Source: Candidatus Nitrosotalea bavarica (GTDB lineage: Archaea > Thermoproteota > Nitrososphaeria > Nitrososphaerales > Nitrosopumilaceae). Taken from it: DNA of 64,000 nucleotides. The position numbers and the translations under genes are program-made. This document shows positions 1 through 64,000 of this stretch, piece by piece. The stretch lies in the NCBI RefSeq assembly GCF_900167955.1, contig NZ_FUYK01000007.1, positions 270,173-334,172 of the forward strand, read 5' to 3'. The stretch's first letter is position 1, and the number at the start of each line of letters is the position of its first letter. Below the pieces are notes generated by a model that saw only the letters and a program-made list of their open reading frames with translations, was not told the DNA's origin and ran no database searches.

Positions 1-584
1 TGGACCATATTTTTTTCTGAAAGCCTTTCACTTGCATTCTCTAGCATTAGACCAAGACTTACATTTGTTTTCTTTAATTCACGCATCTCATCTTTTGTTA
101 GATTTCCAGCGTTGGTATGTGGAAAAAGTCCTCCCTCTAGTGCAATTTCTGATGCATACACTAGATATTCTGCGGTACTTGAAAATCCATTTTCTTTAAG
201 CCATGTTTTTGCCTCTTGATATTTTTGTTCAGGTCGTTCACCTGTAACAAATAATGCTTCAGTACAATTGTATTTTTTTCCAATGCTGATAAGTTCTGTG
301 ATATTTTTCTTTGACAACATTGAAATTTTTGACTGACCTGGCTCTGATTTGTATGTGCAATATGAACAAGTATCACGACAAAGGTTTATCAAATTAAAAA
401 AGGCTTTTCTTGAATAGGTTACCATTGAACCCTTGTGATTATTTCTTAAAAATTGTGATACCTTGTAAAGTTCTGAAGGATCCCTTTCTGCATCTTGATA
501 GATCTGATAAGATTCACTTTTTGATGGTGTCCTGCCATCGACCAATCTATTTAACAACTCAGAACTGAGGATAAGCTCACTCAA
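1..584 (-). CDS. cofG: FO synthase subunit 1 CofG (5' part, runs off left edge)
   Basis: Radical SAM enzyme that, with CofH, makes the deazaflavin chromophore FO of coenzyme F420. The reverse-strand frame carries the radical SAM cluster CRDTCSYC, in which three cysteines bind the 4Fe-4S cluster, followed by TYKSEPG as in CofG. Then come a substrate-domain stretch with TGERPE and the HTNAGNLT segment. The first start after the in-frame TAG at 585-587 is TTG at 582-584, giving LSELILSSELL; no upstream ATG is in frame. The gene continues past position 1, so the C-terminal half is not visible. cofD and cofC lie 17 kb away in the same window, which supports the assignment. HemN or biotin-synthase relatives are excluded by the CofG-like cysteine context. 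Confidence 0.85.
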   Translation of the reverse strand, partial: MSELILSSELLNRLVDGRTPSKSESYQIYQDAERDPSELYKVSQFLRNNHKGSMVTYSRKAFFNLINLCRDTCSYCTYKSEPGQSKISMLSKKNITELISIGKKYNCTEALFVTGERPEQKYQEAKTWLKENGFSSTAEYLVYASEIALEGGLFPHTNAGNLTKDEMRELKKTNVSLGLMLENASERLSEKNMV

Positions 585-795
585 CTAGTCATGTTAGCTT
601 TGACAGTTGTATTTATCCTTAGATAGTGGTATATTTAACGAACCTAACTGCACTTCGGACAAATACTGCCAAAGGTGGTATTTTGATTTTTTTTACTCAT
701 TTCCCTGATCTCAATCAAAATCTGACCATTTACAGTGATTTTGTATTAGGGTGTAACCCGACAGTTAAACCAATTTCTAATTTGACTTTGATGGT

Positions 796-1083
796 TTAGC
801 ATCTTATTTTTAGTGCGTGTGCTTCCTCTGTAAATTTTTGCAACTCTGATAAAAACTGCATTCCTTTATCGGTAATACCAAAAATATGTCCTCTCTTGTA
901 TATTCTTGATTCCATTAACCCAAAGTCTATCAATTTTTGACATTTGTCCATTGCCGTATAATGTGAGAGGTTTGCATTTCTTGCTATGGTTGTAATTATT
1001 GTGCCTTGTCTACCATGATCCATTGCCACCTTTAGTATGTCTGATATCATTCCAATTTCTGTTCGATATGGTTGTTTTGACAT
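796..1083 (-). CDS. Winged helix-turn-helix transcriptional regulator
   Basis: A 95-residue single-domain DNA-binding protein of the type abundant in Thaumarchaeota. Residues about 8-75 fit a winged helix: helix 1 IGMISDILKVAMD, a recognition region with ARNANLSHYTAMDKCQKLIDFGL, then a wing of RIYKRGHIFGITDKG. A C-terminal helix LSELQKFTEEA probably dimerises. It has no ligand-binding domain, so the signal is unknown. It lies 100 bp downstream of the HtrA operon on the same strand but is separated by an AT-rich gap that could hold its own promoter. Target genes cannot be inferred from position alone. Confidence 0.8.
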   Translation of the reverse strand: MSKQPYRTEIGMISDILKVAMDHGRQGTIITTIARNANLSHYTAMDKCQKLIDFGLMESRIYKRGHIFGITDKGMQFLSELQKFTEEAHALKIRC

Positions 1084-1182
1084 GATGTTATATGGAATTT
1101 TAGTTAATAAAAAATTGCGCTACTTTGTTCACTAACATAGTTACTGATGTTATAGTTGCCTTTGATTACACATTACCAATTT

Positions 1183-2355
1183 TTATGGGCTGCTTGGTCT
1201 TTCCTGTAGAGTTAGAGTCACTTCAATGGTTTTGTCATTACGAATTATCTTCAAGACCATTTTGTCACCTGCTGACTTGTTATCTTGTAAATAATTTAGA
1301 AGGTCTTCTAGTTTTTTAACGGGAGTGTTATCTACTCCAATTATTATGTCTCCACCGATTTTGTATTTGATCCCCTCTGCCATCTTTGTTTGATTCGACG
1401 CATGCAAGCCTGCGTTAGCAGCTGGACTGTCTGGTACGATGTTTTCAATTAGAAATCCCGATTGTATGGAAAGCCCGAGACTGTCTGACAAGTCAGGATC
1501 AATTGTTATTCCCGATACTCCTAGCCAAGGATGTTTGTAATGTCCATCCTGTATGAGATATGGCACGATTCTTTTCATGGTGTTTGATGGGATTGCAAAT
1601 CCTACACCAGAAAATTCTCCAGTCTGGGTTTGAATTGCTGTATTGATTCCAATTACTTCACCTTGGTCATTTAGAAGTGGACCACCTGAATTTCCAGGAT
1701 TTATTGCGGTATCTGTCTGAATTACATTTGGAATGGAAAATGATCCGATATCGGGAGGATTTAATATTCTTCCTAATTGACTTACTATTCCACTGGTCAT
1801 AGAGCCCGTTAAACCAAAGGGACTTCCTATTGCTATTACCTCATCTCCTATTCTAAGTTTTGAAGAATTTCCTAACGGTAATGTATGGAGTGTTTGGGGA
1901 TCTGCATTTACTTTGATTACAGCAAGGTCTGCAAATGGATCAGTACCAGTGACCTGAGCTGTGTAAGAGTCTCCATTGTGAAATACAACTCTGATCTTCT
2001 GATAGTCTGCTACAACATGATTGCTTGTAATTATATGTCCGCTGAGGTCATATACAATACCTGAACCAATGGCTCTATCTGAAGAATTATCACTTGTTTT
2101 ACGAACTATGATCTGAACAACTCCGTCTTGAGATTTAGAAAAAAGATCTGCCAAGCTCAAATGTGATGCAGGATTTGATTGAACCATACTTCCGAGTGGT
2201 GTGACAGTTTGATGTGTTAGATCTGTTTTTTGTTGTCCGGATGCAAATGCAAATACCAAAATTAGTACAATTATTCCATATGTTCCACCTAAAATGACAG
2301 TCGTCTTATCCAAGAATCTAAAAGTATCTGAGGTTACTGTATAATCCTTACTCAC
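1183..2355 (-). CDS. HtrA/DegP-like membrane-anchored serine protease with PDZ domain
   Basis: Envelope quality-control protease of the S1C family, 390 residues. Residues 19-39 form one transmembrane anchor, so the protease faces outside. The catalytic triad is visible: His113 (SNHVVAD), Asp143 (ADLAVIKV) and Ser223 (GNSGGPLL). A C-terminal PDZ domain (about 280-385) contains PAANAGLH and KYKIGGDIIIGVD. The ATG overlaps the stop of the upstream glycosyltransferase by 4 bp (ATGA), fixing the start and implying translational coupling. A second paralog with the same plan is at 61189-62400. Family membership is secure; substrates are unknown. Confidence 0.93.
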   Translation of the reverse strand: MSKDYTVTSDTFRFLDKTTVILGGTYGIIVLILVFAFASGQQKTDLTHQTVTPLGSMVQSNPASHLSLADLFSKSQDGVVQIIVRKTSDNSSDRAIGSGIVYDLSGHIITSNHVVADYQKIRVVFHNGDSYTAQVTGTDPFADLAVIKVNADPQTLHTLPLGNSSKLRIGDEVIAIGSPFGLTGSMTSGIVSQLGRILNPPDIGSFSIPNVIQTDTAINPGNSGGPLLNDQGEVIGINTAIQTQTGEFSGVGFAIPSNTMKRIVPYLIQDGHYKHPWLGVSGITIDPDLSDSLGLSIQSGFLIENIVPDSPAANAGLHASNQTKMAEGIKYKIGGDIIIGVDNTPVKKLEDLLNYLQDNKSAGDKMVLKIIRNDKTIEVTLTLQERPSSP

Positions 2356-3560
2356 AAATTAATGGAATTTTGTACTGTTTCTGATATGGAATATGTTCTT
2401 CCTCGCCACACCAAGGTATTGCTTCTTTTGGCATGTAAAATTCCCGTTGCAAATCCTGCTATTATTACTGAACTACCAATTGGGGCAAATAATGCGTGTC
2501 GGAATCCTAGTGATAGTCCCTTCTTTGCGTCTATGGTACTTCCTATATAGAATAATCCAACAGAAATTAGTGAAATCCCACATAGGATGCCAAATGATTC
2601 TGAGACGTGGATAAATATTACAGAATATGCCAGAATTGGAAATGGCATGAATAACAAGAAAAGTACTGCAAAGAATATTCCTACTGCTATTTTGTTTGAT
2701 TGTATGTAGAGTGGAATCATTAACCTCTTGAGGGCGTGCCATAAAGTGGTCCAATCTCTTGCCCATATTGCTTCAACTAGATGTTCACCACGTACCATTT
2801 TTAGCTTAAATCCTTGTTCTTTCACTTTTTTGCCTAATGCTCCATCTTCAACAATTTGATTTTTTACTCCCTCATGAGTTCCTACTGATTCATACGTTTT
2901 CCTTTTTATTATGAAAAAACTACCGAAAAAATACCCTGTCTTTTTAGAAGGATCGTTTACTCTTAAAGCAGAAAATCGTGTATGAAGAAAAGTCGATAGC
3001 ACTGGTAAAGTGACTTTTGTCCACCAATCAAGACAGAGCATCTTTGGAATTACTGTGAGTGCATCTAATTCTTCACTCATGAGATGATCCACTGCAAGAG
3101 AAATTGTTCTTCGTGAATGAAATGTATCTGCATCAGTAAATAACAACAGTTCACCTGATGCTTTTCTGAACCCCTCTATGCACGCCCAATTCTTTCCTGT
3201 CCATTTTTCTGGTTTGGGTTCTGCTAGAACATATACTACTTTTGAATTTTCTATGGAGATTTTTTTTATTATATTGCCTGTGTTATCTTCTGATCTATCA
3301 TCGATTGCTATTATTTCATAATTTTTGTAATCTTGGTCTAAAAGGGAATTTATGCATTTTTCAATAAATGGTTCTTCATTTCTAGCTGGTAGAATTATAG
3401 ATACTTTTGGAGTATGATGTGGTCTAGGATTGAATTTATCTAAAAAAGGCGAATCTCGAAAAGTAACCCACATTGATTTTATTAGAAATATCCATGCTAT
3501 TGCAACACCTAACAAAATAGATGCCAGAATGTAGTTGATTATGTCTACAAAAAAATACAT
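2352..3560 (-). CDS. Membrane-bound family 2 glycosyltransferase
   Basis: Transfers a sugar from a nucleotide donor to a lipid or envelope acceptor. An N-terminal membrane helix (about 8-30) is followed by a GT-A domain with ILPARNEE, IAIDDRSED and the metal-binding FTDADTFH. Three to four membrane helices lie near residues 290-385. The spacing of GKNWACIEGF and the C-terminal helices resembles the HpnB/CrtQ branch rather than the processive synthases, and no QxxRW motif is seen. It is the middle gene of a three-gene operon: the SRPBCC gene ends 4 bp upstream, and htrA overlaps the stop. Acceptor unknown; a lipid or carotenoid glycoside is possible. Confidence 0.88.
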   Translation of the reverse strand: MYFFVDIINYILASILLGVAIAWIFLIKSMWVTFRDSPFLDKFNPRPHHTPKVSIILPARNEEPFIEKCINSLLDQDYKNYEIIAIDDRSEDNTGNIIKKISIENSKVVYVLAEPKPEKWTGKNWACIEGFRKASGELLLFTDADTFHSRRTISLAVDHLMSEELDALTVIPKMLCLDWWTKVTLPVLSTFLHTRFSALRVNDPSKKTGYFFGSFFIIKRKTYESVGTHEGVKNQIVEDGALGKKVKEQGFKLKMVRGEHLVEAIWARDWTTLWHALKRLMIPLYIQSNKIAVGIFFAVLFLLFMPFPILAYSVIFIHVSESFGILCGISLISVGLFYIGSTIDAKKGLSLGFRHALFAPIGSSVIIAGFATGILHAKRSNTLVWRGRTYSISETVQNSINL

Positions 3561-3564
3561 TTGT

Positions 3565-3981
3565 CTATCTCTGAGATTCTTGCTTTATGCTCTCAAGGGC
3601 TTGCTCAGTTCCACTTTGAATGTGTTTTTTTATCATACCTGTAAACATACCCATCATCCCTGATAGTTTCATATTCCATAAAACATCAAGTCGTGTCTTA
3701 TTTTCTAATGGAATAAGCGTAATTGTCTTGCTTCCCTCAATGATTCCTTTGGTAAATTGAACATGTATCTTCTCTTTAGGATAAAGTGTTACAGTCTGCA
3801 TGCATTTTGAGTCTTTGAACGCTATGGTAACTTCTCTCGTTATGATATTTCCCTCTTTTGAGATATTTCTTACCTCTTTGGTTCCTCTCCAAAATTTTGG
3901 CTCGGAATCAAGATCAGACACTAAACTCCATACCTTGTCTATGGGGGAATCAATCTCAATGGATGCTTGAATCTGTACCAT
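3565..3981 (-). CDS. SRPBCC (START-like) domain protein
   Basis: A 138-residue single-domain protein. It starts MVQIQASIEIDSPIDKVWSL, the typical first strand and helix of the polyketide cyclase/START fold, and ends with a long helix GMFTGMIKKHIQSGTEQALESI closing the hydrophobic pocket. Such proteins bind lipids or aromatic ligands, and CoxG-like members are known. As first gene of the operon with a glycosyltransferase and HtrA, a role in handling a lipid substrate is plausible but is inference. Length and fold pattern match the family; no catalytic residue can be named. Confidence 0.75.
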   Translation of the reverse strand: MVQIQASIEIDSPIDKVWSLVSDLDSEPKFWRGTKEVRNISKEGNIITREVTIAFKDSKCMQTVTLYPKEKIHVQFTKGIIEGSKTITLIPLENKTRLDVLWNMKLSGMMGMFTGMIKKHIQSGTEQALESIKQESQR

Positions 3982-4079
3982 GAGAGAGTTCTTTTTTCTT
4001 CATATTTATGTTATAACACGATAAGAACAACTGTTGGTAACTCACTCTTTTATTCCGAAATCAATTTTAATCTCATAAT

Positions 4080-4418
4080 TTGATACATGTTGTGACTCTG
4101 ATTACTTATGATGATTTTGCAAAGCTGGACATGCGTGTAGCTAAGGTAATCGAGATTGAAAAAATTCCGGGAAAATCAAAAATTGTAAAAGGTGTGATTG
4201 ATCTTGGAGATGAAAAACGTGATGTTATAATCGGTGGGGCGGAATACTATCTACCAGAGGAACTGGTAGGTAAAACAGTCATAGCACTTGTAAATCTAGA
4301 GCCTAGAAAAATTGGAGGAATTGAATCCGGTGCCATGCTTCTAGCAGCTGATCTAAATGACAAGCCTTTTTGGCTAACAGTGACTGACGATGTAACATTA
4401 GGCACTAAAATAAAATAA
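4080..4418 (+). CDS. tRNA-binding (OB-fold, EMAP/CsaA-like) domain protein
   Basis: A stand-alone tRNA-binding domain of 112 residues. FAKLDMRVAKVIEIEKIPGKSK is the classic start of the MetRS C-terminal/EMAPII/CsaA fold. VIIGGAEYYLPEELVGKTVIALVNLEPRKI and the following SGAMLLAA complete the OB barrel. It probably acts as a dimeric tRNA-binding factor or as a detached C-terminal appendage of methionyl-tRNA synthetase. The start is TTG at 4080; a GTG at 4092 would remove four residues. It stands alone between convergent and divergent neighbours. Confidence 0.85.
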   Translation: MIHVVTLITYDDFAKLDMRVAKVIEIEKIPGKSKIVKGVIDLGDEKRDVIIGGAEYYLPEELVGKTVIALVNLEPRKIGGIESGAMLLAADLNDKPFWLTVTDDVTLGTKIK

Positions 4419-4432
4419 TTGATTTGAAAAAA

Positions 4433-5881
4433 TTAGAACTTTAGGTTTTTTGCCACAGTGCTTTGATTTGATATAATTTTTCCAGGATTTAGAATATTTT
4501 GAGGATCGAACTGTTTTTTTATCTTTTTAAAAATAGTATATACTTCATTATTATATTGCAATTTTACAAACTCTGATCTTGCAAGCCCATCCCCATGTTC
4601 TCCTGTTATGCTTCCACCAATTTCTACTACGCTGGAAAAGAACTCGGAGGCGATATTCTTGATGAGATGCTTATCTTTTCTCTTTAGGATGGGTCTTATG
4701 TGTAGATTGCCGTTTCCAGCATGTCCGTAAATGATCATTTTTAGGTCATACTTTTTGGTAATAATGTCTAGTATTTTTAGCAGTAATGGAAGTCTTTTTA
4801 CTGGTACTACTGCATCCTCTATGAGAGTAGGCATCGTCTCGTTCTTTGTAATACTTTTAAGACTAAATGCAAGAGCAGAATTTCTAAAACTCCATAACTC
4901 TTTGATTTTATTTGTGTTTGATTCAGTTCTGATTATTTCACCTGAAATGATTTTTTGAATGTAATTCTTATTGTGTTCAATCTTGTCATCAAATTCTACA
5001 AAAAGCAGACAACCTACCTGTGAAGGTATTTTTATTTTGATGTGCTTTACAATGTTATTGTCTACAAGTTCAACAGCTGATGGCTTTAATGATATGATTC
5101 TTGGAACGTCTTTTACTGCTTCTAACAATGTTTTGTAATGTATGACAAGTAACAAAATCTTCTTTGGGTATGCATACGTTCTAATTTTTGCAGATGTTAC
5201 TATGCCAAGAGTTCCTTCCGAGCCTGCAATAATTTTATGCGTGTCTTTTTTTGAGTGAATCTTGTCAATTCTATATCCACATGAATTCTTGGACACTTTT
5301 GGAAATGATTCTGAAATCTTGGGTGGTATGATGCCGATAATTTTTTTTAAATCCGTTTTATTAGGCAATTTTATTATCTTGCCAGAAGAATTTATCATTC
5401 TAATTTCAATTAGATTGTCTATAATGCTACCGTATTTCAAAGAGTGAGTCCCACTGGCATTAGTTCCAATCATTCCTCCAATAGTACAGAATGGACCTAT
5501 GGAAGGATTTGGACCTATGAACCTACCATGTTTTTTCAATATTTTATCAAGACGTCCCTTGAAAACTCCTGTGCCCACTTTGACATAATTATTACCAAGT
5601 TTTATCTCATCAAGATTTTTCATGTCTATTATAATCCCCTTTCCTAAAGCACTGCCAACAAGTCCTGTTCCTGCTCCTCGAGGAGTTACTGAAATTTGGT
5701 ATCTTTTTGCAAATCGTATAATTTTGATTATGTCTGATTCATTACGAGGGATAACTACAACTGATGGCCTTGAGATGTATGAACTTGAATCGACTGAATA
5801 AAAATTTCGAGTGTAATTATCCCATAAAACAGTACATTTTACTATTTTAGATAATCTAACTCCTATTTCATTTGTATTCAT
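4433..5881 (-). CDS. FAD-linked oxidase, glycolate oxidase GlcD / D-lactate dehydrogenase family
   Basis: Flavoprotein oxidising a 2-hydroxy acid such as glycolate or D-lactate. Residues about 38-220 are the PCMH-type FAD-binding domain with VTPRGAGTGLVG and IGTNASGTHSLKYG. The FAD-oxidase C domain follows with IYGHAGNGNLHIRPIL, GGSITGEHGDGLAR and ILNPGKI near the end. At 482 residues it is full length for GlcD. No GlcE/GlcF partner or iron-sulfur subunit is adjacent, so the electron acceptor is unclear. ATG start at 5881; convergent with the tRNA-binding protein, 14 bp apart. Confidence 0.88.
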   Translation of the reverse strand: MNTNEIGVRLSKIVKCTVLWDNYTRNFYSVDSSSYISRPSVVVIPRNESDIIKIIRFAKRYQISVTPRGAGTGLVGSALGKGIIIDMKNLDEIKLGNNYVKVGTGVFKGRLDKILKKHGRFIGPNPSIGPFCTIGGMIGTNASGTHSLKYGSIIDNLIEIRMINSSGKIIKLPNKTDLKKIIGIIPPKISESFPKVSKNSCGYRIDKIHSKKDTHKIIAGSEGTLGIVTSAKIRTYAYPKKILLLVIHYKTLLEAVKDVPRIISLKPSAVELVDNNIVKHIKIKIPSQVGCLLFVEFDDKIEHNKNYIQKIISGEIIRTESNTNKIKELWSFRNSALAFSLKSITKNETMPTLIEDAVVPVKRLPLLLKILDIITKKYDLKMIIYGHAGNGNLHIRPILKRKDKHLIKNIASEFFSSVVEIGGSITGEHGDGLARSEFVKLQYNNEVYTIFKKIKKQFDPQNILNPGKIISNQSTVAKNLKF

Positions 5882-5922
5882 GACAGTACGTGAGTAACAT
5901 ATGTTTAAAATGATTTAATTTT

Positions 5923-7083
5923 TTGAAAGACTTAATTTGGCAAAAAAAGTTCTTTTTGTTATTGGATTTTAATGCAACAAGTCTGGACAAGCTTTTCAGC
6001 TCTAGTGATAATTCTAACCCGCTAATGTGGATGGTTTGGATTGTGCCTATCTTTATTTTTATGTTGTATGGGCAAAGAATTCAGCTTTACATAACTTCCT
6101 CTGACATTAACAGGGGGCTTGAAAAATTGAAATCTTATCGAGACGATACTAGAAAAGAACTAATTGATTATATAAAAAACACTCTAAAACCTTCTGAAGA
6201 TCCTACGTTAAAACTTGATAGATTTTTTGAATACTTTACAATAATGCCGTCAGATATGGATCCTAACGGAATTGTTCCAAAAATTAGACATATTATGAGA
6301 ACAAGAGAAGATTCCACTAGAGACCAAGTCAAAAGTCTGTCCCAAAATATCAGTCATCTGGAAATAAGTAAGATTACTAACATTTTGGAAGCAGTAGCTA
6401 CATTGCAATTGTTATACAAAATGGTAAGACACTTTTTCCTAACTGCAAAGAAGCAAAATAACTTTCCATTAATTTTACCTTTACAGATGATGATGCCTTT
6501 TATCATGGAAGAAGCAGAAGCACTCAAGATTGCAGTGTCTGCATTCAAACAAGGACAACCAATTGGAGATGGAATAGGTCCTATGATTGTTGGAAAAATG
6601 ATGCTTGATACAGAAAAAAAATCAATTGCACTTGAGACGGTATGGAGTGAAAAAGACTTTGAAGGAAGAAAACTCTGTTTCATGAAAGCTGAAGGACCTG
6701 CTGCAACAGTTGGAAGGCCTGCTGATGCACTTGAGAAAATTCTTGCTGAAAAGAAACCTGACATAATCGTGATGGTTGATGCAGCACTAAAGCTCGAAGG
6801 TGAAGATACTGGCTCTATTGCACAAGGATTTGGAGCAGCAATTGGAGGAATTGGTACTGAAAGATTCCAAATAGAAGAGGTTGCAACAAAGCACAATATT
6901 CCGATATATGCAATTGTGATAAAACAATCAATTAAAGAAGCAATTACTCTGATGAAAAAGGAAATTGCTGACTCTTCGGATATAGTCTCATCTCAAATTT
7001 ATGATATTATCCGGGCTAATACATCAAAAGACCAATGTGCTCTAGTTATTGGGGTTGGAAATACCATTGGAGTTGCACAATGA
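5923..7083 (+). CDS. DUF1512 family archaeal membrane-associated protein
   Basis: A 386-residue conserved archaeal protein of unknown function. One transmembrane helix (about 34-49, LMWMVWIVPIFIFMLYGQ) is followed by a soluble domain. That domain has a helix-rich half and then a glycine-rich alpha/beta half, with EGPAATVGRPADALEKIL, DIIVMVDAALKLEGEDTG and AQGFGAAIGGIGTERFQIEE. The pattern fits DUF1512, whose members are about this size. The start is TTG at 5923, 42 bp from the divergent glcD-like gene. A 61-codon zinc-ribbon gene overlaps its stop by 4 bp, suggesting a two-gene operon. Confidence 0.7.
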   Translation: MKDLIWQKKFFLLLDFNATSLDKLFSSSDNSNPLMWMVWIVPIFIFMLYGQRIQLYITSSDINRGLEKLKSYRDDTRKELIDYIKNTLKPSEDPTLKLDRFFEYFTIMPSDMDPNGIVPKIRHIMRTREDSTRDQVKSLSQNISHLEISKITNILEAVATLQLLYKMVRHFFLTAKKQNNFPLILPLQMMMPFIMEEAEALKIAVSAFKQGQPIGDGIGPMIVGKMMLDTEKKSIALETVWSEKDFEGRKLCFMKAEGPAATVGRPADALEKILAEKKPDIIVMVDAALKLEGEDTGSIAQGFGAAIGGIGTERFQIEEVATKHNIPIYAIVIKQSIKEAITLMKKEIADSSDIVSSQIYDIIRANTSKDQCALVIGVGNTIGVAQ

Positions 7084-7265
7084 TCTTTAGAAAAAAGAAG
7101 GAAGTACTTGACCCGTATTCAATTGAGCAATGTACTAGTTGCAATAAAACTAACAAGCGACAATTCAAAGAAGGTGACTTTATCTTTAAAACCATGGAAA
7201 AATGCACTTCATGTGGTAGTGGCCAAATAATAATATCGAAAATTTTTGGCGAACTTATCAAATAG
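7080..7265 (+). CDS. Small zinc-ribbon protein
   Basis: A 61-residue protein beginning at ATG 7080, which overlaps the TGA of the DUF1512 gene (ATGA). Two CxxC pairs, CTSC (about residue 18) and CTSC (about 41), spaced as in a rubredoxin-like zinc ribbon, indicate one structural zinc site. The basic N-terminus MIFRKKKEVLDP precedes it. Translational coupling to DUF1512 suggests a joint function. Its stop lies 8 bp inside the convergent MetAP gene. Function unknown. Confidence 0.7.
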   Translation: MIFRKKKEVLDPYSIEQCTSCNKTNKRQFKEGDFIFKTMEKCTSCGSGQIIISKIFGELIK

Positions 7266-8151
7266 TGGTTACAGTAACACCATTCTCTTTTGGAATAAAT
7301 GTGTGCTCTGCTTGGGCAACTCTTTGTTCATTTGCCTCCACAAGTATTGGGTACGAACGAACAACTTTGTTTTTAATTGATCTTTCGATTAGATCTCTTG
7401 CAGTCTTTTCATTATACTCTGGTATGAGCCATCTTAATGCAAATGGTAACATGTTGAATTTTTGCCAGATGGCATCGATTAGTTTGTTTACCTCTTCATC
7501 CTTTGTTCTTTTTCTTGTAATCAATGAGAAAATATTTCTAATTTTACCTTCTCGAACAAAACCTGAACCTTCTGGAGTAGTGACAAATGGCTCACATGCA
7601 TATGCCTCTGTGGATTGAAATGAGAATGAACCTATTGACCATATGTTTGGAACAGATTTACCTGCATGAATTGTATATTGTTCAAGAGAATGACCACTGA
7701 GGTTTGCTATTGGAATTCCACCCATCTGTTTTACTGTGTTCTCTATTGTCTTTCCAACATCACTTGATTTTGTACCTACTCGAATGATTGCCATAGCTTC
7801 TCTAAGAGCAGACTCTGCGGCTTGTACTAGAAAATCATATTTTGGTTCATAACACACAGTAACTGCAGTATCTGCAATGTGCCCATTTATTTGGACACCT
7901 AAATCAATTTTTAAAAGATCAGTGTCTTTGACTGTAATGGTATCATTAGGTTCAGCAGTATAATGAGCTGCAATTTCATTTAAACTGACATTGACTGGAA
8001 ATGCACATCTTCCACCTTTACTCTCAATTTCTTTTTCGATAAAATTGCATATTTCTTCAAGAGTAGAACCTACATGGTTCTTTCTTCTTGCATTCTCTCT
8101 TACCTCTGATGCTATTTTTCCAGCATTGATGTAATCCTGTAATTGCAACAA
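7258..8151 (-). CDS. map: Methionine aminopeptidase, type 2
   Basis: Removes the N-terminal methionine from nascent proteins. The pita-bread metallopeptidase signature is complete: metal ligands Asp83 (KIDLGVQ), Asp94 (HIADTAVT), His154 (LSGHSLEQY), Glu187 (ACEPFVTTPEG) and Glu282 (QAEHTFI). His63 and His162 are the usual substrate-side histidines. The helical insert between His162 and the last Glu identifies type 2, the archaeal/eukaryotic form. At 297 residues it is normal for archaea. The start is TTG at 8151 (TTG-TTG-CAA), the only candidate upstream of the conserved NAGKIASEVRE helix. Monocistronic. Confidence 0.95.
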   Translation of the reverse strand: MLQLQDYINAGKIASEVRENARRKNHVGSTLEEICNFIEKEIESKGGRCAFPVNVSLNEIAAHYTAEPNDTITVKDTDLLKIDLGVQINGHIADTAVTVCYEPKYDFLVQAAESALREAMAIIRVGTKSSDVGKTIENTVKQMGGIPIANLSGHSLEQYTIHAGKSVPNIWSIGSFSFQSTEAYACEPFVTTPEGSGFVREGKIRNIFSLITRKRTKDEEVNKLIDAIWQKFNMLPFALRWLIPEYNEKTARDLIERSIKNKVVRSYPILVEANEQRVAQAEHTFIPKENGVTVTTI

Positions 8152-8234
8152 TTATGCCTTAATTTGGTTTATTATTTAAAATCATCATATGATATGAGAA
8201 GATTAAATTGGGGACATTTTTGTGCAATCACATC

Positions 8235-8308
8235 GGGATCGTGGTCTAGCTTGGTATGATTCGGGTTTTGGGTACCTGAGGTCGTCGGTTCAAATCCGGC
8301 CGATCCCA
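8235..8308 (+). tRNA. tRNA-Pro (anticodon TGG)
   Basis: A 74-nt cloverleaf. The acceptor GGGATCG pairs with CGATCCC, followed by discriminator A. The D-arm is GTC/GAT around a GG-containing loop. The anticodon stem CGGGT/ACCTG has loop TTTGGGT, giving anticodon TGG. The T-arm is GTCGG-TTCAAAT-CCGGC. No CCA is encoded and no intron is present. It reads the proline codons CCA and, by wobble, others. Prolyl-tRNA synthetase is encoded at the far right of the window. Confidence 0.95.
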
Positions 8309-8383
8309 CTTTTATGTTTTAGGCATGTTTGAGATTTGAATAAAATGCAACTAGTTATTATCGGACCTTGACTGATTATGATA

Positions 8384-8453
8384 GCCAGGCGATGAAGAAG
8401 AGTTAGAGACATGACACAAGATGAATGCCAATTCAGTGACTCTGAGTTCTGGC
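8384..8453 (+). ncRNA. Candidate C/D box guide sRNA
   Basis: A 70-nt segment between tRNA-Pro and the next gene has all parts of an archaeal C/D sRNA. The terminal stem is GCCAG (8384-8388) with CTGGC (8449-8453). The C box is GCGATGA (8389-8395), one mismatch from RTGATGA. A D'-like ATGA lies at 8411-8414, a C'-like AAGATGA at 8418-8424, and a perfect D box CTGA at 8442-8445. The two guide stretches end just before 8411 and before 8442. Box C is not perfect and I could not test rRNA or tRNA complementarity. It would direct 2'-O-methylation if real. Confidence 0.5.
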
Positions 8454-8490
8454 ATATCTATTTATTGAAATGTTCTAGCCCTAGATTAAA

Positions 8491-8751
8491 TTGAAATTTG
8501 AAAAACGCGAAATTCTCCTGATTGTAGGAATTTTGTGTATTATGATAGGAGTGATGGCATTACCTGGCATGAATCTAATTTATGCAATACTGATTGCAAT
8601 TTTACTATATTTTGCAATGAAAGTATTTGTTGGAAGAAAAAAGAGACAGATTCTAAGAGATGTTGGTCAGGGTATTTGCGCCGTCTGTGGAGCAAAAATC
8701 ACTGAAAATAAATGTCCTAAATGTGATTCAGACAAGCAAGAAAAAACATAG
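8491..8751 (+). CDS. Small membrane protein with C-terminal zinc ribbon
   Basis: An 86-residue protein. Residues about 7-25 and 28-46 form two membrane helices (ILLIVGILCIMIGVMAL and IYAILIAILLYFAMKVF). A basic stretch GRKKRQILRD follows, then a zinc ribbon CAVC...CPKC. The ribbon should face the cytoplasm by the positive-inside rule. The start is TTG at 8491 (TTG-AAA-TTT). A similar architecture, helices followed by a C-terminal Cys4 ribbon, is encoded at 28787-29104. No function can be assigned. Confidence 0.65.
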   Translation: MKFEKREILLIVGILCIMIGVMALPGMNLIYAILIAILLYFAMKVFVGRKKRQILRDVGQGICAVCGAKITENKCPKCDSDKQEKT

Positions 8752-8767
8752 TATTGTAACTAATTTG

Positions 8768-8784
8768 GTACGAATTATACGTAC
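8768..8784. promoter_or_regulatory. Inverted repeat, putative operator of the surface-protein gene
   Basis: GTACG-AATTATA-CGTAC is a perfect 5-bp inverted repeat with a 7-bp spacer. It sits directly upstream of a TATA-like element at 8788-8795, where the archaeal BRE would be. A dimeric regulator bound here would interfere with or aid TFB binding. No protein is assigned to it. Confidence 0.4.
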
Positions 8785-8787
8785 GAC

Positions 8788-8795
8788 TTATAATG
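8788..8795 (+). promoter_or_regulatory. TATA box of the surface-protein transcription unit
   Basis: TTATAATG, centred near 8791, lies about 26 bp upstream of the ATG at 8817. That is the normal archaeal TATA-to-start distance and would give a leaderless transcript whose first codon opens the 32-residue leader ORF. Confidence 0.45.
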
Positions 8796-8816
8796 CTTGA
8801 AAAGAATCTTTTGATT

Positions 8817-8915
8817 ATGCGGACTGGGGCATATTGGGCATTAACAACTAGCTCAACTTTTCCACAATCAACACCTAAAATTCCAAACATAGCCTTGAAA
8901 TGGTATTACAGATGA
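8817..8915 (+). CDS. Putative 32-residue leader ORF coupled to the surface-protein gene
   Basis: ATG at 8817 opens a short frame, MRTGAYWALTTSS..., ending in TGA at 8913-8915. That stop overlaps the ATG at 8912 of the surface-protein signal peptide (ATGA). The TATA-like box 26 bp upstream makes ATG 8817 the likely first codon of the mRNA. The peptide has no recognisable domain. It may be a translational-coupling leader or simply fortuitous. The position argument is the only support. Confidence 0.3.
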   Translation: MRTGAYWALTTSSTFPQSTPKIPNIALKWYYR

Positions 8916-11900
8916 AATATTCAAACCCGTACCTTATTGCAGGAATTCTAGTCTTACTTGTTATTGGACAAAGTTATGCAGCCAGTGGACAAACGACTCA
9001 GATAGCAAACCATGTTGTCATAAATGAAGTTGAACTCAATCCTGTAGGTGATTATACTAAATTGCCAGTACAGTGGGTGGAACTGTATAATCCCACCAGT
9101 TCTCCTGTTACTATAGGAGGTTGGTCAATTGGGGCAACTAGTGGATTAAAACAAGCATATGCAATATCATTAGGAACTACAATACAACCTCAGCAATTCA
9201 TTGTATATCATTATGTACCGCTTTGGCTTCCACAGGCAGGTGCTGTAATACAACTAACAGGATCAGATGGAACCATTATTGATCAAACACCGCCACTTAC
9301 AGACACGCAAGGAGATGGTAATACTTGGCAGAGAACCTATGATGGTTATAACACTGGTTCCCAAAGTGACTGGGTATACAAGAGTGGAACACCTGGATCT
9401 TCAAATGGTTCACCTCCAACAACTTCTGTCACTAGCCAGCTTACAATGTCTGTTTCAACCGACAAACAGAATTACATTTTTGGTGATATAGTAAACATTG
9501 ACGGTCAAGTTTCACAAATTGTACCAAACATAGCAGTAACTTCAATTCCTACGACTGTTAATCTAGTTGTCTCGGGACCAAATGGATTCAAACAAACATT
9601 TTCACTATATCCTGGAACTGATTTCAAGTTCTCAACATATATGAAAACTGATCAAGTCTTGGGATTTACTGAAGGAATTTACACAATTTCTGCATCGTAC
9701 GGAGGTATTCAAACATCATCTACTTTTTCACTAGGTTCTGCTGCTTTTGTTCCTCCTGCACAGATTGCACCTACTACGATGGTCATATCTACAGACCGTT
9801 CTAATTATACAGTTTCAGAACCTATCATACTTACAGGAACTGTTTCAACAGTAATACCACTTACTCCAGTACAATTCAAGGTATATGATCCGACTAATGT
9901 AGTAGTTTATCAGGGAACCATCTTTCCTGATTCTCAAGGAAAATTAACTACTGTAAATGCATATCAAAGCAGTGCGGGCAGTTCTGGATTGCTAATCAAC
10001 GGAGTAAATCCGATTTATGGAATATATCGAGTAGCCGCAACTTATGGTGGTACTTCAGCTTTTACTACTTTTGTATTATCTCAAGCGCAAATACAAAGTC
10101 AGCCAATTCTAGTAACTACTGACAAAAAGGTGTATGCTCCTGGTGATACAGTAACAATTACAGGCAGTACTCAACTACACGGATTACAAAATTCTGGACT
10201 ATCTCCAACAGTTGACATAATCCAAGTTTCATACACAAATGAATCTAGATCAGTACCAGTATCATTTCATGTTACATCTTTTGTAAATGTTCAATCTGAT
10301 AACTCATTTACATATCAATTTACTATACCTGCTATATCTGATAGAATTGGAAATTATGGTGTAACGGTAACATCGCCATTTGGAACAGCTTATACTACTT
10401 TTGTAGTCTCGGCAAATCCCTCCACTTATGTTGCTGTTAATAACGGACCATTTTCAATGTCTACTGACAAGTCATCATACGTATATGGGGATTCTATTCT
10501 TATTTCAGGTCAAGTCAGACCTGATCTGATATCCAGCACTGGTGCAGCACAAGTTATGATATCGCTTTTCAATTCTACTGGAGGTCAGGTATATTCACAA
10601 ACTAGTTTTCTTAGTGGCTCTTCAAGCAGTCAACAATCAACAGCATTGGCCTTCTCTGCACTTCCTGATGTGAATGGATATTATTCTCTAAAACAAAATG
10701 TTATACCAAATATTTTCAGTGTAGGCACATATACTCTTGTAGCTCATTTTGGTGCTAGTCTGCAAACATCTACCTCTTTTTCAGTTTCAAATCCTCTTAA
10801 TGGTAGTGCATCAAATCCAATTTCTGTAAGTACTGACAAGAACGTTTACGGTATAGGCAATACCGTTCAATTGAATGGACAAATTGCTTCTTCTGTTGGT
10901 ACTGATTCTTATACGCTGACATTGGTAAAACCATCTGGCAATATAATCACATTTCCATTACAGGTAACTAATGGACTATTTTCGTGGAATTGGATTGTAC
11001 CACAAACTGATACTTCTGGTAGTGCTGTTATTACTACTGATAGATCTGCCTCATCTGTTGTAGACCTCACACGTACTGTTTATGGAATATATCGAATAAC
11101 AATTAGCTCAGCGCATGCAAGTACTGGATTATTTTTCCAAGTCTCTAATAACCCTCAACCCAATCAAAGTTTATCGCCTCTTACAGTAGTTACTGATAAA
11201 ACAAATTATCTCTCAACTGATGTGGCAAGTATCTGGGGTCAGGTAATCCCACCTCAAAATGCTGCAACTGCTGTGGCAAACTCGATAGTTGCTGTCACGG
11301 TATATCAAAATGGACAGCAGGCATATCAAGGCACTGCAACTGTCAACCAGGGAGGTCAGTATTATATTACAATTCCATTCCATCCGGGTATTTGGACAAA
11401 TGGAACCTACAATCTTTATGCACAATATCTTGGAAATCAAGTCACAACCTCGTTTAATGTATCAGACCCATTTTCCACAAGTTCTGGCGGTCTACGAGTT
11501 ATCATGATTACAGATTCTGACAAGTATCTTCCAGGTCAGACTGTCTTGATAACTGGACGAACTAGCAGCATCGTCTCTATCCAAAATGTAGACCTTGCAA
11601 TTGGTATGACAAATGACACTACTATCAGTGAGGGGCAAGTAACGTCACTGACAGGAATTACGATACCATCAACCACAGTTCCATTTGATCAATACGGTTC
11701 CTTTAGTTATGATTATAAAATTCCAAGCAATGCAAAACTTGGTAACTATACTATAGTAGCTCAAGTTCCATTTGGAGCCTTTAATGCATACTTTAATGTA
11801 GTAAACCAACTACCAAGTAAAATCCTAGTCCCAATTGTAACAAACCAAACACAAACCACTCCAACTAATGTGACTTCAATTACTTCTATACCAACAACCA

Positions 11901-12373
11901 TCCCTTCAACTATTGGCCCAGTTGAAAAACCATCCCAATCAACTAACATGTTTATCTCAAAAACCAACCAAATCCCTGACTCTGTCATCCCTATAACACT
12001 AGGTGAGAAATCTGTTGCCGGCATGACCTATTATCCCAGACAACTTGACGGTTTGCTTAGAGTAAATCCTGGTAATGAAAATGATGTTAGTATCAAAGTG
12101 AGTTCACAAAATGGAACTTGCGTTATAGGTCAAGATTCAAACTGCATTGTTTCACAATCCACCGTCCAGCCTAGCCTGTCATATAGAGTTGTGATGATTG
12201 ATGGCAAAGATTTCCTTGTTGGCTATTCTGGAACTGGGCTTAGACTGCAACAATTTAGTATCATGCCTGCAATCGCAAATGATGTGATGCCTGATGGACA
12301 ATGGACTGTAGATGTAATCAAAAAAGATCAAGTTACTAGATTCTATTATCAAGTAACATATGTTGGAAAGTAA
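8912..12373 (+). CDS. Large secreted surface protein: lamin-tail domain plus seven tandem Ig-like repeats
   Basis: Exported protein of about 1,153 residues. Signal peptide MKYSNPYLIAGILVLLVIGQSYA from ATG 8912; an in-frame ATG at 8900 adds four residues. Residues about 35-150 form a lamin-tail (LTD) domain: VVINEVELNP, WVELYNPTS and VTIGGWSIG. Seven tandem beta-sandwich units follow, each opening with a variant of STDKxxYxxGDxVxIxGQV, as in MG2-like or big-repeat adhesion modules. A Thr/Pro/Ser-rich linker and a C-terminal beta domain with two cysteines (CVIGQDSNC) end it. No C-terminal membrane anchor or PEFG signal is seen. Likely an S-layer-associated or adhesive protein; the role is inferred from architecture. 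Confidence 0.85.
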   Translation: MKYSNPYLIAGILVLLVIGQSYAASGQTTQIANHVVINEVELNPVGDYTKLPVQWVELYNPTSSPVTIGGWSIGATSGLKQAYAISLGTTIQPQQFIVYHYVPLWLPQAGAVIQLTGSDGTIIDQTPPLTDTQGDGNTWQRTYDGYNTGSQSDWVYKSGTPGSSNGSPPTTSVTSQLTMSVSTDKQNYIFGDIVNIDGQVSQIVPNIAVTSIPTTVNLVVSGPNGFKQTFSLYPGTDFKFSTYMKTDQVLGFTEGIYTISASYGGIQTSSTFSLGSAAFVPPAQIAPTTMVISTDRSNYTVSEPIILTGTVSTVIPLTPVQFKVYDPTNVVVYQGTIFPDSQGKLTTVNAYQSSAGSSGLLINGVNPIYGIYRVAATYGGTSAFTTFVLSQAQIQSQPILVTTDKKVYAPGDTVTITGSTQLHGLQNSGLSPTVDIIQVSYTNESRSVPVSFHVTSFVNVQSDNSFTYQFTIPAISDRIGNYGVTVTSPFGTAYTTFVVSANPSTYVAVNNGPFSMSTDKSSYVYGDSILISGQVRPDLISSTGAAQVMISLFNSTGGQVYSQTSFLSGSSSSQQSTALAFSALPDVNGYYSLKQNVIPNIFSVGTYTLVAHFGASLQTSTSFSVSNPLNGSASNPISVSTDKNVYGIGNTVQLNGQIASSVGTDSYTLTLVKPSGNIITFPLQVTNGLFSWNWIVPQTDTSGSAVITTDRSASSVVDLTRTVYGIYRITISSAHASTGLFFQVSNNPQPNQSLSPLTVVTDKTNYLSTDVASIWGQVIPPQNAATAVANSIVAVTVYQNGQQAYQGTATVNQGGQYYITIPFHPGIWTNGTYNLYAQYLGNQVTTSFNVSDPFSTSSGGLRVIMITDSDKYLPGQTVLITGRTSSIVSIQNVDLAIGMTNDTTISEGQVTSLTGITIPSTTVPFDQYGSFSYDYKIPSNAKLGNYTIVAQVPFGAFNAYFNVVNQLPSKILVPIVTNQTQTTPTNVTSITSIPTTIPSTIGPVEKPSQSTNMFISKTNQIPDSVIPITLGEKSVAGMTYYPRQLDGLLRVNPGNENDVSIKVSSQNGTCVIGQDSNCIVSQSTVQPSLSYRVVMIDGKDFLVGYSGTGLRLQQFSIMPAIANDVMPDGQWTVDVIKKDQVTRFYYQVTYVGK

Positions 12374-12419
12374 TTCTCAATCTCAAGAAATTTATTCCTG
12401 ATTAAAACACTAAAACAAG

Positions 12420-12914
12420 ATGCAAATCCAAGTTCTCATGTTTGAGCAAGATGATCCTGCAAAATGTACTGCTGCAAAACTTGTAAAATTTGGCATTGCC
12501 AAGCGCATAAAACATCTATCTGGAAAAGACATGATTCTTAATCCCTTTGCAAAAGAATTTGTTCTAAGATCTGATCGAGATTTGACCAAGTCAATTACTG
12601 CAATTGATTGCTCATGGGAATTGGCACAAAATATGTTTCTCAAAAAATTTGAAGGTCTATCACGAAAACTTCCTCCTCTTCTTGCAGGTAACCCTGTTAA
12701 TTATTCTAAAATAGGAAAACTTACAACTGCCGAAGCAATTGCCGGTGTTCTTTATATCCTGGACTTTGATGAACTTGCTAATTCTATAATTAATAAATTC
12801 AAGTGGGGACATACATTTTTTGATCTTAACCAATACTTGTTAGAAGATTATTCTAATGCTCAAACTATGGATGATGTCATAAAAATATCAAAGGAATATG
12901 GCTTGGAACCATAA
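12420..12914 (+). CDS. tsr3: Tsr3-like rRNA aminocarboxypropyltransferase (DUF367)
   Basis: Homolog of Tsr3, which uses SAM to add a 3-amino-3-carboxypropyl group to a small-subunit rRNA pseudouridine during ribosome maturation. The 164-residue protein has the RLI-like metal-binding-region start (FEQDDPAKCTAAKLVKFGIA). It continues with LNPFAKEFVLRSDRDL, the conserved AIDCSWE, LPPLLAGNPVNYSKIGKLTTAEAIA and KWGHTFFDLN. It is full length. ATG start at 12420. Transcribed alone, convergent with the APC permease. Confidence 0.9.
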   Translation: MQIQVLMFEQDDPAKCTAAKLVKFGIAKRIKHLSGKDMILNPFAKEFVLRSDRDLTKSITAIDCSWELAQNMFLKKFEGLSRKLPPLLAGNPVNYSKIGKLTTAEAIAGVLYILDFDELANSIINKFKWGHTFFDLNQYLLEDYSNAQTMDDVIKISKEYGLEP

Positions 12915-12950
12915 CGGCTTTTCAAAACTTCTACACATGATTTAGAAAAA

Positions 12951-15281
12951 TTATATTTTTGGTGAAAAATATTCCTCATCCGAAGGAGCCTTCTTTCTGG
13001 GCTGTAATTTAAGAAATCTGCGATAAATGTTATAAATTATTCTATTTTCTTTTAATCTGGGTGCTATCATCTGCCAGAAATATCTTGCTTTGATGTTTGA
13101 AAATCTGGAATCTCTTACAACAAATACACTATATCGAGATTTTTCCACAATCTCCATTGTTCTTGGACTGAATGCCTGATCTGATTGATTTCCAGCTCCT
13201 ACTATTACAATCTCTGGTTCCTTGTTTAGATTCTCAAGTAAATCTTTGATAACTTCAGAGCTTGTGGGATAAACTCGTTCCACTGGTACTTTTCTAAGAT
13301 CAAGATCAAACATTTTTTCATTAATTCTGCTTAGGATATCTCTTTCTTCTTCTGGAGATTCCACAACACCTCGTATGATTCGTATCTTACTTCCTATGAT
13401 ATTGGAAAACGCATGTGCAATCTCAATTCCTAAATCTGAATGTCTTCCCTTGTCATACGACACCACTACCTTAGACAATTCAGTTTCAAATTCTTTCTTA
13501 ATGCTTACTCCAAGAATGTCACAAGTAGTAAGAGAAAGCAGTTTTCTATTATTTCTAAGATCAAAGAAATCCATGATGAGCAGATTTATTCCCTGTTCTT
13601 CAGCAGTTGCAAGAATTGCCTCTGTGTTGTCATGCGATAGTCTTACTAGGTACCTATAATCTGAGAAGCCTGGAATTTTTTTTAACTCATCAAACGACTT
13701 TGTGATTGGTTCTGCAAATCTGTGACCCATTGAAAGAGGGATTTGGAGAGGTATTGTTGCCACATTTAAAAGTGAAATCTCTCCATCTTTGTCTTTGGCA
13801 ATGGTGGATGCAATCTTGACTAGCTTTTCAATTGTCTTTTTGTTGAAAACTACCATTATACGATAATTCTTTCTTTCTGCTGGACCTATGTTTGCAACCA
13901 AAGGTGCATAATGTTCTATTTCTTTTTTGGATATGTGCAACTTGTAAATTGAAAATCCAATTAATATCCAAATGATTGCAATTACCCAGCTTAATGGATT
14001 GTAAACTAACAGAAATATTGCCAATCCTGCTTTGCATATTATTCCTATGATTGGCATGAGCGGAAATAGCGGAATTTTAAATCCATAATCAAGTTTGTTA
14101 CCATATAATCTTCGAATGTTGATTCCAGCCCAGTTTACCTGTGTGAAAAGAAAAAGGAACATGACTCCTGCCACAAGTGCAATCTGCTCTAATGGGAGCC
14201 ATGATGCCATGATCAACATGATAAACCCTGAAGCAATTACTGCAAAATGAGGTGTATGATATTTGGGATGGATGGAACTGAAAATGTATGGAAGATTGTA
14301 TTGTCTACCCATTGCAAAAGATACACGACTTGAAGAAAATGTAGTGGCACTAAGAGCAGCTATGCTTGAAACAATACCTCCCACAAATACCAGAATTGTT
14401 CCATATGGGATTAGATACTGCGCTGCCTTTGCAATTCCAACATCCTGATTGTCACCAATGTATTGCCATACCTCCTTACCAATCTTTGAAGAATCAAGAC
14501 CTCCTAGAAAGACAAAAGTAAAAACCACGTAAAGTACAGTTACAGTTCCCAATGTGATAAAAATCGCTCTTGGTATATTTTTCCTTGGGTTTTTTACTTC
14601 TTCACCAGCTTGGACAATTATTTCATATCCTTCAAAAGCGATAAATGTTATTCCCATTGCCAAGATGAAGCCCGTTATACCTTTTGGGATAAAATGCTGA
14701 AAGTTTACTGCCCAGCCATGATTAACAAAACTCATTGCATAGATTCCGGATGCTATGAGAATTATGATAATTATGATTTGCATAAATGTAAGTCCGTTTC
14801 CAATTTTTCCAGTCAGTGAAACACCTCTGTAATTTACATATGTGAATAATATTATAGATACCACTGCAATGATTTTGTCTAGTGGGATTCCACCATATTG
14901 TGATGACATTCCAATACCTGTTAGTAGACTACCAACAAAATCTCCAATTGAGACCGCATACAAACTACCTGCTATCATGTGAGCAAACCATGCTATCCAT
15001 CCACTGATGAACGCATTTGGTCTTGGAAGGCCTTCTTTTACCCATCTGTAACCGCCACCTGCTTCTGGAAATGCAGAACCTAACTCTGCATATGTTAATG
15101 CGGTAAAGAAACTGATTATTCCACTAGCTAAAAATACAATTAGAAGTGCAGGTCCTCCCTCAAACATTGCAGGACCTACTAGATTAAAGATAGAACCACC
15201 AATCATGGCGGCAATCCCAATCATTGTTATGTCTAATAATGAGAGACTGCGAACAAGTCCGGCATGAGAGTCATGTGTCAT
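12951..15281 (-). CDS. APC-family amino acid permease fused to C-terminal UspA-type domains
   Basis: Secondary transporter of 776 residues. Residues 1-450 contain about 12 membrane helices with the APC signature (IGIAAMIGGSIFNLVGPAM, EGYEIIVQAGEEVKNPRKNIP). Residues about 470-740 form two soluble Usp-like modules (RIMVVFNKKTIEKLVKIASTIA; KVVVSYDKGRHSDLGIEIAHA), the second ending in SRYSVFVVRDS. This permease-Usp fusion is known in archaea and bacteria, where the Usp part is thought to sense nucleotides. The substrate is probably a cationic or neutral amino acid but cannot be read from sequence. ATG at 15281. Confidence 0.9.
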   Translation of the reverse strand: MTHDSHAGLVRSLSLLDITMIGIAAMIGGSIFNLVGPAMFEGGPALLIVFLASGIISFFTALTYAELGSAFPEAGGGYRWVKEGLPRPNAFISGWIAWFAHMIAGSLYAVSIGDFVGSLLTGIGMSSQYGGIPLDKIIAVVSIILFTYVNYRGVSLTGKIGNGLTFMQIIIIIILIASGIYAMSFVNHGWAVNFQHFIPKGITGFILAMGITFIAFEGYEIIVQAGEEVKNPRKNIPRAIFITLGTVTVLYVVFTFVFLGGLDSSKIGKEVWQYIGDNQDVGIAKAAQYLIPYGTILVFVGGIVSSIAALSATTFSSSRVSFAMGRQYNLPYIFSSIHPKYHTPHFAVIASGFIMLIMASWLPLEQIALVAGVMFLFLFTQVNWAGINIRRLYGNKLDYGFKIPLFPLMPIIGIICKAGLAIFLLVYNPLSWVIAIIWILIGFSIYKLHISKKEIEHYAPLVANIGPAERKNYRIMVVFNKKTIEKLVKIASTIAKDKDGEISLLNVATIPLQIPLSMGHRFAEPITKSFDELKKIPGFSDYRYLVRLSHDNTEAILATAEEQGINLLIMDFFDLRNNRKLLSLTTCDILGVSIKKEFETELSKVVVSYDKGRHSDLGIEIAHAFSNIIGSKIRIIRGVVESPEEERDILSRINEKMFDLDLRKVPVERVYPTSSEVIKDLLENLNKEPEIVIVGAGNQSDQAFSPRTMEIVEKSRYSVFVVRDSRFSNIKARYFWQMIAPRLKENRIIYNIYRRFLKLQPRKKAPSDEEYFSPKI

Positions 15282-15431
15282 GTGAATATATCGGTGAGGT
15301 CTAGATGGATGAATAAATCTCTACTCGTTATCTATAACAGGCACACAAATTTACTAAATGTGAGACATGCCTTATGATTCCAAATTCTTTCATACTAATA
15401 CTAAAATAGCAAATTGGATACTTGGTATCAG

Positions 15432-15711
15432 GTGCGAGCCGGTGAACGATCACTGCCACGGCAGAGGAAACTCCTCCCTCCATGCAGCAAGTGCGATCCG
15501 GAGACGGATAGTCAGAGATGATTGGCAACAGCACAGAAAAAAATCTAACCTGGAGTACTATGATGGTAAAGCCTGAGGTTTCCAGCAAGGAATGAAAAAT
15601 CTGTCCCGCGCGGAGAAAGGCCAAATCAAACAATAAGCGCTGCACTTTGTTTAGGTAGGCCGCATAGCGAAATATCGTTAAAACAGAAGGAGGGTTACGG
15701 CTGGCACGCAC
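15432..15711 (+). ncRNA. rnpB: RNase P RNA
   Basis: Catalytic RNA of RNase P, which matures the 5' ends of tRNAs. The P1 helix forms between GTGCG-AGCC at the 5' end and GGCT-GGCA-CGCAC at the 3' end. The conserved core CR-I reads GAGGAAACTCC (15464-15474), close to the universal GAGGAAAGTCC. Near the 3' end, ACAGAAGGAGGGTTACGGCTGG corresponds to the CR-V region ACAGAA..GGCTTA. About 280 nt and GC-rich relative to its surroundings, as expected for a structured archaeal type A RNA. An open frame on the opposite strand is spurious. Confidence 0.88.
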
Positions 15712-15719
15712 TTTTTTTT
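15712..15719 (+). terminator. Oligo-T terminator of RNase P RNA
   Basis: Eight consecutive T residues directly after the closing strand of helix P1. In archaea a T-run alone ends transcription efficiently. Confidence 0.6.
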
Positions 15720-15739
15720 AAAAGGAAATTTTTTAAAAA

Positions 15740-16939
15740 TTACTCTTTCTTTTTCTTTTCTTCATCAAACTTGTCCACCCAGTGCTTTCTTTCTTCATAC
15801 TGGAATGTTGGAGGCGGACTAGTGTCTACACCTCTCTTCATAGCGGCTTTCATTTTTTGATTACTAAACCAGAAAACTCCTATTGCAATTATTACTGCAA
15901 ATCCTGCCATTGCATATATTGTAGTAGTTGATAGGCCTTGGGCTGTTTGAACGGATGAACCTGTGGATACTTGAGTCAGTGTAGAAATTGCCGGAGTGTC
16001 TTGTACCATGTATCCATTTGCATGTCCTGCTACATCTATTGTACCTGAACTTGCTCTTTCAATCACGGTTAAATGATATTTTGAATCTACTGTAAAATCA
16101 ACATCCGTATCTTGGGTTTTTAATGATCCTTGGTATAAATCGCTTTGTCCATAAGCAAATCCTGTCACTGCAACTTTTTGCCCTGCATATCCATATCCGG
16201 CTGTCTCACTTAGAGTGTATGCTGGATCAAAAAGAGTATTCCATTTGTCAATTGTATATCCGACAAGTGGACTTGCATCTATCAAATTAATACTCAAAGG
16301 ACCTTCTGCAGCAGATCCTTTCAATATGTTGTATACGTCTGGTAATTGACTCTGTATTACACCTATTGGAGAATTAATATCCAAGTTACCATATTGTTGG
16401 GTGGTTATAACTACTGGATTCTTTATGGCAAATCCCATCCATGATATGTCTAATACTGTGGGAACATCCCCGCCTCCCTTGTTTAAGGTGTATGCGGTAA
16501 CTGTAGGAATTAATCTGATCAAGTAATCAAATGTTGCACCCTTGTCATCACCGTTGACCTGTACTTGATATTCTACTTTCAAATTGGTGATTATTGCAGT
16601 AGACTTTCTATCTGTTGCAAACTCTGTATTTATCGCATCCATAAACGATTTGATACTTGTGTTGTTATCCGAATTGTCAGAAAATGATATTGTCATATTT
16701 TTACCCATAAGGGCATCCTTTAGTTTCCCGCCATTTGAATAGTCAATTGCAACGTTCTTTGTAAATTTGAATTCTGGTGTAATTGGAGTTCCTTCGATTG
16801 GTAGATAGGCATTAAAGTCAACTGTTGCCCAAATTGGTGCAACAGTTCCAAAAACTAGTAAACCTAAAACTGCTGATGCTAAAAGAAATCTCTTAGTCAC
16901 GGTGTGAACTCTCTGTCGGATAGTAATAAACTTTAGCAT
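15740..16939 (-). CDS. Membrane-anchored extracytoplasmic protein, function unknown
   Basis: A 399-residue protein. The N-terminal hydrophobic segment (about 18-38, FLLASAVLGLLVFGTVAPIWA) ends in a cleavable-looking ATV/ATVDF site. A beta-rich ectodomain of about 300 residues follows. Residues about 343-362 (TIYAMAGFAVIIAIGVFWFS) form a membrane helix, with a 35-residue charged cytoplasmic tail ending DKFDEEKKKKE. I recognise no domain. It stands alone, divergent from cofD with a 90-bp gap, and converges on RNase P RNA. Probably a thaumarchaeal envelope protein. Confidence 0.75.
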   Translation of the reverse strand: MLKFITIRQRVHTVTKRFLLASAVLGLLVFGTVAPIWATVDFNAYLPIEGTPITPEFKFTKNVAIDYSNGGKLKDALMGKNMTISFSDNSDNNTSIKSFMDAINTEFATDRKSTAIITNLKVEYQVQVNGDDKGATFDYLIRLIPTVTAYTLNKGGGDVPTVLDISWMGFAIKNPVVITTQQYGNLDINSPIGVIQSQLPDVYNILKGSAAEGPLSINLIDASPLVGYTIDKWNTLFDPAYTLSETAGYGYAGQKVAVTGFAYGQSDLYQGSLKTQDTDVDFTVDSKYHLTVIERASSGTIDVAGHANGYMVQDTPAISTLTQVSTGSSVQTAQGLSTTTIYAMAGFAVIIAIGVFWFSNQKMKAAMKRGVDTSPPPTFQYEERKHWVDKFDEEKKKKE

Positions 16940-17027
16940 TATTTTTCAGTTGAAAATTTTTCTTTGATGTAGTGGTAAGAGTAATATTTAGTTGGTCTAT
17001 TCCAATTACTTACAGGGAAAATAGATA

Positions 17028-17948
17028 ATGATTACAATTCTTGCAGGTGGAACAGGTTCTGTTAAACTTGTACGTGGTATAGCAACTCAAACTCGAGATA
17101 TATCTGTAATATCTAATGTTGGTGACAATTATTGGTTGTATGGTCTTTACATCTGTCCAGATATTGATACCATTCTCTATGGATTAGCAGATATTTTGGA
17201 TACTGACAAAGGCTGGGGGATTAAGAAGGACACATATGGATTTTTACGACAAATGGAAGTTTTAGGAGAAGAGACTTGGTTTAACATCGGTGATAGAGAT
17301 GCAGCAATTCATCTCCTGAGAACTAATATGCTAAAGAATGGAAAGAACTTGTCTGATATTACAGAATGGATGTGCCGAAAATTTGCAATTGACGTAAAAA
17401 TTATTCCAGTTACTGATAATAGTGTAGAAACAAGAATTGTAACCAACAAGGGAGACTTGCATCTTCAAGAATATTGGGTAAAATACAAAGGCCAAGATAA
17501 AGTAGAGGGAATAAAGTATATTGGTGCAGACAAGGCACGCGCAAACCCTGCTGCGGTAAATGCCATTCATGATTCTAAATTAGTGATAATCGCACCAGGT
17601 AATCCTCTAACTAGCATTGGACCAATCTTATCAATTAAAGGAATTAGAAAAGAATTATCAAAATCAAAGAAAAAGGTAGTGGTTGTTAGTCCTCTTATAG
17701 GAAATACTGCAATTAGTGGACCTGCTACAAAGTATATGGAAGCTGCAGGTATGGAAGTTTCGGTTTATGGTCTTGCAAAAATGTATTCTGAAGTTGCATC
17801 GCACATGGTCATTGATACTGCTGACAGACTTCTAACTAGAAAAATAGAAAACTTGGATATGAAAGTTTACGAAACTAAGATAAGAATGAAAGACAAGAAA
17901 GACGAAGAAGCTTTAGCATCTTTTATTCTAAAACAAGTTCATGTCTGA
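17028..17948 (+). CDS. cofD: 2-phospho-L-lactate transferase CofD
   Basis: Transfers the phospholactate (or phosphoenolpyruvate) moiety from the activated guanylyl donor to FO, giving F420-0. It starts MITILAGGTGSVKLVRGIA, the glycine-rich motif of CofD. SNVGDNYWLYGLYICPDIDTILYGLADI follows, and later APGNPLTSIGPILSIKGIR and VSPLIGNTAISGPATK. At 306 residues it is full length. The stop overlaps the start of cofC by 8 bp, so the two are translationally coupled. The GTP-dependent donor made by CofC is its direct substrate. Confidence 0.95.
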   Translation: MITILAGGTGSVKLVRGIATQTRDISVISNVGDNYWLYGLYICPDIDTILYGLADILDTDKGWGIKKDTYGFLRQMEVLGEETWFNIGDRDAAIHLLRTNMLKNGKNLSDITEWMCRKFAIDVKIIPVTDNSVETRIVTNKGDLHLQEYWVKYKGQDKVEGIKYIGADKARANPAAVNAIHDSKLVIIAPGNPLTSIGPILSIKGIRKELSKSKKKVVVVSPLIGNTAISGPATKYMEAAGMEVSVYGLAKMYSEVASHMVIDTADRLLTRKIENLDMKVYETKIRMKDKKDEEALASFILKQVHV

Positions 17949-18579
17949 TTTGCGTATTGGCGCAATAATTCCAGTGAAAACTTTCTCAAGGGCTAAAACG
18001 CGTCTTAATTTATCTCAAGAAAAGACTGAGAAAATCTGTGAGGAAATGTTAGAATCAGTCTTACAAAATGTAACACATTCCAACCTTATTGAAAAAACAG
18101 TTCTAGTAAGTAAAGATGAAAAGGCACTAGGTATTGGAAAAAAGTTTGGAGCACTTGGAATCTATGACGAATCTGAACAGGGAGTCAACAGTGCTGTTTT
18201 GCTTGCAGATTCCTATTTTTCACAAGAAGGATTTGAGGCAACAATGGTCTTTCCACAAGATATCCCACTGATACAGCCAGAAGATGTAGAAACATTGTAT
18301 CAGATGAGAACGTCTGACCGATGTGTCTTAGTTGTACCATCGCGAAAATTTGATGGAACCAACGCACTCTTTAGAACTCCTACAAATGTGATGGAAACGC
18401 ATTATGATGAAGACAGCTACAAAATACATCTGAATACTGCTGAAAAAAGAAATGCAAGTTCAGCACTTGTGTTGATTCGAAGGATCATGCTTGATATCGA
18501 TGATCAATCTGATCTTAGATTCATACTATCCTTTTCTGATACTAAAATAGCAAACTCTCTTAGAAAAATCTTAGATTAA
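17941..18579 (+). CDS. cofC: 2-phospho-L-lactate guanylyltransferase CofC
   Basis: Activates phospholactate (or PEP) with GTP for CofD. The nucleotidyltransferase fold begins IGAIIPVKTFSRAKTRLNLS, with the expected basic residues. FPQDIPLIQPEDVETLY is the acidic metal site, VVPSRKFDGTNALFRTPT follows, and LDIDDQSDL near the end matches CofC. At 212 residues it is normal. The 8-bp overlap with cofD and the cofG gene 17 kb upstream give a near-complete F420 pathway in the window; cofH and cofE are not seen. Confidence 0.92.
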   Translation: MSDLRIGAIIPVKTFSRAKTRLNLSQEKTEKICEEMLESVLQNVTHSNLIEKTVLVSKDEKALGIGKKFGALGIYDESEQGVNSAVLLADSYFSQEGFEATMVFPQDIPLIQPEDVETLYQMRTSDRCVLVVPSRKFDGTNALFRTPTNVMETHYDEDSYKIHLNTAEKRNASSALVLIRRIMLDIDDQSDLRFILSFSDTKIANSLRKILD

Positions 18580-18583
18580 TTTA

Positions 18584-19597
18584 TCACTTGATAATACTTG
18601 TTTTGTCTATATTCTTTCTTGATTCCATGTATGACAGAATCTTGATTGTTATGGCAATTATCCCCGTTATGATGATTATAGCTTCTAAAGTATTGGAGAA
18701 GGGATTTGATGATTCGCTTATTGTTGGACTCTGACTTAGATTTGAAATAAAAAATAAATATGAAAATAAAAAGTAGTTTGTGGCCCAGTGAATCAACACT
18801 GCTGGGGCAAAACCATATCTTACATAAACCCAGCCAATTATTATTCCTGCAACAGTTGCCTGTGATATCTTTCCGGGACTCCATGGGGTGCCTGAAATTA
18901 TATGAGATACTCCAAAAAATAATCCTATTGTAATAATCAGTATCATTGGTTTTTTGTAATTCTCAATGTAGAGATATTTTGAAGGTCTCCACAAAGACTT
19001 GAAAAATATCTTCCATGAAGGAATATGTGAATATATTAGAAATAGTGGAATTCCTATGAGTATGATTCTAAAGCCCACCTCTTCAGTCAAAGGAGACGTG
19101 CTTAACTGAAAGAAACGGATCAAATTGTTATCAGACTGGGGTGATTCAATCTTGATTCCAACGCTTTGCTGAACCATTTCAATTATCACTGAAAATAAAA
19201 TCAAAATTGAAAACCATGCCATCATATTTACAAGTGCATTATCTTTCATATTCCTCATGCCTCTTGACATTAGATTTGAAAGTGTTTTCAATAGAGATTC
19301 TTCTGGCCCAAAATATGAGATTGAAAATAATATCAAAAAAGCTGCCCATGCTATGATGAATGCATCTCCAATCTCAAAAGAAATTGGAATCTTGTAGCCT
19401 ATTCCGGCAAAAAACAAATTCAATCCGTCGGTGGGATATTGATAATTGATATCTTTTCCAATCTCTGAATTGAACATCACATAAAGACCGATTGGAAATG
19501 AAAGTAACATTATTCCAAATATTATTGATAAAAATCCAGAATATGGAACGGCAAGAATTTTTATGATCTTATCTATTTTTTCCAAACTTGATATCAA
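18584..19597 (-). CDS. CPBP-family intramembrane metalloprotease (CAAX/Abi type)
   Basis: A multi-spanning membrane protein of 337 residues with about eight helices. The three CPBP motifs are present: EEVGFR (EExxxR, near residue 167), FGVSH (FxxxH, near 225) and HWATN (HxxxN, near 270), which form the glutamate/histidine active site. Members process prenylated or other membrane proteins. The start overlaps the stop of aIF1 by 4 bp, so it is co-transcribed with it. It converges on cofC with a 4-bp gap. Substrate unknown. Confidence 0.85.
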   Translation of the reverse strand: MISSLEKIDKIIKILAVPYSGFLSIIFGIMLLSFPIGLYVMFNSEIGKDINYQYPTDGLNLFFAGIGYKIPISFEIGDAFIIAWAAFLILFSISYFGPEESLLKTLSNLMSRGMRNMKDNALVNMMAWFSILILFSVIIEMVQQSVGIKIESPQSDNNLIRFFQLSTSPLTEEVGFRIILIGIPLFLIYSHIPSWKIFFKSLWRPSKYLYIENYKKPMILIITIGLFFGVSHIISGTPWSPGKISQATVAGIIIGWVYVRYGFAPAVLIHWATNYFLFSYLFFISNLSQSPTISESSNPFSNTLEAIIIITGIIAITIKILSYMESRKNIDKTSIIK

Positions 19598-19902
19598 TGA
19601 ACTTCTATACTAGCTTCAGGAAATCCAAGCTTAACAAGCGTTGCCTTTATTGTATCTCTGTGGTCTCCTTGAAGAAAGACGTATCCTTCCTTTTCAGTGC
19701 CACCACAAGCATAACGAGCCTTTAATTCTTTTACAACTTTTCCTAAATCATTCATCTTTGGATTGATTCCTTCGATCTTGGTTCCTTTCTTTTTGAAACG
19801 TCTCTCTTCAATTCTTACAACAATCTGGGTTTGATCTTTTTCAAGTTCACCACAGGCGCATAAATCATTAGGAAGTCCACAAGTGTTGCAGATTACCGCC
19901 AT
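19594..19902 (-). CDS. Translation initiation factor aIF1 (SUI1)
   Basis: Monitors start-codon selection on the small ribosomal subunit. The 102-residue protein has an N-terminal zinc site (CNTCGLPNDLCACG). The SUI1 fold follows: VVRIEERRFKKKGTKIEGI, LKARYACGGTEKEGYVFLQGDHRD and the closing LVKLGFPEASIEVH. It is full length. ATG at 19902, 84 bp from the divergent zinc-ribbon gene at 19986. First gene of a two-gene operon with the CPBP protease. Confidence 0.95.
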   Translation of the reverse strand: MAVICNTCGLPNDLCACGELEKDQTQIVVRIEERRFKKKGTKIEGINPKMNDLGKVVKELKARYACGGTEKEGYVFLQGDHRDTIKATLVKLGFPEASIEVH

Positions 19903-19985
19903 TCGAATTAAAAAGTCGAAATCTTACTATTAAGCCTTGTTTATCCTCCTCTAAGTTTTTTATTTGGTTAAAGTAACAATATGCC

Positions 19986-20321
19986 ATGTCAAAAGAACTG
20001 ACAAAAAGAGCAGTTGAAATGCTACTAAAGGGAGCCACACTAGTTAGTGACCCTTGTCCATATTGTAAGGGTGTTAGAATAATGAATGATGGTAGTGCAT
20101 TATGCATAACATGTGGCAAAGAAGCAAAAAAAGAGCAAGATGAAACAGCCATACCCAAAACAGAAGGAAAATCTGGAAATGGTGTAATTGATACATTGGA
20201 TCAAAAAATAAAGGAACTGGCAGAAGCACTTCAAAAGGAAAAGGACTATGAGAAACAAAAACAGATCTTGTATGCTATGAATGAAATAATTATAATTAAA
20301 GAGAAACTAGCCAAGATCTAG
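19986..20321 (+). CDS. Sjogren/scleroderma autoantigen 1 (p27) family zinc-ribbon protein
   Basis: A 111-residue archaeal member of the autoantigen p27 family. The N-terminal helix MSKELTKRAVEMLLKGATLVSD precedes a zinc ribbon CPYCKGVRIMNDGSALCITCG, the family hallmark. Residues about 60-111 are a charged coiled coil. The biochemical role is unknown, although the eukaryotic relative is a nuclear/centromeric autoantigen. It is followed after 44 bp by the Sec61-beta/DUF2070 pair on the same strand and may share their transcript. Confidence 0.85.
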   Translation: MSKELTKRAVEMLLKGATLVSDPCPYCKGVRIMNDGSALCITCGKEAKKEQDETAIPKTEGKSGNGVIDTLDQKIKELAEALQKEKDYEKQKQILYAMNEIIIIKEKLAKI

Positions 20322-20365
20322 GCACAAATAGGTATTTATTTAAACAGCCTTGAAACAGAGATGAT

Positions 20366-20533
20366 ATGAGCAGCAGCAAAAAATCTGCACCACTGCCGGC
20401 ATCAAGTGCAGGTCTACTGAGATTCTTTGAGGATGAGACTAAGGGCTACAAGTTAAGACCGGAGATAGTAATTTCAATACCTGCATCACTGATTGGAATT
20501 TCATGGATTCTTAAAATCTTTTTCTCAGCATGA
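20366..20533 (+). CDS. Preprotein translocase subunit Sec61-beta (SecG)
   Basis: A 55-residue tail-anchored subunit of the Sec translocon. ATG 20366 opens MSSSKKSAPLPASSAGLLRF; the signature AGLLRFFEDETKGYKLRPE and a single C-terminal helix IVISIPASLIGISWILKIFF are diagnostic. Its TGA at 20531-20533 overlaps the ATG of the DUF2070 gene by 4 bp. Confidence 0.92.
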   Translation: MSSSKKSAPLPASSAGLLRFFEDETKGYKLRPEIVISIPASLIGISWILKIFFSA

Positions 20534-22269
20534 CGGAAAGCTCCAATGATGTATCCCGCATTCACAAACGGTATACGTTAACAACATTTACTCCAACTTC
20601 ACACTATGTATCACTCGTAATAGCTATTGTCGTTGCATGTGTTATTGTAGCAGTATCGAGCATTGATTATTTCAAATCAACTGATAGACTAGTCTATACC
20701 ATACCTGTTACTGTTGCGGCACTTATGATAACTCAGGTAATAGATACTAGAATTTTGAAGACTGAATATTCTAAATCTATACACATGTCGGCATTTGGAA
20801 ATCTTTTGTGGCTTGTAACAATTCTATGTGGAGTACTGTCTTTTTACGTATTTTCTAAACCTCAGTTATTGCAAATTTATGTAATTGAAGGAATGTTTTT
20901 GTTTACTAGTTTTAGAATTGCAATATTTACATCAGTACTGGGAGCAAAACTAAAAACAGCGTGGGCAATTTCATTAATTCAACCTCTTGCAATGTTTCTT
21001 GCGTTTGTACCGCCAAATAAATGGATTCCAATGTTGTCTGATCCTAAGTCTATTGTATATGGTATAGTTTTTTGTGTTCTTGGAAGTCTCTGGACTTTAC
21101 TAAGTGACAGAATTGCAGGTAGTGGAAAATTGTCTAGCACTCATGCATTCTTGCAAGCATATCTTGCAGCATGGACAAATGATGATCCTAAACCGATGGA
21201 ATTATTGATGGAGAAACGTTCTGAACCATCAAAGGTCTCTACATTTCAGATTTTATTCAAGAAAAAAGATGGAGACTGCAGGCTGGTAATTCCAGACCTC
21301 CATCCTGGACCGTTTCATCCGATAGGTGGAAGTAATATCCCATATCTTATTTATAAAAATCTCAATTCTTCTGCGATGGTAATGCATAGCATATCTGATC
21401 ATTCGCTTAACTTGCCTTCTAAATCTCAGGTTGATCATTACATAACAAGTCTTCAACAAAATCTAAAAATCCAAGAAGGCTCAAAGAGCACAAAGCCTGT
21501 GACAATTCAAGTCAATAAGGCACGAACTACTGGACTATTGTTTGATAAAACTGCAATCTTGATTCTTTCATTGTCTCCTCATGGTATGGAAGATATTCCG
21601 TATTACATAAAATCAGATCTTGAACAATATGGTGAAAACCGAGGATTTGAGAGAGTGTTAATTGTTGACAGTCATAATGCAATGGGGAAAGAAATTGAAA
21701 AACTTGATGCAGATGATCTTCTAAACGCTGCTAAATCTACTTTGGATACCCTCATCACAAAGGAGACACTGCCATTAGAAGTTGGATATGCAAACTCTGA
21801 ACATCTAAATTTTGAGGCAGATGATCTTGGACCTGGCAAGGTTGCAATAATGTGTTTTAAGATTGGCGATGAAAAGTTCTTTCTTGCATGGGCTGATGCA
21901 AATAACATGTTAAATGGACTACGGGAAGAAATTGCAAATAGTTTCTTAAATAATGGATATAATTTTCTTGAAATATGTACATCTGATACACACTATAAAG
22001 CAAGAACGCCTAGAAATAAACACGGTTATTTTGAATTTGGAAGTCTATCAAAAGCACCTGACGTTGTTTCGTGGTTTTTAGATCTTGCCAAAAAGGCAGA
22101 ACAGACTGCATCCCCTACATCATATGATCTCTTGGAAAGCGAAACCAGTGTCAAAGTCATGGGAGGAAACCAACTTGAACTTTATTCAAAATCTCTTGAC
22201 AACGCAATGCGAATTACACAAGCATTTCTTTTGATAACAACGGGATTTTTTATCTATACGTTGCTCTAA
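20530..22269 (+). CDS. DUF2070 family membrane protein
   Basis: A 579-residue archaeal protein. Residues about 28-195 form about six membrane helices. A soluble domain follows with KDGDCRLVIPDLHPGPFHPIGGSN, ILSLSPHGMEDIP, IVDSHNAMG and EICTSDTHYKARTP. A last helix lies at residues 560-577. The conserved His/Asp pattern (DLHPGPFHP, DSHN, SDTH) looks like a metal site. The family is restricted to archaea and uncharacterised. Tight coupling to Sec61-beta suggests a membrane-biogenesis role; that is inference. Confidence 0.78.
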   Translation: MTESSNDVSRIHKRYTLTTFTPTSHYVSLVIAIVVACVIVAVSSIDYFKSTDRLVYTIPVTVAALMITQVIDTRILKTEYSKSIHMSAFGNLLWLVTILCGVLSFYVFSKPQLLQIYVIEGMFLFTSFRIAIFTSVLGAKLKTAWAISLIQPLAMFLAFVPPNKWIPMLSDPKSIVYGIVFCVLGSLWTLLSDRIAGSGKLSSTHAFLQAYLAAWTNDDPKPMELLMEKRSEPSKVSTFQILFKKKDGDCRLVIPDLHPGPFHPIGGSNIPYLIYKNLNSSAMVMHSISDHSLNLPSKSQVDHYITSLQQNLKIQEGSKSTKPVTIQVNKARTTGLLFDKTAILILSLSPHGMEDIPYYIKSDLEQYGENRGFERVLIVDSHNAMGKEIEKLDADDLLNAAKSTLDTLITKETLPLEVGYANSEHLNFEADDLGPGKVAIMCFKIGDEKFFLAWADANNMLNGLREEIANSFLNNGYNFLEICTSDTHYKARTPRNKHGYFEFGSLSKAPDVVSWFLDLAKKAEQTASPTSYDLLESETSVKVMGGNQLELYSKSLDNAMRITQAFLLITTGFFIYTLL

Positions 22270-22886
22270 CTTTGAAGTTTTTCTAGATTTCCATAAAACT
22301 CGTCACAAAAGGAATCTAACTGGTGAATCGGAATTATTGGTACTCTTTCAATGAATTGTAGATCATGTTGGTAAAGAGTTACAATTGCAGGAACTGCCGC
22401 CCTGATGTCTTCTTTGACAAGATACTGTTTGGTTCTTTCAATTTGTTTTTTTACAGCACTCTGAAGGGCTGATTGGGTCATGTTTTTCCAGTGTTTGCAA
22501 TCAACCAGTATGGCAACATCTGATTTGATGCCTATCACGTCTATCTGCATTCTAGGTTTTGTCAAGATGACATTTTTTGTTGTCTCAAAATCTCGTTTCT
22601 CAAGTATCTCAGCAGCAAGTGACTCAAAGTCTTGCCATTTCAACAAGCGGGAGACCTCGTCAATTGCAGCACCCATGCTGATTGCAAGAATACTTGTCTT
22701 TAGCTTGTCACTTTCTTCGAAATGGACTTGATCCTCTTCAAATCTTCCAATGCCATTTTGCATAAAATTGTCTAGTATCTCCCTTGCCAAATCTTCACTA
22801 GTCTGAGTTGCCATGCTAAAGTCCTTGATAGAAAGTCCTCCAGGAATTATCCCCTCAATTCCTTTTACCAGTGTTTGAAGATTCAC
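22266..22886 (-). CDS. PD-(D/E)XK restriction endonuclease-like protein
   Basis: A 206-residue protein. The N-terminal half is helical, winged-helix-like (IKDFSMATQTSEDLAREILDNFMQNG). The C-terminal half has the Mrr/HJR-type nuclease core: WQDFESLAAEILEKRDFETTKN, then IDVIGIKSDVAILVDCKHWK, giving the D...(D)xK catalytic pattern. LVKEDIRAAVPAIVTLY follows. GTG start. It converges on DUF2070 with a 4-bp overlap. No methylase or specificity gene is near, so a chromosomal repair or housekeeping nuclease is likelier than a restriction system. Confidence 0.78.
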   Translation of the reverse strand: MNLQTLVKGIEGIIPGGLSIKDFSMATQTSEDLAREILDNFMQNGIGRFEEDQVHFEESDKLKTSILAISMGAAIDEVSRLLKWQDFESLAAEILEKRDFETTKNVILTKPRMQIDVIGIKSDVAILVDCKHWKNMTQSALQSAVKKQIERTKQYLVKEDIRAAVPAIVTLYQHDLQFIERVPIIPIHQLDSFCDEFYGNLEKLQS

Positions 22887-23030
22887 TATGAACCAATTAC
22901 ATTTCTTTTATAAAATGCTATTTGTGTTAGTACATGATACCAAGCCTTGGAACTTCTTGTATCTGATTTTTATATTCTAATAATTTACTTGTTGGACCAT
23001 GGTTAAATACAGTTCATTGAAAAACATAGC

Positions 23031-25496
23031 ATGAAATTTTTATTATTCTTTCTTCTAGTGATTTTTATTTTGGGTCCGGTAATTGCATTTGGCGAGAAAG
23101 GTACAAATTTTAACAAAGTGGAATTTATACAGTACTCTGATGATAACACTGCTGTACAAGAAGTAGAAAATGGACACTTGGATATTTATTATTCTGCAAT
23201 ACCATTGGATAGACTTGATGATCAATCAAGGCAAAATTTGAAGATATTCCAGTCTGCTGGAACAAGTTATAGTCTTTTGATAAATCCTGCAGTCTCTGAT
23301 CAATTCAATCCGTTTTCAATTCAACAAGTAAGATTTGCACTAAATTATCTAATAGACCGGGATCTTATCGTAGACGAAGTTCTAAATGGTTATGGCGTTC
23401 AAATGATTTCTGCGTACAAGCCATATGACCCTGATTATCTCTCAATGCTGGGAGAATTACAATCATTTAATTTCAAACACAATCCAGCGCTTGCAAATCA
23501 AATCATATCAAGTGCACTTGAAAAGGTAGGCGCACAAAAGACTGGGGGAATTTGGTACTATGATTCAAAACCGATATCAGTTACAATCTTTATACGAAAT
23601 GATGATCCAGTGCGAAAATCTATTGGCGAAATTCTTGCTTCTCAACTACACGATGTAGGATTTACGGTGAAAAAAGATTATGGTGATCTGACAAAGGCAT
23701 TCTCGGATGTTTATGGTTCCAACCCATCTGATATGAAATGGAATATTTACACCGAAGGATGGACAATGAGTGGCTTTGTAAGATATGATTCTGTAAATAC
23801 TGCTCAAATGTATTCTCCATGGTACTCTAACATGCCTGGATTTAACAATCCATCATACTGGAATTTCAAAGACCCAGAAATTGATTCTCTATCAAAGGCG
23901 ATATTCTTTGGAAATTTTACATCTTCAGAGCAACGCTCCAATTTGATAAACCAGGCAGTTGACAAGGGAATTCATGATTCTGTTAGAATATTTCTTGCAT
24001 GCAAGATAGACCAATTTGTTGCAAACAAAAAAGTCGATGGAATAATAAATGATTTTGGTGCAGGAATTACAAGTAGGTTTACTCCAATTAATGCAAGATC
24101 CGATTCTGATACGCTAACAATAGGTGTAAAAAAGATTTACTCTGGTGCATGGAATCCAATCGGTGGATTTACAGATTCCTCTAGCCAACAAATTTGGGGA
24201 ACGCTATCTGATCCTGGAAGCTTCAAAAATCCTTACACTGGTTATACCATTCCAGTACGATCTGATTGGCAAGTCCAGACTGCTGGACCTTTGAATAAAC
24301 TTGATGTTCCAAGTGATGCAATATACTGGGATGCTGTAAAACAAAAGTGGACCCATGTAGGAACTGGAATCAAGGCAACAAGCAAAGTAACGTTTCACCT
24401 AAAATTTGGAAATTGGCACAACAAAGTTCCAATGGATATGAATGATGTTCTTTATGGGATTTATTTTCTATATCAATGGGGTGCAGATCAGACAAATGGA
24501 ACGATGACATTTGATTCTGAATATTCTCCCAAGGCAAATCAGGCTGCAAAAACCCTCATAGGAGTTAGAGTTGTTGATGGAAATACAATTGAAGTTTATC
24601 AAAACTATTGGCATTTTGATGATAATGAAATTGCAGACTCGGCCCAAGTCTGGCCAGCCATGCCATGGGAGGTTGTCTACTCTATGGAAAAAGCAGTAAC
24701 TGATGGCAAGCTTGCATTTTCAAGATCAGATGCAATGAGTAAAGACGTAGACTGGATGTCGTTAATTATTCCAAACGATGCCAATGTGATAAAAACAAAC
24801 CTTGAAGACTTTGAAAAAGAGAGATCCATTCCACCAGCACTTTCATACGTTAATGATTCAAACTATTTTGTTTCAAGATATAATGCTTCGATATCATGGA
24901 TTGCAGAACATGGCCATGCCGTAATAAGTAATGGGCCATACTATTTGGATAGTTATTCTCCTGATGCAAGAAAAATTACAATAAAAGCATTTGATGATCC
25001 TACATATCCTTTCAAATCTGGATATTGGAAAAAATTCGAAGAGGTAAGCATGCCTACAATTCAAAATGTTGAGGTGCCAACTACTGTAACTCTGGGTGCA
25101 AACCTCACAATCCCCATTTCAGTCACACCAAACGCGACTGTATATTACTATTTTACAAACCCTGAAGGAAAGATAGTTGATAATGGAAAGCAGATGTCTG
25201 CTAATGGCACCATGACAATAACCCTAGGTCCTGAAATGACAAAGAATTTTGAACTGGGCTCTAATGACTTTCAGATATTTGTAGTATCAGATGCTGCATA
25301 CAAGCCTGACATGTATCACACAAGTTTTCTTGTAACGCAAGGGGCAAATCAACTAGCTCCCGAGAATCTTGTCTCAAGCAATGAATCTCATGAAGTAAAT
25401 TATGTATATCTTGCAGGGGTTGCAATATTTACAAGCGTGATATTTCTAGTAATTTTGTATGTATTTCTTAGGAGAAGAAAAAGTAAGGTAAAGTAG
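23031..25496 (+). CDS. ABC transporter substrate-binding protein, family 5 (oligopeptide/dipeptide type)
   Basis: Membrane-tethered solute receptor of 821 residues. Signal sequence (MKFLLFFLLVIFILGPVIAFG). The SBP_bac_5 fold spans about 60-680 with VRFALNYLIDRDLIVDEVLNGYG, VRKSIGEILASQLHDVGF and GIYFLYQWGA. A beta-sandwich is followed by a C-terminal helix (790-812, VYLAGVAIFTSVIFLVILYVF) with a basic tail anchoring it. The permease gene starts immediately after its TAG. Ligand unknown; peptides or nickel-type ligands are both family options. It is longer than bacterial DppA because of the C-terminal anchor domain. Confidence 0.9.
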   Translation: MKFLLFFLLVIFILGPVIAFGEKGTNFNKVEFIQYSDDNTAVQEVENGHLDIYYSAIPLDRLDDQSRQNLKIFQSAGTSYSLLINPAVSDQFNPFSIQQVRFALNYLIDRDLIVDEVLNGYGVQMISAYKPYDPDYLSMLGELQSFNFKHNPALANQIISSALEKVGAQKTGGIWYYDSKPISVTIFIRNDDPVRKSIGEILASQLHDVGFTVKKDYGDLTKAFSDVYGSNPSDMKWNIYTEGWTMSGFVRYDSVNTAQMYSPWYSNMPGFNNPSYWNFKDPEIDSLSKAIFFGNFTSSEQRSNLINQAVDKGIHDSVRIFLACKIDQFVANKKVDGIINDFGAGITSRFTPINARSDSDTLTIGVKKIYSGAWNPIGGFTDSSSQQIWGTLSDPGSFKNPYTGYTIPVRSDWQVQTAGPLNKLDVPSDAIYWDAVKQKWTHVGTGIKATSKVTFHLKFGNWHNKVPMDMNDVLYGIYFLYQWGADQTNGTMTFDSEYSPKANQAAKTLIGVRVVDGNTIEVYQNYWHFDDNEIADSAQVWPAMPWEVVYSMEKAVTDGKLAFSRSDAMSKDVDWMSLIIPNDANVIKTNLEDFEKERSIPPALSYVNDSNYFVSRYNASISWIAEHGHAVISNGPYYLDSYSPDARKITIKAFDDPTYPFKSGYWKKFEEVSMPTIQNVEVPTTVTLGANLTIPISVTPNATVYYYFTNPEGKIVDNGKQMSANGTMTITLGPEMTKNFELGSNDFQIFVVSDAAYKPDMYHTSFLVTQGANQLAPENLVSSNESHEVNYVYLAGVAIFTSVIFLVILYVFLRRRKSKVK

Positions 25497-26549
25497 ATGG
25501 GATTTAAAAAATTCCTTGCAAAGCGCGCAATTACAATGTTTGGAGTATTGATGGCAACACTTCTTGTTACAATCGCATTGGTAGGAGCAAACATGGATTC
25601 TATATCAAAACAAAGTGTTACATTGGAAATAAGGCAGCAAGTGACAAACAACAAAAGTCTTCTGTCAAGTTTTAAAACAACTGATCAGATGGATTCGTAT
25701 ATAGAAAATCAAATTCAACAACAAATTAAATCTCTTGGACTTGATCAACCATGGTACGCTCCTCAAAGAATTGGTTTGTCAATGTACAAAATTTTAACTC
25801 TGGACTTTGGTCATGCAAAATTTCTTACAAGTGATAGCGGATCATCTGATGTAAAAGATATAATACTTGAAAAATTGCCAAGGACCATTCTTCTTTTTAC
25901 AACAGCCACTGTGATAGTTTCGGTTATAGGAATATTTCTGGGGGCAGTTGCTGCAAGTAAAGTGAACTCAAAGATTGACAAGATAACCTCAGGCTTTGCA
26001 ATAATATCGAGCAGCTTTCCAGTTTGGTGGATAGGTGTTCTTATGATATTTGTTTTTGCATTTCTTTATCCAATATTTCCTGCAAGAGCTACACCTGATA
26101 TTTCTGTAACCGACCCAGGGTACTTAGGGTCTCTTTTGTACCACATGGCACTTCCATTGATTACTCTGGTTCTAATCGGATTTGGTTCGTGGGCATACTT
26201 GGTAAGAAATTTTCTAGTTGGGGTATTACAAGAGGACTTTATCATGGCAAAAAGAGCCGCAGGAATAGATGAAAAACGAATACTATTCTCGCATGCATTG
26301 AAAAATGCCGCACCGCCAATTGTGACAATTCTTGCACTTAGCTTGTCAGGCTCTCTTGGTGGGGCAATAATCACAGAAGCTGTCTTTGATTGGCCAGGTA
26401 TGGGTAGACTATACTTTGAGGCAATCAGTGTTTTGGATTTACCCGTAATCATTGGTGCGACATATGTTTTGACTGCATTCTTTCTAGTAAGCGTGTTTAT
26501 AGCTGATGTCTTGTACGGATACTTTGATCCTAGGGTGAGAAGAGAATGA
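25497..26549 (+). CDS. ABC transporter permease, DppB/OppB type
   Basis: Inner-membrane channel subunit of 350 residues. An N-terminal helix is followed by a soluble loop and five helices. The EAA signature is seen around DFIMAKRAAGIDEKRILFSHALKNAAPP, with the expected C-terminal end GYFDPRVRRE. The ATG at 25497 directly abuts the upstream stop, and the next permease overlaps it by 4 bp. Forms a heterodimer with the following subunit. Confidence 0.93.
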   Translation: MGFKKFLAKRAITMFGVLMATLLVTIALVGANMDSISKQSVTLEIRQQVTNNKSLLSSFKTTDQMDSYIENQIQQQIKSLGLDQPWYAPQRIGLSMYKILTLDFGHAKFLTSDSGSSDVKDIILEKLPRTILLFTTATVIVSVIGIFLGAVAASKVNSKIDKITSGFAIISSSFPVWWIGVLMIFVFAFLYPIFPARATPDISVTDPGYLGSLLYHMALPLITLVLIGFGSWAYLVRNFLVGVLQEDFIMAKRAAGIDEKRILFSHALKNAAPPIVTILALSLSGSLGGAIITEAVFDWPGMGRLYFEAISVLDLPVIIGATYVLTAFFLVSVFIADVLYGYFDPRVRRE

Positions 26550-27907
26550 GTTTTTCGGCAAGAGGCATCTGGCGTGAATTTTCTCATAGTAAAATAGGAA
26601 TGACGGGAATTGTAATTCTTGCAGCACTTTTCTTGATGTCAATTATTGCATTTGTAACTATACCCGTTGAAATCTTCAAGACATGGAATGATCCTGCAAG
26701 TTGGCTACTGTATCCAAAATCTGCACAACCTGCTTGGATAAACTATTTCCAATCTGAAAAGATCCCAGAACACTTGATATTGCAACCGCAAAGCTCATCA
26801 CAACAACTGTCCTCTGTATATGTTCTGACCGATTCATTTGCAGTAAATTATCAATACGATGGATTTCCAAGTGATTTTATCTATCAATATACTGCAAAAT
26901 ACATCGGCTCTCCTTTGTTGCAATTGTCTGTTACACGACCTGATGGAATTGAATTGCATCTGATTTCTATATCGTTACCTTTTAGCAATACTGAAACAAC
27001 ATACACCAGTATGTTGTTTTCAACACAAAATGTAATTGTAAAAAATCTTGGAAATGATAAAAACAGATATTCATTTCCATTTGATGCTCTTTCTTCTGAA
27101 AAAATAATATTCTCAAAACTTGACGAAAACAAAATCCTCAAGGGCAATTATGTTTTCAGCGTTCATTTGTACGATGTATCTGGAAAACCTACTCTTGAAA
27201 AGTCTAATCTTGTAATAGGGGGAAAGGTTTTTGGAATGATGGGAACCGATGAACTCAGACGGGACTTGTCTGTTGGATTGCTTTGGGGTACACCATTGGC
27301 ACTTTTCATAGGTATAACAGTAGCAATTGGTTCTGTAGTACTTGGCTTACTTTATGGTGTGTTTGCAGGATTCAAGGGTAAAGCAACTGATGAGATATTG
27401 ATGCGTTTTAACGATATAATTTATGCCATGCCTGCTCTTCCGCTTTTGATAATTTTAGCAGTAACTGTTGGAAACAGCGTATTTTTGATGGTTGGATTCC
27501 TTGTAATCTTTGGCTGGGTAGGAATAGCCAAAGTATCAAGAAGTATGGCAATGCAGATAAAAACACTCCAATATGTTGAAGCATCAAAACTGATGGGTCA
27601 GAAAGATCGTAAAATAATATTCAAACACATACTTCCACAACTTCTTCCATATGCATTTGCAAGCATTGCAATATCAGTTCCTGCTGCGATTACTACTGAA
27701 GCTGGTCTTAGTTTTCTAGGATTGGGAGATCCTACCTTTCCGACATGGGGACAAATATTGCATGATGCAAGCTCTTACAGTGCAGCAGCTCGGGGTATGT
27801 GGTGGTGGATCTTACCCCCGGGAATCTTGATTGCAATAACAGGTCTTGCGTTTGTATTTATGGGTCACGCGATGGATGTAATAATCAATCCTAGGCTACG
27901 ACGATAA
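26546..27907 (+). CDS. ABC transporter permease, DppC/OppC type, with periplasmic insert
   Basis: Second permease subunit, 453 residues, against about 300 for bacterial DppC. The extra length is an insert of about 150 residues between helix 1 (19-40) and helix 2 (about 245), probably an outside domain. The core is typical: TDELRRDLSVGLLWGTPLAL, EASKLMGQKDRKIIFKHILPQLLP (EAA loop), SFLGLGDPTFPTWGQIL and the end DVIINPRLRR. No ATPase gene follows; the transporter must recruit one encoded elsewhere. Confidence 0.92.
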   Translation: MSFSARGIWREFSHSKIGMTGIVILAALFLMSIIAFVTIPVEIFKTWNDPASWLLYPKSAQPAWINYFQSEKIPEHLILQPQSSSQQLSSVYVLTDSFAVNYQYDGFPSDFIYQYTAKYIGSPLLQLSVTRPDGIELHLISISLPFSNTETTYTSMLFSTQNVIVKNLGNDKNRYSFPFDALSSEKIIFSKLDENKILKGNYVFSVHLYDVSGKPTLEKSNLVIGGKVFGMMGTDELRRDLSVGLLWGTPLALFIGITVAIGSVVLGLLYGVFAGFKGKATDEILMRFNDIIYAMPALPLLIILAVTVGNSVFLMVGFLVIFGWVGIAKVSRSMAMQIKTLQYVEASKLMGQKDRKIIFKHILPQLLPYAFASIAISVPAAITTEAGLSFLGLGDPTFPTWGQILHDASSYSAAARGMWWWILPPGILIAITGLAFVFMGHAMDVIINPRLRR

Positions 27908-28035
27908 TCTGACTAGATCTAGAAATGAAATTCTTCATCAGCGGGGGTAAGTTTTTCACAGTCTGGTCATTTCTAATCTTGATGTAATAGTCTACTTGAA
28001 AATAGCCTAAATACTATTGATTATATCTTAAGGTG

Positions 28036-28407
28036 ATGACCACTGAGAGTGTTACTGAGATGATTCCCGAAGTAGAATACAAACCTGTGAAAAAGATAAT
28101 TATACATCATATCTCAAAGTACGCTTCCGTAGAGAAGTTCCTAACAAGTGCAATACCGCCAAACACGCCTTCTATTGGATGGTGTAGCGGATACCTGATA
28201 AGTTTTACAAACTTTCCGGAATCTGATGATGTCACAAGAGAAGTCCTCAACGGAACAACTCATGTTGCATCTGTGTATTACTGTGAGATGACAGAATTCA
28301 AATCTACTATCAAAACTCAATACAATCAAGAGATATTGGTCATCGATCAATCAAACGAAATTCCAGTAGTTGCAATCGCTCAGTTTCTAAAGAAAAGGAA
28401 AAATTAA
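28036..28407 (+). CDS. Conserved hypothetical protein
   Basis: A 123-residue soluble protein from ATG 28036; a GTG three bases upstream is the alternative. It has alternating strands and helices (VKKIIIHHISKYASVEKFLTS, GWCSGYLISFTNF, EILVIDQSNEIPVVAIAQFL) and a lysine-rich C-terminus. Two cysteines (about 51 and 84) are not in a metal motif. I do not recognise the family. It lies 126 bp after the ABC permeases, probably with its own promoter in the AT-rich gap. Confidence 0.55.
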   Translation: MTTESVTEMIPEVEYKPVKKIIIHHISKYASVEKFLTSAIPPNTPSIGWCSGYLISFTNFPESDDVTREVLNGTTHVASVYYCEMTEFKSTIKTQYNQEILVIDQSNEIPVVAIAQFLKKRKN

Positions 28408-28443
28408 TTCACATTTGATATGCAACTGATTTTGAAATAAGAT

Positions 28444-28776
28444 TTAGTTAACTACAACGCTGGAATTGAACTGACGAATTATCTTTATTGTGTCATCTGA
28501 GAGTCTGACGGTATAAGCTGCCGCATTTGGGTCTGTTGATTGGGCAAGTGTTTCTGCAAATTGTGTCTTGTCCTTACCTCTTTGATACATTCCTCCAGAT
28601 TCTTTTATACATAATGGAAATTTTTGTAACTTCAATCCACTCTTAAAAAGATGAGCAATGAATTTCATGTAATTCTCAGGCGAATACCAATCTGTGTTTT
28701 TTTCTTCACAAAGCATTATCCAAGTGTCTATTGTATTTTGAAATAATGCTTTACTACGAAGTTCTTCAAGTTTCAT
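28444..28776 (-). CDS. Conserved hypothetical protein
   Basis: A 110-residue soluble protein, helical in its N-terminal half (LEELRSKALFQNTIDTWIMLCEEKN). A stretch CIKESGGMYQRGKDKTQF and a beta-rich end TVRLSDDTIKIIRQFNSSVVVN follow. No known domain. It is last in a minus-strand group of four genes (425-residue coiled coil, JAMM peptidase, membrane zinc ribbon, this gene). Gaps of 10, 33 and 53 bp are consistent with one transcript. Confidence 0.55.
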   Translation of the reverse strand: MKLEELRSKALFQNTIDTWIMLCEEKNTDWYSPENYMKFIAHLFKSGLKLQKFPLCIKESGGMYQRGKDKTQFAETLAQSTDPNAAAYTVRLSDDTIKIIRQFNSSVVVN

Positions 28777-28786
28777 TTCTGGATGA

Positions 28787-29104
28787 TTAAAAATCTGCTC
28801 TTTTCATCTTGGAACCGCATCTTGGACACATTCCGCCCTTGTACTTGTTATTACATGCAAGACAGATGTATTTGATGCCTTGACTCTGACCAAAGAATCC
28901 TCCTCCAGATCCTCCCCCTCCTACATCCGAACCCATTCCGCCCATTCGTTTCATTGCTCTGTTTCTTAAGAAGAGTGGAAATACTATGAAAATAGCCAAC
29001 GCTGCAATCAAGCCATATGGGAATGGCAATAGCATCTGTAAGCCTATGCTTACTGCAAGTGAGCCAAAAAGGAATATGAGATAAGTCTTGTAATTAATCA
29101 ACAC
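28787..29104 (-). CDS. Small membrane protein with Gly-rich linker and C-terminal zinc ribbon
   Basis: A 105-residue protein. Two membrane helices (about 6-25 and 29-46, YLIFLFGSLAVSIGLQMLL and YGLIAALAIFIVFPLFL) are followed by a basic stop-transfer. A glycine-rich linker (about 55-70) precedes a Cys4 ribbon (CLAC...CPRC) and the basic end KMKRADF. The ribbon faces the cytoplasm by charge. It shares architecture with the protein at 8491-8751. It lies between the JAMM gene and a hypothetical gene. Confidence 0.62.
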   Translation of the reverse strand: MLINYKTYLIFLFGSLAVSIGLQMLLPFPYGLIAALAIFIVFPLFLRNRAMKRMGGMGSDVGGGGSGGGFFGQSQGIKYICLACNNKYKGGMCPRCGSKMKRADF

Positions 29105-29137
29105 TAGTTGTTATATCAAAAAGCTTATAAATTTTTG

Positions 29138-29551
29138 TCATGATTGATCCGAACTTATTGTGACCTCTAGGAGGTTTCCATCACGATCATATGCAAAAAC
29201 GTCACCGTCTTCATACGGTGATTGTATGATAATTGAGACAAACCCAAAAAAATTGTGCAGATCAGTGACTGAGGGCTTGGCAACACCAGATGGGTGAGAA
29301 TGAACAGTGCCTACATAGCTTGTGTCAAATGGTAGAAAAGAATGAGGAAATCCTGCAAAAGTTGGACCTGTGTGAAAGAACGGGGGAATGACAAGGCCAT
29401 CGACTAGTATTTTTCCTTTCCTTGATTTTCCACGAAGTACCAGTATGCATTCATTTGGATGATTCATCTTACAATATGAAAGAATTCCATCTCTTACATC
29501 CTTCTTGATGGTTATGGTTCTCTGATGTTTTTCAGTCTTGAAGAAGATCAT
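29138..29551 (-). CDS. JAMM/MPN+ metalloprotease (RPN11/Prok-JAB family)
   Basis: Zinc-dependent isopeptidase fold of 137 residues. The full JAMM motif is visible: Glu34 upstream, then His84-x-His86, seven residues, Ser94-x-x-Asp97 (HSHPSGVAKPSVTD). Archaeal relatives remove small ubiquitin-like modifiers (SAMPs) from proteins or act in sulfur transfer. No ubiquitin-like or E1 gene is adjacent. It is upstream of a membrane zinc-ribbon gene and downstream of a coiled-coil gene on the same strand. Active-site residues are complete, so catalysis is likely; the substrate is unknown. Confidence 0.88.
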   Translation of the reverse strand: MIFFKTEKHQRTITIKKDVRDGILSYCKMNHPNECILVLRGKSRKGKILVDGLVIPPFFHTGPTFAGFPHSFLPFDTSYVGTVHSHPSGVAKPSVTDLHNFFGFVSIIIQSPYEDGDVFAYDRDGNLLEVTISSDQS

Positions 29552-29604
29552 ATGGTGACTCGTACTGCCAAACTAATTAATCTTCAATATGGTCTGACGA
29601 TGTT

Positions 29605-30882
29605 CTATTTTTTTAGAATGATCTTCAATTTTGTAACTCTGGCAAGATCTGATTCTATTTCGGATACATGTTTTTCCAATAGATTGCTGTCCTCGGTTAT
29701 CTCTTCCTCTAGTTTCTTTTTAACGGATTCCATGTTTGTAAAATTCATTTTTGCTTTGTGCAAACTGTGTTCTTTTGATTCTAATAGTTTGATATCAAAA
29801 ACAATTAGATCTTTTTCAAGTGTTGATACTTTGCTTGAATGAGATTCTTTTAATGTGATAAACTCGTCTAATCGTGATATTGTCTCCATTATCTGTTCTA
29901 AAGACTTGTCCGTATCTTTAACCGATATGGAAGCAGATGAAACCGACTTGGCAACGGCTTCTAGTATCTGTATTATGGTGGGTTTGTTTTGAGCGGAAAT
30001 TACTTCATACGGGTTAGAAACCAATTCATCCATCATTTTTTTGACTGGTTTCTCAAATGCAGATATGTATCTATATTTATCAAGTGGTCTTGAAATCTTT
30101 GAAAACTGCATATCTATGATATTTTTTATCTGATTTTTTTCAGAAGACAGTGATTCAACACTATTTTTAATCTCGAGATATTCTGTGTGCTCTTTCATGG
30201 ACTTTAAATCATGAATCTGCTTCTCAAGTGATGTAAAATTATTTTTTAAGGTATCCAACTCTGAGATGATCTCTGATACTCTGTTTGTTTTCTGAATAAT
30301 CTTACTTTTTTCTTCTGTAATTTTTTTACCTGTCTCAATCATATTTTCACCATCTACTTTGAGATCTTCTACAAGGTTTATGGCAACTTGTAATTGATTT
30401 CTCTTACTTGCAATCTTGGCAATCTCCTCCTTTAGATTATCTGCATACTTTTTTGCAAATATGTGAATTATTCTTGAATTCAATCCTAATACATCGCCTA
30501 TTCTCTTTAGTGTCTGACTGATCTCAGTGTTGAGCAATATTACCTGATCATATTTTGTAGCATTTGTTAGACCAGATACGGTCTCTTTTTTTATTATTGA
30601 TACAATAGAATTTTTTCCTCGTTTTACAATCATCATCAAGTTTCTGTCAATGTCGTCTAGTTTCAAGTCGTCAGACTCTAGCTGAAGAATCAATGAATGA
30701 ATCTTTTTTTTATGTGTCTCTACTTCATCTCTGACTGACTTGGCAATGTTGATGGCTTGTGTAATGTGTGGAGATTGAACTTCTTGAAGAATTCCTGGGA
30801 TTTCTTCTATGTTGATTACTCTTTCCTTTTGTGTTGTAGTGGGATGCTCTTCTACTTTTTTCTTACCAAATCCAAAAACCAT
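29605..30882 (-). CDS. Long coiled-coil protein, function unknown
   Basis: A 425-residue, mostly helical protein with no membrane segment. The N-terminus MVFGFGKKKVEEHPTT is followed by helices at about 35-130. An extended heptad region runs about 150-240 (NLVEDLKVDG through ISELDTLKNNFTSLEKQIHDL), and a second coiled coil at about 310-420 ends ARVTKLKIILKK. It resembles SMC/SbcC-type coiled coils in composition, but I see no Walker motifs. First gene of the JAMM group. It could be a scaffold or an ESCRT-like structural protein; no assignment is made. Confidence 0.65.
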   Translation of the reverse strand: MVFGFGKKKVEEHPTTTQKERVINIEEIPGILQEVQSPHITQAINIAKSVRDEVETHKKKIHSLILQLESDDLKLDDIDRNLMMIVKRGKNSIVSIIKKETVSGLTNATKYDQVILLNTEISQTLKRIGDVLGLNSRIIHIFAKKYADNLKEEIAKIASKRNQLQVAINLVEDLKVDGENMIETGKKITEEKSKIIQKTNRVSEIISELDTLKNNFTSLEKQIHDLKSMKEHTEYLEIKNSVESLSSEKNQIKNIIDMQFSKISRPLDKYRYISAFEKPVKKMMDELVSNPYEVISAQNKPTIIQILEAVAKSVSSASISVKDTDKSLEQIMETISRLDEFITLKESHSSKVSTLEKDLIVFDIKLLESKEHSLHKAKMNFTNMESVKKKLEEEITEDSNLLEKHVSEIESDLARVTKLKIILKK

Positions 30883-30945
30883 GGTCTATACAATATTCTA
30901 TACTTGTGACAACGTTAAATATTGTGCAGAATCAATTACGCTGTC

Positions 30946-31254
30946 ATGAGCGACATACGGTTAATTCTATGTGGAGCCGCAATAATATTTGCAGGTTTTA
31001 TGCTTGGCGGTTTTGCTAACTCAACTTATGCCCAATTTGCAGTCCAACAGGAAACTTTTGATGAATGCTATGATTATTCCTCTGGAGTAGCAGTACATGT
31101 AAAATGCTCTGAAAAGAGCCAAGATTATTTGCTTTATCTTGCATTGTCTATTGGCCTACTAGGAACTGGTGGGGCGGTTATTTACAAAGGAATACGTGGA
31201 AAATGGGACAATAGTGTAAAAGATGATGAAATGGTAGGGCCAAAAAACCCGTAA
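30946..31254 (+). CDS. Small secreted/membrane protein, function unknown
   Basis: From ATG 30946 it encodes 102 residues. The N-terminal signal or anchor helix is LILCGAAIIFAGFMLGGF, followed by a short outside loop with two cysteines (DECYDYSS...VKCSEKS) that could form a disulfide. A second helix YLLYLALSIGLLGTGGAVIY leads to a charged cytoplasmic tail. An in-frame start 24 bp upstream would add residues before the signal and is less likely. Divergent from the coiled-coil gene. Confidence 0.6.
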   Translation: MSDIRLILCGAAIIFAGFMLGGFANSTYAQFAVQQETFDECYDYSSGVAVHVKCSEKSQDYLLYLALSIGLLGTGGAVIYKGIRGKWDNSVKDDEMVGPKNP

Positions 31255-31271
31255 ATGTTTTGATTTGTTAT

Positions 31272-33116
31272 CTAATTTGGTATAATCTTAGATCGAATTG
31301 TAATAACTACAATAATTGATAGTATGAAAGTAATTGTGGCCAAGTGCCCAAATTCTGGAACACTGGGGGGATTTGATATTTCTTTGATAGTCACAATCTG
31401 ATAACCATCGTTTCTTACATCATCAATCAAAGATTGAAGTTTTAGAATTTTTTCATTATCTGGTGTATTCATCTTGATTGTGCCATTATTCTGTGCATAA
31501 TCTTGGAAGTTGATTGTAACTACAGCATATCCATTAGCCTGTATGCTGTTACGGATGTCTGTTATGATCTCGTCGTTTGTCATACTCTGATTTGCGTTAT
31601 ACTGTTGTATTGTATCTGTAAATACAGTTGGGGGATAGGAGTGGATTTCTCCTGCTAGAGTTGGTGGAATTTGAGTATCTGCATTTCCACTGATAAAATG
31701 CAAGTCATTGTCAATCATGGAATAAAATGTATCATTGTTAGATTCTCCATATGGTGGAATGAAGACAGATGGTATAATATTCAATATTGCAGATATTCTA
31801 CTTTTTGATTGTTCTAATAATTGCGATTGTTCTGATTTAGTAACTGTGGTGAAATCCTCAAAACTCCATCCGTTTATTCCTACATCAATCCGCCCAGTCT
31901 TTATTTTCGATTTAATGTACTCTGTTAATGTGGTATCATTTCCAAACGCATTGCCAATTACACCAATAGTTAAACTTGCATTTTTTTCCTCAAACACGTC
32001 TATGACTTTGGTTTGTACATTGCTTAACCAATAATCTTGAATATTATCTAATCTGAATGCTACACAATTACAATTTGTAATGATTTTCTGAGGGGAAGGT
32101 ATGGGAATGACTGGCGTTGGAGTTATTAGTGCAGGTGTTGGAGTTACAGGGGTAGTTTCAGGAGTTACTGGTATGGGTGTAGGAATGATTGGCGTAGGTT
32201 CAGAGGCGGTTGGTACTTTTTGGCTCTCTACAATATCAAAAGAAAATTTTGAACCATCTAATGTTATCTGTGAAGTTCCCCATTCTAAATTGTCACTTTT
32301 CTCAATAGCTTTGAAAAGATAATCTCCTACCTTCAAATTGGAGAAATATGCCACTCCGCGTGTTGTTACTGGGGATTGTGAGATTTTATTTCCACTGTTA
32401 TCATAAAGATCTACTACGAAGTCTCCATTTGAAGAAGATACGTGGTGCAATTGGGTATCAAGAATATTTACTGTGATGAGAGTATTTATCACGGGCGGCC
32501 AGTTTGTTATGATTTTTATTTCCTGAGGTATGCCTGGTAAAAGAAGTATTGGTGATTGGGAATATGTTAGATTGTTTCCAATTTTCACATCTGCTATGTA
32601 GAAATCATTTTGAACAGTGGTTGGTTCTAGCCAGAAGCGCATCGTTTTTCCATTTATATCTACAGGACTGTGAGCCCATGTCTTGTTATCTTGAGCACTG
32701 ACGTAAACAGTTGCATTTGATATTGGTGTTACACCATCATCATAAAAAACATTAGCGCGCATTCCTCCTGGAAGTGGTAATTTTATAGTAATGTCTTGAT
32801 GTGGTTGTTGCAAGTTGACATAATTTACACTTGAATACATGCCATTTGCATATGCTTCAATTTTGTACTGATGACCAATAGGCAATGATACAATGTTAAA
32901 CGGATTACCTGATAATGATACAATTTCTTTGTAAGATGTTTGGTTAAAATCCTGATAAATTTTTAGAGATACTGGCCAATAGTCAGCAGTATCGCCATTT
33001 GTATATGTCAATGTGACTGCAACAGAACCTGTTGTATCGGCATATGCTGGAATAGTTGCCCACATTGTTATTGATAATATTGCAATCAATATCCCGCTTA
33101 ACAACAATTTCATCAT
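31272..33116 (-). CDS. PEFG-CTERM surface protein with NodB-like domain
   Basis: Exported protein of about 614 residues. The signal peptide MMKLLLSGILIAILSITMWA starts at ATG 33116, which overlaps the synthase stop (ATGA); a farther start at 33143 would add nine residues. Two to three carboxypeptidase-regulatory-like beta domains (about 30-300) precede a Pro/Thr repeat linker (TPTPIIPTPIPVTPETTPVT and onward). A NodB-like polysaccharide deacetylase domain (about 340-570) follows: FRLDNIQDYW and FIPPYGESNN are recognisable, but the metal-binding HxxxH is replaced (GWSFEDF). The C-terminus carries VPEFGHLA, a hydrophobic helix and RSKIIPN, the thaumarchaeal PEFG-CTERM sorting signal. Coupled to the polysaccharide synthase. 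Confidence 0.85.
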   Translation of the reverse strand: MMKLLLSGILIAILSITMWATIPAYADTTGSVAVTLTYTNGDTADYWPVSLKIYQDFNQTSYKEIVSLSGNPFNIVSLPIGHQYKIEAYANGMYSSVNYVNLQQPHQDITIKLPLPGGMRANVFYDDGVTPISNATVYVSAQDNKTWAHSPVDINGKTMRFWLEPTTVQNDFYIADVKIGNNLTYSQSPILLLPGIPQEIKIITNWPPVINTLITVNILDTQLHHVSSSNGDFVVDLYDNSGNKISQSPVTTRGVAYFSNLKVGDYLFKAIEKSDNLEWGTSQITLDGSKFSFDIVESQKVPTASEPTPIIPTPIPVTPETTPVTPTPALITPTPVIPIPSPQKIITNCNCVAFRLDNIQDYWLSNVQTKVIDVFEEKNASLTIGVIGNAFGNDTTLTEYIKSKIKTGRIDVGINGWSFEDFTTVTKSEQSQLLEQSKSRISAILNIIPSVFIPPYGESNNDTFYSMIDNDLHFISGNADTQIPPTLAGEIHSYPPTVFTDTIQQYNANQSMTNDEIITDIRNSIQANGYAVVTINFQDYAQNNGTIKMNTPDNEKILKLQSLIDDVRNDGYQIVTIKEISNPPSVPEFGHLATITFILSIIVVITIRSKIIPN

Positions 33117-34576
33117 GTCCCGATCCTCTTTGCACTTGTCCATTTTGCCTTTGTCCTAAAAACTGTTTCAAGGCACCCAAATATGAGCAAAATATCGACT
33201 ATTTGCTTGTATCCTATGACAAGAAATGGTGAAAATAGTATCAGTCTGGGATCCTCTCGGTCTATACGGACGGCTAGAGATGACATTAGAGTCTGTAGTA
33301 TGATGAACAAGCCAAACATCTCTACTACAAATACCCAATCTCCGATTAGCACTTCGTATATCGAGGTGACTATCACCACAAGTCCTGCAAATGGCAGTAC
33401 TATCATGGAGATTATCATGAATGGAAATGCAATTCTATACAAAAAAGCATACCTTGGATTAAACAAGGTCTCGGCATGTCTTGTTAATACTTGCAAGTTT
33501 CCACGATACCATCTCTTTCGTTGTTTGTAAAAATCATGAAAAGATTGTGGTGCCTCTGTATAAGCAGTTGAAGTAGTACTTCCAGAAATTACAAATCCAG
33601 ATTTTAATACTTTGATGGTAGCATCAAAGTCTTCCACTAATGTATCCTTGTGATACGTTCCAACATCTTCTAATGCTGTTTTCCTAAATGCGCCCAATGC
33701 TCCTGGAACAATTGTAATTGAGCCAAAAAAATCAAAAGCCCTTCTGATGATCTCAATTCCAGCTACATACTCTAGAGCTTGAGACCATGTGAGCCAATTC
33801 ATTCTGTTTCTTACCTTGATATTTCCTGCAACAGCTGCAACGTTCTTGCCCGTGGAAAATCCTTTGACTAGTTGTTTTAGAGCATTTCTACCAACGATTG
33901 TATCAGCATCAACTATTGCAACTATCTCACCTTTTGCAAATGCAATTCCATGATTGAGAGCTGAAGCTTTTCCCCCATTTTCTTTGTGTAACACTTTGAC
34001 TTTGTTTTTGTATCTGTTTGCTATCTTTAACGTACCATCTTTACTTCCGTCATCAATTACAATTATTTCCTTGTCAGGATAATTTGCATCAAGTAATCCC
34101 TCTATTGTTCTTGCAATTACCTTTTCTTCATTATATGCAGGCACAAGTACGCTAAGAGTTGGATATGTAGCAGGTTCTGGCTGCATGTCTTCCCTAAATT
34201 TACTGTATACTGCAAGTGGCACAAACATCAAAGTACTCCAAAATGTTATGGTCATTCCCCAAAGGATTATGATTCTTGCAGGTGACTCCCATATTGCAAA
34301 TCCTTCGTATGCTGCAACTGTGCCAAGCACAAATGGGAGGGTAATCATAATAGCTGCAAATGGAGAAGGCAGTCTTGCTCCATACTTGAATTTTGATGAG
34401 AGACTACCTCTTGCACTAAGAAGTTGATAGAACATGATAAACGCCGCAAAGGCAAGTGAGATTAAAGTAAGGTTTGTCTTCATTAGATATACTGTAAAAA
34501 ATAAAATGGAAAATATTGCACAAACAAGTAAGATCTGAACATGATCTACTTTAGCCGTTTGAATTTCAGCCACCAT
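33113..34576 (-). CDS. Processive family 2 glycosyltransferase (cellulose/PNAG/hyaluronan synthase type)
   Basis: Membrane polysaccharide synthase of 487 residues. Three N-terminal helices (about 15-125) lead to a GT-A domain with VPAYNEEK, IVIDDGSKDG, the metal site IVDADTIVG, LVEDFDATI (acceptor-side acid) and QRKRW, the QxxRW motif of processive enzymes. Four further helices end the protein. The layout is that of PgaC/IcaA/NodC, which polymerise beta-linked N-acetylglucosamine. The downstream gene overlaps by 4 bp and carries a NodB-like domain, the same pairing as PgaC/PgaB. The actual sugar is not provable from sequence. Confidence 0.9.
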   Translation of the reverse strand: MVAEIQTAKVDHVQILLVCAIFSILFFTVYLMKTNLTLISLAFAAFIMFYQLLSARGSLSSKFKYGARLPSPFAAIMITLPFVLGTVAAYEGFAIWESPARIIILWGMTITFWSTLMFVPLAVYSKFREDMQPEPATYPTLSVLVPAYNEEKVIARTIEGLLDANYPDKEIIVIDDGSKDGTLKIANRYKNKVKVLHKENGGKASALNHGIAFAKGEIVAIVDADTIVGRNALKQLVKGFSTGKNVAAVAGNIKVRNRMNWLTWSQALEYVAGIEIIRRAFDFFGSITIVPGALGAFRKTALEDVGTYHKDTLVEDFDATIKVLKSGFVISGSTTSTAYTEAPQSFHDFYKQRKRWYRGNLQVLTRHAETLFNPRYAFLYRIAFPFMIISMIVLPFAGLVVIVTSIYEVLIGDWVFVVEMFGLFIILQTLMSSLAVRIDREDPRLILFSPFLVIGYKQIVDILLIFGCLETVFRTKAKWTSAKRIGT

Positions 34577-34642
34577 GTGTAATGTTAACGTCAGTTATAA
34601 AAATAGGCATGGAACTTGCAAGAAAGACTTTGATATTCTACT

Positions 34643-35398
34643 TTGGATATATTTTCGATATTGAATACTTTGCAATGCTATGAAATATTGGGGGTAAAAC
34701 CTGGTGCATCAATTAAGGAAATAAAAGACGCATACCGAAATCTTGCCTTGCGTTATCATCCTGACAAGGATTCTTCGGAAGGCAATGAGGAACGATTTGT
34801 GAAAATCTCTGACGCATACCAGACTTTGAGGATACAACAAATTGGGGAATCAAAAACTATTCAAAAATTTGGAGACATTTATCCTGAAGATGCAGTGTAT
34901 TCTTATGAACAAGCTGAGAAATTACTTTTAAAACAAAAATATGAGGAGGCAATTGTTTTTTTCGATAATGCATTAGAAAGGTTACCTAGATATGCTAATG
35001 CATGGCTCAAAAAAGGTGATGCATTGTCTAATCTAAAAAGATATGATGAAGCACTTTACTGCTTTGAAAAAGTTTTAGACATAAATCCTGAATCTGCAGA
35101 TGCTTGGAATCTAAAAGGCATATGTCTGTCTGATTTGAAAAGATATCAAGATGCAATGGAGTCTTTTGATGAGGCAATTTTGTTAGATCCTATGAGGGCA
35201 TCTACTTGGAATTTTAAGGGTGTTTGTTTTTTTATTCTTGAAAAATTTGGTAAAGCATTAGAGTGCTTTGATAGGGCAACAAAACTAAGCCCAGAGTTTG
35301 TAGTTGCATGGCATAACAAAGGTGGTGTACTTTTAAAACTAGGTAAAAAGAAAGAAGCGGACAAGTGTTATGAAACGGAAAAAAAACTAAGACGGTAA
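34643..35398 (+). CDS. J-domain protein fused to TPR repeats
   Basis: A 251-residue co-chaperone-like protein. Residues about 12-65 form a J domain ([23 protein letters not shown] motif in RYHPDKD). Residues about 85-250 contain four to five tetratricopeptide repeats ([34 protein letters not shown] and relatives). The HPD should stimulate DnaK ATPase; the TPRs bind partners. TTG start at 34643. Flanked by the synthase (divergent) and a NodB deacetylase gene, so it may serve folding or assembly of the surface pathway; this is inference. Confidence 0.88.
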
Positions 35399-35523
35399 AT
35401 TAGTTAAATTTTGATATTTAATAAAAATAATGAACCCGATAGTAAATGGTGTAAAAATTATCTTTATTCATTTTTAGAGTCTGGCTATAAAGAAATTTTA
35501 ATGCCAAAACAAATTCAATACCT

Positions 35524-36483
35524 ATGTTAGATTATGAAATTGGTAACAAAATCTTGATTGTAGTTGTTATCGTGGCTGGAATAATTGTAGTTTTAATAAA
35601 CCCCTTGGATGTGATTAGTAATTATAATTTTGGACAAAATCTTGCTGACATAAAATCACACACATGTACAAACACCAATATTTCAACTGACTATTCGAAA
35701 GTTATAATTCTGACCTTTGATGACAGCAGAAAAAGTCAGTATTCTTATGCTGTCCCAATCATGGACGAATGTGGTTTTAAAGCAACATTTTTCATAGTAC
35801 GTGACTTTCTGGGACAAGATAACTCTAGAATGACATGGGATGACATTGCAATATTGCAAAACAACGGTTATGACATAGAATCACACACGATGGATCATCG
35901 AGACTTGACAAAAATGTCCTTGCCAGAACTAGATTATGAAATTGGAGGCTCACAGAAGAGCTTTGCTGAACATCATATCAATACCACAATCTTTGCCTCC
36001 CCTTATGGAAATATTTGGAATAATAAAACAGTAATAGATTTAGTCTCAAAATACTATTCTTTTGCAAGGGATGGATATGCTCCTACGATGTTTTTACATT
36101 GTGATGGGTGGCAGACATTTACAAATCAAACTGATTGCAGAACATATTCTGATGATGGTAAATTGAATTTTGCTAGCAGATATTCTATTAGGATGTGGGA
36201 TCACAATTATTATGATATCCTATATTCTCATGACGACAAAAAAATATTTAACTTATTTGTTGATGAAGTAAATCAAGGAACTGTGTTGAACAAACATGGA
36301 ATAATGATGACGTTCCCAGTTATTGCTTATCATAATGTGGATTTTAGAACATCAGATTATAACACTGATGTGAACTTGTTTGCCCAAGAAATGAATTATC
36401 TGCATGACAACGGATTTAGGGTAGTCACTATGGCAGATCTTGGATATGATGAAAATCAGAATGCTCTTTACTTCAAAAAATAA
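35524..36483 (+). CDS. Secreted polysaccharide deacetylase (NodB family)
   Basis: A 319-residue protein anchored by an N-terminal helix (about 7-26, ILIVVVIVAGIIVVLI). The carbohydrate esterase 4 core is intact: motif 1 ILTFDDSRKS with the catalytic and metal Asp, motif 2 SHTMDHRDLT with both metal histidines (HxxxH), and motif 3 ASPYGN. Removes N-acetyl groups from sugar polymers. It is the active counterpart to the degenerate NodB domain of the PEFG protein 2.4 kb upstream. Start TTG/ATG near 35524; AT-rich 125-bp upstream gap. Confidence 0.87.
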   Translation: MLDYEIGNKILIVVVIVAGIIVVLINPLDVISNYNFGQNLADIKSHTCTNTNISTDYSKVIILTFDDSRKSQYSYAVPIMDECGFKATFFIVRDFLGQDNSRMTWDDIAILQNNGYDIESHTMDHRDLTKMSLPELDYEIGGSQKSFAEHHINTTIFASPYGNIWNNKTVIDLVSKYYSFARDGYAPTMFLHCDGWQTFTNQTDCRTYSDDGKLNFASRYSIRMWDHNYYDILYSHDDKKIFNLFVDEVNQGTVLNKHGIMMTFPVIAYHNVDFRTSDYNTDVNLFAQEMNYLHDNGFRVVTMADLGYDENQNALYFKK

Positions 36484-36539
36484 ATAACATCAAAATATAT
36501 CACTATTTATTCATTTTAGGTTCTAGTATTGTCGTATCT

Positions 36540-36679
36540 GTATGCTAAATAAAGTTTAAAAAAAATGAATCCAGTTAAAATAATCTTCACATTCTTGTTC
36601 CATTGTAAATAAATCATTTTATACAAATTCATTTAGTTTATTGGATTTTCTTAGAGATTGTAACACTGGTCGAAAAAAA
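36540..36679 (+). repeat. Diverged copy of the aquaporin 3' end/downstream region
   Basis: Aligns colinearly with 42436-42568. Shared exact runs include AATAAAGTTTAAAAAAA, TAAAATAATCTTCA, TACAAATTCAT and GATTTTCTTA, separated by substituted bases. In the other copy these bases cover the last codons of the aquaporin gene and the spacer to the UspA gene. Confidence 0.65.
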
Positions 36680-36756
36680 GTTCTTGAGAGCAAAATCAGC
36701 AAATACGTCCAGTTTAACAAATATTCTTTTGCTATTCATAATGTTTCTAATATGAT

Positions 36757-36875
36757 GTGATAAAATCTTTCAAGTGTGCTGACATGGGATTCTCATGCGG
36801 CTAGGACATCTTCTACATATTCTGAAAAAGAATGCAAAATGATTGTAACAGTACATCTAATTAGAGACGATGAAT
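36757..36875 (+). pseudogene. DUF1059 family gene, broken by stop and frameshift
   Basis: From GTG 36757 the frame reads VIKSFKCADMGFSCG and then TAG (36802-36804), exactly where DUF1059 proteins have Trp after the CG. The neighbouring frame continues with AARTSSTYSEKECKMIVTVHL, matching the rest of the DUF1059 N-terminal half (the helix after the CxxxGxxCGW motif), and then decays. The domain start is unmistakable to me, but this rests on recalled family pattern. The gene upstream is a NodB deacetylase and downstream is stomatin. Confidence 0.6.
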
Positions 36876-36898
36876 GATACAAGCAGAGAAATTATAGC

Positions 36899-37873
36899 AT
36901 GAGTCAAGAGTCATTTACAAATAATTTTGCAGAACGATTGGTACAACAAAAAGGTTCTGGATCCCATGTTATTGCAGGAGTGCTGATTCTCATCATTGGC
37001 ATTGCCATAGGACTGGCAATTAATAATTCGTTGATAATCTACGTATCACTTGCTTTAGGCATATTGATTATCATCTCTTCATTTCTAATGATTATCAAAC
37101 AATATGAACGAGCAGTAATATTGAGACTGGGAAAATATCAAAGACAGGTAGGTCCAGGTGTTCAAACTAGACTACCTTTTGCAGATAACATACTTGTTGT
37201 AGATGTAAGAGAAAAAGTAAGTGAATTCAAAGCTGAAAGAATGCTAACAAAAGATAATGTTCCAGTAACTATCGATGCAATACTTCGTTACAAAATAATA
37301 GAGCAGCGAGCTAAAGATACAATACTAAACGTAGAGAATTTTAATCAAATGATACGACAGGTCTCTCAAACAACACTTCGTAATAACATTGGTTCCGCAA
37401 TGTTCCAAGAAGTGCTTTCAAAAAGAGAAGAGATCAATGAACGTATTAAAACCACAATTTCAAGTGAGGCAAGTAACTGGGGAATGGAAGTAACTGGTGT
37501 AGAAATTCGCCAGGTGATAATACCACAAGAGTTGGAATCTGCAATGTCGATGCAAGCTCAGGCTGAGCGTGAAAAGAGTGCGAGGGTGATATATGGTGAG
37601 TCAGAAGTTCTGGTCGCACAAAAATTTTCAGAAGCAGCAAAAGTATATGAAGATAATCCTGTAGCATATGCACTAAGACAATCCAACATGTTATATGAAT
37701 CGATAAAGGTTCAAGGAAGTACCATAGTCATGGTTCCAACAGAATCACTTAATTCGATGGGATTTGGGAATTTAGGAACTACTATTGCATACCTAGAAGC
37801 CACCAAAAAGACAGCAGCCCAACAAAAATCAAAAGACGATAAAACAAAACACACTGATATTGAACCGCAATAG
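36899..37873 (+). CDS. Stomatin/prohibitin-like SPFH (Band 7) membrane protein
   Basis: A 324-residue membrane scaffold protein. Two hydrophobic segments lie at about 24-46 and 48-66 (VIAGVLILIIGIAIGLAI; LIIYVSLALGILIIISSFLMI). The Band 7 domain follows with YERAVILRLGKYQRQVGPGVQ, VDVREKVSEF, TKDNVPVTIDAILRYKI and GMEVTGVEIRQVIIPQELESAM, then a coiled-coil/helical region AQAEREKSARVIYGESEV. Oligomerises at membrane microdomains. No NfeD partner is adjacent, unlike most prokaryotic stomatin loci. ATG at 36899. Confidence 0.92.
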   Translation: MSQESFTNNFAERLVQQKGSGSHVIAGVLILIIGIAIGLAINNSLIIYVSLALGILIIISSFLMIIKQYERAVILRLGKYQRQVGPGVQTRLPFADNILVVDVREKVSEFKAERMLTKDNVPVTIDAILRYKIIEQRAKDTILNVENFNQMIRQVSQTTLRNNIGSAMFQEVLSKREEINERIKTTISSEASNWGMEVTGVEIRQVIIPQELESAMSMQAQAEREKSARVIYGESEVLVAQKFSEAAKVYEDNPVAYALRQSNMLYESIKVQGSTIVMVPTESLNSMGFGNLGTTIAYLEATKKTAAQQKSKDDKTKHTDIEPQ

Positions 37874-38215
37874 AATTGTTCATAGTTTTAGATCAAGTCT
37901 TATGGTTCTCTTGATGATAGTCACTGCAAAAATAGAAATTTATGTAATACACCAATCCCTGTCATTATGATCTGTGGACACTGATAGTTTCTACTAATTA
38001 TTCTACATCGATATTGGAACATGAAGAAATTATGTGAATGATGGAAATCACAGAAAAAATATCTACCAAGATAGAATTTATTGTAAATCCGACATTACTG
38101 GCAAAGCTTGATCTCTACGATAGTGTTCTTGACATATTGCGATATAGGCTCAAGTAAAATGTGATTTCTAGTACTAGTAAAATAATTGAAACGAAAATGC
38201 AATTTGGTGTTAAAA
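37874..38215. other. 342-bp stretch between stomatin and parB
   Basis: AT-rich. The only recognisable item is a 39-codon frame, 38038-38157 on the + strand (MMEITEKISTKIEFIVNPTL...), ending in LDILRYRLK. It has no known domain and could be a small gene or the remnant of one. The divergent start of the ParB gene is not in this part. Confidence 0.3.
38038..38157 (+). CDS. Possible small ORF of 39 codons
   Basis: ATG-ATG start at 38038, TAA at 38155-38157. The translated peptide is amphipathic (TLLAKLDLYDSVLDILRYRLK), compatible with one helix. No ribosome-binding or promoter evidence. Kept because the composition looks protein-like rather than random. Confidence 0.2.
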   Translation: MMEITEKISTKIEFIVNPTLLAKLDLYDSVLDILRYRLK

Positions 38216-39079
38216 CTAGTACCCTCGTTTATCAAGCCAGTCTGACACAATTTTGTTTGCAAGCTCATTTGGATGTATGTCTTGACGGCGTGATTGTATC
38301 AACAGTCCACGTGTCTTTCTCTTTGATAACCTTACTGAAACATTCTGTTGCAACGCAGAGGATCTTACCTTTTTCATAATCTTTTTGTGGGATAGATTTG
38401 GATTATATCCTAAAACTTTGAGATATCGCTTTTTTGTCTGTGGTTCAAGTTCTGATATTTGATGTGCGATTTTAACTGCTTTTGAAACATCTGGAATAAT
38501 TTGATATAACTTTGTTGCACCGTCCCTTGAGATTATCTTTGGAACAAGTTCTTTTAGCTTGTCTGGTACTCCTGCAAAACCATGATATTTCTTGAATGTT
38601 GACATTGAAAGTCCCAATGACTGGGCAGCCTTTGACTTGCCCATCTGCTCTGCCAAAAACGCACATGCATCAGCCATATCCTTCACATTCATGTTTTTGC
38701 GGTGAATGTTTTCAATAACAGAAGCTGCCTTGGCATCAGGGGTATCATATTCTGTTTTACGGGTCAAAACCAAGACAGGAATTTTTTTTGCTCCTAATCT
38801 TTTCAGTGCAGCTAATCTCCTTTGTCCTGACATCAAAAGATACTTGTTTCCCTCTTTTTGCACCATTGGAGGATTTTGCAGCCCCTCGGTTTTGATTGAC
38901 TTTGCTAGCTCTGAAATTCCATCTCGGTCCAACTTTCTTGCCTGCGCCTCTTTCCAGACCTGAATCTGTTTTATCGGAATTTCCTTTAAACGATAGGAGA
39001 CTCTTGACGTATATCTTGTCTTTCTGACAGTCCGTTTTTTGGTGATTCGTCTGCCTTTCTTTATTCTAACCTTTGCCAA
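38216..39079 (-). CDS. ParB-like DNA-binding protein
   Basis: A 287-residue protein. Basic N-terminus (MAKVRIKKGRRITKKRTVRK). The ParB/Srx CTP-binding domain (about 33-130) has IPIKQIQVW, GISELAKSIKTEGLQNPPMV, the LLMSGQRRLAALKRLGAK box (GxRR) and ASVIENIHRKNM. A central helix-turn-helix follows (MADACAFLAEQMGKSKAAQSLGLSMSTFKKYHGF), then a basic C-terminus. No ParA is adjacent and no clear parS array is visible. It may act in chromosome organisation or gene regulation. Confidence 0.88.
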   Translation of the reverse strand: MAKVRIKKGRRITKKRTVRKTRYTSRVSYRLKEIPIKQIQVWKEAQARKLDRDGISELAKSIKTEGLQNPPMVQKEGNKYLLMSGQRRLAALKRLGAKKIPVLVLTRKTEYDTPDAKAASVIENIHRKNMNVKDMADACAFLAEQMGKSKAAQSLGLSMSTFKKYHGFAGVPDKLKELVPKIISRDGATKLYQIIPDVSKAVKIAHQISELEPQTKKRYLKVLGYNPNLSHKKIMKKVRSSALQQNVSVRLSKRKTRGLLIQSRRQDIHPNELANKIVSDWLDKRGY

Positions 39080-39208
39080 CCATATGGTTTCGTTTTAATT
39101 TTGTAAAAGGTGGGTTGGTTGAATCAGATTCGCTTATGTGTGATGAATAATTAGGTAATGGGAGAACTAATTCTAAAAATCTAGTTTGATATTTAGATGA
39201 AAATTCTG

Positions 39209-39538
39209 TCACAGGAGTTGAATTCCATGTGCTCGTCTGTGAACTAATAATTCTTCTTCGCTTGAAAGTACATATCCACACATTTCACATCTTAGAAAAC
39301 CAAAATCTTCTATTGGCACCTCTTTAGATAGTAAAAGATTCGCGGAATCAATTTTACGTATGCTATACTCTGTTCTACTACTTTCCTTGAGAAATGACTC
39401 TAGAACTTTCTCTACATCCAGCGCATTTAACATAACAGATGACCCTTCTATCTTTGCATCATACTGATGCTTTTTTAGATAATTTTGTAACTCTGATGCT
39501 AGTTCTATATCCTCTGCACAATCTATGGCAACCATCAT
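39209..39538 (-). CDS. Small protein with C-terminal C2H2 zinc finger
   Basis: A 109-residue protein. An N-terminal alpha/beta region (MMVAIDCAEDIELASELQNYL, AKIEGSSVMLNALDVEKVLESFL) is followed by a C2H2 finger CEMCGYVLSSEEELLVHRRAH, with cysteines about 82 and 85 and histidines about 99 and 103. It resembles thaumarchaeal proteins combining a small fold with one finger. A second C2H2 protein lies at 40161-40454. DNA or RNA binding is likely but not shown. Confidence 0.68.
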   Translation of the reverse strand: MMVAIDCAEDIELASELQNYLKKHQYDAKIEGSSVMLNALDVEKVLESFLKESSRTEYSIRKIDSANLLLSKEVPIEDFGFLRCEMCGYVLSSEEELLVHRRAHGIQLL

Positions 39539-39731
39539 GTTATTTCATAACGACCATATGAGCAATATGTCTTGCTAGAATTATATTCGAGTATAGTTTA
39601 CAAATATTGTAAACTTGTTGATTTCTCAAATGATAAGAAAATCCCCTTTGCCGGATAGATAGAAAAATAGACCTTTCAACTTTTGAATCTATCATCAGGG
39701 GCTTTCGTTATTGGTTTTTAAGAGGATGGTT

Positions 39732-39917
39732 TCACTTTTTTTTAAAAATTCTAACAATAAACAATCCAGAACCAGCTAAACCTACCAAAGAACCCACCAC
39801 CTCAGTTCATTTTCCATTATCGGAGGGACGTATTTGAATTCCTACCAAATTCATAATGATTCCTACTACGAAGGCTATTATTCTTGTGATGCTCAGAACA
39901 CGATTTACCATATTCAT
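39732..39917 (-). pseudogene. Small two-helix membrane ORF with in-frame TGA
   Basis: From ATG 39915-39917 the frame reads MNMVNRVLSITRIIAFVVGI and on through NLVGIQIRPSDNGK. It meets TGA at 39807-39809, then continues in the same frame TEVVGSLVGLAGSGLFIVRI to FKKK and a second TGA at 39732. Both halves encode one hydrophobic helix each and end in positive charges. This looks like one 61-residue protein cut by a stop. A sequencing error or a true pseudogene both fit. Confidence 0.4.
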
Positions 39918-39974
39918 CAGATGAGAGACTTGAATTGAAAATATCTCTTTTAACTAGCGTAATGGACAATCACT

Positions 39975-40127
39975 ATGAGTCTAACTAAATGGAAAATGGT
40001 TTACTCTCTATTTCTACATTGGAATATGTGGGTCTGTAGAAAACTTGTTTCCATATTTGATTTTATGATACAAAATGATCTAAGGCTACGAATATTTTTC
40101 TTTGTCACAATAAGTAACTACCTGTAA
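39975..40127 (+). CDS. Possible small ORF of 50 codons
   Basis: ATG at 39975 (MSLTKWKMVYSLFLHW...) to TAA at 40125-40127. Rich in aromatic and basic residues. No homology is recognised and no signals distinguish it from chance in AT-rich DNA. Confidence 0.15.
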   Translation: MSLTKWKMVYSLFLHWNMWVCRKLVSIFDFMIQNDLRLRIFFFVTISNYL

Positions 40128-40160
40128 CATTCTTATCCCAGTCATCATTATACTGTAAAC

Positions 40161-40454
40161 ATGAATCTTTTTTGGAAGAAATTTAAATGTGAGAAATGCA
40201 CATTGAAGTTTTCAAAATATGAAGATCTAATAAGCCATGCTAGACATGAACACCATCACGAGATAATAAAATGCATGGAATGTGGGAAGGAGTTCATCTA
40301 TGAAGCAGATAGACTACACCACTCAAGAAAGGAACACGAGAAAAAAATGTTTGGACGTATTCACAAATATGGGAATAAACATGAGAAAAGTTCACCCTCA
40401 TCTGCTCAAGACAACGTGGATAAATACACCGGACACTTTAGCGATAAACTTTGA
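40161..40454 (+). CDS. Two-finger C2H2 zinc-finger protein
   Basis: A 97-residue protein from ATG 40161. Two C2H2 fingers lie in tandem: CEKCTLKFSKYEDLISHARHEH (about 13-34) and CMECGKEFIYEADRLHHSRKEH (about 41-62), followed by a lysine/histidine-rich tail ending DKYTGHFSDKL. Tandem classical fingers are rare in bacteria and sporadic in archaea; here they may bind DNA or RNA. No partner gene is obvious. Confidence 0.78.
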   Translation: MNLFWKKFKCEKCTLKFSKYEDLISHARHEHHHEIIKCMECGKEFIYEADRLHHSRKEHEKKMFGRIHKYGNKHEKSSPSSAQDNVDKYTGHFSDKL

Positions 40455-40480
40455 ATAATTGAGTTAAAAATAAAGTGTAA

Positions 40481-40924
40481 TTATTTACCATCTTGTGGCG
40501 CAACAACTTGTGGTGTAGTCATAACAGATTCTTCCCCTAGATTGAATATTTCCTTATTGAGCCATGCCCAAAAGTTTTTTTCAAACATCACTACTCTTAA
40601 GACTTCGACACCTGCTACAACTGCTCCTACACCAAACGAGAATCCGCTTACAAGAAGTGAAGGAATTGCAATATCTCTGCCCCATGCTCCAGTTCTTAGT
40701 GTTAGCTCATAGTCTTTATCTTTCCCAGTAATTAATATCTCGACGTCTCTTACGCTACCAGTTACAAGCGAAGGAATTCCGCCCTTGTATGCTTTGATAC
40801 TGTGATAACCTTCGAATGTGTCTTCATGGATTATTTTCAATCCCAACTCTTGCAAATGGTTCTTGGTAGATATAACTAGTCTGTCTACATCTATTTTGCT
40901 TAAAATTACTCGTTCTTCTCTCAT
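40481..40924 (-). CDS. Conserved thaumarchaeal protein with one hydrophobic segment
   Basis: A 147-residue protein. The N-terminal 90 residues are mixed alpha/beta (VILSKIDVDRLVISTKNHLQELGLKII; DVEILITGKDKDYELTLRTGAWGRD). A hydrophobic stretch follows (IPSLLVSGFSFGVGAVVAGVEVLRVV), then FEKNFWAWLNKEI. It may be peripheral to the membrane. No known family is recognised. ATG at 40924. Upstream lies the structured repeat at 41033-41049. Confidence 0.5.
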   Translation of the reverse strand: MREERVILSKIDVDRLVISTKNHLQELGLKIIHEDTFEGYHSIKAYKGGIPSLVTGSVRDVEILITGKDKDYELTLRTGAWGRDIAIPSLLVSGFSFGVGAVVAGVEVLRVVMFEKNFWAWLNKEIFNLGEESVMTTPQVVAPQDGK

Positions 40925-41032
40925 GGTATAATATGGAAGATAGGCTAGATAAAAGAATGTTTTAGATTTTTACTTGATCCAAAAATGTAGCAGATGTCAA
41001 GTACCTGATATGAGAGTAACACCCTATGTATC

Positions 41033-41049
41033 AGTCTGGTAAGGTCCAG
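41033..41049 (+). repeat. Repeat motif copy 1 (AGTCTGGTAAGGTCCAG)
   Basis: A 17-bp sequence identical to 43691-43707 and followed at both sites by one variable base and TACTA. It folds as CTGG-TAAGGT-CCAG, a 4-bp stem with a 6-nt loop. Here it is preceded by CTGATA...TATCAG, a second inverted repeat. Both copies are intergenic. Confidence 0.6.
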
Positions 41050-41135
41050 ATACTAACTTGGAATAATTTTCAGGCCCACTATATTCATAAAATTATCTAA
41101 ATTCACTTAAAACAAGGTAGAAGGAATATGCTTCA

Positions 41136-41633
41136 ATGTTACATGAACTCATAAGGTCTGCATTACATGATTCCATATTTATAAAATTTGGACTGTTGGG
41201 ATTATTTTTCAATGGAATGTTTTCAAGTTTTATTCCTATTCCCACAGAACTTACCATTTCAGCATTATTACTACGAGGAATAAATCCACTTGACGTGTTT
41301 TTGGTATCTACTGTTGGCTCCATAATTGGCGGATATATTGCATATTATATTGGATATAATGGAAGGCTGTTGAAAAAACTCAGAAAGACTCCAGAGGGAG
41401 GAAATGAGAAAAAAAGCATCGGCCTGATGACAAAATACGGCTGGTTTGCAATAATTTTTCTTTCTCCCTGGATTCCCATACTTGGAGATGTCATATCGAT
41501 CATAGCTGGAGTCAAACGATATGATATTAGGAGATACACAATTGCAATGACAATTGGTAAAACTGTAAAAGCTGCAGCTATAGTATTTTTTGGACTTCAC
41601 TTGATACATTGGCTGTTTAAAATGACACATTAG
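41136..41633 (+). CDS. VTT-domain (DedA/SNARE-associated) membrane protein
   Basis: A 165-residue integral membrane protein. The VTT pattern is visible: GMFSSFIPIPTELTISALLLRGI, GSIIGGYIAYYIGYNGR, TKYGWFAIIFLSPWIPILGDVISIIAGV and RRYTIAMTIGKTVKAAAIV. The re-entrant helix with FxxxxPxP and the late Pro residues match DedA-type lipid scramblase or flippase-like proteins. ATG at 41136 (TTACATGAACTC shows that TTG is also possible). Confidence 0.85.
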   Translation: MLHELIRSALHDSIFIKFGLLGLFFNGMFSSFIPIPTELTISALLLRGINPLDVFLVSTVGSIIGGYIAYYIGYNGRLLKKLRKTPEGGNEKKSIGLMTKYGWFAIIFLSPWIPILGDVISIIAGVKRYDIRRYTIAMTIGKTVKAAAIVFFGLHLIHWLFKMTH

Positions 41634-41788
41634 ATTTGTAGTATTTGATGGTATGAGAACACGTTCTTATCATATTCTGTAGTCACAATTTTCAAACTAA
41701 TTACTAGTCCGAGATATTTTCGTGAAGAAATTTCATACAATATGAGATATTGCACACTTTTTTATTAGTGTGTCCTATAATCAACATA

Positions 41789-42472
41789 TTGCAAGTCTGG
41801 AATCAGAAAATTAATCAAAAAAAGTTTTTTGCTGAAATCGTTGGTACGTGTATTTTAGTTATTGTTTCTGCAGGACCGGCAGTATTGAATGCAAAGTATG
41901 CAGGAATGTTTGGACCTTGGTTTCTTGCACTATGCCCAGCGGTTGGAGTTGGCTTGGCAATATGTGCATTTACCAAAATTTCAATGGCACACTACAACCC
42001 AGCAGTAACAATTGGGTTTCTGATAACAAAACACATGCCACGAAATCTTCTTGGGCTATACCTTACGGCGGAATTTATTGGTGCATTTTTGGGCATTCTT
42101 TTTGTCAAATATGTGATTGGCACACAAGCCAATCTTGGAGCTAATGCACCAAACTATGCATACCCAACACCAGTGATCTTTGGAGTAGAAGTTTTGGCTA
42201 CTATGTTTGTAATGGGAATTACTTTAATTGTTGTTCATGATAGAGGACACCATGGACCAGGATGGGCTGCCGTGGGTGCGGTCATCGGATTGGATATTTT
42301 CTTTTTTGGAACCGTATCAGGTGCATCCATGAATCCAATTCGCTCGATGGCATCAGCAGTAGCATCTGGTTACATACACGACTTGTGGTTGTATTTGACT
42401 GCACCCTTTGTAGGTACTAGTATTGTTGCATTTGTGTATAGAATAAAGTTTAAAAAAAGTGGATCCAAGTAA
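41789..42472 (+). CDS. Aquaporin-family (MIP) channel with altered second NPA box
   Basis: Water or small-solute channel with six membrane helices. FFAEIVGTCILVIVSAGPAV is helix 1. HYNPAVTIGF is the first NPA box. GVEVLATMFVMGITLIVVH belongs to the second half, and the second box reads SMNPIRSMAS, an NPI instead of NPA. The conserved Arg after the box is kept. The start at TTG 41789 gives MQVWNQKINQKKFFAEIVG; TTG 41750 would add a hydrophobic extension that looks non-native. Followed by a UspA gene; its 3' end has a diverged copy at 36540. Confidence 0.88.
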   Translation: MQVWNQKINQKKFFAEIVGTCILVIVSAGPAVLNAKYAGMFGPWFLALCPAVGVGLAICAFTKISMAHYNPAVTIGFLITKHMPRNLLGLYLTAEFIGAFLGILFVKYVIGTQANLGANAPNYAYPTPVIFGVEVLATMFVMGITLIVVHDRGHHGPGWAAVGAVIGLDIFFFGTVSGASMNPIRSMASAVASGYIHDLWLYLTAPFVGTSIVAFVYRIKFKKSGSK

Positions 42473-42568
42473 AATAATCTTCATGTCATTTCTTTCTTGA
42501 AATAATTTATTTTACAAATTCATCAAGTGGATTTAGATTTTCTTACATGTTATAACATCAGTCAAAAG
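42436..42568 (+). repeat. Partner of the duplicated segment at 36540-36679
   Basis: Covers the last codons of the aquaporin gene (YRIKFKKSGSK) and the spacer before the UspA gene. It is colinear with 36540-36679 over its whole length, with several runs of 10 or more identical bases. Confidence 0.6.
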
Positions 42569-42651
42569 TTTCATATTTTTATATTCAAATGATGTTTTCA
42601 TAATTGATATTCTATGTGATACTTAAATGGTTAATTTCCTTTTTTAATTCA

Positions 42652-43080
42652 TTGATAAAAAGAGCACTAAAAAAGATCCTAGTACCAATGGATGGTTCCA
42701 AGAGTTCCTTTAGTGCCCTAGATGAAGCAATCTATATGGCAAGCCAGTTTGATGCCCAGATAACTGTATTGTATGTTTTGCATGTTGCATATGACAATCC
42801 CGATTTGGTTAATACTCCAGAGACTAGAAAACTCCTAAAAAAAGTCACAAAGTTTCTTGAAAAGGCAGAAAAACAAGTCATGAAAAACAAAATCAGTTTT
42901 AAAAAGGAGACATTGTTTGGGCAAGAATCAAAAAAGATTGTCGATTATTCCCAAAAAGAAAAGTTTGATCTCATAGTAATGGGTTCAAGGGGACTAAGTT
43001 CGATAAAGAGAATGATTCTTGGAAGTGTGGCGTCTTCAGTTGTCACCAAATCCAAAATTCCAGTACTTGTGGTAAAATGA
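42652..43080 (+). CDS. Universal stress protein (UspA family)
   Basis: A stand-alone Usp domain of 142 residues from TTG 42652 (MIKRALKKILVPMDGSKSSF); an earlier in-frame start gives a hydrophobic extension that is not typical. The ATP-binding motif GSRGLSSIKRMILGSVASSVV (G-2x-G-9x-G) and final PVLVVK are complete, so it should bind ATP. Such proteins dimerise and support stress survival. Follows the aquaporin gene, suggesting an osmotic-stress context. Confidence 0.9.
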   Translation: MIKRALKKILVPMDGSKSSFSALDEAIYMASQFDAQITVLYVLHVAYDNPDLVNTPETRKLLKKVTKFLEKAEKQVMKNKISFKKETLFGQESKKIVDYSQKEKFDLIVMGSRGLSSIKRMILGSVASSVVTKSKIPVLVVK

Positions 43081-43262
43081 TAAATGTCTAATTTTGGCTA
43101 TACTTTTCTCTTAAAACACATCATCAACAAAGGTTTAAGGTTAGTTTTAGCCTAAATGTAGTATGGAAATAAAAAATCCACTTTATCTCAAAAATAATAG
43201 TACATTATCAAGATAGGATTAACAAACTTAGAGATGATAATAATTTTGAAATTCATACCAAG

Positions 43263-43538
43263 TTGGCAAATGGATTCATTGATGAAATACTAAAATCTAT
43301 TCCAAATTTGGTTAACACTTTAGGTAGTGTCGATAAAGTAATTAAAATTGATAAAACCAAATTTCCTGATTATCACAATATCATATGTATGGTATTGGAT
43401 CAATACATAAAAGATCTTAATGCAGACTGGAATACTCTGGAAAATCAATTAGCACACAATACTAGTTATTTAAAACAGATTAAGAAAGAAATAGAAATTA
43501 CGGATGCAATAAAAAAAGATTGCAGTTGTAGCTCATAA
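43263..43538 (+). CDS. Small hypothetical protein, possibly 5'-truncated by a frameshift
   Basis: Ninety-one residues from TTG 43263, helical (LANGFIDEILKSIPNLVNTL; WNTLENQLAHNTSYLKQIKKEIEI), ending CSCSS. In-frame sequence upstream reads VHYQDRINKLRDDNNFEIHT without a start, and a different frame from ATG 43163 reads MEIKNPLYLKNN. Together these look like one longer protein split by a frameshift. No family recognised. Confidence 0.4.
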   Translation: MANGFIDEILKSIPNLVNTLGSVDKVIKIDKTKFPDYHNIICMVLDQYIKDLNADWNTLENQLAHNTSYLKQIKKEIEITDAIKKDCSCSS

Positions 43539-43690
43539 TGAGAGATTCCCATGATGATAAAAAAAGATTACATGAGCATGTCTCATCAAATAATGCAAAG
43601 TTAGTTACAAGTTCATTCCCAATTTATCTAAGGAGTTATCCTTATGACTTTGGTTTTACTGCATGTAATTATAATGTGGCACTAGGTTTG

Positions 43691-43707
43691 AGTCTGGTAA
43701 GGTCCAG
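43691..43707 (+). repeat. Repeat motif copy 2 (AGTCTGGTAAGGTCCAG)
   Basis: Identical to 41033-41049 over 17 bp and again followed by one variable base and TACTA. It lies between the small hypothetical gene and tRNA-Ser. A 74-codon open frame across it is not believed to be a gene. Confidence 0.6.
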
Positions 43708-43833
43708 CTACTATCATGGTTTGAAAAATAATTCTCGTTTAGTTGGGGTGTTGTACTTTTAGTTCAGCACTCTTCGAACTTTTTCAAATTTTTTAAAAAT
43801 TAGGTTCAAACTATTTAAATGAGAATTTAACAG

Positions 43834-43929
43834 CGCCAGGTAAGGGATTCGAACCCCTGCGTGCCGAAGCACAACCGCTACCTTGTATTTGATCTCGAGG
43901 CGGTCGCCGTTCCACTTGGCTAACCTGGC
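43834..43929 (-). tRNA. tRNA-Ser (anticodon CGA) with a short intron
   Basis: Type II tRNA. The acceptor GCCAGGT pairs with ACCTGGC, and the discriminator is G as in serine tRNAs. The variable arm is GTGCTTCGGCAC. The T-arm is AGGGG-TTCGAAT-CCCTT. The anticodon stem ACCGC/GCGGT encloses 21 nt instead of seven: CT-CGA-G, then about 14 nt (roughly 43880-43893) and A, so an intron at the canonical 37/38 site is inferred. The mature tRNA would be about 82 nt. The anticodon coordinates are 43895-43897. Confidence 0.85.
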
Positions 43930-43976
43930 AGCATGTCAAGACTCTGGTTTTGGTACATAAATACAATGAGAATAAG

Positions 43977-43990
43977 TGATCAGCTGATCA
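43977..43990. promoter_or_regulatory. 14-bp perfect palindrome
   Basis: TGATCAGCTGATCA, a perfect palindrome built from two TGATCA units. It lies between tRNA-Ser and the small gene at 44040, just upstream of that gene's TATA-like elements (about 43993-44012). A dimeric regulator site is likely; the protein is unknown. Confidence 0.45.
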
Positions 43991-44020
43991 GATATATAAT
44001 AAAAGATATAAAGTAGACAA

Positions 44021-44040
44021 TTTATTATATCAATAATAAA
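44021..44040. promoter_or_regulatory. Inverted repeat overlapping the start codon of the small gene
   Basis: TTTATTA-TATCAA-TAATAAA, with 7-bp arms. Its right part ATATCAATAATAAA (44027-44040) is exactly mirrored at 44230-44243 before the next gene. The last base is the A of ATG 44040, so binding would block the transcription start. Confidence 0.5.
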
Positions 44041-44219
44041 TGGAGACCATTACCAAGAAGACAGTCTCAGTAGAGTTTGAGGGTAAGATGTATGTTCTTC
44101 CAGATGAGGTTACAATAGGCATGTTCTTGGTACAACTTGGTCTTTCAGAAGATACGCCTGTCAAGATGACAATTACCAAAGAAGGCTTTCTACTTGTTCC
44201 CCAAGTCTTAAAAAATTGA
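44040..44219 (+). CDS. Small protein, first gene of the RHH module
   Basis: A 59-residue protein from ATG 44040 (METITKKTVSVEFEGKMYVL) to TGA 44219. It is predicted to be strand-rich at both ends with one helix (VTIGMFLVQLGLSED). The ending FLLVPQVLKN gives a compact fold like AbrB/MazE-type or small adaptor proteins, but no family is certain. Flanked by mirrored 14-bp sites and followed after 50 bp by the ribbon-helix-helix gene, hence probably one regulatory unit. Confidence 0.6.
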   Translation: METITKKTVSVEFEGKMYVLPDEVTIGMFLVQLGLSEDTPVKMTITKEGFLLVPQVLKN

Positions 44220-44229
44220 TAATAGATAG

Positions 44230-44243
44230 TTTATTATTGATAT
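44230..44243. promoter_or_regulatory. Mirror copy of the 14-bp operator
   Basis: TTTATTATTGATAT is the exact reverse complement of 44027-44040. It lies 27 bp upstream of the TTG start of the RHH gene. Together the two sites bracket the first gene. Confidence 0.5.
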
Positions 44244-44269
44244 TTGACAATTCTGTGAAGTGGAAATAA

Positions 44270-44452
44270 TTGGCAAAGACTAGAGTTTCTATAACCATTG
44301 ACGATGATACTGCCAAAGCCATTGAACTCTATTATCGCGAAAAGGTCAAAGTAGCGGTAGAAAAAGGCGAGCCAATTCCAAAACTCTCAAACATTTACGA
44401 GGAAATAATTGAAAAGGGCTGGGAATCACGACCTAGTATAAAAAAGAAATAA
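44270..44452 (+). CDS. Ribbon-helix-helix (CopG/MetJ-like) DNA-binding protein
   Basis: A 60-residue protein from TTG 44270. The N-terminal strand TRVSITIDDDTAKAIELYYREK is the RHH ribbon and first helix. LSNIYEEIIEKGWES is the second helix, with a basic tail SIKKK. Between them, KVKVAVEKGEPIPK lengthens the linker. RHH dimers bind AT-rich palindromes; the mirrored sites at 44027 and 44230 are natural candidates for autoregulation. No toxin partner with a recognisable nuclease fold is present. Confidence 0.8.
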   Translation: MAKTRVSITIDDDTAKAIELYYREKVKVAVEKGEPIPKLSNIYEEIIEKGWESRPSIKKK

Positions 44453-44487
44453 ACATGCAAAAATCTAGTATCTTGTAGGGAAATATT

Positions 44488-45513
44488 TTGGGTCTAGATC
44501 TAAAACAACTATGTGTTAGAGAAAAAACAAATCTTGAATCCTTTGCATCAAAAATTGTCGCAATTGATGCGTATAACGCAATATATCAATTTCTTTCAAT
44601 CATACGCGGTCCTGATGGTTTGCCCTTGTCTGATCACAATGGGAGAATCACTAGTCACATCAGCGGACTGTTTTATAGAAATATCAATTTCTTGTCACTT
44701 GGAATAAAACCTGTCTATGTTTTTGATGGAAAACCTCCATCTTTAAAATCTGCTGAAATTCAAAGAAGAAAACAGGTGAAAAAAGACGCTACAATAAAAT
44801 ATGAAATTGCAATTAGTGAAGGAAATTATGTCGAGGCAAAAAAGTTTGCACAACAAACATCCGTACTACGAGATGATATGGTTGAAGAATCGAAAAAGTT
44901 TCTAGACCTTTTTGGTATACCTTGGATACAAGCACCATCAGAAGGTGAGTCAACTGCGGCACATCTTACTAATACTGGTCAGGCATATGCTTCAGCAAGT
45001 CAGGACTTTGATTCTTTATTGTTTGGTGCAAAAAGGCTGGTACGAAATTTTACAAACAGTGGAAAAAGAAAACTACCCAATAGGAATACTACAATAGAGA
45101 TTGAACCCGAACTTATTTTATTAGAAAAAACACTTGCAGAACTTGGGGTTACAAGGGAGCAGCTTGTGGATATTGGGATATTGATAGGCACGGACTTTAA
45201 TCCTGATGGCTTTGAGAGGATTGGTCCCAAGACTGCCTTGAAGATGGTAAAAGAGCATGGGAATCTAGAAAACATACCGCAAATCCAGGATAAATTAAAC
45301 GAGATAGACTACAACCAGATACGTGAGATATTTCTTAAACCCAAAGTGGCAAATGTATCTGAGATAAAATTTGGAAATGTTGACTATGTAGGAATAGTAA
45401 ATTATCTTACAAAGGAGAGGAGTTTTTCACTAGACCGTGTTGACACATCATTAAACAGATTGAAAAAATCATATGAAAAGAAGAGTCATAATTTAGACCA
45501 GTGGTTTGGCTGA
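44488..45513 (+). CDS. fen: Flap endonuclease FEN1
   Basis: Structure-specific nuclease that removes 5' flaps in Okazaki-fragment maturation and repair. The N domain has [21 protein letters not shown] (Asp of metal site 1) and [11 protein letters not shown]. The I domain has [12 protein letters not shown], with the two Glu, [11 protein letters not shown], and [14 protein letters not shown] followed by the helix-hairpin-helix [13 protein letters not shown]. The C-terminus SHNLDQWFG matches a PCNA-interacting box. At 341 residues it is full length. The start TTG 44488 gives MGLDLKQL, the expected beginning. Confidence 0.95.
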
Positions 45514-45572
45514 TAAAAATTAAGATTTATAATTGTGAAAAGTGGATCTCTTATCTGAAACGTGATTAGTTG

Positions 45573-46658
45573 ATGAATAGAAAAAATCTTGTAATTTTGG
45601 TGTCATGTATGATTGTTATTGGTATAATCAGTGCTGGCTTTACAATCCATGCAAATAACACAGTCATGACATCCGGGTTTTTTACCAAAGCATCTGCACA
45701 GCAACAATCATCTAATTACACTCTTTATACAAATTCCATTCCAACTTGGATTAGAAATGTTACAAAATGGTGGTCTGAAGGTCAGACTAGCGATTCTGAT
45801 TTTTTAAATGCCATACAATACCTGATTGACACTGGTGTCATTCATGTATCTAAAACATCTTCATTATCTTCGATTGCAAACCAAAACAGTACCATGACGC
45901 AAAAGATTGATGATCTGCAAACTAGATACAATACCCTGCAGATTAAATACAATGATCTTTTGAAACAGATCCAAAATGTACCTGGAAATCAAATAACTAA
46001 TTCAAACAATTACGCTGAATCAATTTCTGCTGTAGCGGTATATCCAATTGTACAAAGTGATGGTTTCTTTCAGACTAGTGTTTACAACGGAACTATATTG
46101 AAGATAACAGTTGATATCCGAGATGGTACAGGTCTTGTACTTGCAAACACTGCAATACCTGAAGGTGTAGACTTTCAAAATTCAGCCCGTATCGCAGTAC
46201 AAGTAGCTCATAACATAACAGGAGTGGACTTGTCAAACAAGGATGTAATCTTTTCAATTACCACTGATAATCAAAACTTGCAGGCAGTAGATGGTGGAAG
46301 TGCTGGAGGAGCAATGACTGTATTGCTAACTTCGGCAATTCTTGGAAAATCCATTAATGGACATGTATTGATGACTGGAACAATCCAGCCTGATGGTACC
46401 ATAGGTCCAATTGGTGGAGTTTTGGAAAAAGCTCAAGCTGCAGCAAATTATGGTGCCAAAATATTTCTTGTTCCTACGGGTCAGGGGGTTGTAGATGAGC
46501 AGCATTGCACACAATCAACTCAAGGCCCATTTGTATACCAATCATGCAGTCCTCAAGAGGTATCACTAACATCTATCATGGAGAGCAAGTATGGCATGAA
46601 GGTAATTGAAGTAGGAAATATCAATGATGTTTTAAAATATTTCAATAGTTCTGAATAA
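45573..46658 (+). CDS. Secreted Lon-type (S16) serine protease domain protein
   Basis: A 361-residue exported protein without an ATPase domain. Signal peptide at residues 1-43 (ending ASA). Residues about 55-92 hold the thaumarchaeal envelope motif SIPTWIRNVTKWWSEGQTSD with FLNAIQYLIDTGVI. A coiled-coil segment is followed by the S16 fold. Ser243 in GGSAGGAMT and Lys286 in GGVLEKAQAAA form the catalytic dyad (numbering from ATG 45573). The ATP-independent Lon domain resembles archaeal orphan LonB-type domains. Upstream TTG at 45570 is an alternative start. Confidence 0.85.
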   Translation: MNRKNLVILVSCMIVIGIISAGFTIHANNTVMTSGFFTKASAQQQSSNYTLYTNSIPTWIRNVTKWWSEGQTSDSDFLNAIQYLIDTGVIHVSKTSSLSSIANQNSTMTQKIDDLQTRYNTLQIKYNDLLKQIQNVPGNQITNSNNYAESISAVAVYPIVQSDGFFQTSVYNGTILKITVDIRDGTGLVLANTAIPEGVDFQNSARIAVQVAHNITGVDLSNKDVIFSITTDNQNLQAVDGGSAGGAMTVLLTSAILGKSINGHVLMTGTIQPDGTIGPIGGVLEKAQAAANYGAKIFLVPTGQGVVDEQHCTQSTQGPFVYQSCSPQEVSLTSIMESKYGMKVIEVGNINDVLKYFNSSE

Positions 46659-46694
46659 TGCCTTATCAAATGTTTTTAATTTAAAATCAATTTT

Positions 46695-48323
46695 TTATTT
46701 TGAATTTCCTGAGAGTTTCTTTCGTTTCTCTTCTATTCTTTTTTCTGCCTCTAATCTCTCAAGTTTGTAGGATTTCATATCTGCAAATTTAATTATAGTA
46801 GACAGGTTTGGATGTACTTTGTTTATTGCTTTGAACATTTCCTGTGCAGCTTTTCTATAGTCCTGGTGTCCCTGCGGAACAGTTCTTAATTCAATTAGAT
46901 GTACTGCTTCTCTGAGATTTAATTTCATAAAATATGGATAATTGTATGCAAAGTTTACAACATACTGGGCCTGTTCTGGCATCTTTGTCTTCAAAAGTTC
47001 AAAGACTTGTTTTGAATTGTACATACAATCATCATAATCTTTTTTGATTCCTAGTTGTATGATTTCATCTGGAACGACATATCCATGATCTGTTGTAAGC
47101 AACTGTCTTTCAAGTGTCAAGACTCGATGTCTATGAAAGTCTCGAAACATTCCAAAGTTTGTCAAAAAATCAAAAGTGTATTCAGTCATTTCAAATGCGC
47201 GTGGAGGTCTCTGTCTTCTGTTTTCTCTTAGACTTGCAAATATGCCAATTATTTTTTTTCTATCTGATTGATTTATCTTTCTGACCTGGACAAGTATCTC
47301 TCTAAATGAAACTCCGTTTGACTGTTCATATAATATGGAAGATATTATCTTCTCTTCTGCCTTATTCTGGGATTCAAAATCAACCAAGTCTACAAGAAAC
47401 TTTCTTTTTCCTTTTGTTTTGAGATATTTTTTATTTAATACACTTGATTTTGTCTTTATGCTATCAAGATATTTCTGCAAGGCTTTACCGTGGTTATCAT
47501 CAGCCCTTCTTACAAATGACTTGATTATGGTATTTAGCTCTCTGTGAATTTTCCCAGCTAGCATCCTTTCTTCTTCTAGATCTGAAGAATATAGTATAGT
47601 TAACAAGTACTCAAACGCTCTTCCATTTCCAGTAATTCCAACATTAGTCAGAGTAGACGCTGGAAGTATTCCTCGGAGAATGTCTAGGGCTTTGGCTCTA
47701 ATGGTGGCATTGTAAATTCTAGTTGCAGATTTTATATCATCTTCGCCAGAGAGTTTTGAGTATTCTACATCAACTCCTTTTGAATTTCTAAACTTTTGAT
47801 TCTGTATTGGCTCTTGTTCTTGCATATAGTTTATCACCGGCTGGATGTTTTTTGAATAAACTTCAAAGTCTAGATTGCATGCCTCTAGATATTTATCAGC
47901 ATACTTTGAATTCATTATTTCAGGTTCTCTGTAAAACTTGAACTCGTCATTTACTTTTTTATCCCAAGCAACATATCTTGATGATTTTTCAAGATATGAC
48001 AATCCAATTCTTCTGTCTTCTATTTTTTTTACAGCGATGTTTGACAGACCTTCAATTGCAATCTGGGCTTCACCAAGCTCTGCAACTGAATCATCTCCAT
48101 ACTCTAGTAATACTTTATCGTAAAACTCTTCGCCACGATTTTCATTTTGTAAAAATTCGTCAAGAAATATCTTTCTCATGCTTTTATCAGTTCTACTATA
48201 TCTTGACATCAGAGCTCCTCTGTCAACCTGTCTTGGGCTAATTATGGCAAATACAGAATCGTCCACATTTGAAAAATGTTTCAACAAACTTTGCTTTTCA
48301 GAATTTGAAAACTCGGACAACAC
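46695..48323 (-). CDS. ThyX-like (FAD-dependent thymidylate synthase family) protein, two repeats
   Basis: A 542-residue protein, about twice the length of ThyX, with two related halves. The N-terminal half has [40 protein letters not shown] (compare YGHxSxxE) and [11 protein letters not shown]. The C-terminal half has [16 protein letters not shown] and [15 protein letters not shown]. The ThyX signature RHRx7S is present as RHR but the final Ser is replaced by Leu. Two-domain ThyX-like proteins occur in archaea. Whether it is the cell's thymidylate synthase is not certain. ATG at 48323. Confidence 0.78.
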
Positions 48324-48351
48324 GATTTGAATTCAACCCAATTATAAATAA

Positions 48352-48636
48352 CTACTTCTTTCCAATCTGGATCAAGTCTGACGGTCCTGTCTTTGGTGTA
48401 TTATGTTTTGATTGCCATCTAAGCAAAACTTCTTTAAATGATTCTGCTTCTTGCGAGTCTTCTGTATACATTAAAGTTGTCACCCATTTCCCATCTCCTG
48501 CAGTACCTCCCATGGAATTCATCCAAAAATCTGTTGGCATGTTTTCAAATGCTTTGTGTTTTTCATCCCTGCTCATATCCACCCACCGTTTGGAGACAAA
48601 GTGTAGTATCTGATCTAACTCTTCTTTTGTAATCAT
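48352..48636 (-). CDS. Conserved hypothetical protein
   Basis: A 94-residue soluble protein. It opens with helices (TKEELDQILHFVSKRWVDMSRDEKHKAFENMP). A glycine-rich turn NSMGGTAGDGKW follows, then a strand WVTTLMYTED and a lysine-rich end. No family recognised. It lies 28 bp upstream of the ThyX-like gene in the same direction and may share its transcript. Divergent from cdvA. Confidence 0.55.
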   Translation of the reverse strand: MITKEELDQILHFVSKRWVDMSRDEKHKAFENMPTDFWMNSMGGTAGDGKWVTTLMYTEDSQEAESFKEVLLRWQSKHNTPKTGPSDLIQIGKK

Positions 48637-48694
48637 TATTGGACCATTACTAATCCTATGATTATAAAATTACGTATTTTTTCATTTTTTCAAG

Positions 48695-48714
48695 GATCAT
48701 TAGCTAAAATGATC
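48695..48714. promoter_or_regulatory. Inverted repeat upstream of cdvA
   Basis: GATCATT-AGCTAA-AATGATC, a perfect 7-bp inverted repeat with 6-bp spacer, 40 bp before the cdvA start. It may be an operator for cell-cycle control or an RNA hairpin in the leader. Confidence 0.4.
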
Positions 48715-48754
48715 TTACCAAAACTTGAAAGCTTGTTAACACTTTGTTGATTAT

Positions 48755-49600
48755 ATGAAATTTAGAACACCTATTCTAATGAGCAAGGAAGAGATCGAAT
48801 TTATCGGCAAGCAAGTGAAGGACATGTACGGCACCTATATCGGCAAAGTCATAGGTACCATAACTGACATCGATGGAAGTGTACAAACCGTAGGTGTTGA
48901 TTGTGGTTCTGAAGGACTAAAGCAGATAGCATTCGAGCAACTAGTCATACAAGGACAATATGTAATCTTCATCCCTAGGTGGAGATTAGATGCACAAAGA
49001 TTGTTGCGCGAGAAGGGGCTTACCATGCGCCGTATACGTGCTCTGATGGATATCGTATCTGAAAACGATGACATGAAAGAGGATGCTGAACTGATCCATG
49101 AGAAGTATAGGATAAAACTGTTAACTCTGGATGAGACCGAAAAACAAATCAAAGAAAAATTAGAGAAAAGACTTGCAGAACTTGAGAGTCAGCTAAAGTC
49201 AATCCGGATGCTAAGATTTGACGCAAAGTTGCAAAACAAGAGCAATGAAATATCTGATGCCAAGTTTGACCTAGTCAAGACTCACACGGTCGAAATCATC
49301 GAACACATCGAACATGAAAAGGCAGAGATAACAAGTATCCAACGTCGCATCAACGATCTTTCAGTTGAGAGTGGAGAGCGCATCGAGAGTCCAAAACAGG
49401 ACGTTCATTCAGCCGCCATTTCATATCTTGGAAAGGTAGAAGATCCTTCAACTTCAGTGCCACAGACTCCCATATCTACTAGCCCAGTAATTGGTACCAG
49501 TATTCCCACTGCACCGACACCACAGCCAGTAGCAATTGGAGCCGATGGTGATGAAGCCCAGCAAGATTCAGATTGGCTTAAGAGAATATCATCGTCTTAA
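48755..49600 (+). CDS. cdvA: Cell division protein CdvA
   Basis: Membrane-associated filament protein that recruits the ESCRT-III-like CdvB in the archaeal division machinery. Residues about 15-75 form the PRC-barrel domain (FIGKQVKDMYGTYIGKVIGTITD). A central coiled coil (about 95-215) follows, then a Pro/Thr/Ser-rich disordered linker and the short C-terminal SDWLKRISSS, which binds CdvB in related proteins. At 281 residues it matches thaumarchaeal CdvA. The base composition of the coding strand is noticeably richer in G+C than its neighbours, typical of a highly expressed gene. cdvB/C are not in the window. Confidence 0.92.
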   Translation: MKFRTPILMSKEEIEFIGKQVKDMYGTYIGKVIGTITDIDGSVQTVGVDCGSEGLKQIAFEQLVIQGQYVIFIPRWRLDAQRLLREKGLTMRRIRALMDIVSENDDMKEDAELIHEKYRIKLLTLDETEKQIKEKLEKRLAELESQLKSIRMLRFDAKLQNKSNEISDAKFDLVKTHTVEIIEHIEHEKAEITSIQRRINDLSVESGERIESPKQDVHSAAISYLGKVEDPSTSVPQTPISTSPVIGTSIPTAPTPQPVAIGADGDEAQQDSDWLKRISSS

Positions 49601-49619
49601 AATAATCTGATGGGACGAA

Positions 49620-49659
49620 GGATTCGCTCCCAACTCCAATTTGAGCGAACCTTTTTTTT
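49620..49659 (+). terminator. Hairpin plus oligo-T terminator of cdvA
   Basis: GG-A-TTCGCTC and GAGCGAA-CC pair around a 13-nt loop, one bulged A apart, followed at once by eight T residues. A stem-loop terminator is unusual here, as most neighbours end in plain T-rich DNA. Confidence 0.7.
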
Positions 49660-49679
49660 AACATACATACAACTAAACC

Positions 49680-51593
49680 ATGTTGGATTCTACTTATGAG
49701 ATAGGTCTTGGGAACAATGATCTCAAGACTAGAAGTGATGCAGCTAGAGATGGCATAAAATTTTGGGAAACGCAAGCTGCAAAACTCTACTGGTTTGAAA
49801 AGTGGCATACTGCTTTGGAATGGAATCCTCCATTTGCAAGATGGTTTGTAGGGGGCAAGATTAATGCTTCATACAACGCATTGGATGTAACTGTAAAGAA
49901 AAATCCAAACAAAAAGGCCATAATATGGGAAGGCGAGGATGGAACAAAAAGAGAACTGACATATCAAGAACTGCTGTCAGAAGTGTGCAAGCTTGCAAAC
50001 GTGCTAAAATCTCTTGGAGTGAAAAAAGGTGATAGAGTAACTGTTTACCTTCCAATGGTGCCTGAATTGATAATGTCCTTACTTGCATGTGCAAGAATTG
50101 GTGCAATTCATACTGTAATATTTTCAGGCTTTAGTGCCAAATCCATTAAGGATAGAGTGGAGGATTCCAAATCCAAAGTTATAATCACTTCCGACGGAGG
50201 AAAAAGACGTGGCAATATTATACAATTAAAAGATATTGTAGATGAAGCAATTTCAGACCTTGACTTTGTTGAACACATACTTGTTTTAGAACACACAAAA
50301 AATAACATCGCTATGACAAAACGAGACAAAAAATGGCACGAACTAGTTGCAAGCATGTCGCCAATATGTAATGCAGAAGTGCTTGATAGCACACATCCAC
50401 TTTACATTCTCTATACTTCAGGAACTACGGGAAAACCAAAGGGAGTATTACATGGTACTGGCGGTTATCTTACTCATATTTACAGCACGTTCAAGTGGAT
50501 TTTTGATATTCGGGATTCTGATGTTTATTTTTGTACTGCTGATATGGGATGGGTTACTGGGCATAGCTATATTGCATATGGTCCGCTAATGCATGGTGCT
50601 ACTCAGATAATGTATGAGGGAGCACTAGATTATCCAACACCTGCAAAAATATGGGAGATTGTATCAAGATACAAAGTTACAATTTTGTATACTACTCCAA
50701 CTGCACTTAGGATGTTTATGAAGTTTGGAGATGAACTTCCAAATTCAAATGATCTTTCTAGTTTGAAATTACTTGGAACGGTTGGAGAACCAATCAATCC
50801 ACAAGTTTGGAAATGGTATTTTAAAATAATCGGAAAAGAAAAATGCCCGATTGTAGATACATGGTGGCAAACTGAAACTGGAGGTGCACTGATCTCGCCA
50901 GTTCCAGGACTGGAAACAATTCCGCTAAAACCCGGTTCTGCAACAAGACCTGTTCCAGGAGTTTCATTGTCTGTAGTTGACGAACATGGAAAAGAGGTAA
51001 AACCTGATTCCAAAGGGTATCTAGTAGTTACAAATCCTTGGCCTGGAATGCTCCTAACATTATGGGGAGATGATGAAAAATACAAAACAGTCTACTGGAC
51101 AAAGTACAAGAACGTGTACTATCCGGGCGATTATGCGATTAAAGACAAAGATGGATACATTTGGATGCTTGGAAGAGCAGATGATGTGCTCAAAGTGGCA
51201 GGACATAGGCTAGGTACTGCAGAACTAGAGAGTGCTTTTGTCTCCCACAAAGCTGTAGCAGAAGCGGCAGTATGTGGAATACCGCATGAAGTAAAAGGTG
51301 AGGCCATCATATCATTTGTCGTACTAAAAGAAGGGATTACTACAACTATGCAACTAAAGGAGGAATTGACAAATCACATTAGAAAAACAATAGGACCTAT
51401 TGCAGCTCCTGATCAATTGTATTTTGTAAAAAAACTTCCAAAGACACGAAGTGGTAAAATCATGAGACGGCTCTTAAAGGCAATGGCAAAAAATGAACCA
51501 ATTGGTGATATCAGTACATTGGAAGATGAAGCATCGGTAGATGAAATAAAGGCAGCACTTGCAGAACTACAACAAACACTAGACAAGTTCTAA
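49680..51593 (+). CDS. acs: Acetyl-CoA synthetase (AMP-forming)
   Basis: Activates acetate to acetyl-CoA via acetyl-AMP. The 637-residue protein has the ANL-family P-loop YTSGTTGKPKG, VDTWWQTETGG (acyl-AMP site), YPGDYAIKDKDGY, LGRADDVLKVAGHRLGTAE, and the catalytic Lys in KTRSGKIMRR. The opening acetyl-CoA synthetase N-domain (LYWFEKWHTALEWNPPFARWF) is complete. Starts at ATG 49680 just after the cdvA terminator. In ammonia oxidisers such enzymes may also act on 3-hydroxypropionate in carbon fixation; the substrate needs biochemistry. Confidence 0.93.
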   Translation: MLDSTYEIGLGNNDLKTRSDAARDGIKFWETQAAKLYWFEKWHTALEWNPPFARWFVGGKINASYNALDVTVKKNPNKKAIIWEGEDGTKRELTYQELLSEVCKLANVLKSLGVKKGDRVTVYLPMVPELIMSLLACARIGAIHTVIFSGFSAKSIKDRVEDSKSKVIITSDGGKRRGNIIQLKDIVDEAISDLDFVEHILVLEHTKNNIAMTKRDKKWHELVASMSPICNAEVLDSTHPLYILYTSGTTGKPKGVLHGTGGYLTHIYSTFKWIFDIRDSDVYFCTADMGWVTGHSYIAYGPLMHGATQIMYEGALDYPTPAKIWEIVSRYKVTILYTTPTALRMFMKFGDELPNSNDLSSLKLLGTVGEPINPQVWKWYFKIIGKEKCPIVDTWWQTETGGALISPVPGLETIPLKPGSATRPVPGVSLSVVDEHGKEVKPDSKGYLVVTNPWPGMLLTLWGDDEKYKTVYWTKYKNVYYPGDYAIKDKDGYIWMLGRADDVLKVAGHRLGTAELESAFVSHKAVAEAAVCGIPHEVKGEAIISFVVLKEGITTTMQLKEELTNHIRKTIGPIAAPDQLYFVKKLPKTRSGKIMRRLLKAMAKNEPIGDISTLEDEASVDEIKAALAELQQTLDKF

Positions 51594-51594
51594 C

Positions 51595-52089
51595 TTAGAC
51601 TGAAATAATTTGCATCTTTGAATTTTCAGTAACATGAAATTTGTCTACAAATCCAGCATTTACTTCTAAAACATATTTTGCTTTTTTACCATCTGCATTT
51701 TGTACTGTACATGTGGCGGTCTCCAAAGCTGATTTGCATGGTGGAATATTCTTCTCCAAGTGTACGACATTTCCATCTGTGTCAAACCAAATTATGTCTA
51801 ATGGAAATTGCATGTTTAGCATCCAAATTGGTACCACCTGCTCTTGACTAAATACAAAAATCATCCCCTGATCATCTGGGAGTTCATTTTGAAACATCAA
51901 TCCTCTTATCTTCTGAGCATCTGTTTCTGCAATTTGCACATCTAATATCTTACTATCTATCTTTATGGTTCCTCTTGGAAAATTGACTTCTGAAAGTTTG
52001 GAATCTGCGGGAATTGTAATTACTCCTACTATACCAATTACAACTGCCGCAATTGCTATCGGGATTAAAACTTGGGCTCTAGTTGCCAC
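51595..52089 (-). CDS. DUF192 family extracytoplasmic protein
   Basis: A 164-residue protein with an N-terminal membrane anchor (IPIAIAAVVIGIVGVITI) and the DUF192 fold: ETDAQKIRGLMFQNELPDDQGMIFVF, WMLNMQFPLDIIWFDTDGNVVH and LEVNAGFVDKFHV. One extra stretch CKSALETATC may be a disulfide loop. The function of DUF192 is unknown; archaeal and bacterial members are exported. GTG start. It converges on acs with a 1-bp gap. Confidence 0.88.
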   Translation of the reverse strand: MATRAQVLIPIAIAAVVIGIVGVITIPADSKLSEVNFPRGTIKIDSKILDVQIAETDAQKIRGLMFQNELPDDQGMIFVFSQEQVVPIWMLNMQFPLDIIWFDTDGNVVHLEKNIPPCKSALETATCTVQNADGKKAKYVLEVNAGFVDKFHVTENSKMQIISV

Positions 52090-52151
52090 AAAAAACTAGT
52101 GTCAATGTCTAGTTAAAAACTAATGCAAAAATAACAGCATTTTTCTTGGAA

Positions 52152-52496
52152 CTAGTTTATCTTATCTTTGAAACTAGACATGTCTGTAAAGAAATTCTTG
52201 GTTTCCTGTCCTATGTCTTTGATGGTAGCACCGTTGTATACTTTTTCCAGATATTTTCCAGCAATTATCATGGGAACGGCAAAAGGTGTACTAAACGGAT
52301 CTGGCGAAACAAGCATGATGAATCCTATCTTTGTAATCTTTTTTCCTGGTGATGAAGCTCTCTGGACTGAACCCAATGCACGTGCAGTTCCTCTATCGTC
52401 CATTTTTCCAAGTTCAGAGTAAATCTTTGCTCTTCTGTGAAGGGAATCTCTAACTTTCTTTATTTTATCAATACTTGTCCTAACTCCTTCATCCAT
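52152..52496 (-). CDS. Conserved hypothetical protein
   Basis: A 114-residue protein from ATG 52496 (MDEGVRTSIDKIKKVRDSLH). An N-terminal coiled helix and a basic stretch HRRAKIYSELGKMDDRGTARA are followed by a hydrophobic segment ITKIGFIMLVSPDPFSTPFAVP and the helix IIAGKYLEKVYNG. It may associate with membranes. A longer frame with 25 more residues exists but would run into the divergent regulator's promoter. No family recognised. Confidence 0.5.
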   Translation of the reverse strand: MDEGVRTSIDKIKKVRDSLHRRAKIYSELGKMDDRGTARALGSVQRASSPGKKITKIGFIMLVSPDPFSTPFAVPMIIAGKYLEKVYNGATIKDIGQETKNFFTDMSSFKDKIN

Positions 52497-52584
52497 GGCC
52501 TCTCTTTTTAAAATAATAGTTAAGATTCCACACAAAAGATCACTCACAACTGGGTTAACATTTCTGATCAACAGATTGGGTTAT

Positions 52585-53067
52585 ATGATTTCAAATGTAA
52601 TTATAAAAAATATGAAAGAAAAGCGGGCTGAGAGGCTAGAATCCATAAAAGAGGCACATAAATCGACAAAAACCGATTATTCTAGAATCGAAGACTATCT
52701 TGAGGTGATATCTGAACTTGTGGAACTCAAAGGATATGCAAATACTCTTGATATCTCAAGATATCTTAACGTCAGCGCTCCCTCTGTTACAAAGATGGTC
52801 CAAAAACTAGGTGATGGGGGATATCTCGAATATGAAAAATACAGAAGAATAAACTTGACACAAAAAGGTACATCCTTGGCAGATACCGTAAGGCAAAAGC
52901 ACGGCACATTGCTTGAATTCTTTAGGATGCTTGGAATAAACCATGAAATCGCAAATCAGGACGTCGAAGGAATAGAACACCATCTTAACCCGCAGACTAT
53001 AAAACAACTAAGAAAGTTTGTTACATTTTTAAAATCCAATCCAAAAATTCTTGAAAATTTTCAGTAA
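52585..53067 (+). CDS. DtxR/MntR-like metal-dependent transcriptional regulator
   Basis: A 160-residue protein from ATG 52585 (MISNVIIKNMKEKRAERLES); ATG 52612 is the alternative. The winged helix has EDYLEVISELVELKGYANTLDISRYLNVSAPSVTKMVQKL and wing YLEYEKYRRINLTQKG. The dimerisation/metal domain has QKHGTLLEFFRMLGINHEIANQDVEGIEHHLN, carrying the Glu/His metal ligands. It likely represses metal uptake genes in response to Mn or Fe. It stands between a hypothetical and the PIN-ATPase gene with no transporter next to it. Confidence 0.88.
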   Translation: MISNVIIKNMKEKRAERLESIKEAHKSTKTDYSRIEDYLEVISELVELKGYANTLDISRYLNVSAPSVTKMVQKLGDGGYLEYEKYRRINLTQKGTSLADTVRQKHGTLLEFFRMLGINHEIANQDVEGIEHHLNPQTIKQLRKFVTFLKSNPKILENFQ

Positions 53068-54894
53068 CTAATCATGAACAGTTACCTTGATGTCACTTTT
53101 TGACATCACGGCATCAATTAGTCTTCTTCCTGCGGTGGATTTTTTTGCAATTATTATCTTGCCATTCTTTCCAACTCTGGTAGACAAGGCATTTTTATCA
53201 TTGACATAAATCTCTGCATCCATACCTGACTTTGATATGTCAACTTCTAAAATAAAATTATTTCCTGATTCTGACATTTCAAACCATTCTCCACCTCTTG
53301 AGGATTCTTCCTTTGGTACCACATCGATATGAACACCAAGCGTCTTCTCTAGATCATTTACTGTGACGCCACCGCGGCCAATGATGGATGGTATGGACTC
53401 TTTGTCTACTCGTACTCGTATACTGTTATTTGATAAAATTTCTATTTCTGCATCAGAATCAAATCTTCGTATCGTGTCTCTAATTTTTGATTCTGCAAGT
53501 TTTTCTATGCCGCCACTCTTACTTTCTTTTGATATTGGAATTACTATATTTTCTTCGCCGTATGTATAGATCTCATATTCTAGAACGTGGTCTTCGAAAT
53601 TTCTAATTTCTATAACTGGTCTTGCCAAGTCTTGCTCTGTCATCCCTGTGGGAACCTTTACTTTGAATTCTAATTCATATACTTTGGAAACTCTACCTGC
53701 TTGGATAAAGACAACTGTATCCAAAATATGTGGAATCATACCAAGCTCAACTTTTCCTATGAACCTCTGTATCGCATCAAGAGGAGCATGTGCATGTACA
53801 ACTCCTACCATGCCAACACCTGCAAGTCTTAGGTCTGAGAATACTCTGAAATCATGAAATCTTCTTACTTCATCAAATATTGTATAATCTGGTCTGACAA
53901 GAAGCAGTATGTCTGCGGCATTTTCGAAGCTTCCTTCAAGTTGTGTATATTGTGTTACCTTCTTGTTTACCGAAAGGTCTCTTGGTGACTCGAACGTCTT
54001 TACTATCTTGCCTTTGTTGGAGTAAAAATCTGCAAGGCTAGATGCAAAAGTACTCTTACCAGAGCCTGGAGCTCCTGAAATTAGTATTCCTTCAGCTTCT
54101 TCAGAAATACGTTTCATTAACTTTTCAGATATTGTATACTGTTCTAATGACATTTTTACAATAGGATGAGTTATTGTGATTTCATAACTGCTTGAAAACG
54201 GTGAATGTGTAACAACTACTCTGAAATCTTTGTATTGGATTACTATTACTCCTGATTTTGATATTTCAATTATGCCCAATCGGGTGGCTCTTGACGCTTC
54301 CAAGATTTCTTTAGTAATTCCTTCCAAGTATTCTTTTGTCAGTATTGTTTCATCAATTTCTACTAGGGAAAATCCTCCGGGCTTTCCTCGTTTTGCAAGA
54401 GGCAGTGTTCCTTCCTTGAGGTGAATACTCATAGTTTGGGTGTCAAAGAATTTCTCAAATTCTAAATCTGAAATTTTTATCTGCGGTTTTGAGTAGCTTG
54501 TCTTTACTCCTTCTACTTGAGCTACCAAAGCCTGAACATAATCTGCAGTGTAGAATGTAGCCCCGTTCTTTTTTGCAATATCTTTTATTATGGCATCAAT
54601 TCTGCCATGTCTTGCAAGTTTAATATCTTCCATGCTGGGCCTCTCGCCTTCAAATCTTAGAATGATATTATTTTTTTCTGCAAGTTCACGAATTTTTTTG
54701 ATCTCCTCAAGACCTACAAAACCATAATCCTTGTGTTGTGACGCCTGTGATTGCAATTCATCTAAAACTGCAACAGGAATTATTATTTCACAATTTGTTA
54801 AAGTGCCTGCTTCAATTAACTTGGTAATCTCACCGTCTATTATGATGCTAGTATCTACTACGTATTTTTCCATAGTGGTAATCATTTTTAGCAC
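53068..54894 (-). CDS. PIN domain - VirB11-like ATPase - KH domain protein
   Basis: A 608-residue fusion. Residues about 10-140 form a PIN nuclease domain (YVVDTSIIIDGEITKL, GRIDAIIKDIAKKNGATFYTAD). Residues about 215-470 form an ATPase of the VirB11/PilT secretion type (Walker A GAPGSGKSTFASS; Walker B DYTIFDEVRRFHDF; HAHAPLDAIQRFIGK). The C-terminal KH domain has IPSIIGRGGVTVNDLEKTLG. The order PIN-ATPase-KH is a conserved archaeal protein of unknown role in RNA metabolism. ATG at 54894 or 54882. Convergent with the regulator at 53067. Confidence 0.9.
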   Translation of the reverse strand: MLKMITTMEKYVVDTSIIIDGEITKLIEAGTLTNCEIIIPVAVLDELQSQASQHKDYGFVGLEEIKKIRELAEKNNIILRFEGERPSMEDIKLARHGRIDAIIKDIAKKNGATFYTADYVQALVAQVEGVKTSYSKPQIKISDLEFEKFFDTQTMSIHLKEGTLPLAKRGKPGGFSLVEIDETILTKEYLEGITKEILEASRATRLGIIEISKSGVIVIQYKDFRVVVTHSPFSSSYEITITHPIVKMSLEQYTISEKLMKRISEEAEGILISGAPGSGKSTFASSLADFYSNKGKIVKTFESPRDLSVNKKVTQYTQLEGSFENAADILLLVRPDYTIFDEVRRFHDFRVFSDLRLAGVGMVGVVHAHAPLDAIQRFIGKVELGMIPHILDTVVFIQAGRVSKVYELEFKVKVPTGMTEQDLARPVIEIRNFEDHVLEYEIYTYGEENIVIPISKESKSGGIEKLAESKIRDTIRRFDSDAEIEILSNNSIRVRVDKESIPSIIGRGGVTVNDLEKTLGVHIDVVPKEESSRGGEWFEMSESGNNFILEVDISKSGMDAEIYVNDKNALSTRVGKNGKIIIAKKSTAGRRLIDAVMSKSDIKVTVHD

Positions 54895-54954
54895 CTTTTA
54901 ACCATACCTGTATTTTCTTTAAGAATAATATAGCATGATATTGAAACACATATT

Positions 54955-55866
54955 ATGTCTGGAAGAAAAAATGACGTTCTTATAATCGAGGATAGTATGG
55001 CCACCACCATTTTACTAAGAGATTTTCTAAAAAAACTAGGATATGAAAATATCGAGGCGTGTACTAACGGAAAGACAGGGATTCGGGTGTTTTCTGAACT
55101 GGAATCTGCTGGAAAAAAGCCTATAGTTCTACTAGACTTTCATCTACCAGATATGAACGCAAACGAAGTGATGGCAAGTATCTTTGACATTCGCCCTGAC
55201 GCAAAAATTATCCTTGAAACTGCGGATTCCAAATCTGATGAGCAAATTAAAGGTGCTCTTAGAGGTGGGGCTTATCTCTATATTGAAAAACCCATCCGAT
55301 TTGAAAATCTCAAAAATGTCTTTGAAACTCTAGAACAAGAGAGAACTATTCTTGAGGAAAAACCCACTGATGATCTTGAAAGAATTACCTCACATCTAAA
55401 ATCTTCTTCAAGGATGAGTTTTGCAAGACTTTCTGAATATTCTGGTACTGAAAACGATCTACTGAAAAAATGTCTTTCACAGCTTGAAACTGAAAAAATC
55501 ATAATAAAAATCTCTGATATAAAAGAAATCTTGTGTAATCAATGTAATTCATTAAGAATTCTTCCTAATTTTTTCTGTCCTGCATGTAATAGTACCAATT
55601 TTATGCAAGGAAAACTAATTGAGCATTTCAAATGTGGTAATGTTTCAGTTGAGGATTCTTACAAAGAAAACAAATGCCCGAAATGTCACAAGGAGATTAA
55701 GATCCTCGGAGTTGATTACAAATCCATGGATAATTATTATATTTGTAAAGACTGCGATGATAAATTTCCAGAACCAACACAAGATTACTTTTGTGTCAAA
55801 TGTAGCAATAGGTTTCCATTAGAAAAGGCAAAATGGATTTCAAGTCCAGGATACAAAACTATTTGA
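54955..55866 (+). CDS. Response regulator with C-terminal zinc ribbons
   Basis: A 303-residue protein. The receiver domain (residues 1-125) has the phosphoacceptor Asp61 in VLLDFHLPDM, acidic residues EDS, and YIEKP. A short winged-helix-like region follows (SSRMSFARLSEYSGTENDLLKKCLSQLETEKII). Two to three Cys4 ribbons end it: CNQC...CPAC, CGN...CPKC and CKDC...CVKC. This output is probably protein- or nucleic-acid-binding. Upstream of the divergent single-domain receiver and HPt genes and the kinase, hence part of the same phosphorelay. Confidence 0.85.
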   Translation: MSGRKNDVLIIEDSMATTILLRDFLKKLGYENIEACTNGKTGIRVFSELESAGKKPIVLLDFHLPDMNANEVMASIFDIRPDAKIILETADSKSDEQIKGALRGGAYLYIEKPIRFENLKNVFETLEQERTILEEKPTDDLERITSHLKSSSRMSFARLSEYSGTENDLLKKCLSQLETEKIIIKISDIKEILCNQCNSLRILPNFFCPACNSTNFMQGKLIEHFKCGNVSVEDSYKENKCPKCHKEIKILGVDYKSMDNYYICKDCDDKFPEPTQDYFCVKCSNRFPLEKAKWISSPGYKTI

Positions 55867-55867
55867 T

Positions 55868-56230
55868 CTATTGTTTAATGACCTTGGTGATAATATCTAA
55901 TACTTCTTGAAAATTAAATGGTTTTAGAATATATGCTCTGGCACCTAACCTTAGACACTCTTTTACAGTCTGTTGATTATCACTAGCTGAGATCATAATC
56001 ACATTTGCAACTGGATTGAATTCAATTATTTCTTTGAGTACTGAAACGCCATCTTTTTTTGGCATTGCCATATCTAGCAAGACAATGTCTGGTTTTAATT
56101 TGATATATTCTTGCAAAGCCCCCTCGCCATTTTGTAGTTCTCCAGCCAGCTTGTGCTTGCCTATAGTTACAATGTCCTTCAAAACCATTCTGATTGCATC
56201 AGAATCATCAACTATCATAACACTGGCCAT
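55868..56230 (-). CDS. Single-domain response regulator (CheY-like)
   Basis: A stand-alone receiver of 120 residues from ATG 56230 (MASVMIVDDSDAIRMVLKDI); a start 24 bp upstream would add eight residues. Acidic pair in VDDSD, phosphoacceptor Asp in IVLLDMAMPKKDG, Ser in VIMISASD, and Lys in ILKPFNFQE. It is a carrier that probably moves phosphate between the HPt protein and the kinase. Same strand as the HPt gene, 43 bp away. Confidence 0.9.
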   Translation of the reverse strand: MASVMIVDDSDAIRMVLKDIVTIGKHKLAGELQNGEGALQEYIKLKPDIVLLDMAMPKKDGVSVLKEIIEFNPVANVIMISASDNQQTVKECLRLGARAYILKPFNFQEVLDIITKVIKQ

Positions 56231-56273
56231 GCCATATAGATCATAATGTGTCATATATAATTACGAGTGTAAA

Positions 56274-56642
56274 TTAAAAACCTGAAATGTCAGGATATGT
56301 TTGAATTATTTGTTTTCTGAAATTATCTATCTCTATGTTAGTACCTCCCTTGAAAAGATGATTCATTTTTTGAACAGCTTCCAAAATTATATCATGTGAG
56401 TCTTTCAACACACCGTGATTTATGACATGTTTTAAAATCAAATCACTTATTCTGGCAATCTCTCCTACTTTTTCCTGTCCCATCATGGGTGCCAAACCCT
56501 TGATTTTGTGCATATGTTTTTCAATCTCTGTTGATTTTTTATAGAATTGTTCATCATTAGCGCATGTAAGAAAGGCTTCTTTCAAACTGTTTATCTCTGA
56601 TTGTATCTCTTGCCTTGCTACCTTTAGAAACTCTTCAGACAT
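56274..56642 (-). CDS. Histidine phosphotransfer (HPt) protein
   Basis: A 122-residue helical protein. Four helices carry the HPt signature EKHMHKIKGLAPMMG with phosphoacceptor His45 (H-x-x-K-G), followed by VGEIARISDLILKHVI. It is of the CheA P1 type but without the kinase domains. It would relay phosphate to the two receivers encoded next to it. 49 bp from the divergent histidine kinase gene. Free-standing HPt genes are rare in archaea. Confidence 0.85.
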   Translation of the reverse strand: MSEEFLKVARQEIQSEINSLKEAFLTCANDEQFYKKSTEIEKHMHKIKGLAPMMGQEKVGEIARISDLILKHVINHGVLKDSHDIILEAVQKMNHLFKGGTNIEIDNFRKQIIQTYPDISGF

Positions 56643-56691
56643 TTTGACTTCTTACTGCATAACAATTATACTAACTTTTATACCGCTCTGA

Positions 56692-58581
56692 ATGGTTTTT
56701 TTATTTGTGAAACTTACACAAAAGACCTACCTACTACTTGCAGTCATAATTGGGGTCTCTGCCGTGAATCTCTATCTTCTTATATTTACATCTCAAGAAA
56801 ATCAAGATGTTTTACATTCTATTAGTTATGCAAGTGATCTTAAAGTCATAGTTGAAAGAATTGGAGGTACTGCCAACTCAATTGCTGGTGGTAATGAAGC
56901 AGATAGACCTACTTTGGAAACTCAAGTATCTGATTTTGATACAACTTATGCAAAACTTGGAGAAGGTGGAAATATTGGAGGACTGAATATTGTTGCATCT
57001 CCATCTGAATTAAGACCCGCATATGATAAAGTGGGAGATCAATGGACTCCATACAAAGAAGATGCGGAAAAAATAAAACAAGAAAATATTTTTGATGCGC
57101 ATGTTGTGGATGATCTAAAATATGTACTTGGAAAAAATGGGCAGATGATTTCATTGACAAATGGTATTAGTAATGACCTAATGCCATTGGACAGAAATTA
57201 CAATCCGCATAAAATTATTGCTCTTGAGATGACAAGTATTGCACAAGACATTGGTGAAAAAACATTATTGTATTCTATTGGTGAAGGTGGAAATGTTACA
57301 TCTTCTCTGAAAAAAGATCGAATCACTTTTGATGCTGATTTGAAAAAACTGGAAGGACTTCCATTAAATGATACTGAATTTGCAAATTATACTATATCTC
57401 AAGATACACTTGCAGTAATTCCTAGGGAAAACTCTGATTCTATACGACAACTTGATCCTTTATGGGAATCTGTCCGCGCAAAATTAATTTTTATTGAATC
57501 TAATACTTTACTATCAAAAGATTTTGGGGCTGCATTGACGAGCCTGAATTCACAAAGAAACCTATTACTTGATGCTACATCAGACTTTGTAAACCAATGG
57601 AATTTACTAATAGATTCTAAACTTCATTCAAATGTCATAGTGGTTCAATTGTTAATAGTTGCAGATATTGCAGTATTTGTCTCAGTGGTATTATCCATTA
57701 GGCGCTCATTATCTCCTCTTGAATCTTTGACAAAAGTCATGGGTCGTGTCAAAGAGGGATTTTATGGTGAAAAAATTAATTATTCATCAAAAGATGAGAT
57801 TGGAGAATTAGCAGAAACCTTCAATTCAATGTCTTCTACCATACAGAAAAAAGAGGAAGAAGCAAAGAAAGTAGAGACTGCAAAAGATGAATTTCTTGCA
57901 ATGGTTACTCATGAACTAAAAACACCACTTGTTCCAATTCAGGGATACTCTGATATCCTACTTGGCGAACACCTTGGTTCTCTAAACAACGCACAAAAAG
58001 AAAGATTACAAATAATCAGTTCTAGTGCTTCTACTTTGTTACAATTAATCTCTGATTTACTTGATGCGCAAAAATTGGATCTTGGTCAACTAAGAATCAA
58101 GAAAGAGAGAAACAATCTCCAAGAGTCTGTAGAAAAAACAATAACTTCAATGCAGCCTCAAGCTGCGGCTGATAACATTTCTCTTACTTATTCTGTAGGA
58201 AAAGACATCTATGCATTTTATGACGATGTTAGAATTAAACAGGTGCTTACAAATCTAATCAAAAATAGCTTAAAGGCAACTTCTCCAAAGACAGGAAAAG
58301 TCGAAGTAACTGTTGAAGAAAAAATATCTGAGGTAATAGTCTCAGTCAAGGATAATGGACGTGGAATACCAGCTGAGGCAACAGATGGGATTTTCAAAAA
58401 GTTCTATCAAGTTGATACTACCAGTACAAGAGAAAAAGGTGGCAGTGGTCTAGGATTGTCCATTTGTAAAGGTATTGTAGAAGCCCATGGTGGCAGAATT
58501 TGGATGGTAAGCGAATTATCAAAGGGTACGACATTTTCATTTACAATTCCAAAAACTGAAGTATATAAAACTCCGATATAG
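56692..58581 (+). CDS. Membrane sensor histidine kinase (HAMP-HisKA-HATPase)
   Basis: A 629-residue kinase. An N-terminal helix (12-33) and an outside domain of about 280 residues with heliced segments are followed by a second helix (about 317-337) and HAMP (SLTKVMGRVKEGFYGEKINYSSKDEIGELAETF). HisKA follows with phospho-His in AMVTHELKTPLVPIQGYSD. HATPase boxes are NLIKNSLKA (N), VKDNGRGIPA (G1) and GGSGLGLSICKGI (G2). The ligand is unknown. ATG at 56692; a GTG at 56707 is possible. Donor of the phosphorelay. Confidence 0.92.
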   Translation: MVFLFVKLTQKTYLLLAVIIGVSAVNLYLLIFTSQENQDVLHSISYASDLKVIVERIGGTANSIAGGNEADRPTLETQVSDFDTTYAKLGEGGNIGGLNIVASPSELRPAYDKVGDQWTPYKEDAEKIKQENIFDAHVVDDLKYVLGKNGQMISLTNGISNDLMPLDRNYNPHKIIALEMTSIAQDIGEKTLLYSIGEGGNVTSSLKKDRITFDADLKKLEGLPLNDTEFANYTISQDTLAVIPRENSDSIRQLDPLWESVRAKLIFIESNTLLSKDFGAALTSLNSQRNLLLDATSDFVNQWNLLIDSKLHSNVIVVQLLIVADIAVFVSVVLSIRRSLSPLESLTKVMGRVKEGFYGEKINYSSKDEIGELAETFNSMSSTIQKKEEEAKKVETAKDEFLAMVTHELKTPLVPIQGYSDILLGEHLGSLNNAQKERLQIISSSASTLLQLISDLLDAQKLDLGQLRIKKERNNLQESVEKTITSMQPQAAADNISLTYSVGKDIYAFYDDVRIKQVLTNLIKNSLKATSPKTGKVEVTVEEKISEVIVSVKDNGRGIPAEATDGIFKKFYQVDTTSTREKGGSGLGLSICKGIVEAHGGRIWMVSELSKGTTFSFTIPKTEVYKTPI

Positions 58582-58612
58582 GAATAGACTTGATTGTTAT
58601 AATTCCAACAAA

Positions 58613-60031
58613 ATGACTCTGGAAGATTATGCTGAAAAGGCAGTTCAAGTTGCACTCCAATATGATTCTCAGTATTGTGATGTACGCGCAGAATCTATAC
58701 AAACTACTGGACTTGTAGTTGAAAATGGAGAGGTGGAAAATTTTATCTCATATAATGATTCTGGATTGGGAATAAGAGTGCTAGTTAATGGCGCATGGGG
58801 GTTTTGCTCCATGTCTGACCCAAAGTCATTTGATTTACTAAAAGAAAACATTATTGATGCCATAAAATCGGCTAGGCATTATTCTGAATATAAAAAACAA
58901 AAGGTAAGACTTGCTGATATCAAATCTTTCACTGATGTAGTAAATTATCAAGTGAAGATATTTCCATCTGTAGAAGAGATGATGAAAATTGGCCTTGAAT
59001 CTGACGGCATAATTCAAAGTAAGAAAAGAATAATCAAATCATCCGTATCTATTCATCATGATAAATTTCACAAGTATTTTGTAAATAGTGAAGGATCTAA
59101 AATTACTCATAATTTTGATGATGTCATAGCAAACATGTCAGCAACAGCTCATTATTCTGGATTAACTGAATCAGTCAATACTACTGAGGGAGGTAGAGGG
59201 GGATTGGAGATGATTACGGGGAAAAATGATTTACTTGTAGTTGCAAAATCTATATCTGAAAAAGCAGATGCATTACTTGATGCACAAACAGTAAAGGAAG
59301 AAATGGCAACGGTGGTAATGAATCCAGATTTTGTTGCATTACTTACTCATGAAATTTTAGGGCATCCATCAGAAGCTGACAGAGTGCTTGGAAAAGAAAT
59401 GGCATGGGCAGGTGGTGCGTGGTGGGCAGGAAAAATTGGAACAAAGATTGGTTCATCAGAACTTAATGTAATTGATGATCCTACAATTCCATCTAGTTTA
59501 GGCTGGTACAAGTATGACGACGAAGGAGTACCTGCTACAAAAAAGACTCTGATAAAAGATGGAGTATTGAGCACTCATATGCAAAGCAGAGAGACTGCTG
59601 CTCTCTTTGATGCTCCTGCAAATTCATCAATGCGAGCTAGTGGTTATTCGTTTATGCCTCTTATACGAATGGCATGCACATGTATAGAGCCTGGAAATTG
59701 GGATCCTGCAGAGATGATAAAAGATGTTAAAAACGGATATCTAATTTGTAATATGAAAATTCCTTCGATAGATATGATGCGATATAATTGGAGTATATCT
59801 TGTCAATATGCTCAAAAAATTGAAAATGGAGAATTGGGTGAGTTGCTAAGAGATGTTATAGTGATGGGTAACTCGCCTGAATTTTTTGAATCAATTGATG
59901 CTAGAGGAAAAGATTTTCAAGTAAGGCCCATTGCAAATTGCGGAAAAGGAGATCCCATGCAAGTCATGAGGATGGGAAATGGCGGTCCACATATACGTGG
60001 TAAATCAATTGTAAAAAGCGTGATAACATAA
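58613..60031 (+). CDS. tldD: TldD metalloprotease
   Basis: A 472-residue member of the TldD/PmbA family, which with TldE degrades unfolded peptides or matures small peptides. The catalytic zinc motif HEILGH (HExxxH) lies near residue 246 (LTHEILGHPSEADR). The family end PIANCGKGDPMQVMRMGNGGPHIRG is present. TldE is not in the window. ATG at 58613, with the UDG gene starting 2 bp after its stop, so the genes are probably co-transcribed. Confidence 0.92.
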   Translation: MTLEDYAEKAVQVALQYDSQYCDVRAESIQTTGLVVENGEVENFISYNDSGLGIRVLVNGAWGFCSMSDPKSFDLLKENIIDAIKSARHYSEYKKQKVRLADIKSFTDVVNYQVKIFPSVEEMMKIGLESDGIIQSKKRIIKSSVSIHHDKFHKYFVNSEGSKITHNFDDVIANMSATAHYSGLTESVNTTEGGRGGLEMITGKNDLLVVAKSISEKADALLDAQTVKEEMATVVMNPDFVALLTHEILGHPSEADRVLGKEMAWAGGAWWAGKIGTKIGSSELNVIDDPTIPSSLGWYKYDDEGVPATKKTLIKDGVLSTHMQSRETAALFDAPANSSMRASGYSFMPLIRMACTCIEPGNWDPAEMIKDVKNGYLICNMKIPSIDMMRYNWSISCQYAQKIENGELGELLRDVIVMGNSPEFFESIDARGKDFQVRPIANCGKGDPMQVMRMGNGGPHIRGKSIVKSVIT

Positions 60032-60032
60032 C

Positions 60033-60614
60033 ATGTCTAAAATATTAATTGATATACGAAATAGGGTAATCTCATGCGTTAACTGTAGTCTTTCAAAATC
60101 AAGAACAAATGCAGTACCTGGAATTGGTAATGAAAAATCTGATGTGATTTTTGTAGGGGAGGCACCTGGCAGAAATGAAGATCTTCAAGGCAAGCCATTT
60201 GTAGGAACTGCCGGCCAAATTCTCTCTGAAGCACTAGAGTTTGCTGGATTTACAAGAGATCAAGTCTATATTACTAATGTGGTAAAATGTAGGCCACCCA
60301 ATAACAGACAACCTAACACCGAAGAACGAGACGCATGTAGGAGCTTTCTGTCTGAAGAATTGAAAATAATTAAACCCAAAATAATTTGCATATTGGGTAA
60401 TACTGCCTATAGCTCTTTGTTAGATGGCAACTCTATTACTAAAAATCGTGGCAAACTTGTAAAAAATAATGATCAACTCTATTTTGTCACCGTTCATCCA
60501 GCTGCCATCATTTACAATCCTGCTTTAAGGCAAGTTCTCAAAGATGATTTTGTTCTACTTGCACAAACTCTAGATAAATTAAGAAAGGGCTTGGACGTAG
60601 AAATTTCAAAATGA
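60033..60614 (+). CDS. Uracil-DNA glycosylase, family 4
   Basis: Removes uracil from DNA. A 193-residue iron-sulfur enzyme with four cysteines (CVNC, VVKC, ERDAC) for the 4Fe-4S cluster. Motif A is FVGEAPGRNEDLQGKPFVG and motif B is VTVHPAAI (His-Pro). It matches the family 4 length and is thermo-archaeal in type. Its stop overlaps the alkyl-adenine glycosylase start by 4 bp, forming a base-excision repair unit. Confidence 0.93.
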   Translation: MSKILIDIRNRVISCVNCSLSKSRTNAVPGIGNEKSDVIFVGEAPGRNEDLQGKPFVGTAGQILSEALEFAGFTRDQVYITNVVKCRPPNNRQPNTEERDACRSFLSEELKIIKPKIICILGNTAYSSLLDGNSITKNRGKLVKNNDQLYFVTVHPAAIIYNPALRQVLKDDFVLLAQTLDKLRKGLDVEISK

Positions 60615-61192
60615 ATCTAGTAACGCGTTCATTTTATGCTCGTGATACGGTAAAAGTTGCTCAAGACTTGCTTGGGAAAATTCTGGTTAGAAATATTGAT
60701 GGAAATATGATCTCTGGAATAATTACAGAGACTGAAGCTTACAAGTATAAAGATGATGCCGCAAGTCACTCGTTTAGAGGTATGACCGAGAGAAACAAAG
60801 CCATGTTTGGCGAAGTTGGTAGGGCGTATGTTTACTTTACATATGGAATGCATTATTGTGTTAATGCTGTAGCGCGAAGTTCTGATTATCCAGCAGGTGC
60901 TGTTTTAATCAGATCACTTTTTCCACAGGATGGAATAGACTTTATGTTAAAGCAACGAAAATCTATGGATGTTTCTAATCTTACAAACGGTCCTGCCAAA
61001 TTGACACAGGCATTAAAAATAACCAAGAAGGAGTATGGTGAAGATCTAACTAAAAGATATAATCTGTTTGTAATGGATGGGATGAAAATAAAAAGATCAG
61101 AGATCAAGGCCGGACCGCGAATTGGAATAAAAAAAGCACTCACCAACCTATGGAATTTTAAAATTTCAAAAAATATTCTTGAAGATAATTAA
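60611..61192 (+). CDS. 3-methyladenine DNA glycosylase (AAG/MPG family)
   Basis: Excises alkylated bases. The 193-residue protein has KILVRNIDGNMISGIITETEAY (catalytic Glu), FTYGMHYCVNAVA (Tyr/His intercalation loop), GAVLIRSLFP, LTNGPAKLTQALKI and a C-terminal GPRIGIKKA. This is the full AAG fold. Coupled to UDG by a 4-bp overlap. A eukaryotic/bacterial family, scattered in archaea. Confidence 0.93.
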   Translation: MNLVTRSFYARDTVKVAQDLLGKILVRNIDGNMISGIITETEAYKYKDDAASHSFRGMTERNKAMFGEVGRAYVYFTYGMHYCVNAVARSSDYPAGAVLIRSLFPQDGIDFMLKQRKSMDVSNLTNGPAKLTQALKITKKEYGEDLTKRYNLFVMDGMKIKRSEIKAGPRIGIKKALTNLWNFKISKNILEDN

Positions 61193-62400
61193 GATGATGG
61201 AACAGGCCTTGCTTCGAGTGTGGCAGTCAAGTCCATTGATTTTCCTTGCCTGTTAATTGAAACTATTACTTTATCTCCTACATTTTTCTGTTCATCTAGG
61301 TATGCAATGACGTCATAAATTGTCTTTACTTGATGACCGTTTATAGCTGTTATGATGTCTCCCCCATGCGGAATATTGTTTTCATCAGGTGTAGCTGGTA
61401 TTATTCCTGCTTTATCAGCAGGTCCTCCCTTGACTGTTTGTTCAACTAATACTCCCTTGAAGTTTCTTGGTAATCCGTTTGCAAGAGCAATATCTGGATC
61501 TAGACTTCTTCCCGATATGCCAAGATATGGATGAGTATAGTTTCCATTTTTAATTAAAACTGGAACAATTCTGTTAATTGTATTAGATGGTACTGCAAAT
61601 CCAATTCCTGCAAAATCTCCAGTGCTAGTTTTGATAGCAGTATTCATTCCTATCACTTGACTGTTCAAGTCTAATAATGGCCCACCAGAATTTCCTGGAT
61701 TGATGGCGGCATCTACTTGGATTATGTCTGGTATTGAAAATCCTGCAGCGTTCTCATTTGGAAGTAGTCTTCCTACTTGGCTTATTATGCCAGTTGTCAT
61801 TGTATCACTAAGCCCAAATGGATTGCCAATTGCAATAACCTGTTGTCCTACATCAAGTTGTGATGAATTCCCAAGAGTTAGCGGAATGAGAGTCTCATCT
61901 GAGAAATTATCTATTATCTGTATTACTGCAATGTCATTTCCTGGGTCAGTACCGACAACTTTTGCAGTGTATGTATTTCCATCAATAAAAGTTACATTTA
62001 CTGTTTTTGATCCGTCAACTACGTGATTATTGGTAATAATTCTTCCATCTTTATCGTAGATAAAACCCGAACCAAGTCTTGTAGATTGATCTTCTAACGG
62101 TGCACCGTTAATTATGATACTGTTGTCCGTGGTTGTTACCTTGCTTGTTATCTGGACCACTGAATTTTCAACGTTCTTGAAAATATGGGTAAGGATAGAA
62201 TCTGTTGTTATACTTGACAATCCCTCCATGCCTGGCGGTCCTGGTGGACCTGGAGGCCCAGGTGGCCCTTGTGGTCCAGTCTGACCTTGAACAGTTGCCT
62301 GCGATATTTCATTTAATGTCCTTCCATTGGTAAATTGTACCAGAACTGTAGCCGAAAGGGCGATAATTATTCCAATGAGAATGACTTCAAATTTTTTCAT
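61189..62400 (-). CDS. HtrA-like membrane-anchored protease with collagen-like stretch and PDZ
   Basis: A 403-residue S1C protease. Membrane anchor at residues 5-22. Residues 42-60 form six Gly-x-y triplets (GPQGPPGPPGPPGPPGMEG), a collagen-like spacer. Triad His126 (NNHVVD), Asp156 (GNDIAVI) and Ser238 (GNSGGPLL). The PDZ domain (about 285-395) has GGPADKAGI and GGDIITAINGHQVKT. A paralog of the protease at 1183-2355, which lacks the collagen stretch. Its stop overlaps the convergent glycosylase gene by 4 bp. Confidence 0.93.
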   Translation of the reverse strand: MKKFEVILIGIIIALSATVLVQFTNGRTLNEISQATVQGQTGPQGPPGPPGPPGPPGMEGLSSITTDSILTHIFKNVENSVVQITSKVTTTDNSIIINGAPLEDQSTRLGSGFIYDKDGRIITNNHVVDGSKTVNVTFIDGNTYTAKVVGTDPGNDIAVIQIIDNFSDETLIPLTLGNSSQLDVGQQVIAIGNPFGLSDTMTTGIISQVGRLLPNENAAGFSIPDIIQVDAAINPGNSGGPLLDLNSQVIGMNTAIKTSTGDFAGIGFAVPSNTINRIVPVLIKNGNYTHPYLGISGRSLDPDIALANGLPRNFKGVLVEQTVKGGPADKAGIIPATPDENNIPHGGDIITAINGHQVKTIYDVIAYLDEQKNVGDKVIVSINRQGKSMDLTATLEARPVPSS

Positions 62401-62562
62401 ATTAAAATCTCAGCCAAAATGGTACAAACCGAAATATTATTCTTTACTATCAATTTCGCTTCTCTCAAAATAATCGATTTAATCATTCGATCTTTTAGTA
62501 TTATCCTTTACTCATCTTGGATAATCATTACATAAATATACACACATTTCGTTAAATTCATC

Positions 62563-63060
62563 GTGGTTAAGAAACAGAAGAATAAGAACAAGGCTAAGAC
62601 TAGTCCTATTTCTAAGGGTGCGGTAATAACAGTTGCAATTTTAGCAGCTGCCATAATAGGTGGTGGATATTATCTTTGGACACATTCAGTCCCGGTAAAT
62701 AGTACGATACCAAATTTTTCGCCAGCGTCTAACATCTACATACTGGCAATTCATAATGCTGACGGTTATTCATATGATGAACAATCTACAAAAACTGGAA
62801 AGAAATCAATATCTGGTACAAATACTAATCCATCCATTCACATTACTAAAGGAACTCTGATTGCATTACATGTGATAAACGAAGACAAGGATACTGGTTC
62901 AGATCAGGATCTAAATATTGATGCCTTTAATGTTCATACAAGACATCTGAAATACTTTGAAGCTCAGACTATAAACTTCATTGCAAACCAAGAAGGAACA
63001 TTCTCGTATTATTCTATAATACATCCGGAAATGAAAGGCACGATAACCGTAGATCCATAA
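62563..63060 (+). CDS. Membrane-anchored cupredoxin-like protein lacking the full copper site
   Basis: A 165-residue exported protein. Basic N-terminus, anchor helix (about 20-38), then a cupredoxin fold: ITKGTLIALHVINEDKDTG, NIDAFNVHTRHLKYFEAQTINFIANQEGTFSYY and IIHPEMKGTITV. In type 1 copper sites the order is His...Cys-x-x-His-x-x-Met. Here His154 and Met157 remain, but Cys is Ser151 and the first His is replaced (SDQDLN). Copper binding is doubtful. GTG start near 62563; gap of 160 bp to the divergent HtrA gene. Confidence 0.8.
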   Translation: MVKKQKNKNKAKTSPISKGAVITVAILAAAIIGGGYYLWTHSVPVNSTIPNFSPASNIYILAIHNADGYSYDEQSTKTGKKSISGTNTNPSIHITKGTLIALHVINEDKDTGSDQDLNIDAFNVHTRHLKYFEAQTINFIANQEGTFSYYSIIHPEMKGTITVDP

Positions 63061-63120
63061 ACTAATCTAATTATTAAAAAAACTCTAACCTGTTATGTAA
63101 TCTGAAAATTTTTTTTAGTG

Positions 63121-64000
63121 TTAATAGCTTCTTGCAAAAATTGCATAAGTTTTGCTTGGGTTTTTACATATGATGCATGTGGACTCGTCATTTTTTACAT
63201 CAAAAGGAATTACGCGGATATCTGCTCCTGTTGATTCTTTGATTATCTCCTCACACTTGGTCTCTCCACACCATGGCGAATTAAGAAATGCGCCCTTTTC
63301 CATCTCTGATTTAAATTCCTCAAAATCTATGACATTTTTTGTTTTTTCCTTTAAGAGATTTTTGGCGTTTTCATAAAGTCCTTGTTGAATCTCGTTTAAC
63401 ATACTTAGAACTCCCTCCTCAGTATTTTCAAATGGAAGATCAGTTTTTTTGAGATTGTCTCGTCTGACTAGAACTGTTTTACCTTTGGCAAGATCCTTTG
63501 GACCTATCTCAATTCTTAATGGAACTCCTTTCATTTCCCAATCATTGAACTTGTATCCTGGGGTTACTTCGTCTCTTGCATCTATGTGAACGCGAAGATT
63601 ATGTTTTACCAATGTTTCCTTTATCTCTGAAGATTTTCTGAGAACTGCATCTCTATCAGTTGGGGAATAGTATATTGGAATTATGACTACTTGTATTGGA
63701 GCAACTCTTGGTGGCAAAACTAATCCCTTATCATCTCCGTGAAGCATGATGAGCGCACCGATGAGACGCCATGATACACCCCATGATGTTTGCCATGCAA
63801 AAGTTTCTACATTTTGCTTATCTAGGAATTTTACATCAAATGGTTTTGAAAAGTTTTGCCCCAAAAAGTGGGATGTTCCCATCTGTAATGCCTTGCCATC
63901 TGGCATGATTGATTCCATCGTAGTAGTATAAACTGCTCCGACAAATTTTTCCTTCTCACTCTTTTTTCCTGTGATTACTGGAATTGCAAGTTCTTCTTCA
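63121..64000 (-). CDS. proS: Prolyl-tRNA synthetase (3' part, runs off right edge)
   Basis: Class II synthetase charging tRNA-Pro. The frame is open to the window end and reads IPVITGKKSEKEKFVGAVYT and on to DGKALQMGTSHFLGQNF (motif 2/3 region). PPRVAPIQVVIIPIY marks the start of the anticodon-binding domain, followed by VHIDARDEVTPGYKFNDWE. The C-terminal zinc-like extension CIICKNPSKTYAIFARSY ends in the Tyr typical of archaeal/eukaryotic ProRS. About 293 codons are seen; the N-terminal catalytic part lies beyond the window. A tRNA-Pro(TGG) gene is at 8235. Confidence 0.95.
   Translation of the reverse strand, partial: EEELAIPVITGKKSEKEKFVGAVYTTTMESIMPDGKALQMGTSHFLGQNFSKPFDVKFLDKQNVETFAWQTSWGVSWRLIGALIMLHGDDKGLVLPPRVAPIQVVIIPIYYSPTDRDAVLRKSSEIKETLVKHNLRVHIDARDEVTPGYKFNDWEMKGVPLRIEIGPKDLAKGKTVLVRRDNLKKTDLPFENTEEGVLSMLNEIQQGLYENAKNLLKEKTKNVIDFEEFKSEMEKGAFLNSPWCGETKCEEIIKESTGADIRVIPFDVKNDESTCIICKNPSKTYAIFARSY

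Follow-up and report, generated by a model that had tools for sequence, protein, structure and literature searches.

A candidate phosphorelay of separate proteins with a free-standing HPt protein in ammonia-oxidizing archaea

Do archaea possess phosphorelays built around an HPt protein of their own and, if so, what do these control? The question is raised by a locus in the window analyzed here, a 64,000-nucleotide stretch of DNA from the Nitrosotalea-type ammonia-oxidizing archaeon Candidatus Nitrosotalea bavarica. Ammonia-oxidizing archaea are important nitrifiers, and what triggers their attachment or biofilm formation is an open question. Many archaeal receivers are orphans; a 2018 census placed most archaeal REC-only regulators outside any conserved neighborhood and refers to HPt once in its main text, for hybrid kinases of Methanomicrobia (PMC5847659). 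The locus described below assigns one such receiver a kinase and a carrier, as well as a possible output. We read the whole as a four-step His-Asp-His-Asp phosphorelay of separate proteins with an exopolysaccharide output, an interpretation on which our judgment is evenly divided.

The original prediction had placed four genes side by side, encoding a kinase, an HPt protein with His45, a receiver and a receiver joined to zinc ribbons, and all four are ORFs with family matches (Table 1). Judging from relatives, the kinase probably starts at the GTG at 56707 rather than at 56692, and the CheY-like receiver probably starts at the ATG at 56230 rather than at 56254, its relatives beginning with MA. 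The HPt and CheY genes diverge from the kinase gene, and a single conserved TATA element lies between them in 34 of 35 loci, compared with a mean of 0.68 and a maximum of 3 in dinucleotide shuffles.

Table 1 Features of the relay locus and of the polysaccharide gene pair in the window.
Feature	Position	Strand	Matches and remarks
TackRR, response regulator REC-wHTH-TackOD1	54955..55866	+	Pfam: Response_reg 52.6 bits, TackOD1 86.9 bits; proposed terminal acceptor
CheY-like single-domain receiver	55868..56230 (ORF called to 56254)	-	Response_reg 90.5 bits; proposed Spo0F-like intermediate
Free-standing HPt, His45 in HKIKGLAPMM	56274..56642	-	Hpt 22.1 bits, E 1.8e-4; same strand as CheY and upstream of it
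TATA element, TATAAAA (minus) / TTTTATA (plus)	56676..56682	.	Between HPt and kinase starts; 34/35 loci
Membrane sensor histidine kinase: PilJ-like sensor region, HAMP, HisKA, HATPase_c	56707..58581 (ORF 56692-58581)	+	Family matches all above cut-off
Polysaccharide deacetylase PF01522, N-terminal signal-like segment	31272..33143	-	Homologous (48% over 598 aa) to the gene found near unlinked TackRR copies
Membrane GT2 polysaccharide synthase, QxxRW (QRKRWYRG), PgaC/IcaA-like	33113..34576	-	Homologous (52% over 476 aa) to the gene found near unlinked TackRR copies

The HPt protein is a relative of the CheA P1 domain, yet it is not bound to chemotaxis. Although its Pfam score lies just below the gathering cut-off of 24.6 bits for PF01627, profile and fold comparisons group it with HPt and CheA P1 domains. 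Its profile matches that of archaeal CheA P1 (hhalign 97.5%, E 7.5e-12), its AlphaFold model is all-helical (pLDDT 94), and the best ten Foldseek matches in the PDB are CheA P1 domains or structures with weak E values of 0.03-0.07, designed helical bundles ranking next. The original assignment of His45 is correct, and this residue is invariant without exception in both the 37-row and 41-row alignments (window included). Gly49, Lys48 and Asp67 are likewise invariant in the 37 rows; the 41-row alignment adds two exceptions at the latter two positions, L037 (Arg48, Ala67) and L071 (Met48). The motif HK[IL][KM]GLAP is matched by 112 of 113 HPt ORFs, and the remaining ORF retains the histidine.

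This kinship would also suit a CheA P1 domain that has split off yet continues to function in chemotaxis, phosphorylated in trans by CheA and feeding a CheY. HPt is present in 27 of the 31 genomes with CheW (Fisher p 5e-4, kinship not corrected for), and the assembly that contains the window itself encodes CheW. Against this, 46 of the 73 HPt genomes lack a CheW match, HPt and CheW do not track each other on the tree (median p 0.6), the glutamate found at His+22 in CheA P1 is aspartate in 37/37 HPt rows (alanine in L037), and a HisKA kinase accompanies the free-standing HPt in 40/40 module loci. We therefore regard this explanation as very unlikely, and chemotaxis was set aside as the main reading; the same CheW counts give little backing to the possibility, raised with the original prediction, of an HPt that works with a chemotaxis kinase alone. 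The assembly's CheW contig (C3, 3532 bases) stops just past CheW, and CheA may therefore be absent from the assembled sequence; this genome cannot decide the matter, and its single Hpt match, alongside 18 REC and 16 HATPase matches, is a lower bound. Hpt matches outside family f1 occur in 10 of the 398 genomes of the phylum, all in ORFs of 530-753 aa, and in the five that were read a CheA-like P1 lies close to the N-terminus.

The 40 module loci read from the 73 HPt genomes each contain kinase, HPt and CheY (40/40), so their grouping is not due to chance. Nitrosotalea devanaterra has the module as well (locus L099). The family comprises 121 genomes, 73 HPt-positive and 48 HPt-negative. The kinase sensor region is found in 63/73 of the former and 0/48 of the latter, and four of the other 10 HPt genomes were read (G018, G021, G071 and G077) and have a short, sensor-less kinase beside the HPt. 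A tblastn search of 16 HPt-negative loci found neither HPt nor kinase, with CheY missing or reduced to a remnant; L074 was left out of the negatives because its contig ends within TackRR. In G109, HPt and kinase are both interrupted. The tree implies eight changes in HPt, compatible with one gain and several losses, and among the 8 tree pairs that differ in HPt the kinase difference runs parallel in 7.6 and never in the opposite direction (median p 0.008). Single deletions can produce the joint absence of neighboring genes, and the module may never have been present in the deepest HPt-negative branches. The acidic pocket, phospho-Asp and KPF pattern are retained in 108 of 117 CheY-type ORFs, and the nine exceptions are variants, additional copies, truncated ORFs or a remnant; the H-box is retained in 107 of 111 kinase ORFs longer than 330 aa, and the four exceptions are truncated, split or an additional kinase-like ORF located at a locus end. 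Since no single frame in the window's assembly contains both HATPase_c and REC, the first aspartate must sit on a separate receiver.

These observations make kinase-receiver-HPt-receiver, the order originally proposed, the best reading: joint conservation, joint absence, a shared promoter region and TackOD1 co-occurrence give it comparative support, and the phosphoryl transfer itself is predicted. The window holds all the parts of such a relay with their catalytic residues. By analogy with its family, the membrane kinase would autophosphorylate on the HisKA histidine; neighborhood and joint loss suggest that its phosphoryl group would go to the CheY-like receiver, which would in turn phosphorylate His45 of the HPt. 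Kinase, CheY and HPt probably form such a relay core. From the HPt, linkage and co-occurrence point to transfer to a REC-wHTH-TackOD1 regulator, encoded adjacently or elsewhere.

HPt proteins such as Ypd1 and ChpT act as hubs that link several kinases and receivers. The archaeal HPt might do the same for several orphan kinases and receivers, with TackRR as one client among many. The surplus of receivers and kinases over the single Hpt match in the window's assembly (a lower bound) would fit, as would the REC-rich genome G092, in which 34 RECs accompany one match to the relay HPt. Two HPt-negative genomes, G108 and G069, nevertheless retain 12 RECs each along with 12 and 6 HATPase matches, so their receivers and kinases do not need the HPt, and the dedicated kinase's sensor region is confined to HPt-positive genomes. 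A general hub appears distinctly unlikely.

The zinc-ribbon output, which the original prediction took for a non-standard effector, proves to be TackOD1 (PF18551), published in 2018; the match exceeds the cut-off of 32 bits. Both the domain and the REC-wHTH-TackOD1 architecture are thus already known. The alignment confirms 11 cysteines arranged as five CxxC motifs and an HxxC motif; these Cys/His ligands and Glu12, Asp13, Asp61 and Lys112 of the receiver are invariant in 19 sequences, and Asp61 is the expected phospho-acceptor. The TackRR model (pLDDT 82, pTM 0.46) retrieves receiver-type structures, a search that does not probe TackOD1 itself. Receivers solved together with Ypd1-type HPt proteins are among its highest-Z matches; because matches within 1 Z of each other count as ties, no conclusion is based on them.

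At the relay locus the TackRR gene is accessory: it occurs in 12/40 loci, one copy being a decayed remnant, and is absent from 27/38 loci that span CheY to the PIN-ATPase gene. No intact TackRR-type gene is found in 18/73 HPt genomes, and TackRR therefore cannot be the sole acceptor. Because it is so often missing at the locus, linkage was dropped as the whole argument in favor of genome-wide co-occurrence. TackRR-type genes (matches of at least 125 bits, leaving out weaker ones such as G041 at 89 bits, and G058, whose copy has stops) occur in 57/121 family genomes, 55 HPt-positive and two HPt-negative (G083 and G120), both less than 80% complete; the REC domain was confirmed in the copies read, a part of the 57 genomes. 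On the tree, TackRR changes with HPt in 6.5 of 8 pairs and against it in none (median p 0.031). G079 has only five RECs, and the module CheY and TackRR account for two of them. A general loss of two-component genes was considered as the explanation and accounts for part of the co-absence, since four of the nine HPt-negative genomes in which RECs were counted have none. In hand counts of small numbers, TackRR-type proteins make up 0/36 RECs in the other five and 9/111 in seven HPt-positive genomes. Long TackOD1 proteins, found in L221-L228, were treated as a separate class and left out, and the TackRR profile gave no hit at the weak TackOD1 match that the assembly itself has on contig C10 (L219) or at that of L220.

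The gaps in TackRR's distribution, at the locus and among HPt genomes alike, would be expected if the CheY-like receiver, phosphorylated by the kinase, were itself the output, with the HPt acting as a phosphate buffer or sink that drains or stores the phosphoryl groups of CheY, and with TackRR answering to another kinase; stand-alone receivers are, moreover, the commonest regulators in these archaea. The near confinement of TackRR-type genes to HPt-positive genomes (55/57) and the placement of linked copies at more than one point on the TackRR tree speak against such a sink, which we consider unlikely. We lean slightly toward TackRR as the phosphoryl acceptor of the relay.

What TackRR might control is suggested by its neighbors. 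Of 47 unlinked TackRR-type genes seen, 20 were read, and 16 of these lie near a GT2 (PgaC-like) synthase and/or a secreted polysaccharide deacetylase, in several gene orders. A homologous pair, its frames overlapping, lies in the window about 20 kb from TackRR. "PgaC-like" is meant for this synthase as a prediction of how it works: its best NCBIfam match is PgaC/IcaA (TIGR03937) at 216 bits, below the equivalog cut-off of 422. On the TackRR tree, relay-linked and polysaccharide-linked relatives are mixed, the G079 and G085 copies and one copy from G022 falling with linked copies. Eleven of the 20 loci (clusters c3 and c4) also share DsbA-like and HMG-CoA-synthase-like neighbors, so in that clade the neighborhood may reflect one inherited location rather than repeated selection. 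From these neighborhoods we tentatively propose, at somewhat less than even confidence, that TackRR acts on an exopolysaccharide system of PgaC-like synthase and secreted deacetylase and hence on attachment or biofilm formation. TackOD1 proteins are found in type IV pilus loci too, another possible output.

The new observations are the joint presence and absence of the module, the shared TATA element, an HPt in genomes without CheW, the co-occurrence of TackRR and the TackRR-polysaccharide neighborhood. A more speculative scenario, which we consider slightly less probable than the polysaccharide output, is that a CheA-P1-type HPt was freed in an ancestor of these ammonia-oxidizing archaea and joined an ordinary membrane kinase and a CheY-like receiver in a Spo0-like relay whose TackOD1 regulator controls PgaC-like exopolysaccharide. 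The relay may decide when these archaea attach to surfaces. If the scenario is true, archaea would have a relay that is equipped with an HPt protein of its own and predicted to govern surface attachment, and TackOD1, to which the module lends a testable role, would acquire its first function.

The Spo0 relay of Bacillus runs Kin-Spo0F-Spo0B-Spo0A, all separate proteins. The module resembles it in having a separate kinase, single-domain receiver, histidine carrier and output regulator, and differs in that Spo0B has no HPt domain and the output regulators are unrelated. With CheA P1 the relay HPt shares the HxxKG motif, helical fold and profile match, and it departs from P1 in being free-standing beside a HisKA kinase, in Asp (Ala in one) for Glu at His+22 and in its presence in 46 genomes lacking a CheW match. 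The TackRR-associated pair, like PgaC/PgaB and IcaA/IcaB, combines a GT2 synthase of the QxxRW type with a neighboring polysaccharide deacetylase, the synthase scoring well under the PgaC/IcaA cut-off. In Methanosarcina acetivorans, MA4377 feeds REC-only proteins, and the case has been made that it belongs to a phosphorelay; a 2025 search for an HPt partner in this methanogen yielded only three proteins, two CheA-like and one with a fused, C-terminal HPt, none shown to be its partner in the available part of that report (PMC11784639). Transfer from an archaeal kinase to a REC-only receiver is common to both proposals, whereas MA4377 is itself a hybrid kinase. The closest known counterparts of TackRR are the TackOD1 regulators of Galperin et al. 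(arCOG06883), with the same architecture and Cys/His set; that account calls TackOD1 function obscure, and its available text connects the domain neither with a kinase-CheY-HPt module nor with a polysaccharide pair (PMC5847659).

All four open reading frames of the phosphorelay in the original prediction are present in the window, each with a family match (Table), within a 1.55-Mb genome of 19 contigs whose assembly is 97% complete. His45, singled out in that prediction, is indeed the conserved HPt histidine and is invariant across the 41 rows of one alignment and the 37 rows of another. Lys48 and Asp67 are also invariant in the 37-row alignment, and the exceptions in the 41-row alignment come from two loci (Arg48 and Ala67 in L037, Met48 in L071). 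A TATAAAA element lies 31-41 bases ahead of the HPt start in 34 of the 35 loci examined, which are related rather than independent sequences (shuffle mean 0.68). Read on the opposite strand, the same element has a candidate kinase start codon at a distance of 23-27 bases in 23 of these 34 loci; in the other 11, the start pattern is absent or at a different distance. A single TATA box may serve both the HPt and kinase directions.

Table. Coordinates of features in the window and at fetched loci (L numbers)
Feature	Location	Strand	Remarks
Polysaccharide deacetylase + GT2 synthase	window 31272-34576	(-)	frames overlap
Second polysaccharide deacetylase	window 35524-36483	(+)	weak NodB/PgaB matches; near the pair
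TackRR	window 54955-55866	(+)	Pfam Response_reg + TackOD1
CheY-like receiver	window 55868-56230 (start probable)	(-)	Pfam Response_reg
HPt	window 56274-56642	(-)	Pfam Hpt, 22.1 bits, below cut-off of 24.6
TATA element	window 56676-56682		
Membrane kinase	window 56707-58581 (start probable)	(+)	Pfam HAMP-HisKA-HATPase_c; PilJ-like sensor match
HtrA-like protease	window 61189-62400	(-)	short collagen-like Gly-Pro-Pro run in N-terminal region
Extra CheY-like gene	L043:6011-6370; L117:3124-3495; L116:2671-3051		adjoins module receiver; EDS replaces DDS
1314-aa ORF (genome G108)	L072:3202-7146		in module's place between TldD and PIN-ATPase
TackOD1 regulators, Gly for phospho-Asp	L202:2820-3815; L212:2442-3446		polysaccharide pair also not nearby
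GT2 synthase adjoining TackRR	L214:1042-3012		N-terminal LIM-like zinc motif (25 bits, cut-off 23)

HPt occurs in 73 of the 121 family genomes. Forty of these loci were fetched with flanks, picked for spread and contig room, and all 40 carry kinase, HPt, and CheY, usually between the PIN-ATPase gene and the TldD/UDG genes. A second set comprises 74 loci from named public genomes, whose organisms overlap with the first. Every one of these loci has the kinase; 73 have an HPt ORF, that of L091 being broken by an internal stop, and 73 have CheY, the L130 contig stopping there. Searches recovered the kinase sensor region from 63 of the 73 HPt genomes and not from any of the 48 HPt-negative ones. 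The ten HPt genomes without it all belong to genera g18 and g21, and in the four inspected (G018, G021, G071, and G077) a short kinase of ~350 residues without the sensor region adjoins HPt. Relay kinases without an extracytoplasmic sensor region in genus g18 and G021 (L123, L124, L129 (3.8-4.95 kb), and L056) retain HAMP-like, HisKA, and HATPase regions and have HPt and CheY adjoining.

Twenty of the 48 HPt-negative genomes were searched for the flanking PIN-ATPase gene, and the 17 positives were fetched; L074, where the locus ends within TackRR, was left out as a negative. Neither HPt nor kinase was detected in the remaining 16 loci (tblastn, E 1e-3), where CheY is either missing or reduced to a remnant (L075 and L076) and the opposite flank is in some cases also different (e.g., L078, L079, and L083). 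Both HPt and kinase carry interruptions in G109. A quick PIN-ATPase tree was built with 56 rows, of which 39 are HPt-positive, 16 are negative, and one is uncounted (root not inferred, long branches meeting). Module presence requires eight changes on this unrooted tree, consistent with a single gain and some seven losses; the deepest HPt-negative branches may have been without the module from the start. Among tree pairs that differ in HPt, kinase presence differs in the same direction in 7.6 of 8, with no opposing pair (median p 0.008); CheW shows no such trend in these pairs (median p 0.6).

The window response regulator, TackRR, has a REC-wHTH-TackOD1 architecture, already listed in 2018 with no function given (PMC5847659). 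It lies at the relay locus in 12 of the 40 loci, the L035 copy being a decayed remnant. A genome-wide search with the wHTH-TackOD1 part (limit 125 bits) found TackRR-type copies in 57 of the 121 genomes, 55 HPt-positive and two HPt-negative (G083 and G120, each 78% complete); 18 HPt genomes have no TackRR-type gene, including G058, whose copy contains stops. In the HPt-differing pairs, TackRR differs the same way in 6.5 of 8 and the opposite way in none (median p 0.031, range 0.008-0.06). This co-absence is confounded by general loss of two-component genes. Among nine HPt-negative genomes counted for receivers, four have zero, and G108, G069, G011, G013, and G059 have 12, 12, 5, 4, and 3, one of the three in G059 being a CheY remnant; all of these five are without a TackRR-type gene. 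G079 has only five receivers, two of which are the module CheY and TackRR.

TackRR matches of at least 125 bits number 68, and a hand count by coordinates places 21 at the module and 47 elsewhere; 20 of these unlinked loci were fetched, from 19 genomes. All 20 proteins align to the window protein across the receiver and output part, and 18 keep the phospho-Asp context (Gly in L202 and L212). Two gene families recur nearby: one encodes a polysaccharide deacetylase whose start is signal-like, the other a membrane GT2 synthase (QxxRW). With tblastn queries taken from five of the 20 loci, the deacetylase was found at 14, the synthase at 14, and at least one at 16; the four with neither are L202 and L212, with degenerate receivers, and L203 and L218, with TackRR at the contig edge. 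The genes lie on the same strand before TackRR (L199 and L200), convergent to it (e.g., L204-L206), or on the same strand after it (L209 and L217). Eleven of the 20 loci also share a DsbA-like neighbor and one that we take to be HMG-CoA-synthase-like, which weakens counting each locus separately; one clade may simply retain an old TackRR location. Among 229 records in all, deacetylase or synthase matches beyond the 20 loci were confined to the window, G007 (L040 and L111), and, weakly, L086. The G007 deacetylase match is a short stretch of a different secreted protein. In the G007 relay locus, TackRR is directly preceded by a distinct GT2 together with a protein that looks secreted.

The window deacetylase and synthase are 48% and 52% identical to homologues near unlinked TackRR, and the pair lies ~20 kb from TackRR. 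The best match of the synthase is PgaC/IcaA, under that model's cut-off. Together with the second deacetylase, the pair makes up a candidate exopolysaccharide locus. In the TackRR tree, unlinked copies from G079 and G085 cluster with linked copies from their own genus (99/95), and a single unlinked G022 copy does so with linked ones from a different genus (98/99). Near relatives of one regulator thus stand beside the relay in some genomes and beside polysaccharide genes in others.

The organism's own assembly holds 18 receiver and 16 HATPase_c matches, never in one frame; no hybrid kinase was seen in it, and the first Asp would therefore be on a separate receiver. The natural first phosphoryl acceptor would be the CheY-like protein; a second acceptor receiver would be required for HPt. 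In the simplest account, in which we infer every arrow, the phosphoryl group would pass from kinase to CheY to HPt to TackRR, which would act on exopolysaccharide. Rivals to this relay are a sink, a hub, and chemotaxis. On the last, CheW occurs in 31 of the 121 genomes; HPt is present in 27 of those 31 (Fisher p 5e-4, uncorrected for kinship), and 46 of the 73 HPt genomes have no CheW match; HPt is not tied to chemotaxis. CheA P1 was not found in the own assembly, where CheW sits at a contig end and an assembly gap is possible. On this contig, C3 (L189), chemoreceptor-like ORFs recognized by eye accompany CheW, and the contig stops just past it; the chemotaxis locus seems to be cut.

The relay module is not described in the titles and abstract openings of the matches listed in the open-licence literature; a description may exist elsewhere. 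Our comparison drew on PMC5847659, PMC4558063, PMC11784639, PMC6944256, PMC4836417, PMC10782961, and PMC4858521, among which HPt proteins are reported in 7 of 11 Thaumarchaeota species (PMC4558063). The window HPt has a confidently predicted structure (pLDDT 94, pTM 0.88), and the best ten PDB matches of the model are all CheA P1 (Foldseek E 0.03-0.07). Its profile matches archaeal CheA P1 domains at E 7.5e-12 and, among solved chains, CheA P1 2ld6 (E 2.4e-5) and 1tqg (1.9e-4), with one engineered repeat protein ranked between them. On these profile and structure matches, the window HPt is therefore classed as a free-standing relative of CheA P1. The two differ at the residue 22 positions after the histidine: CheA P1 has Glu there, and the free-standing form carries Asp (Ala in L037).
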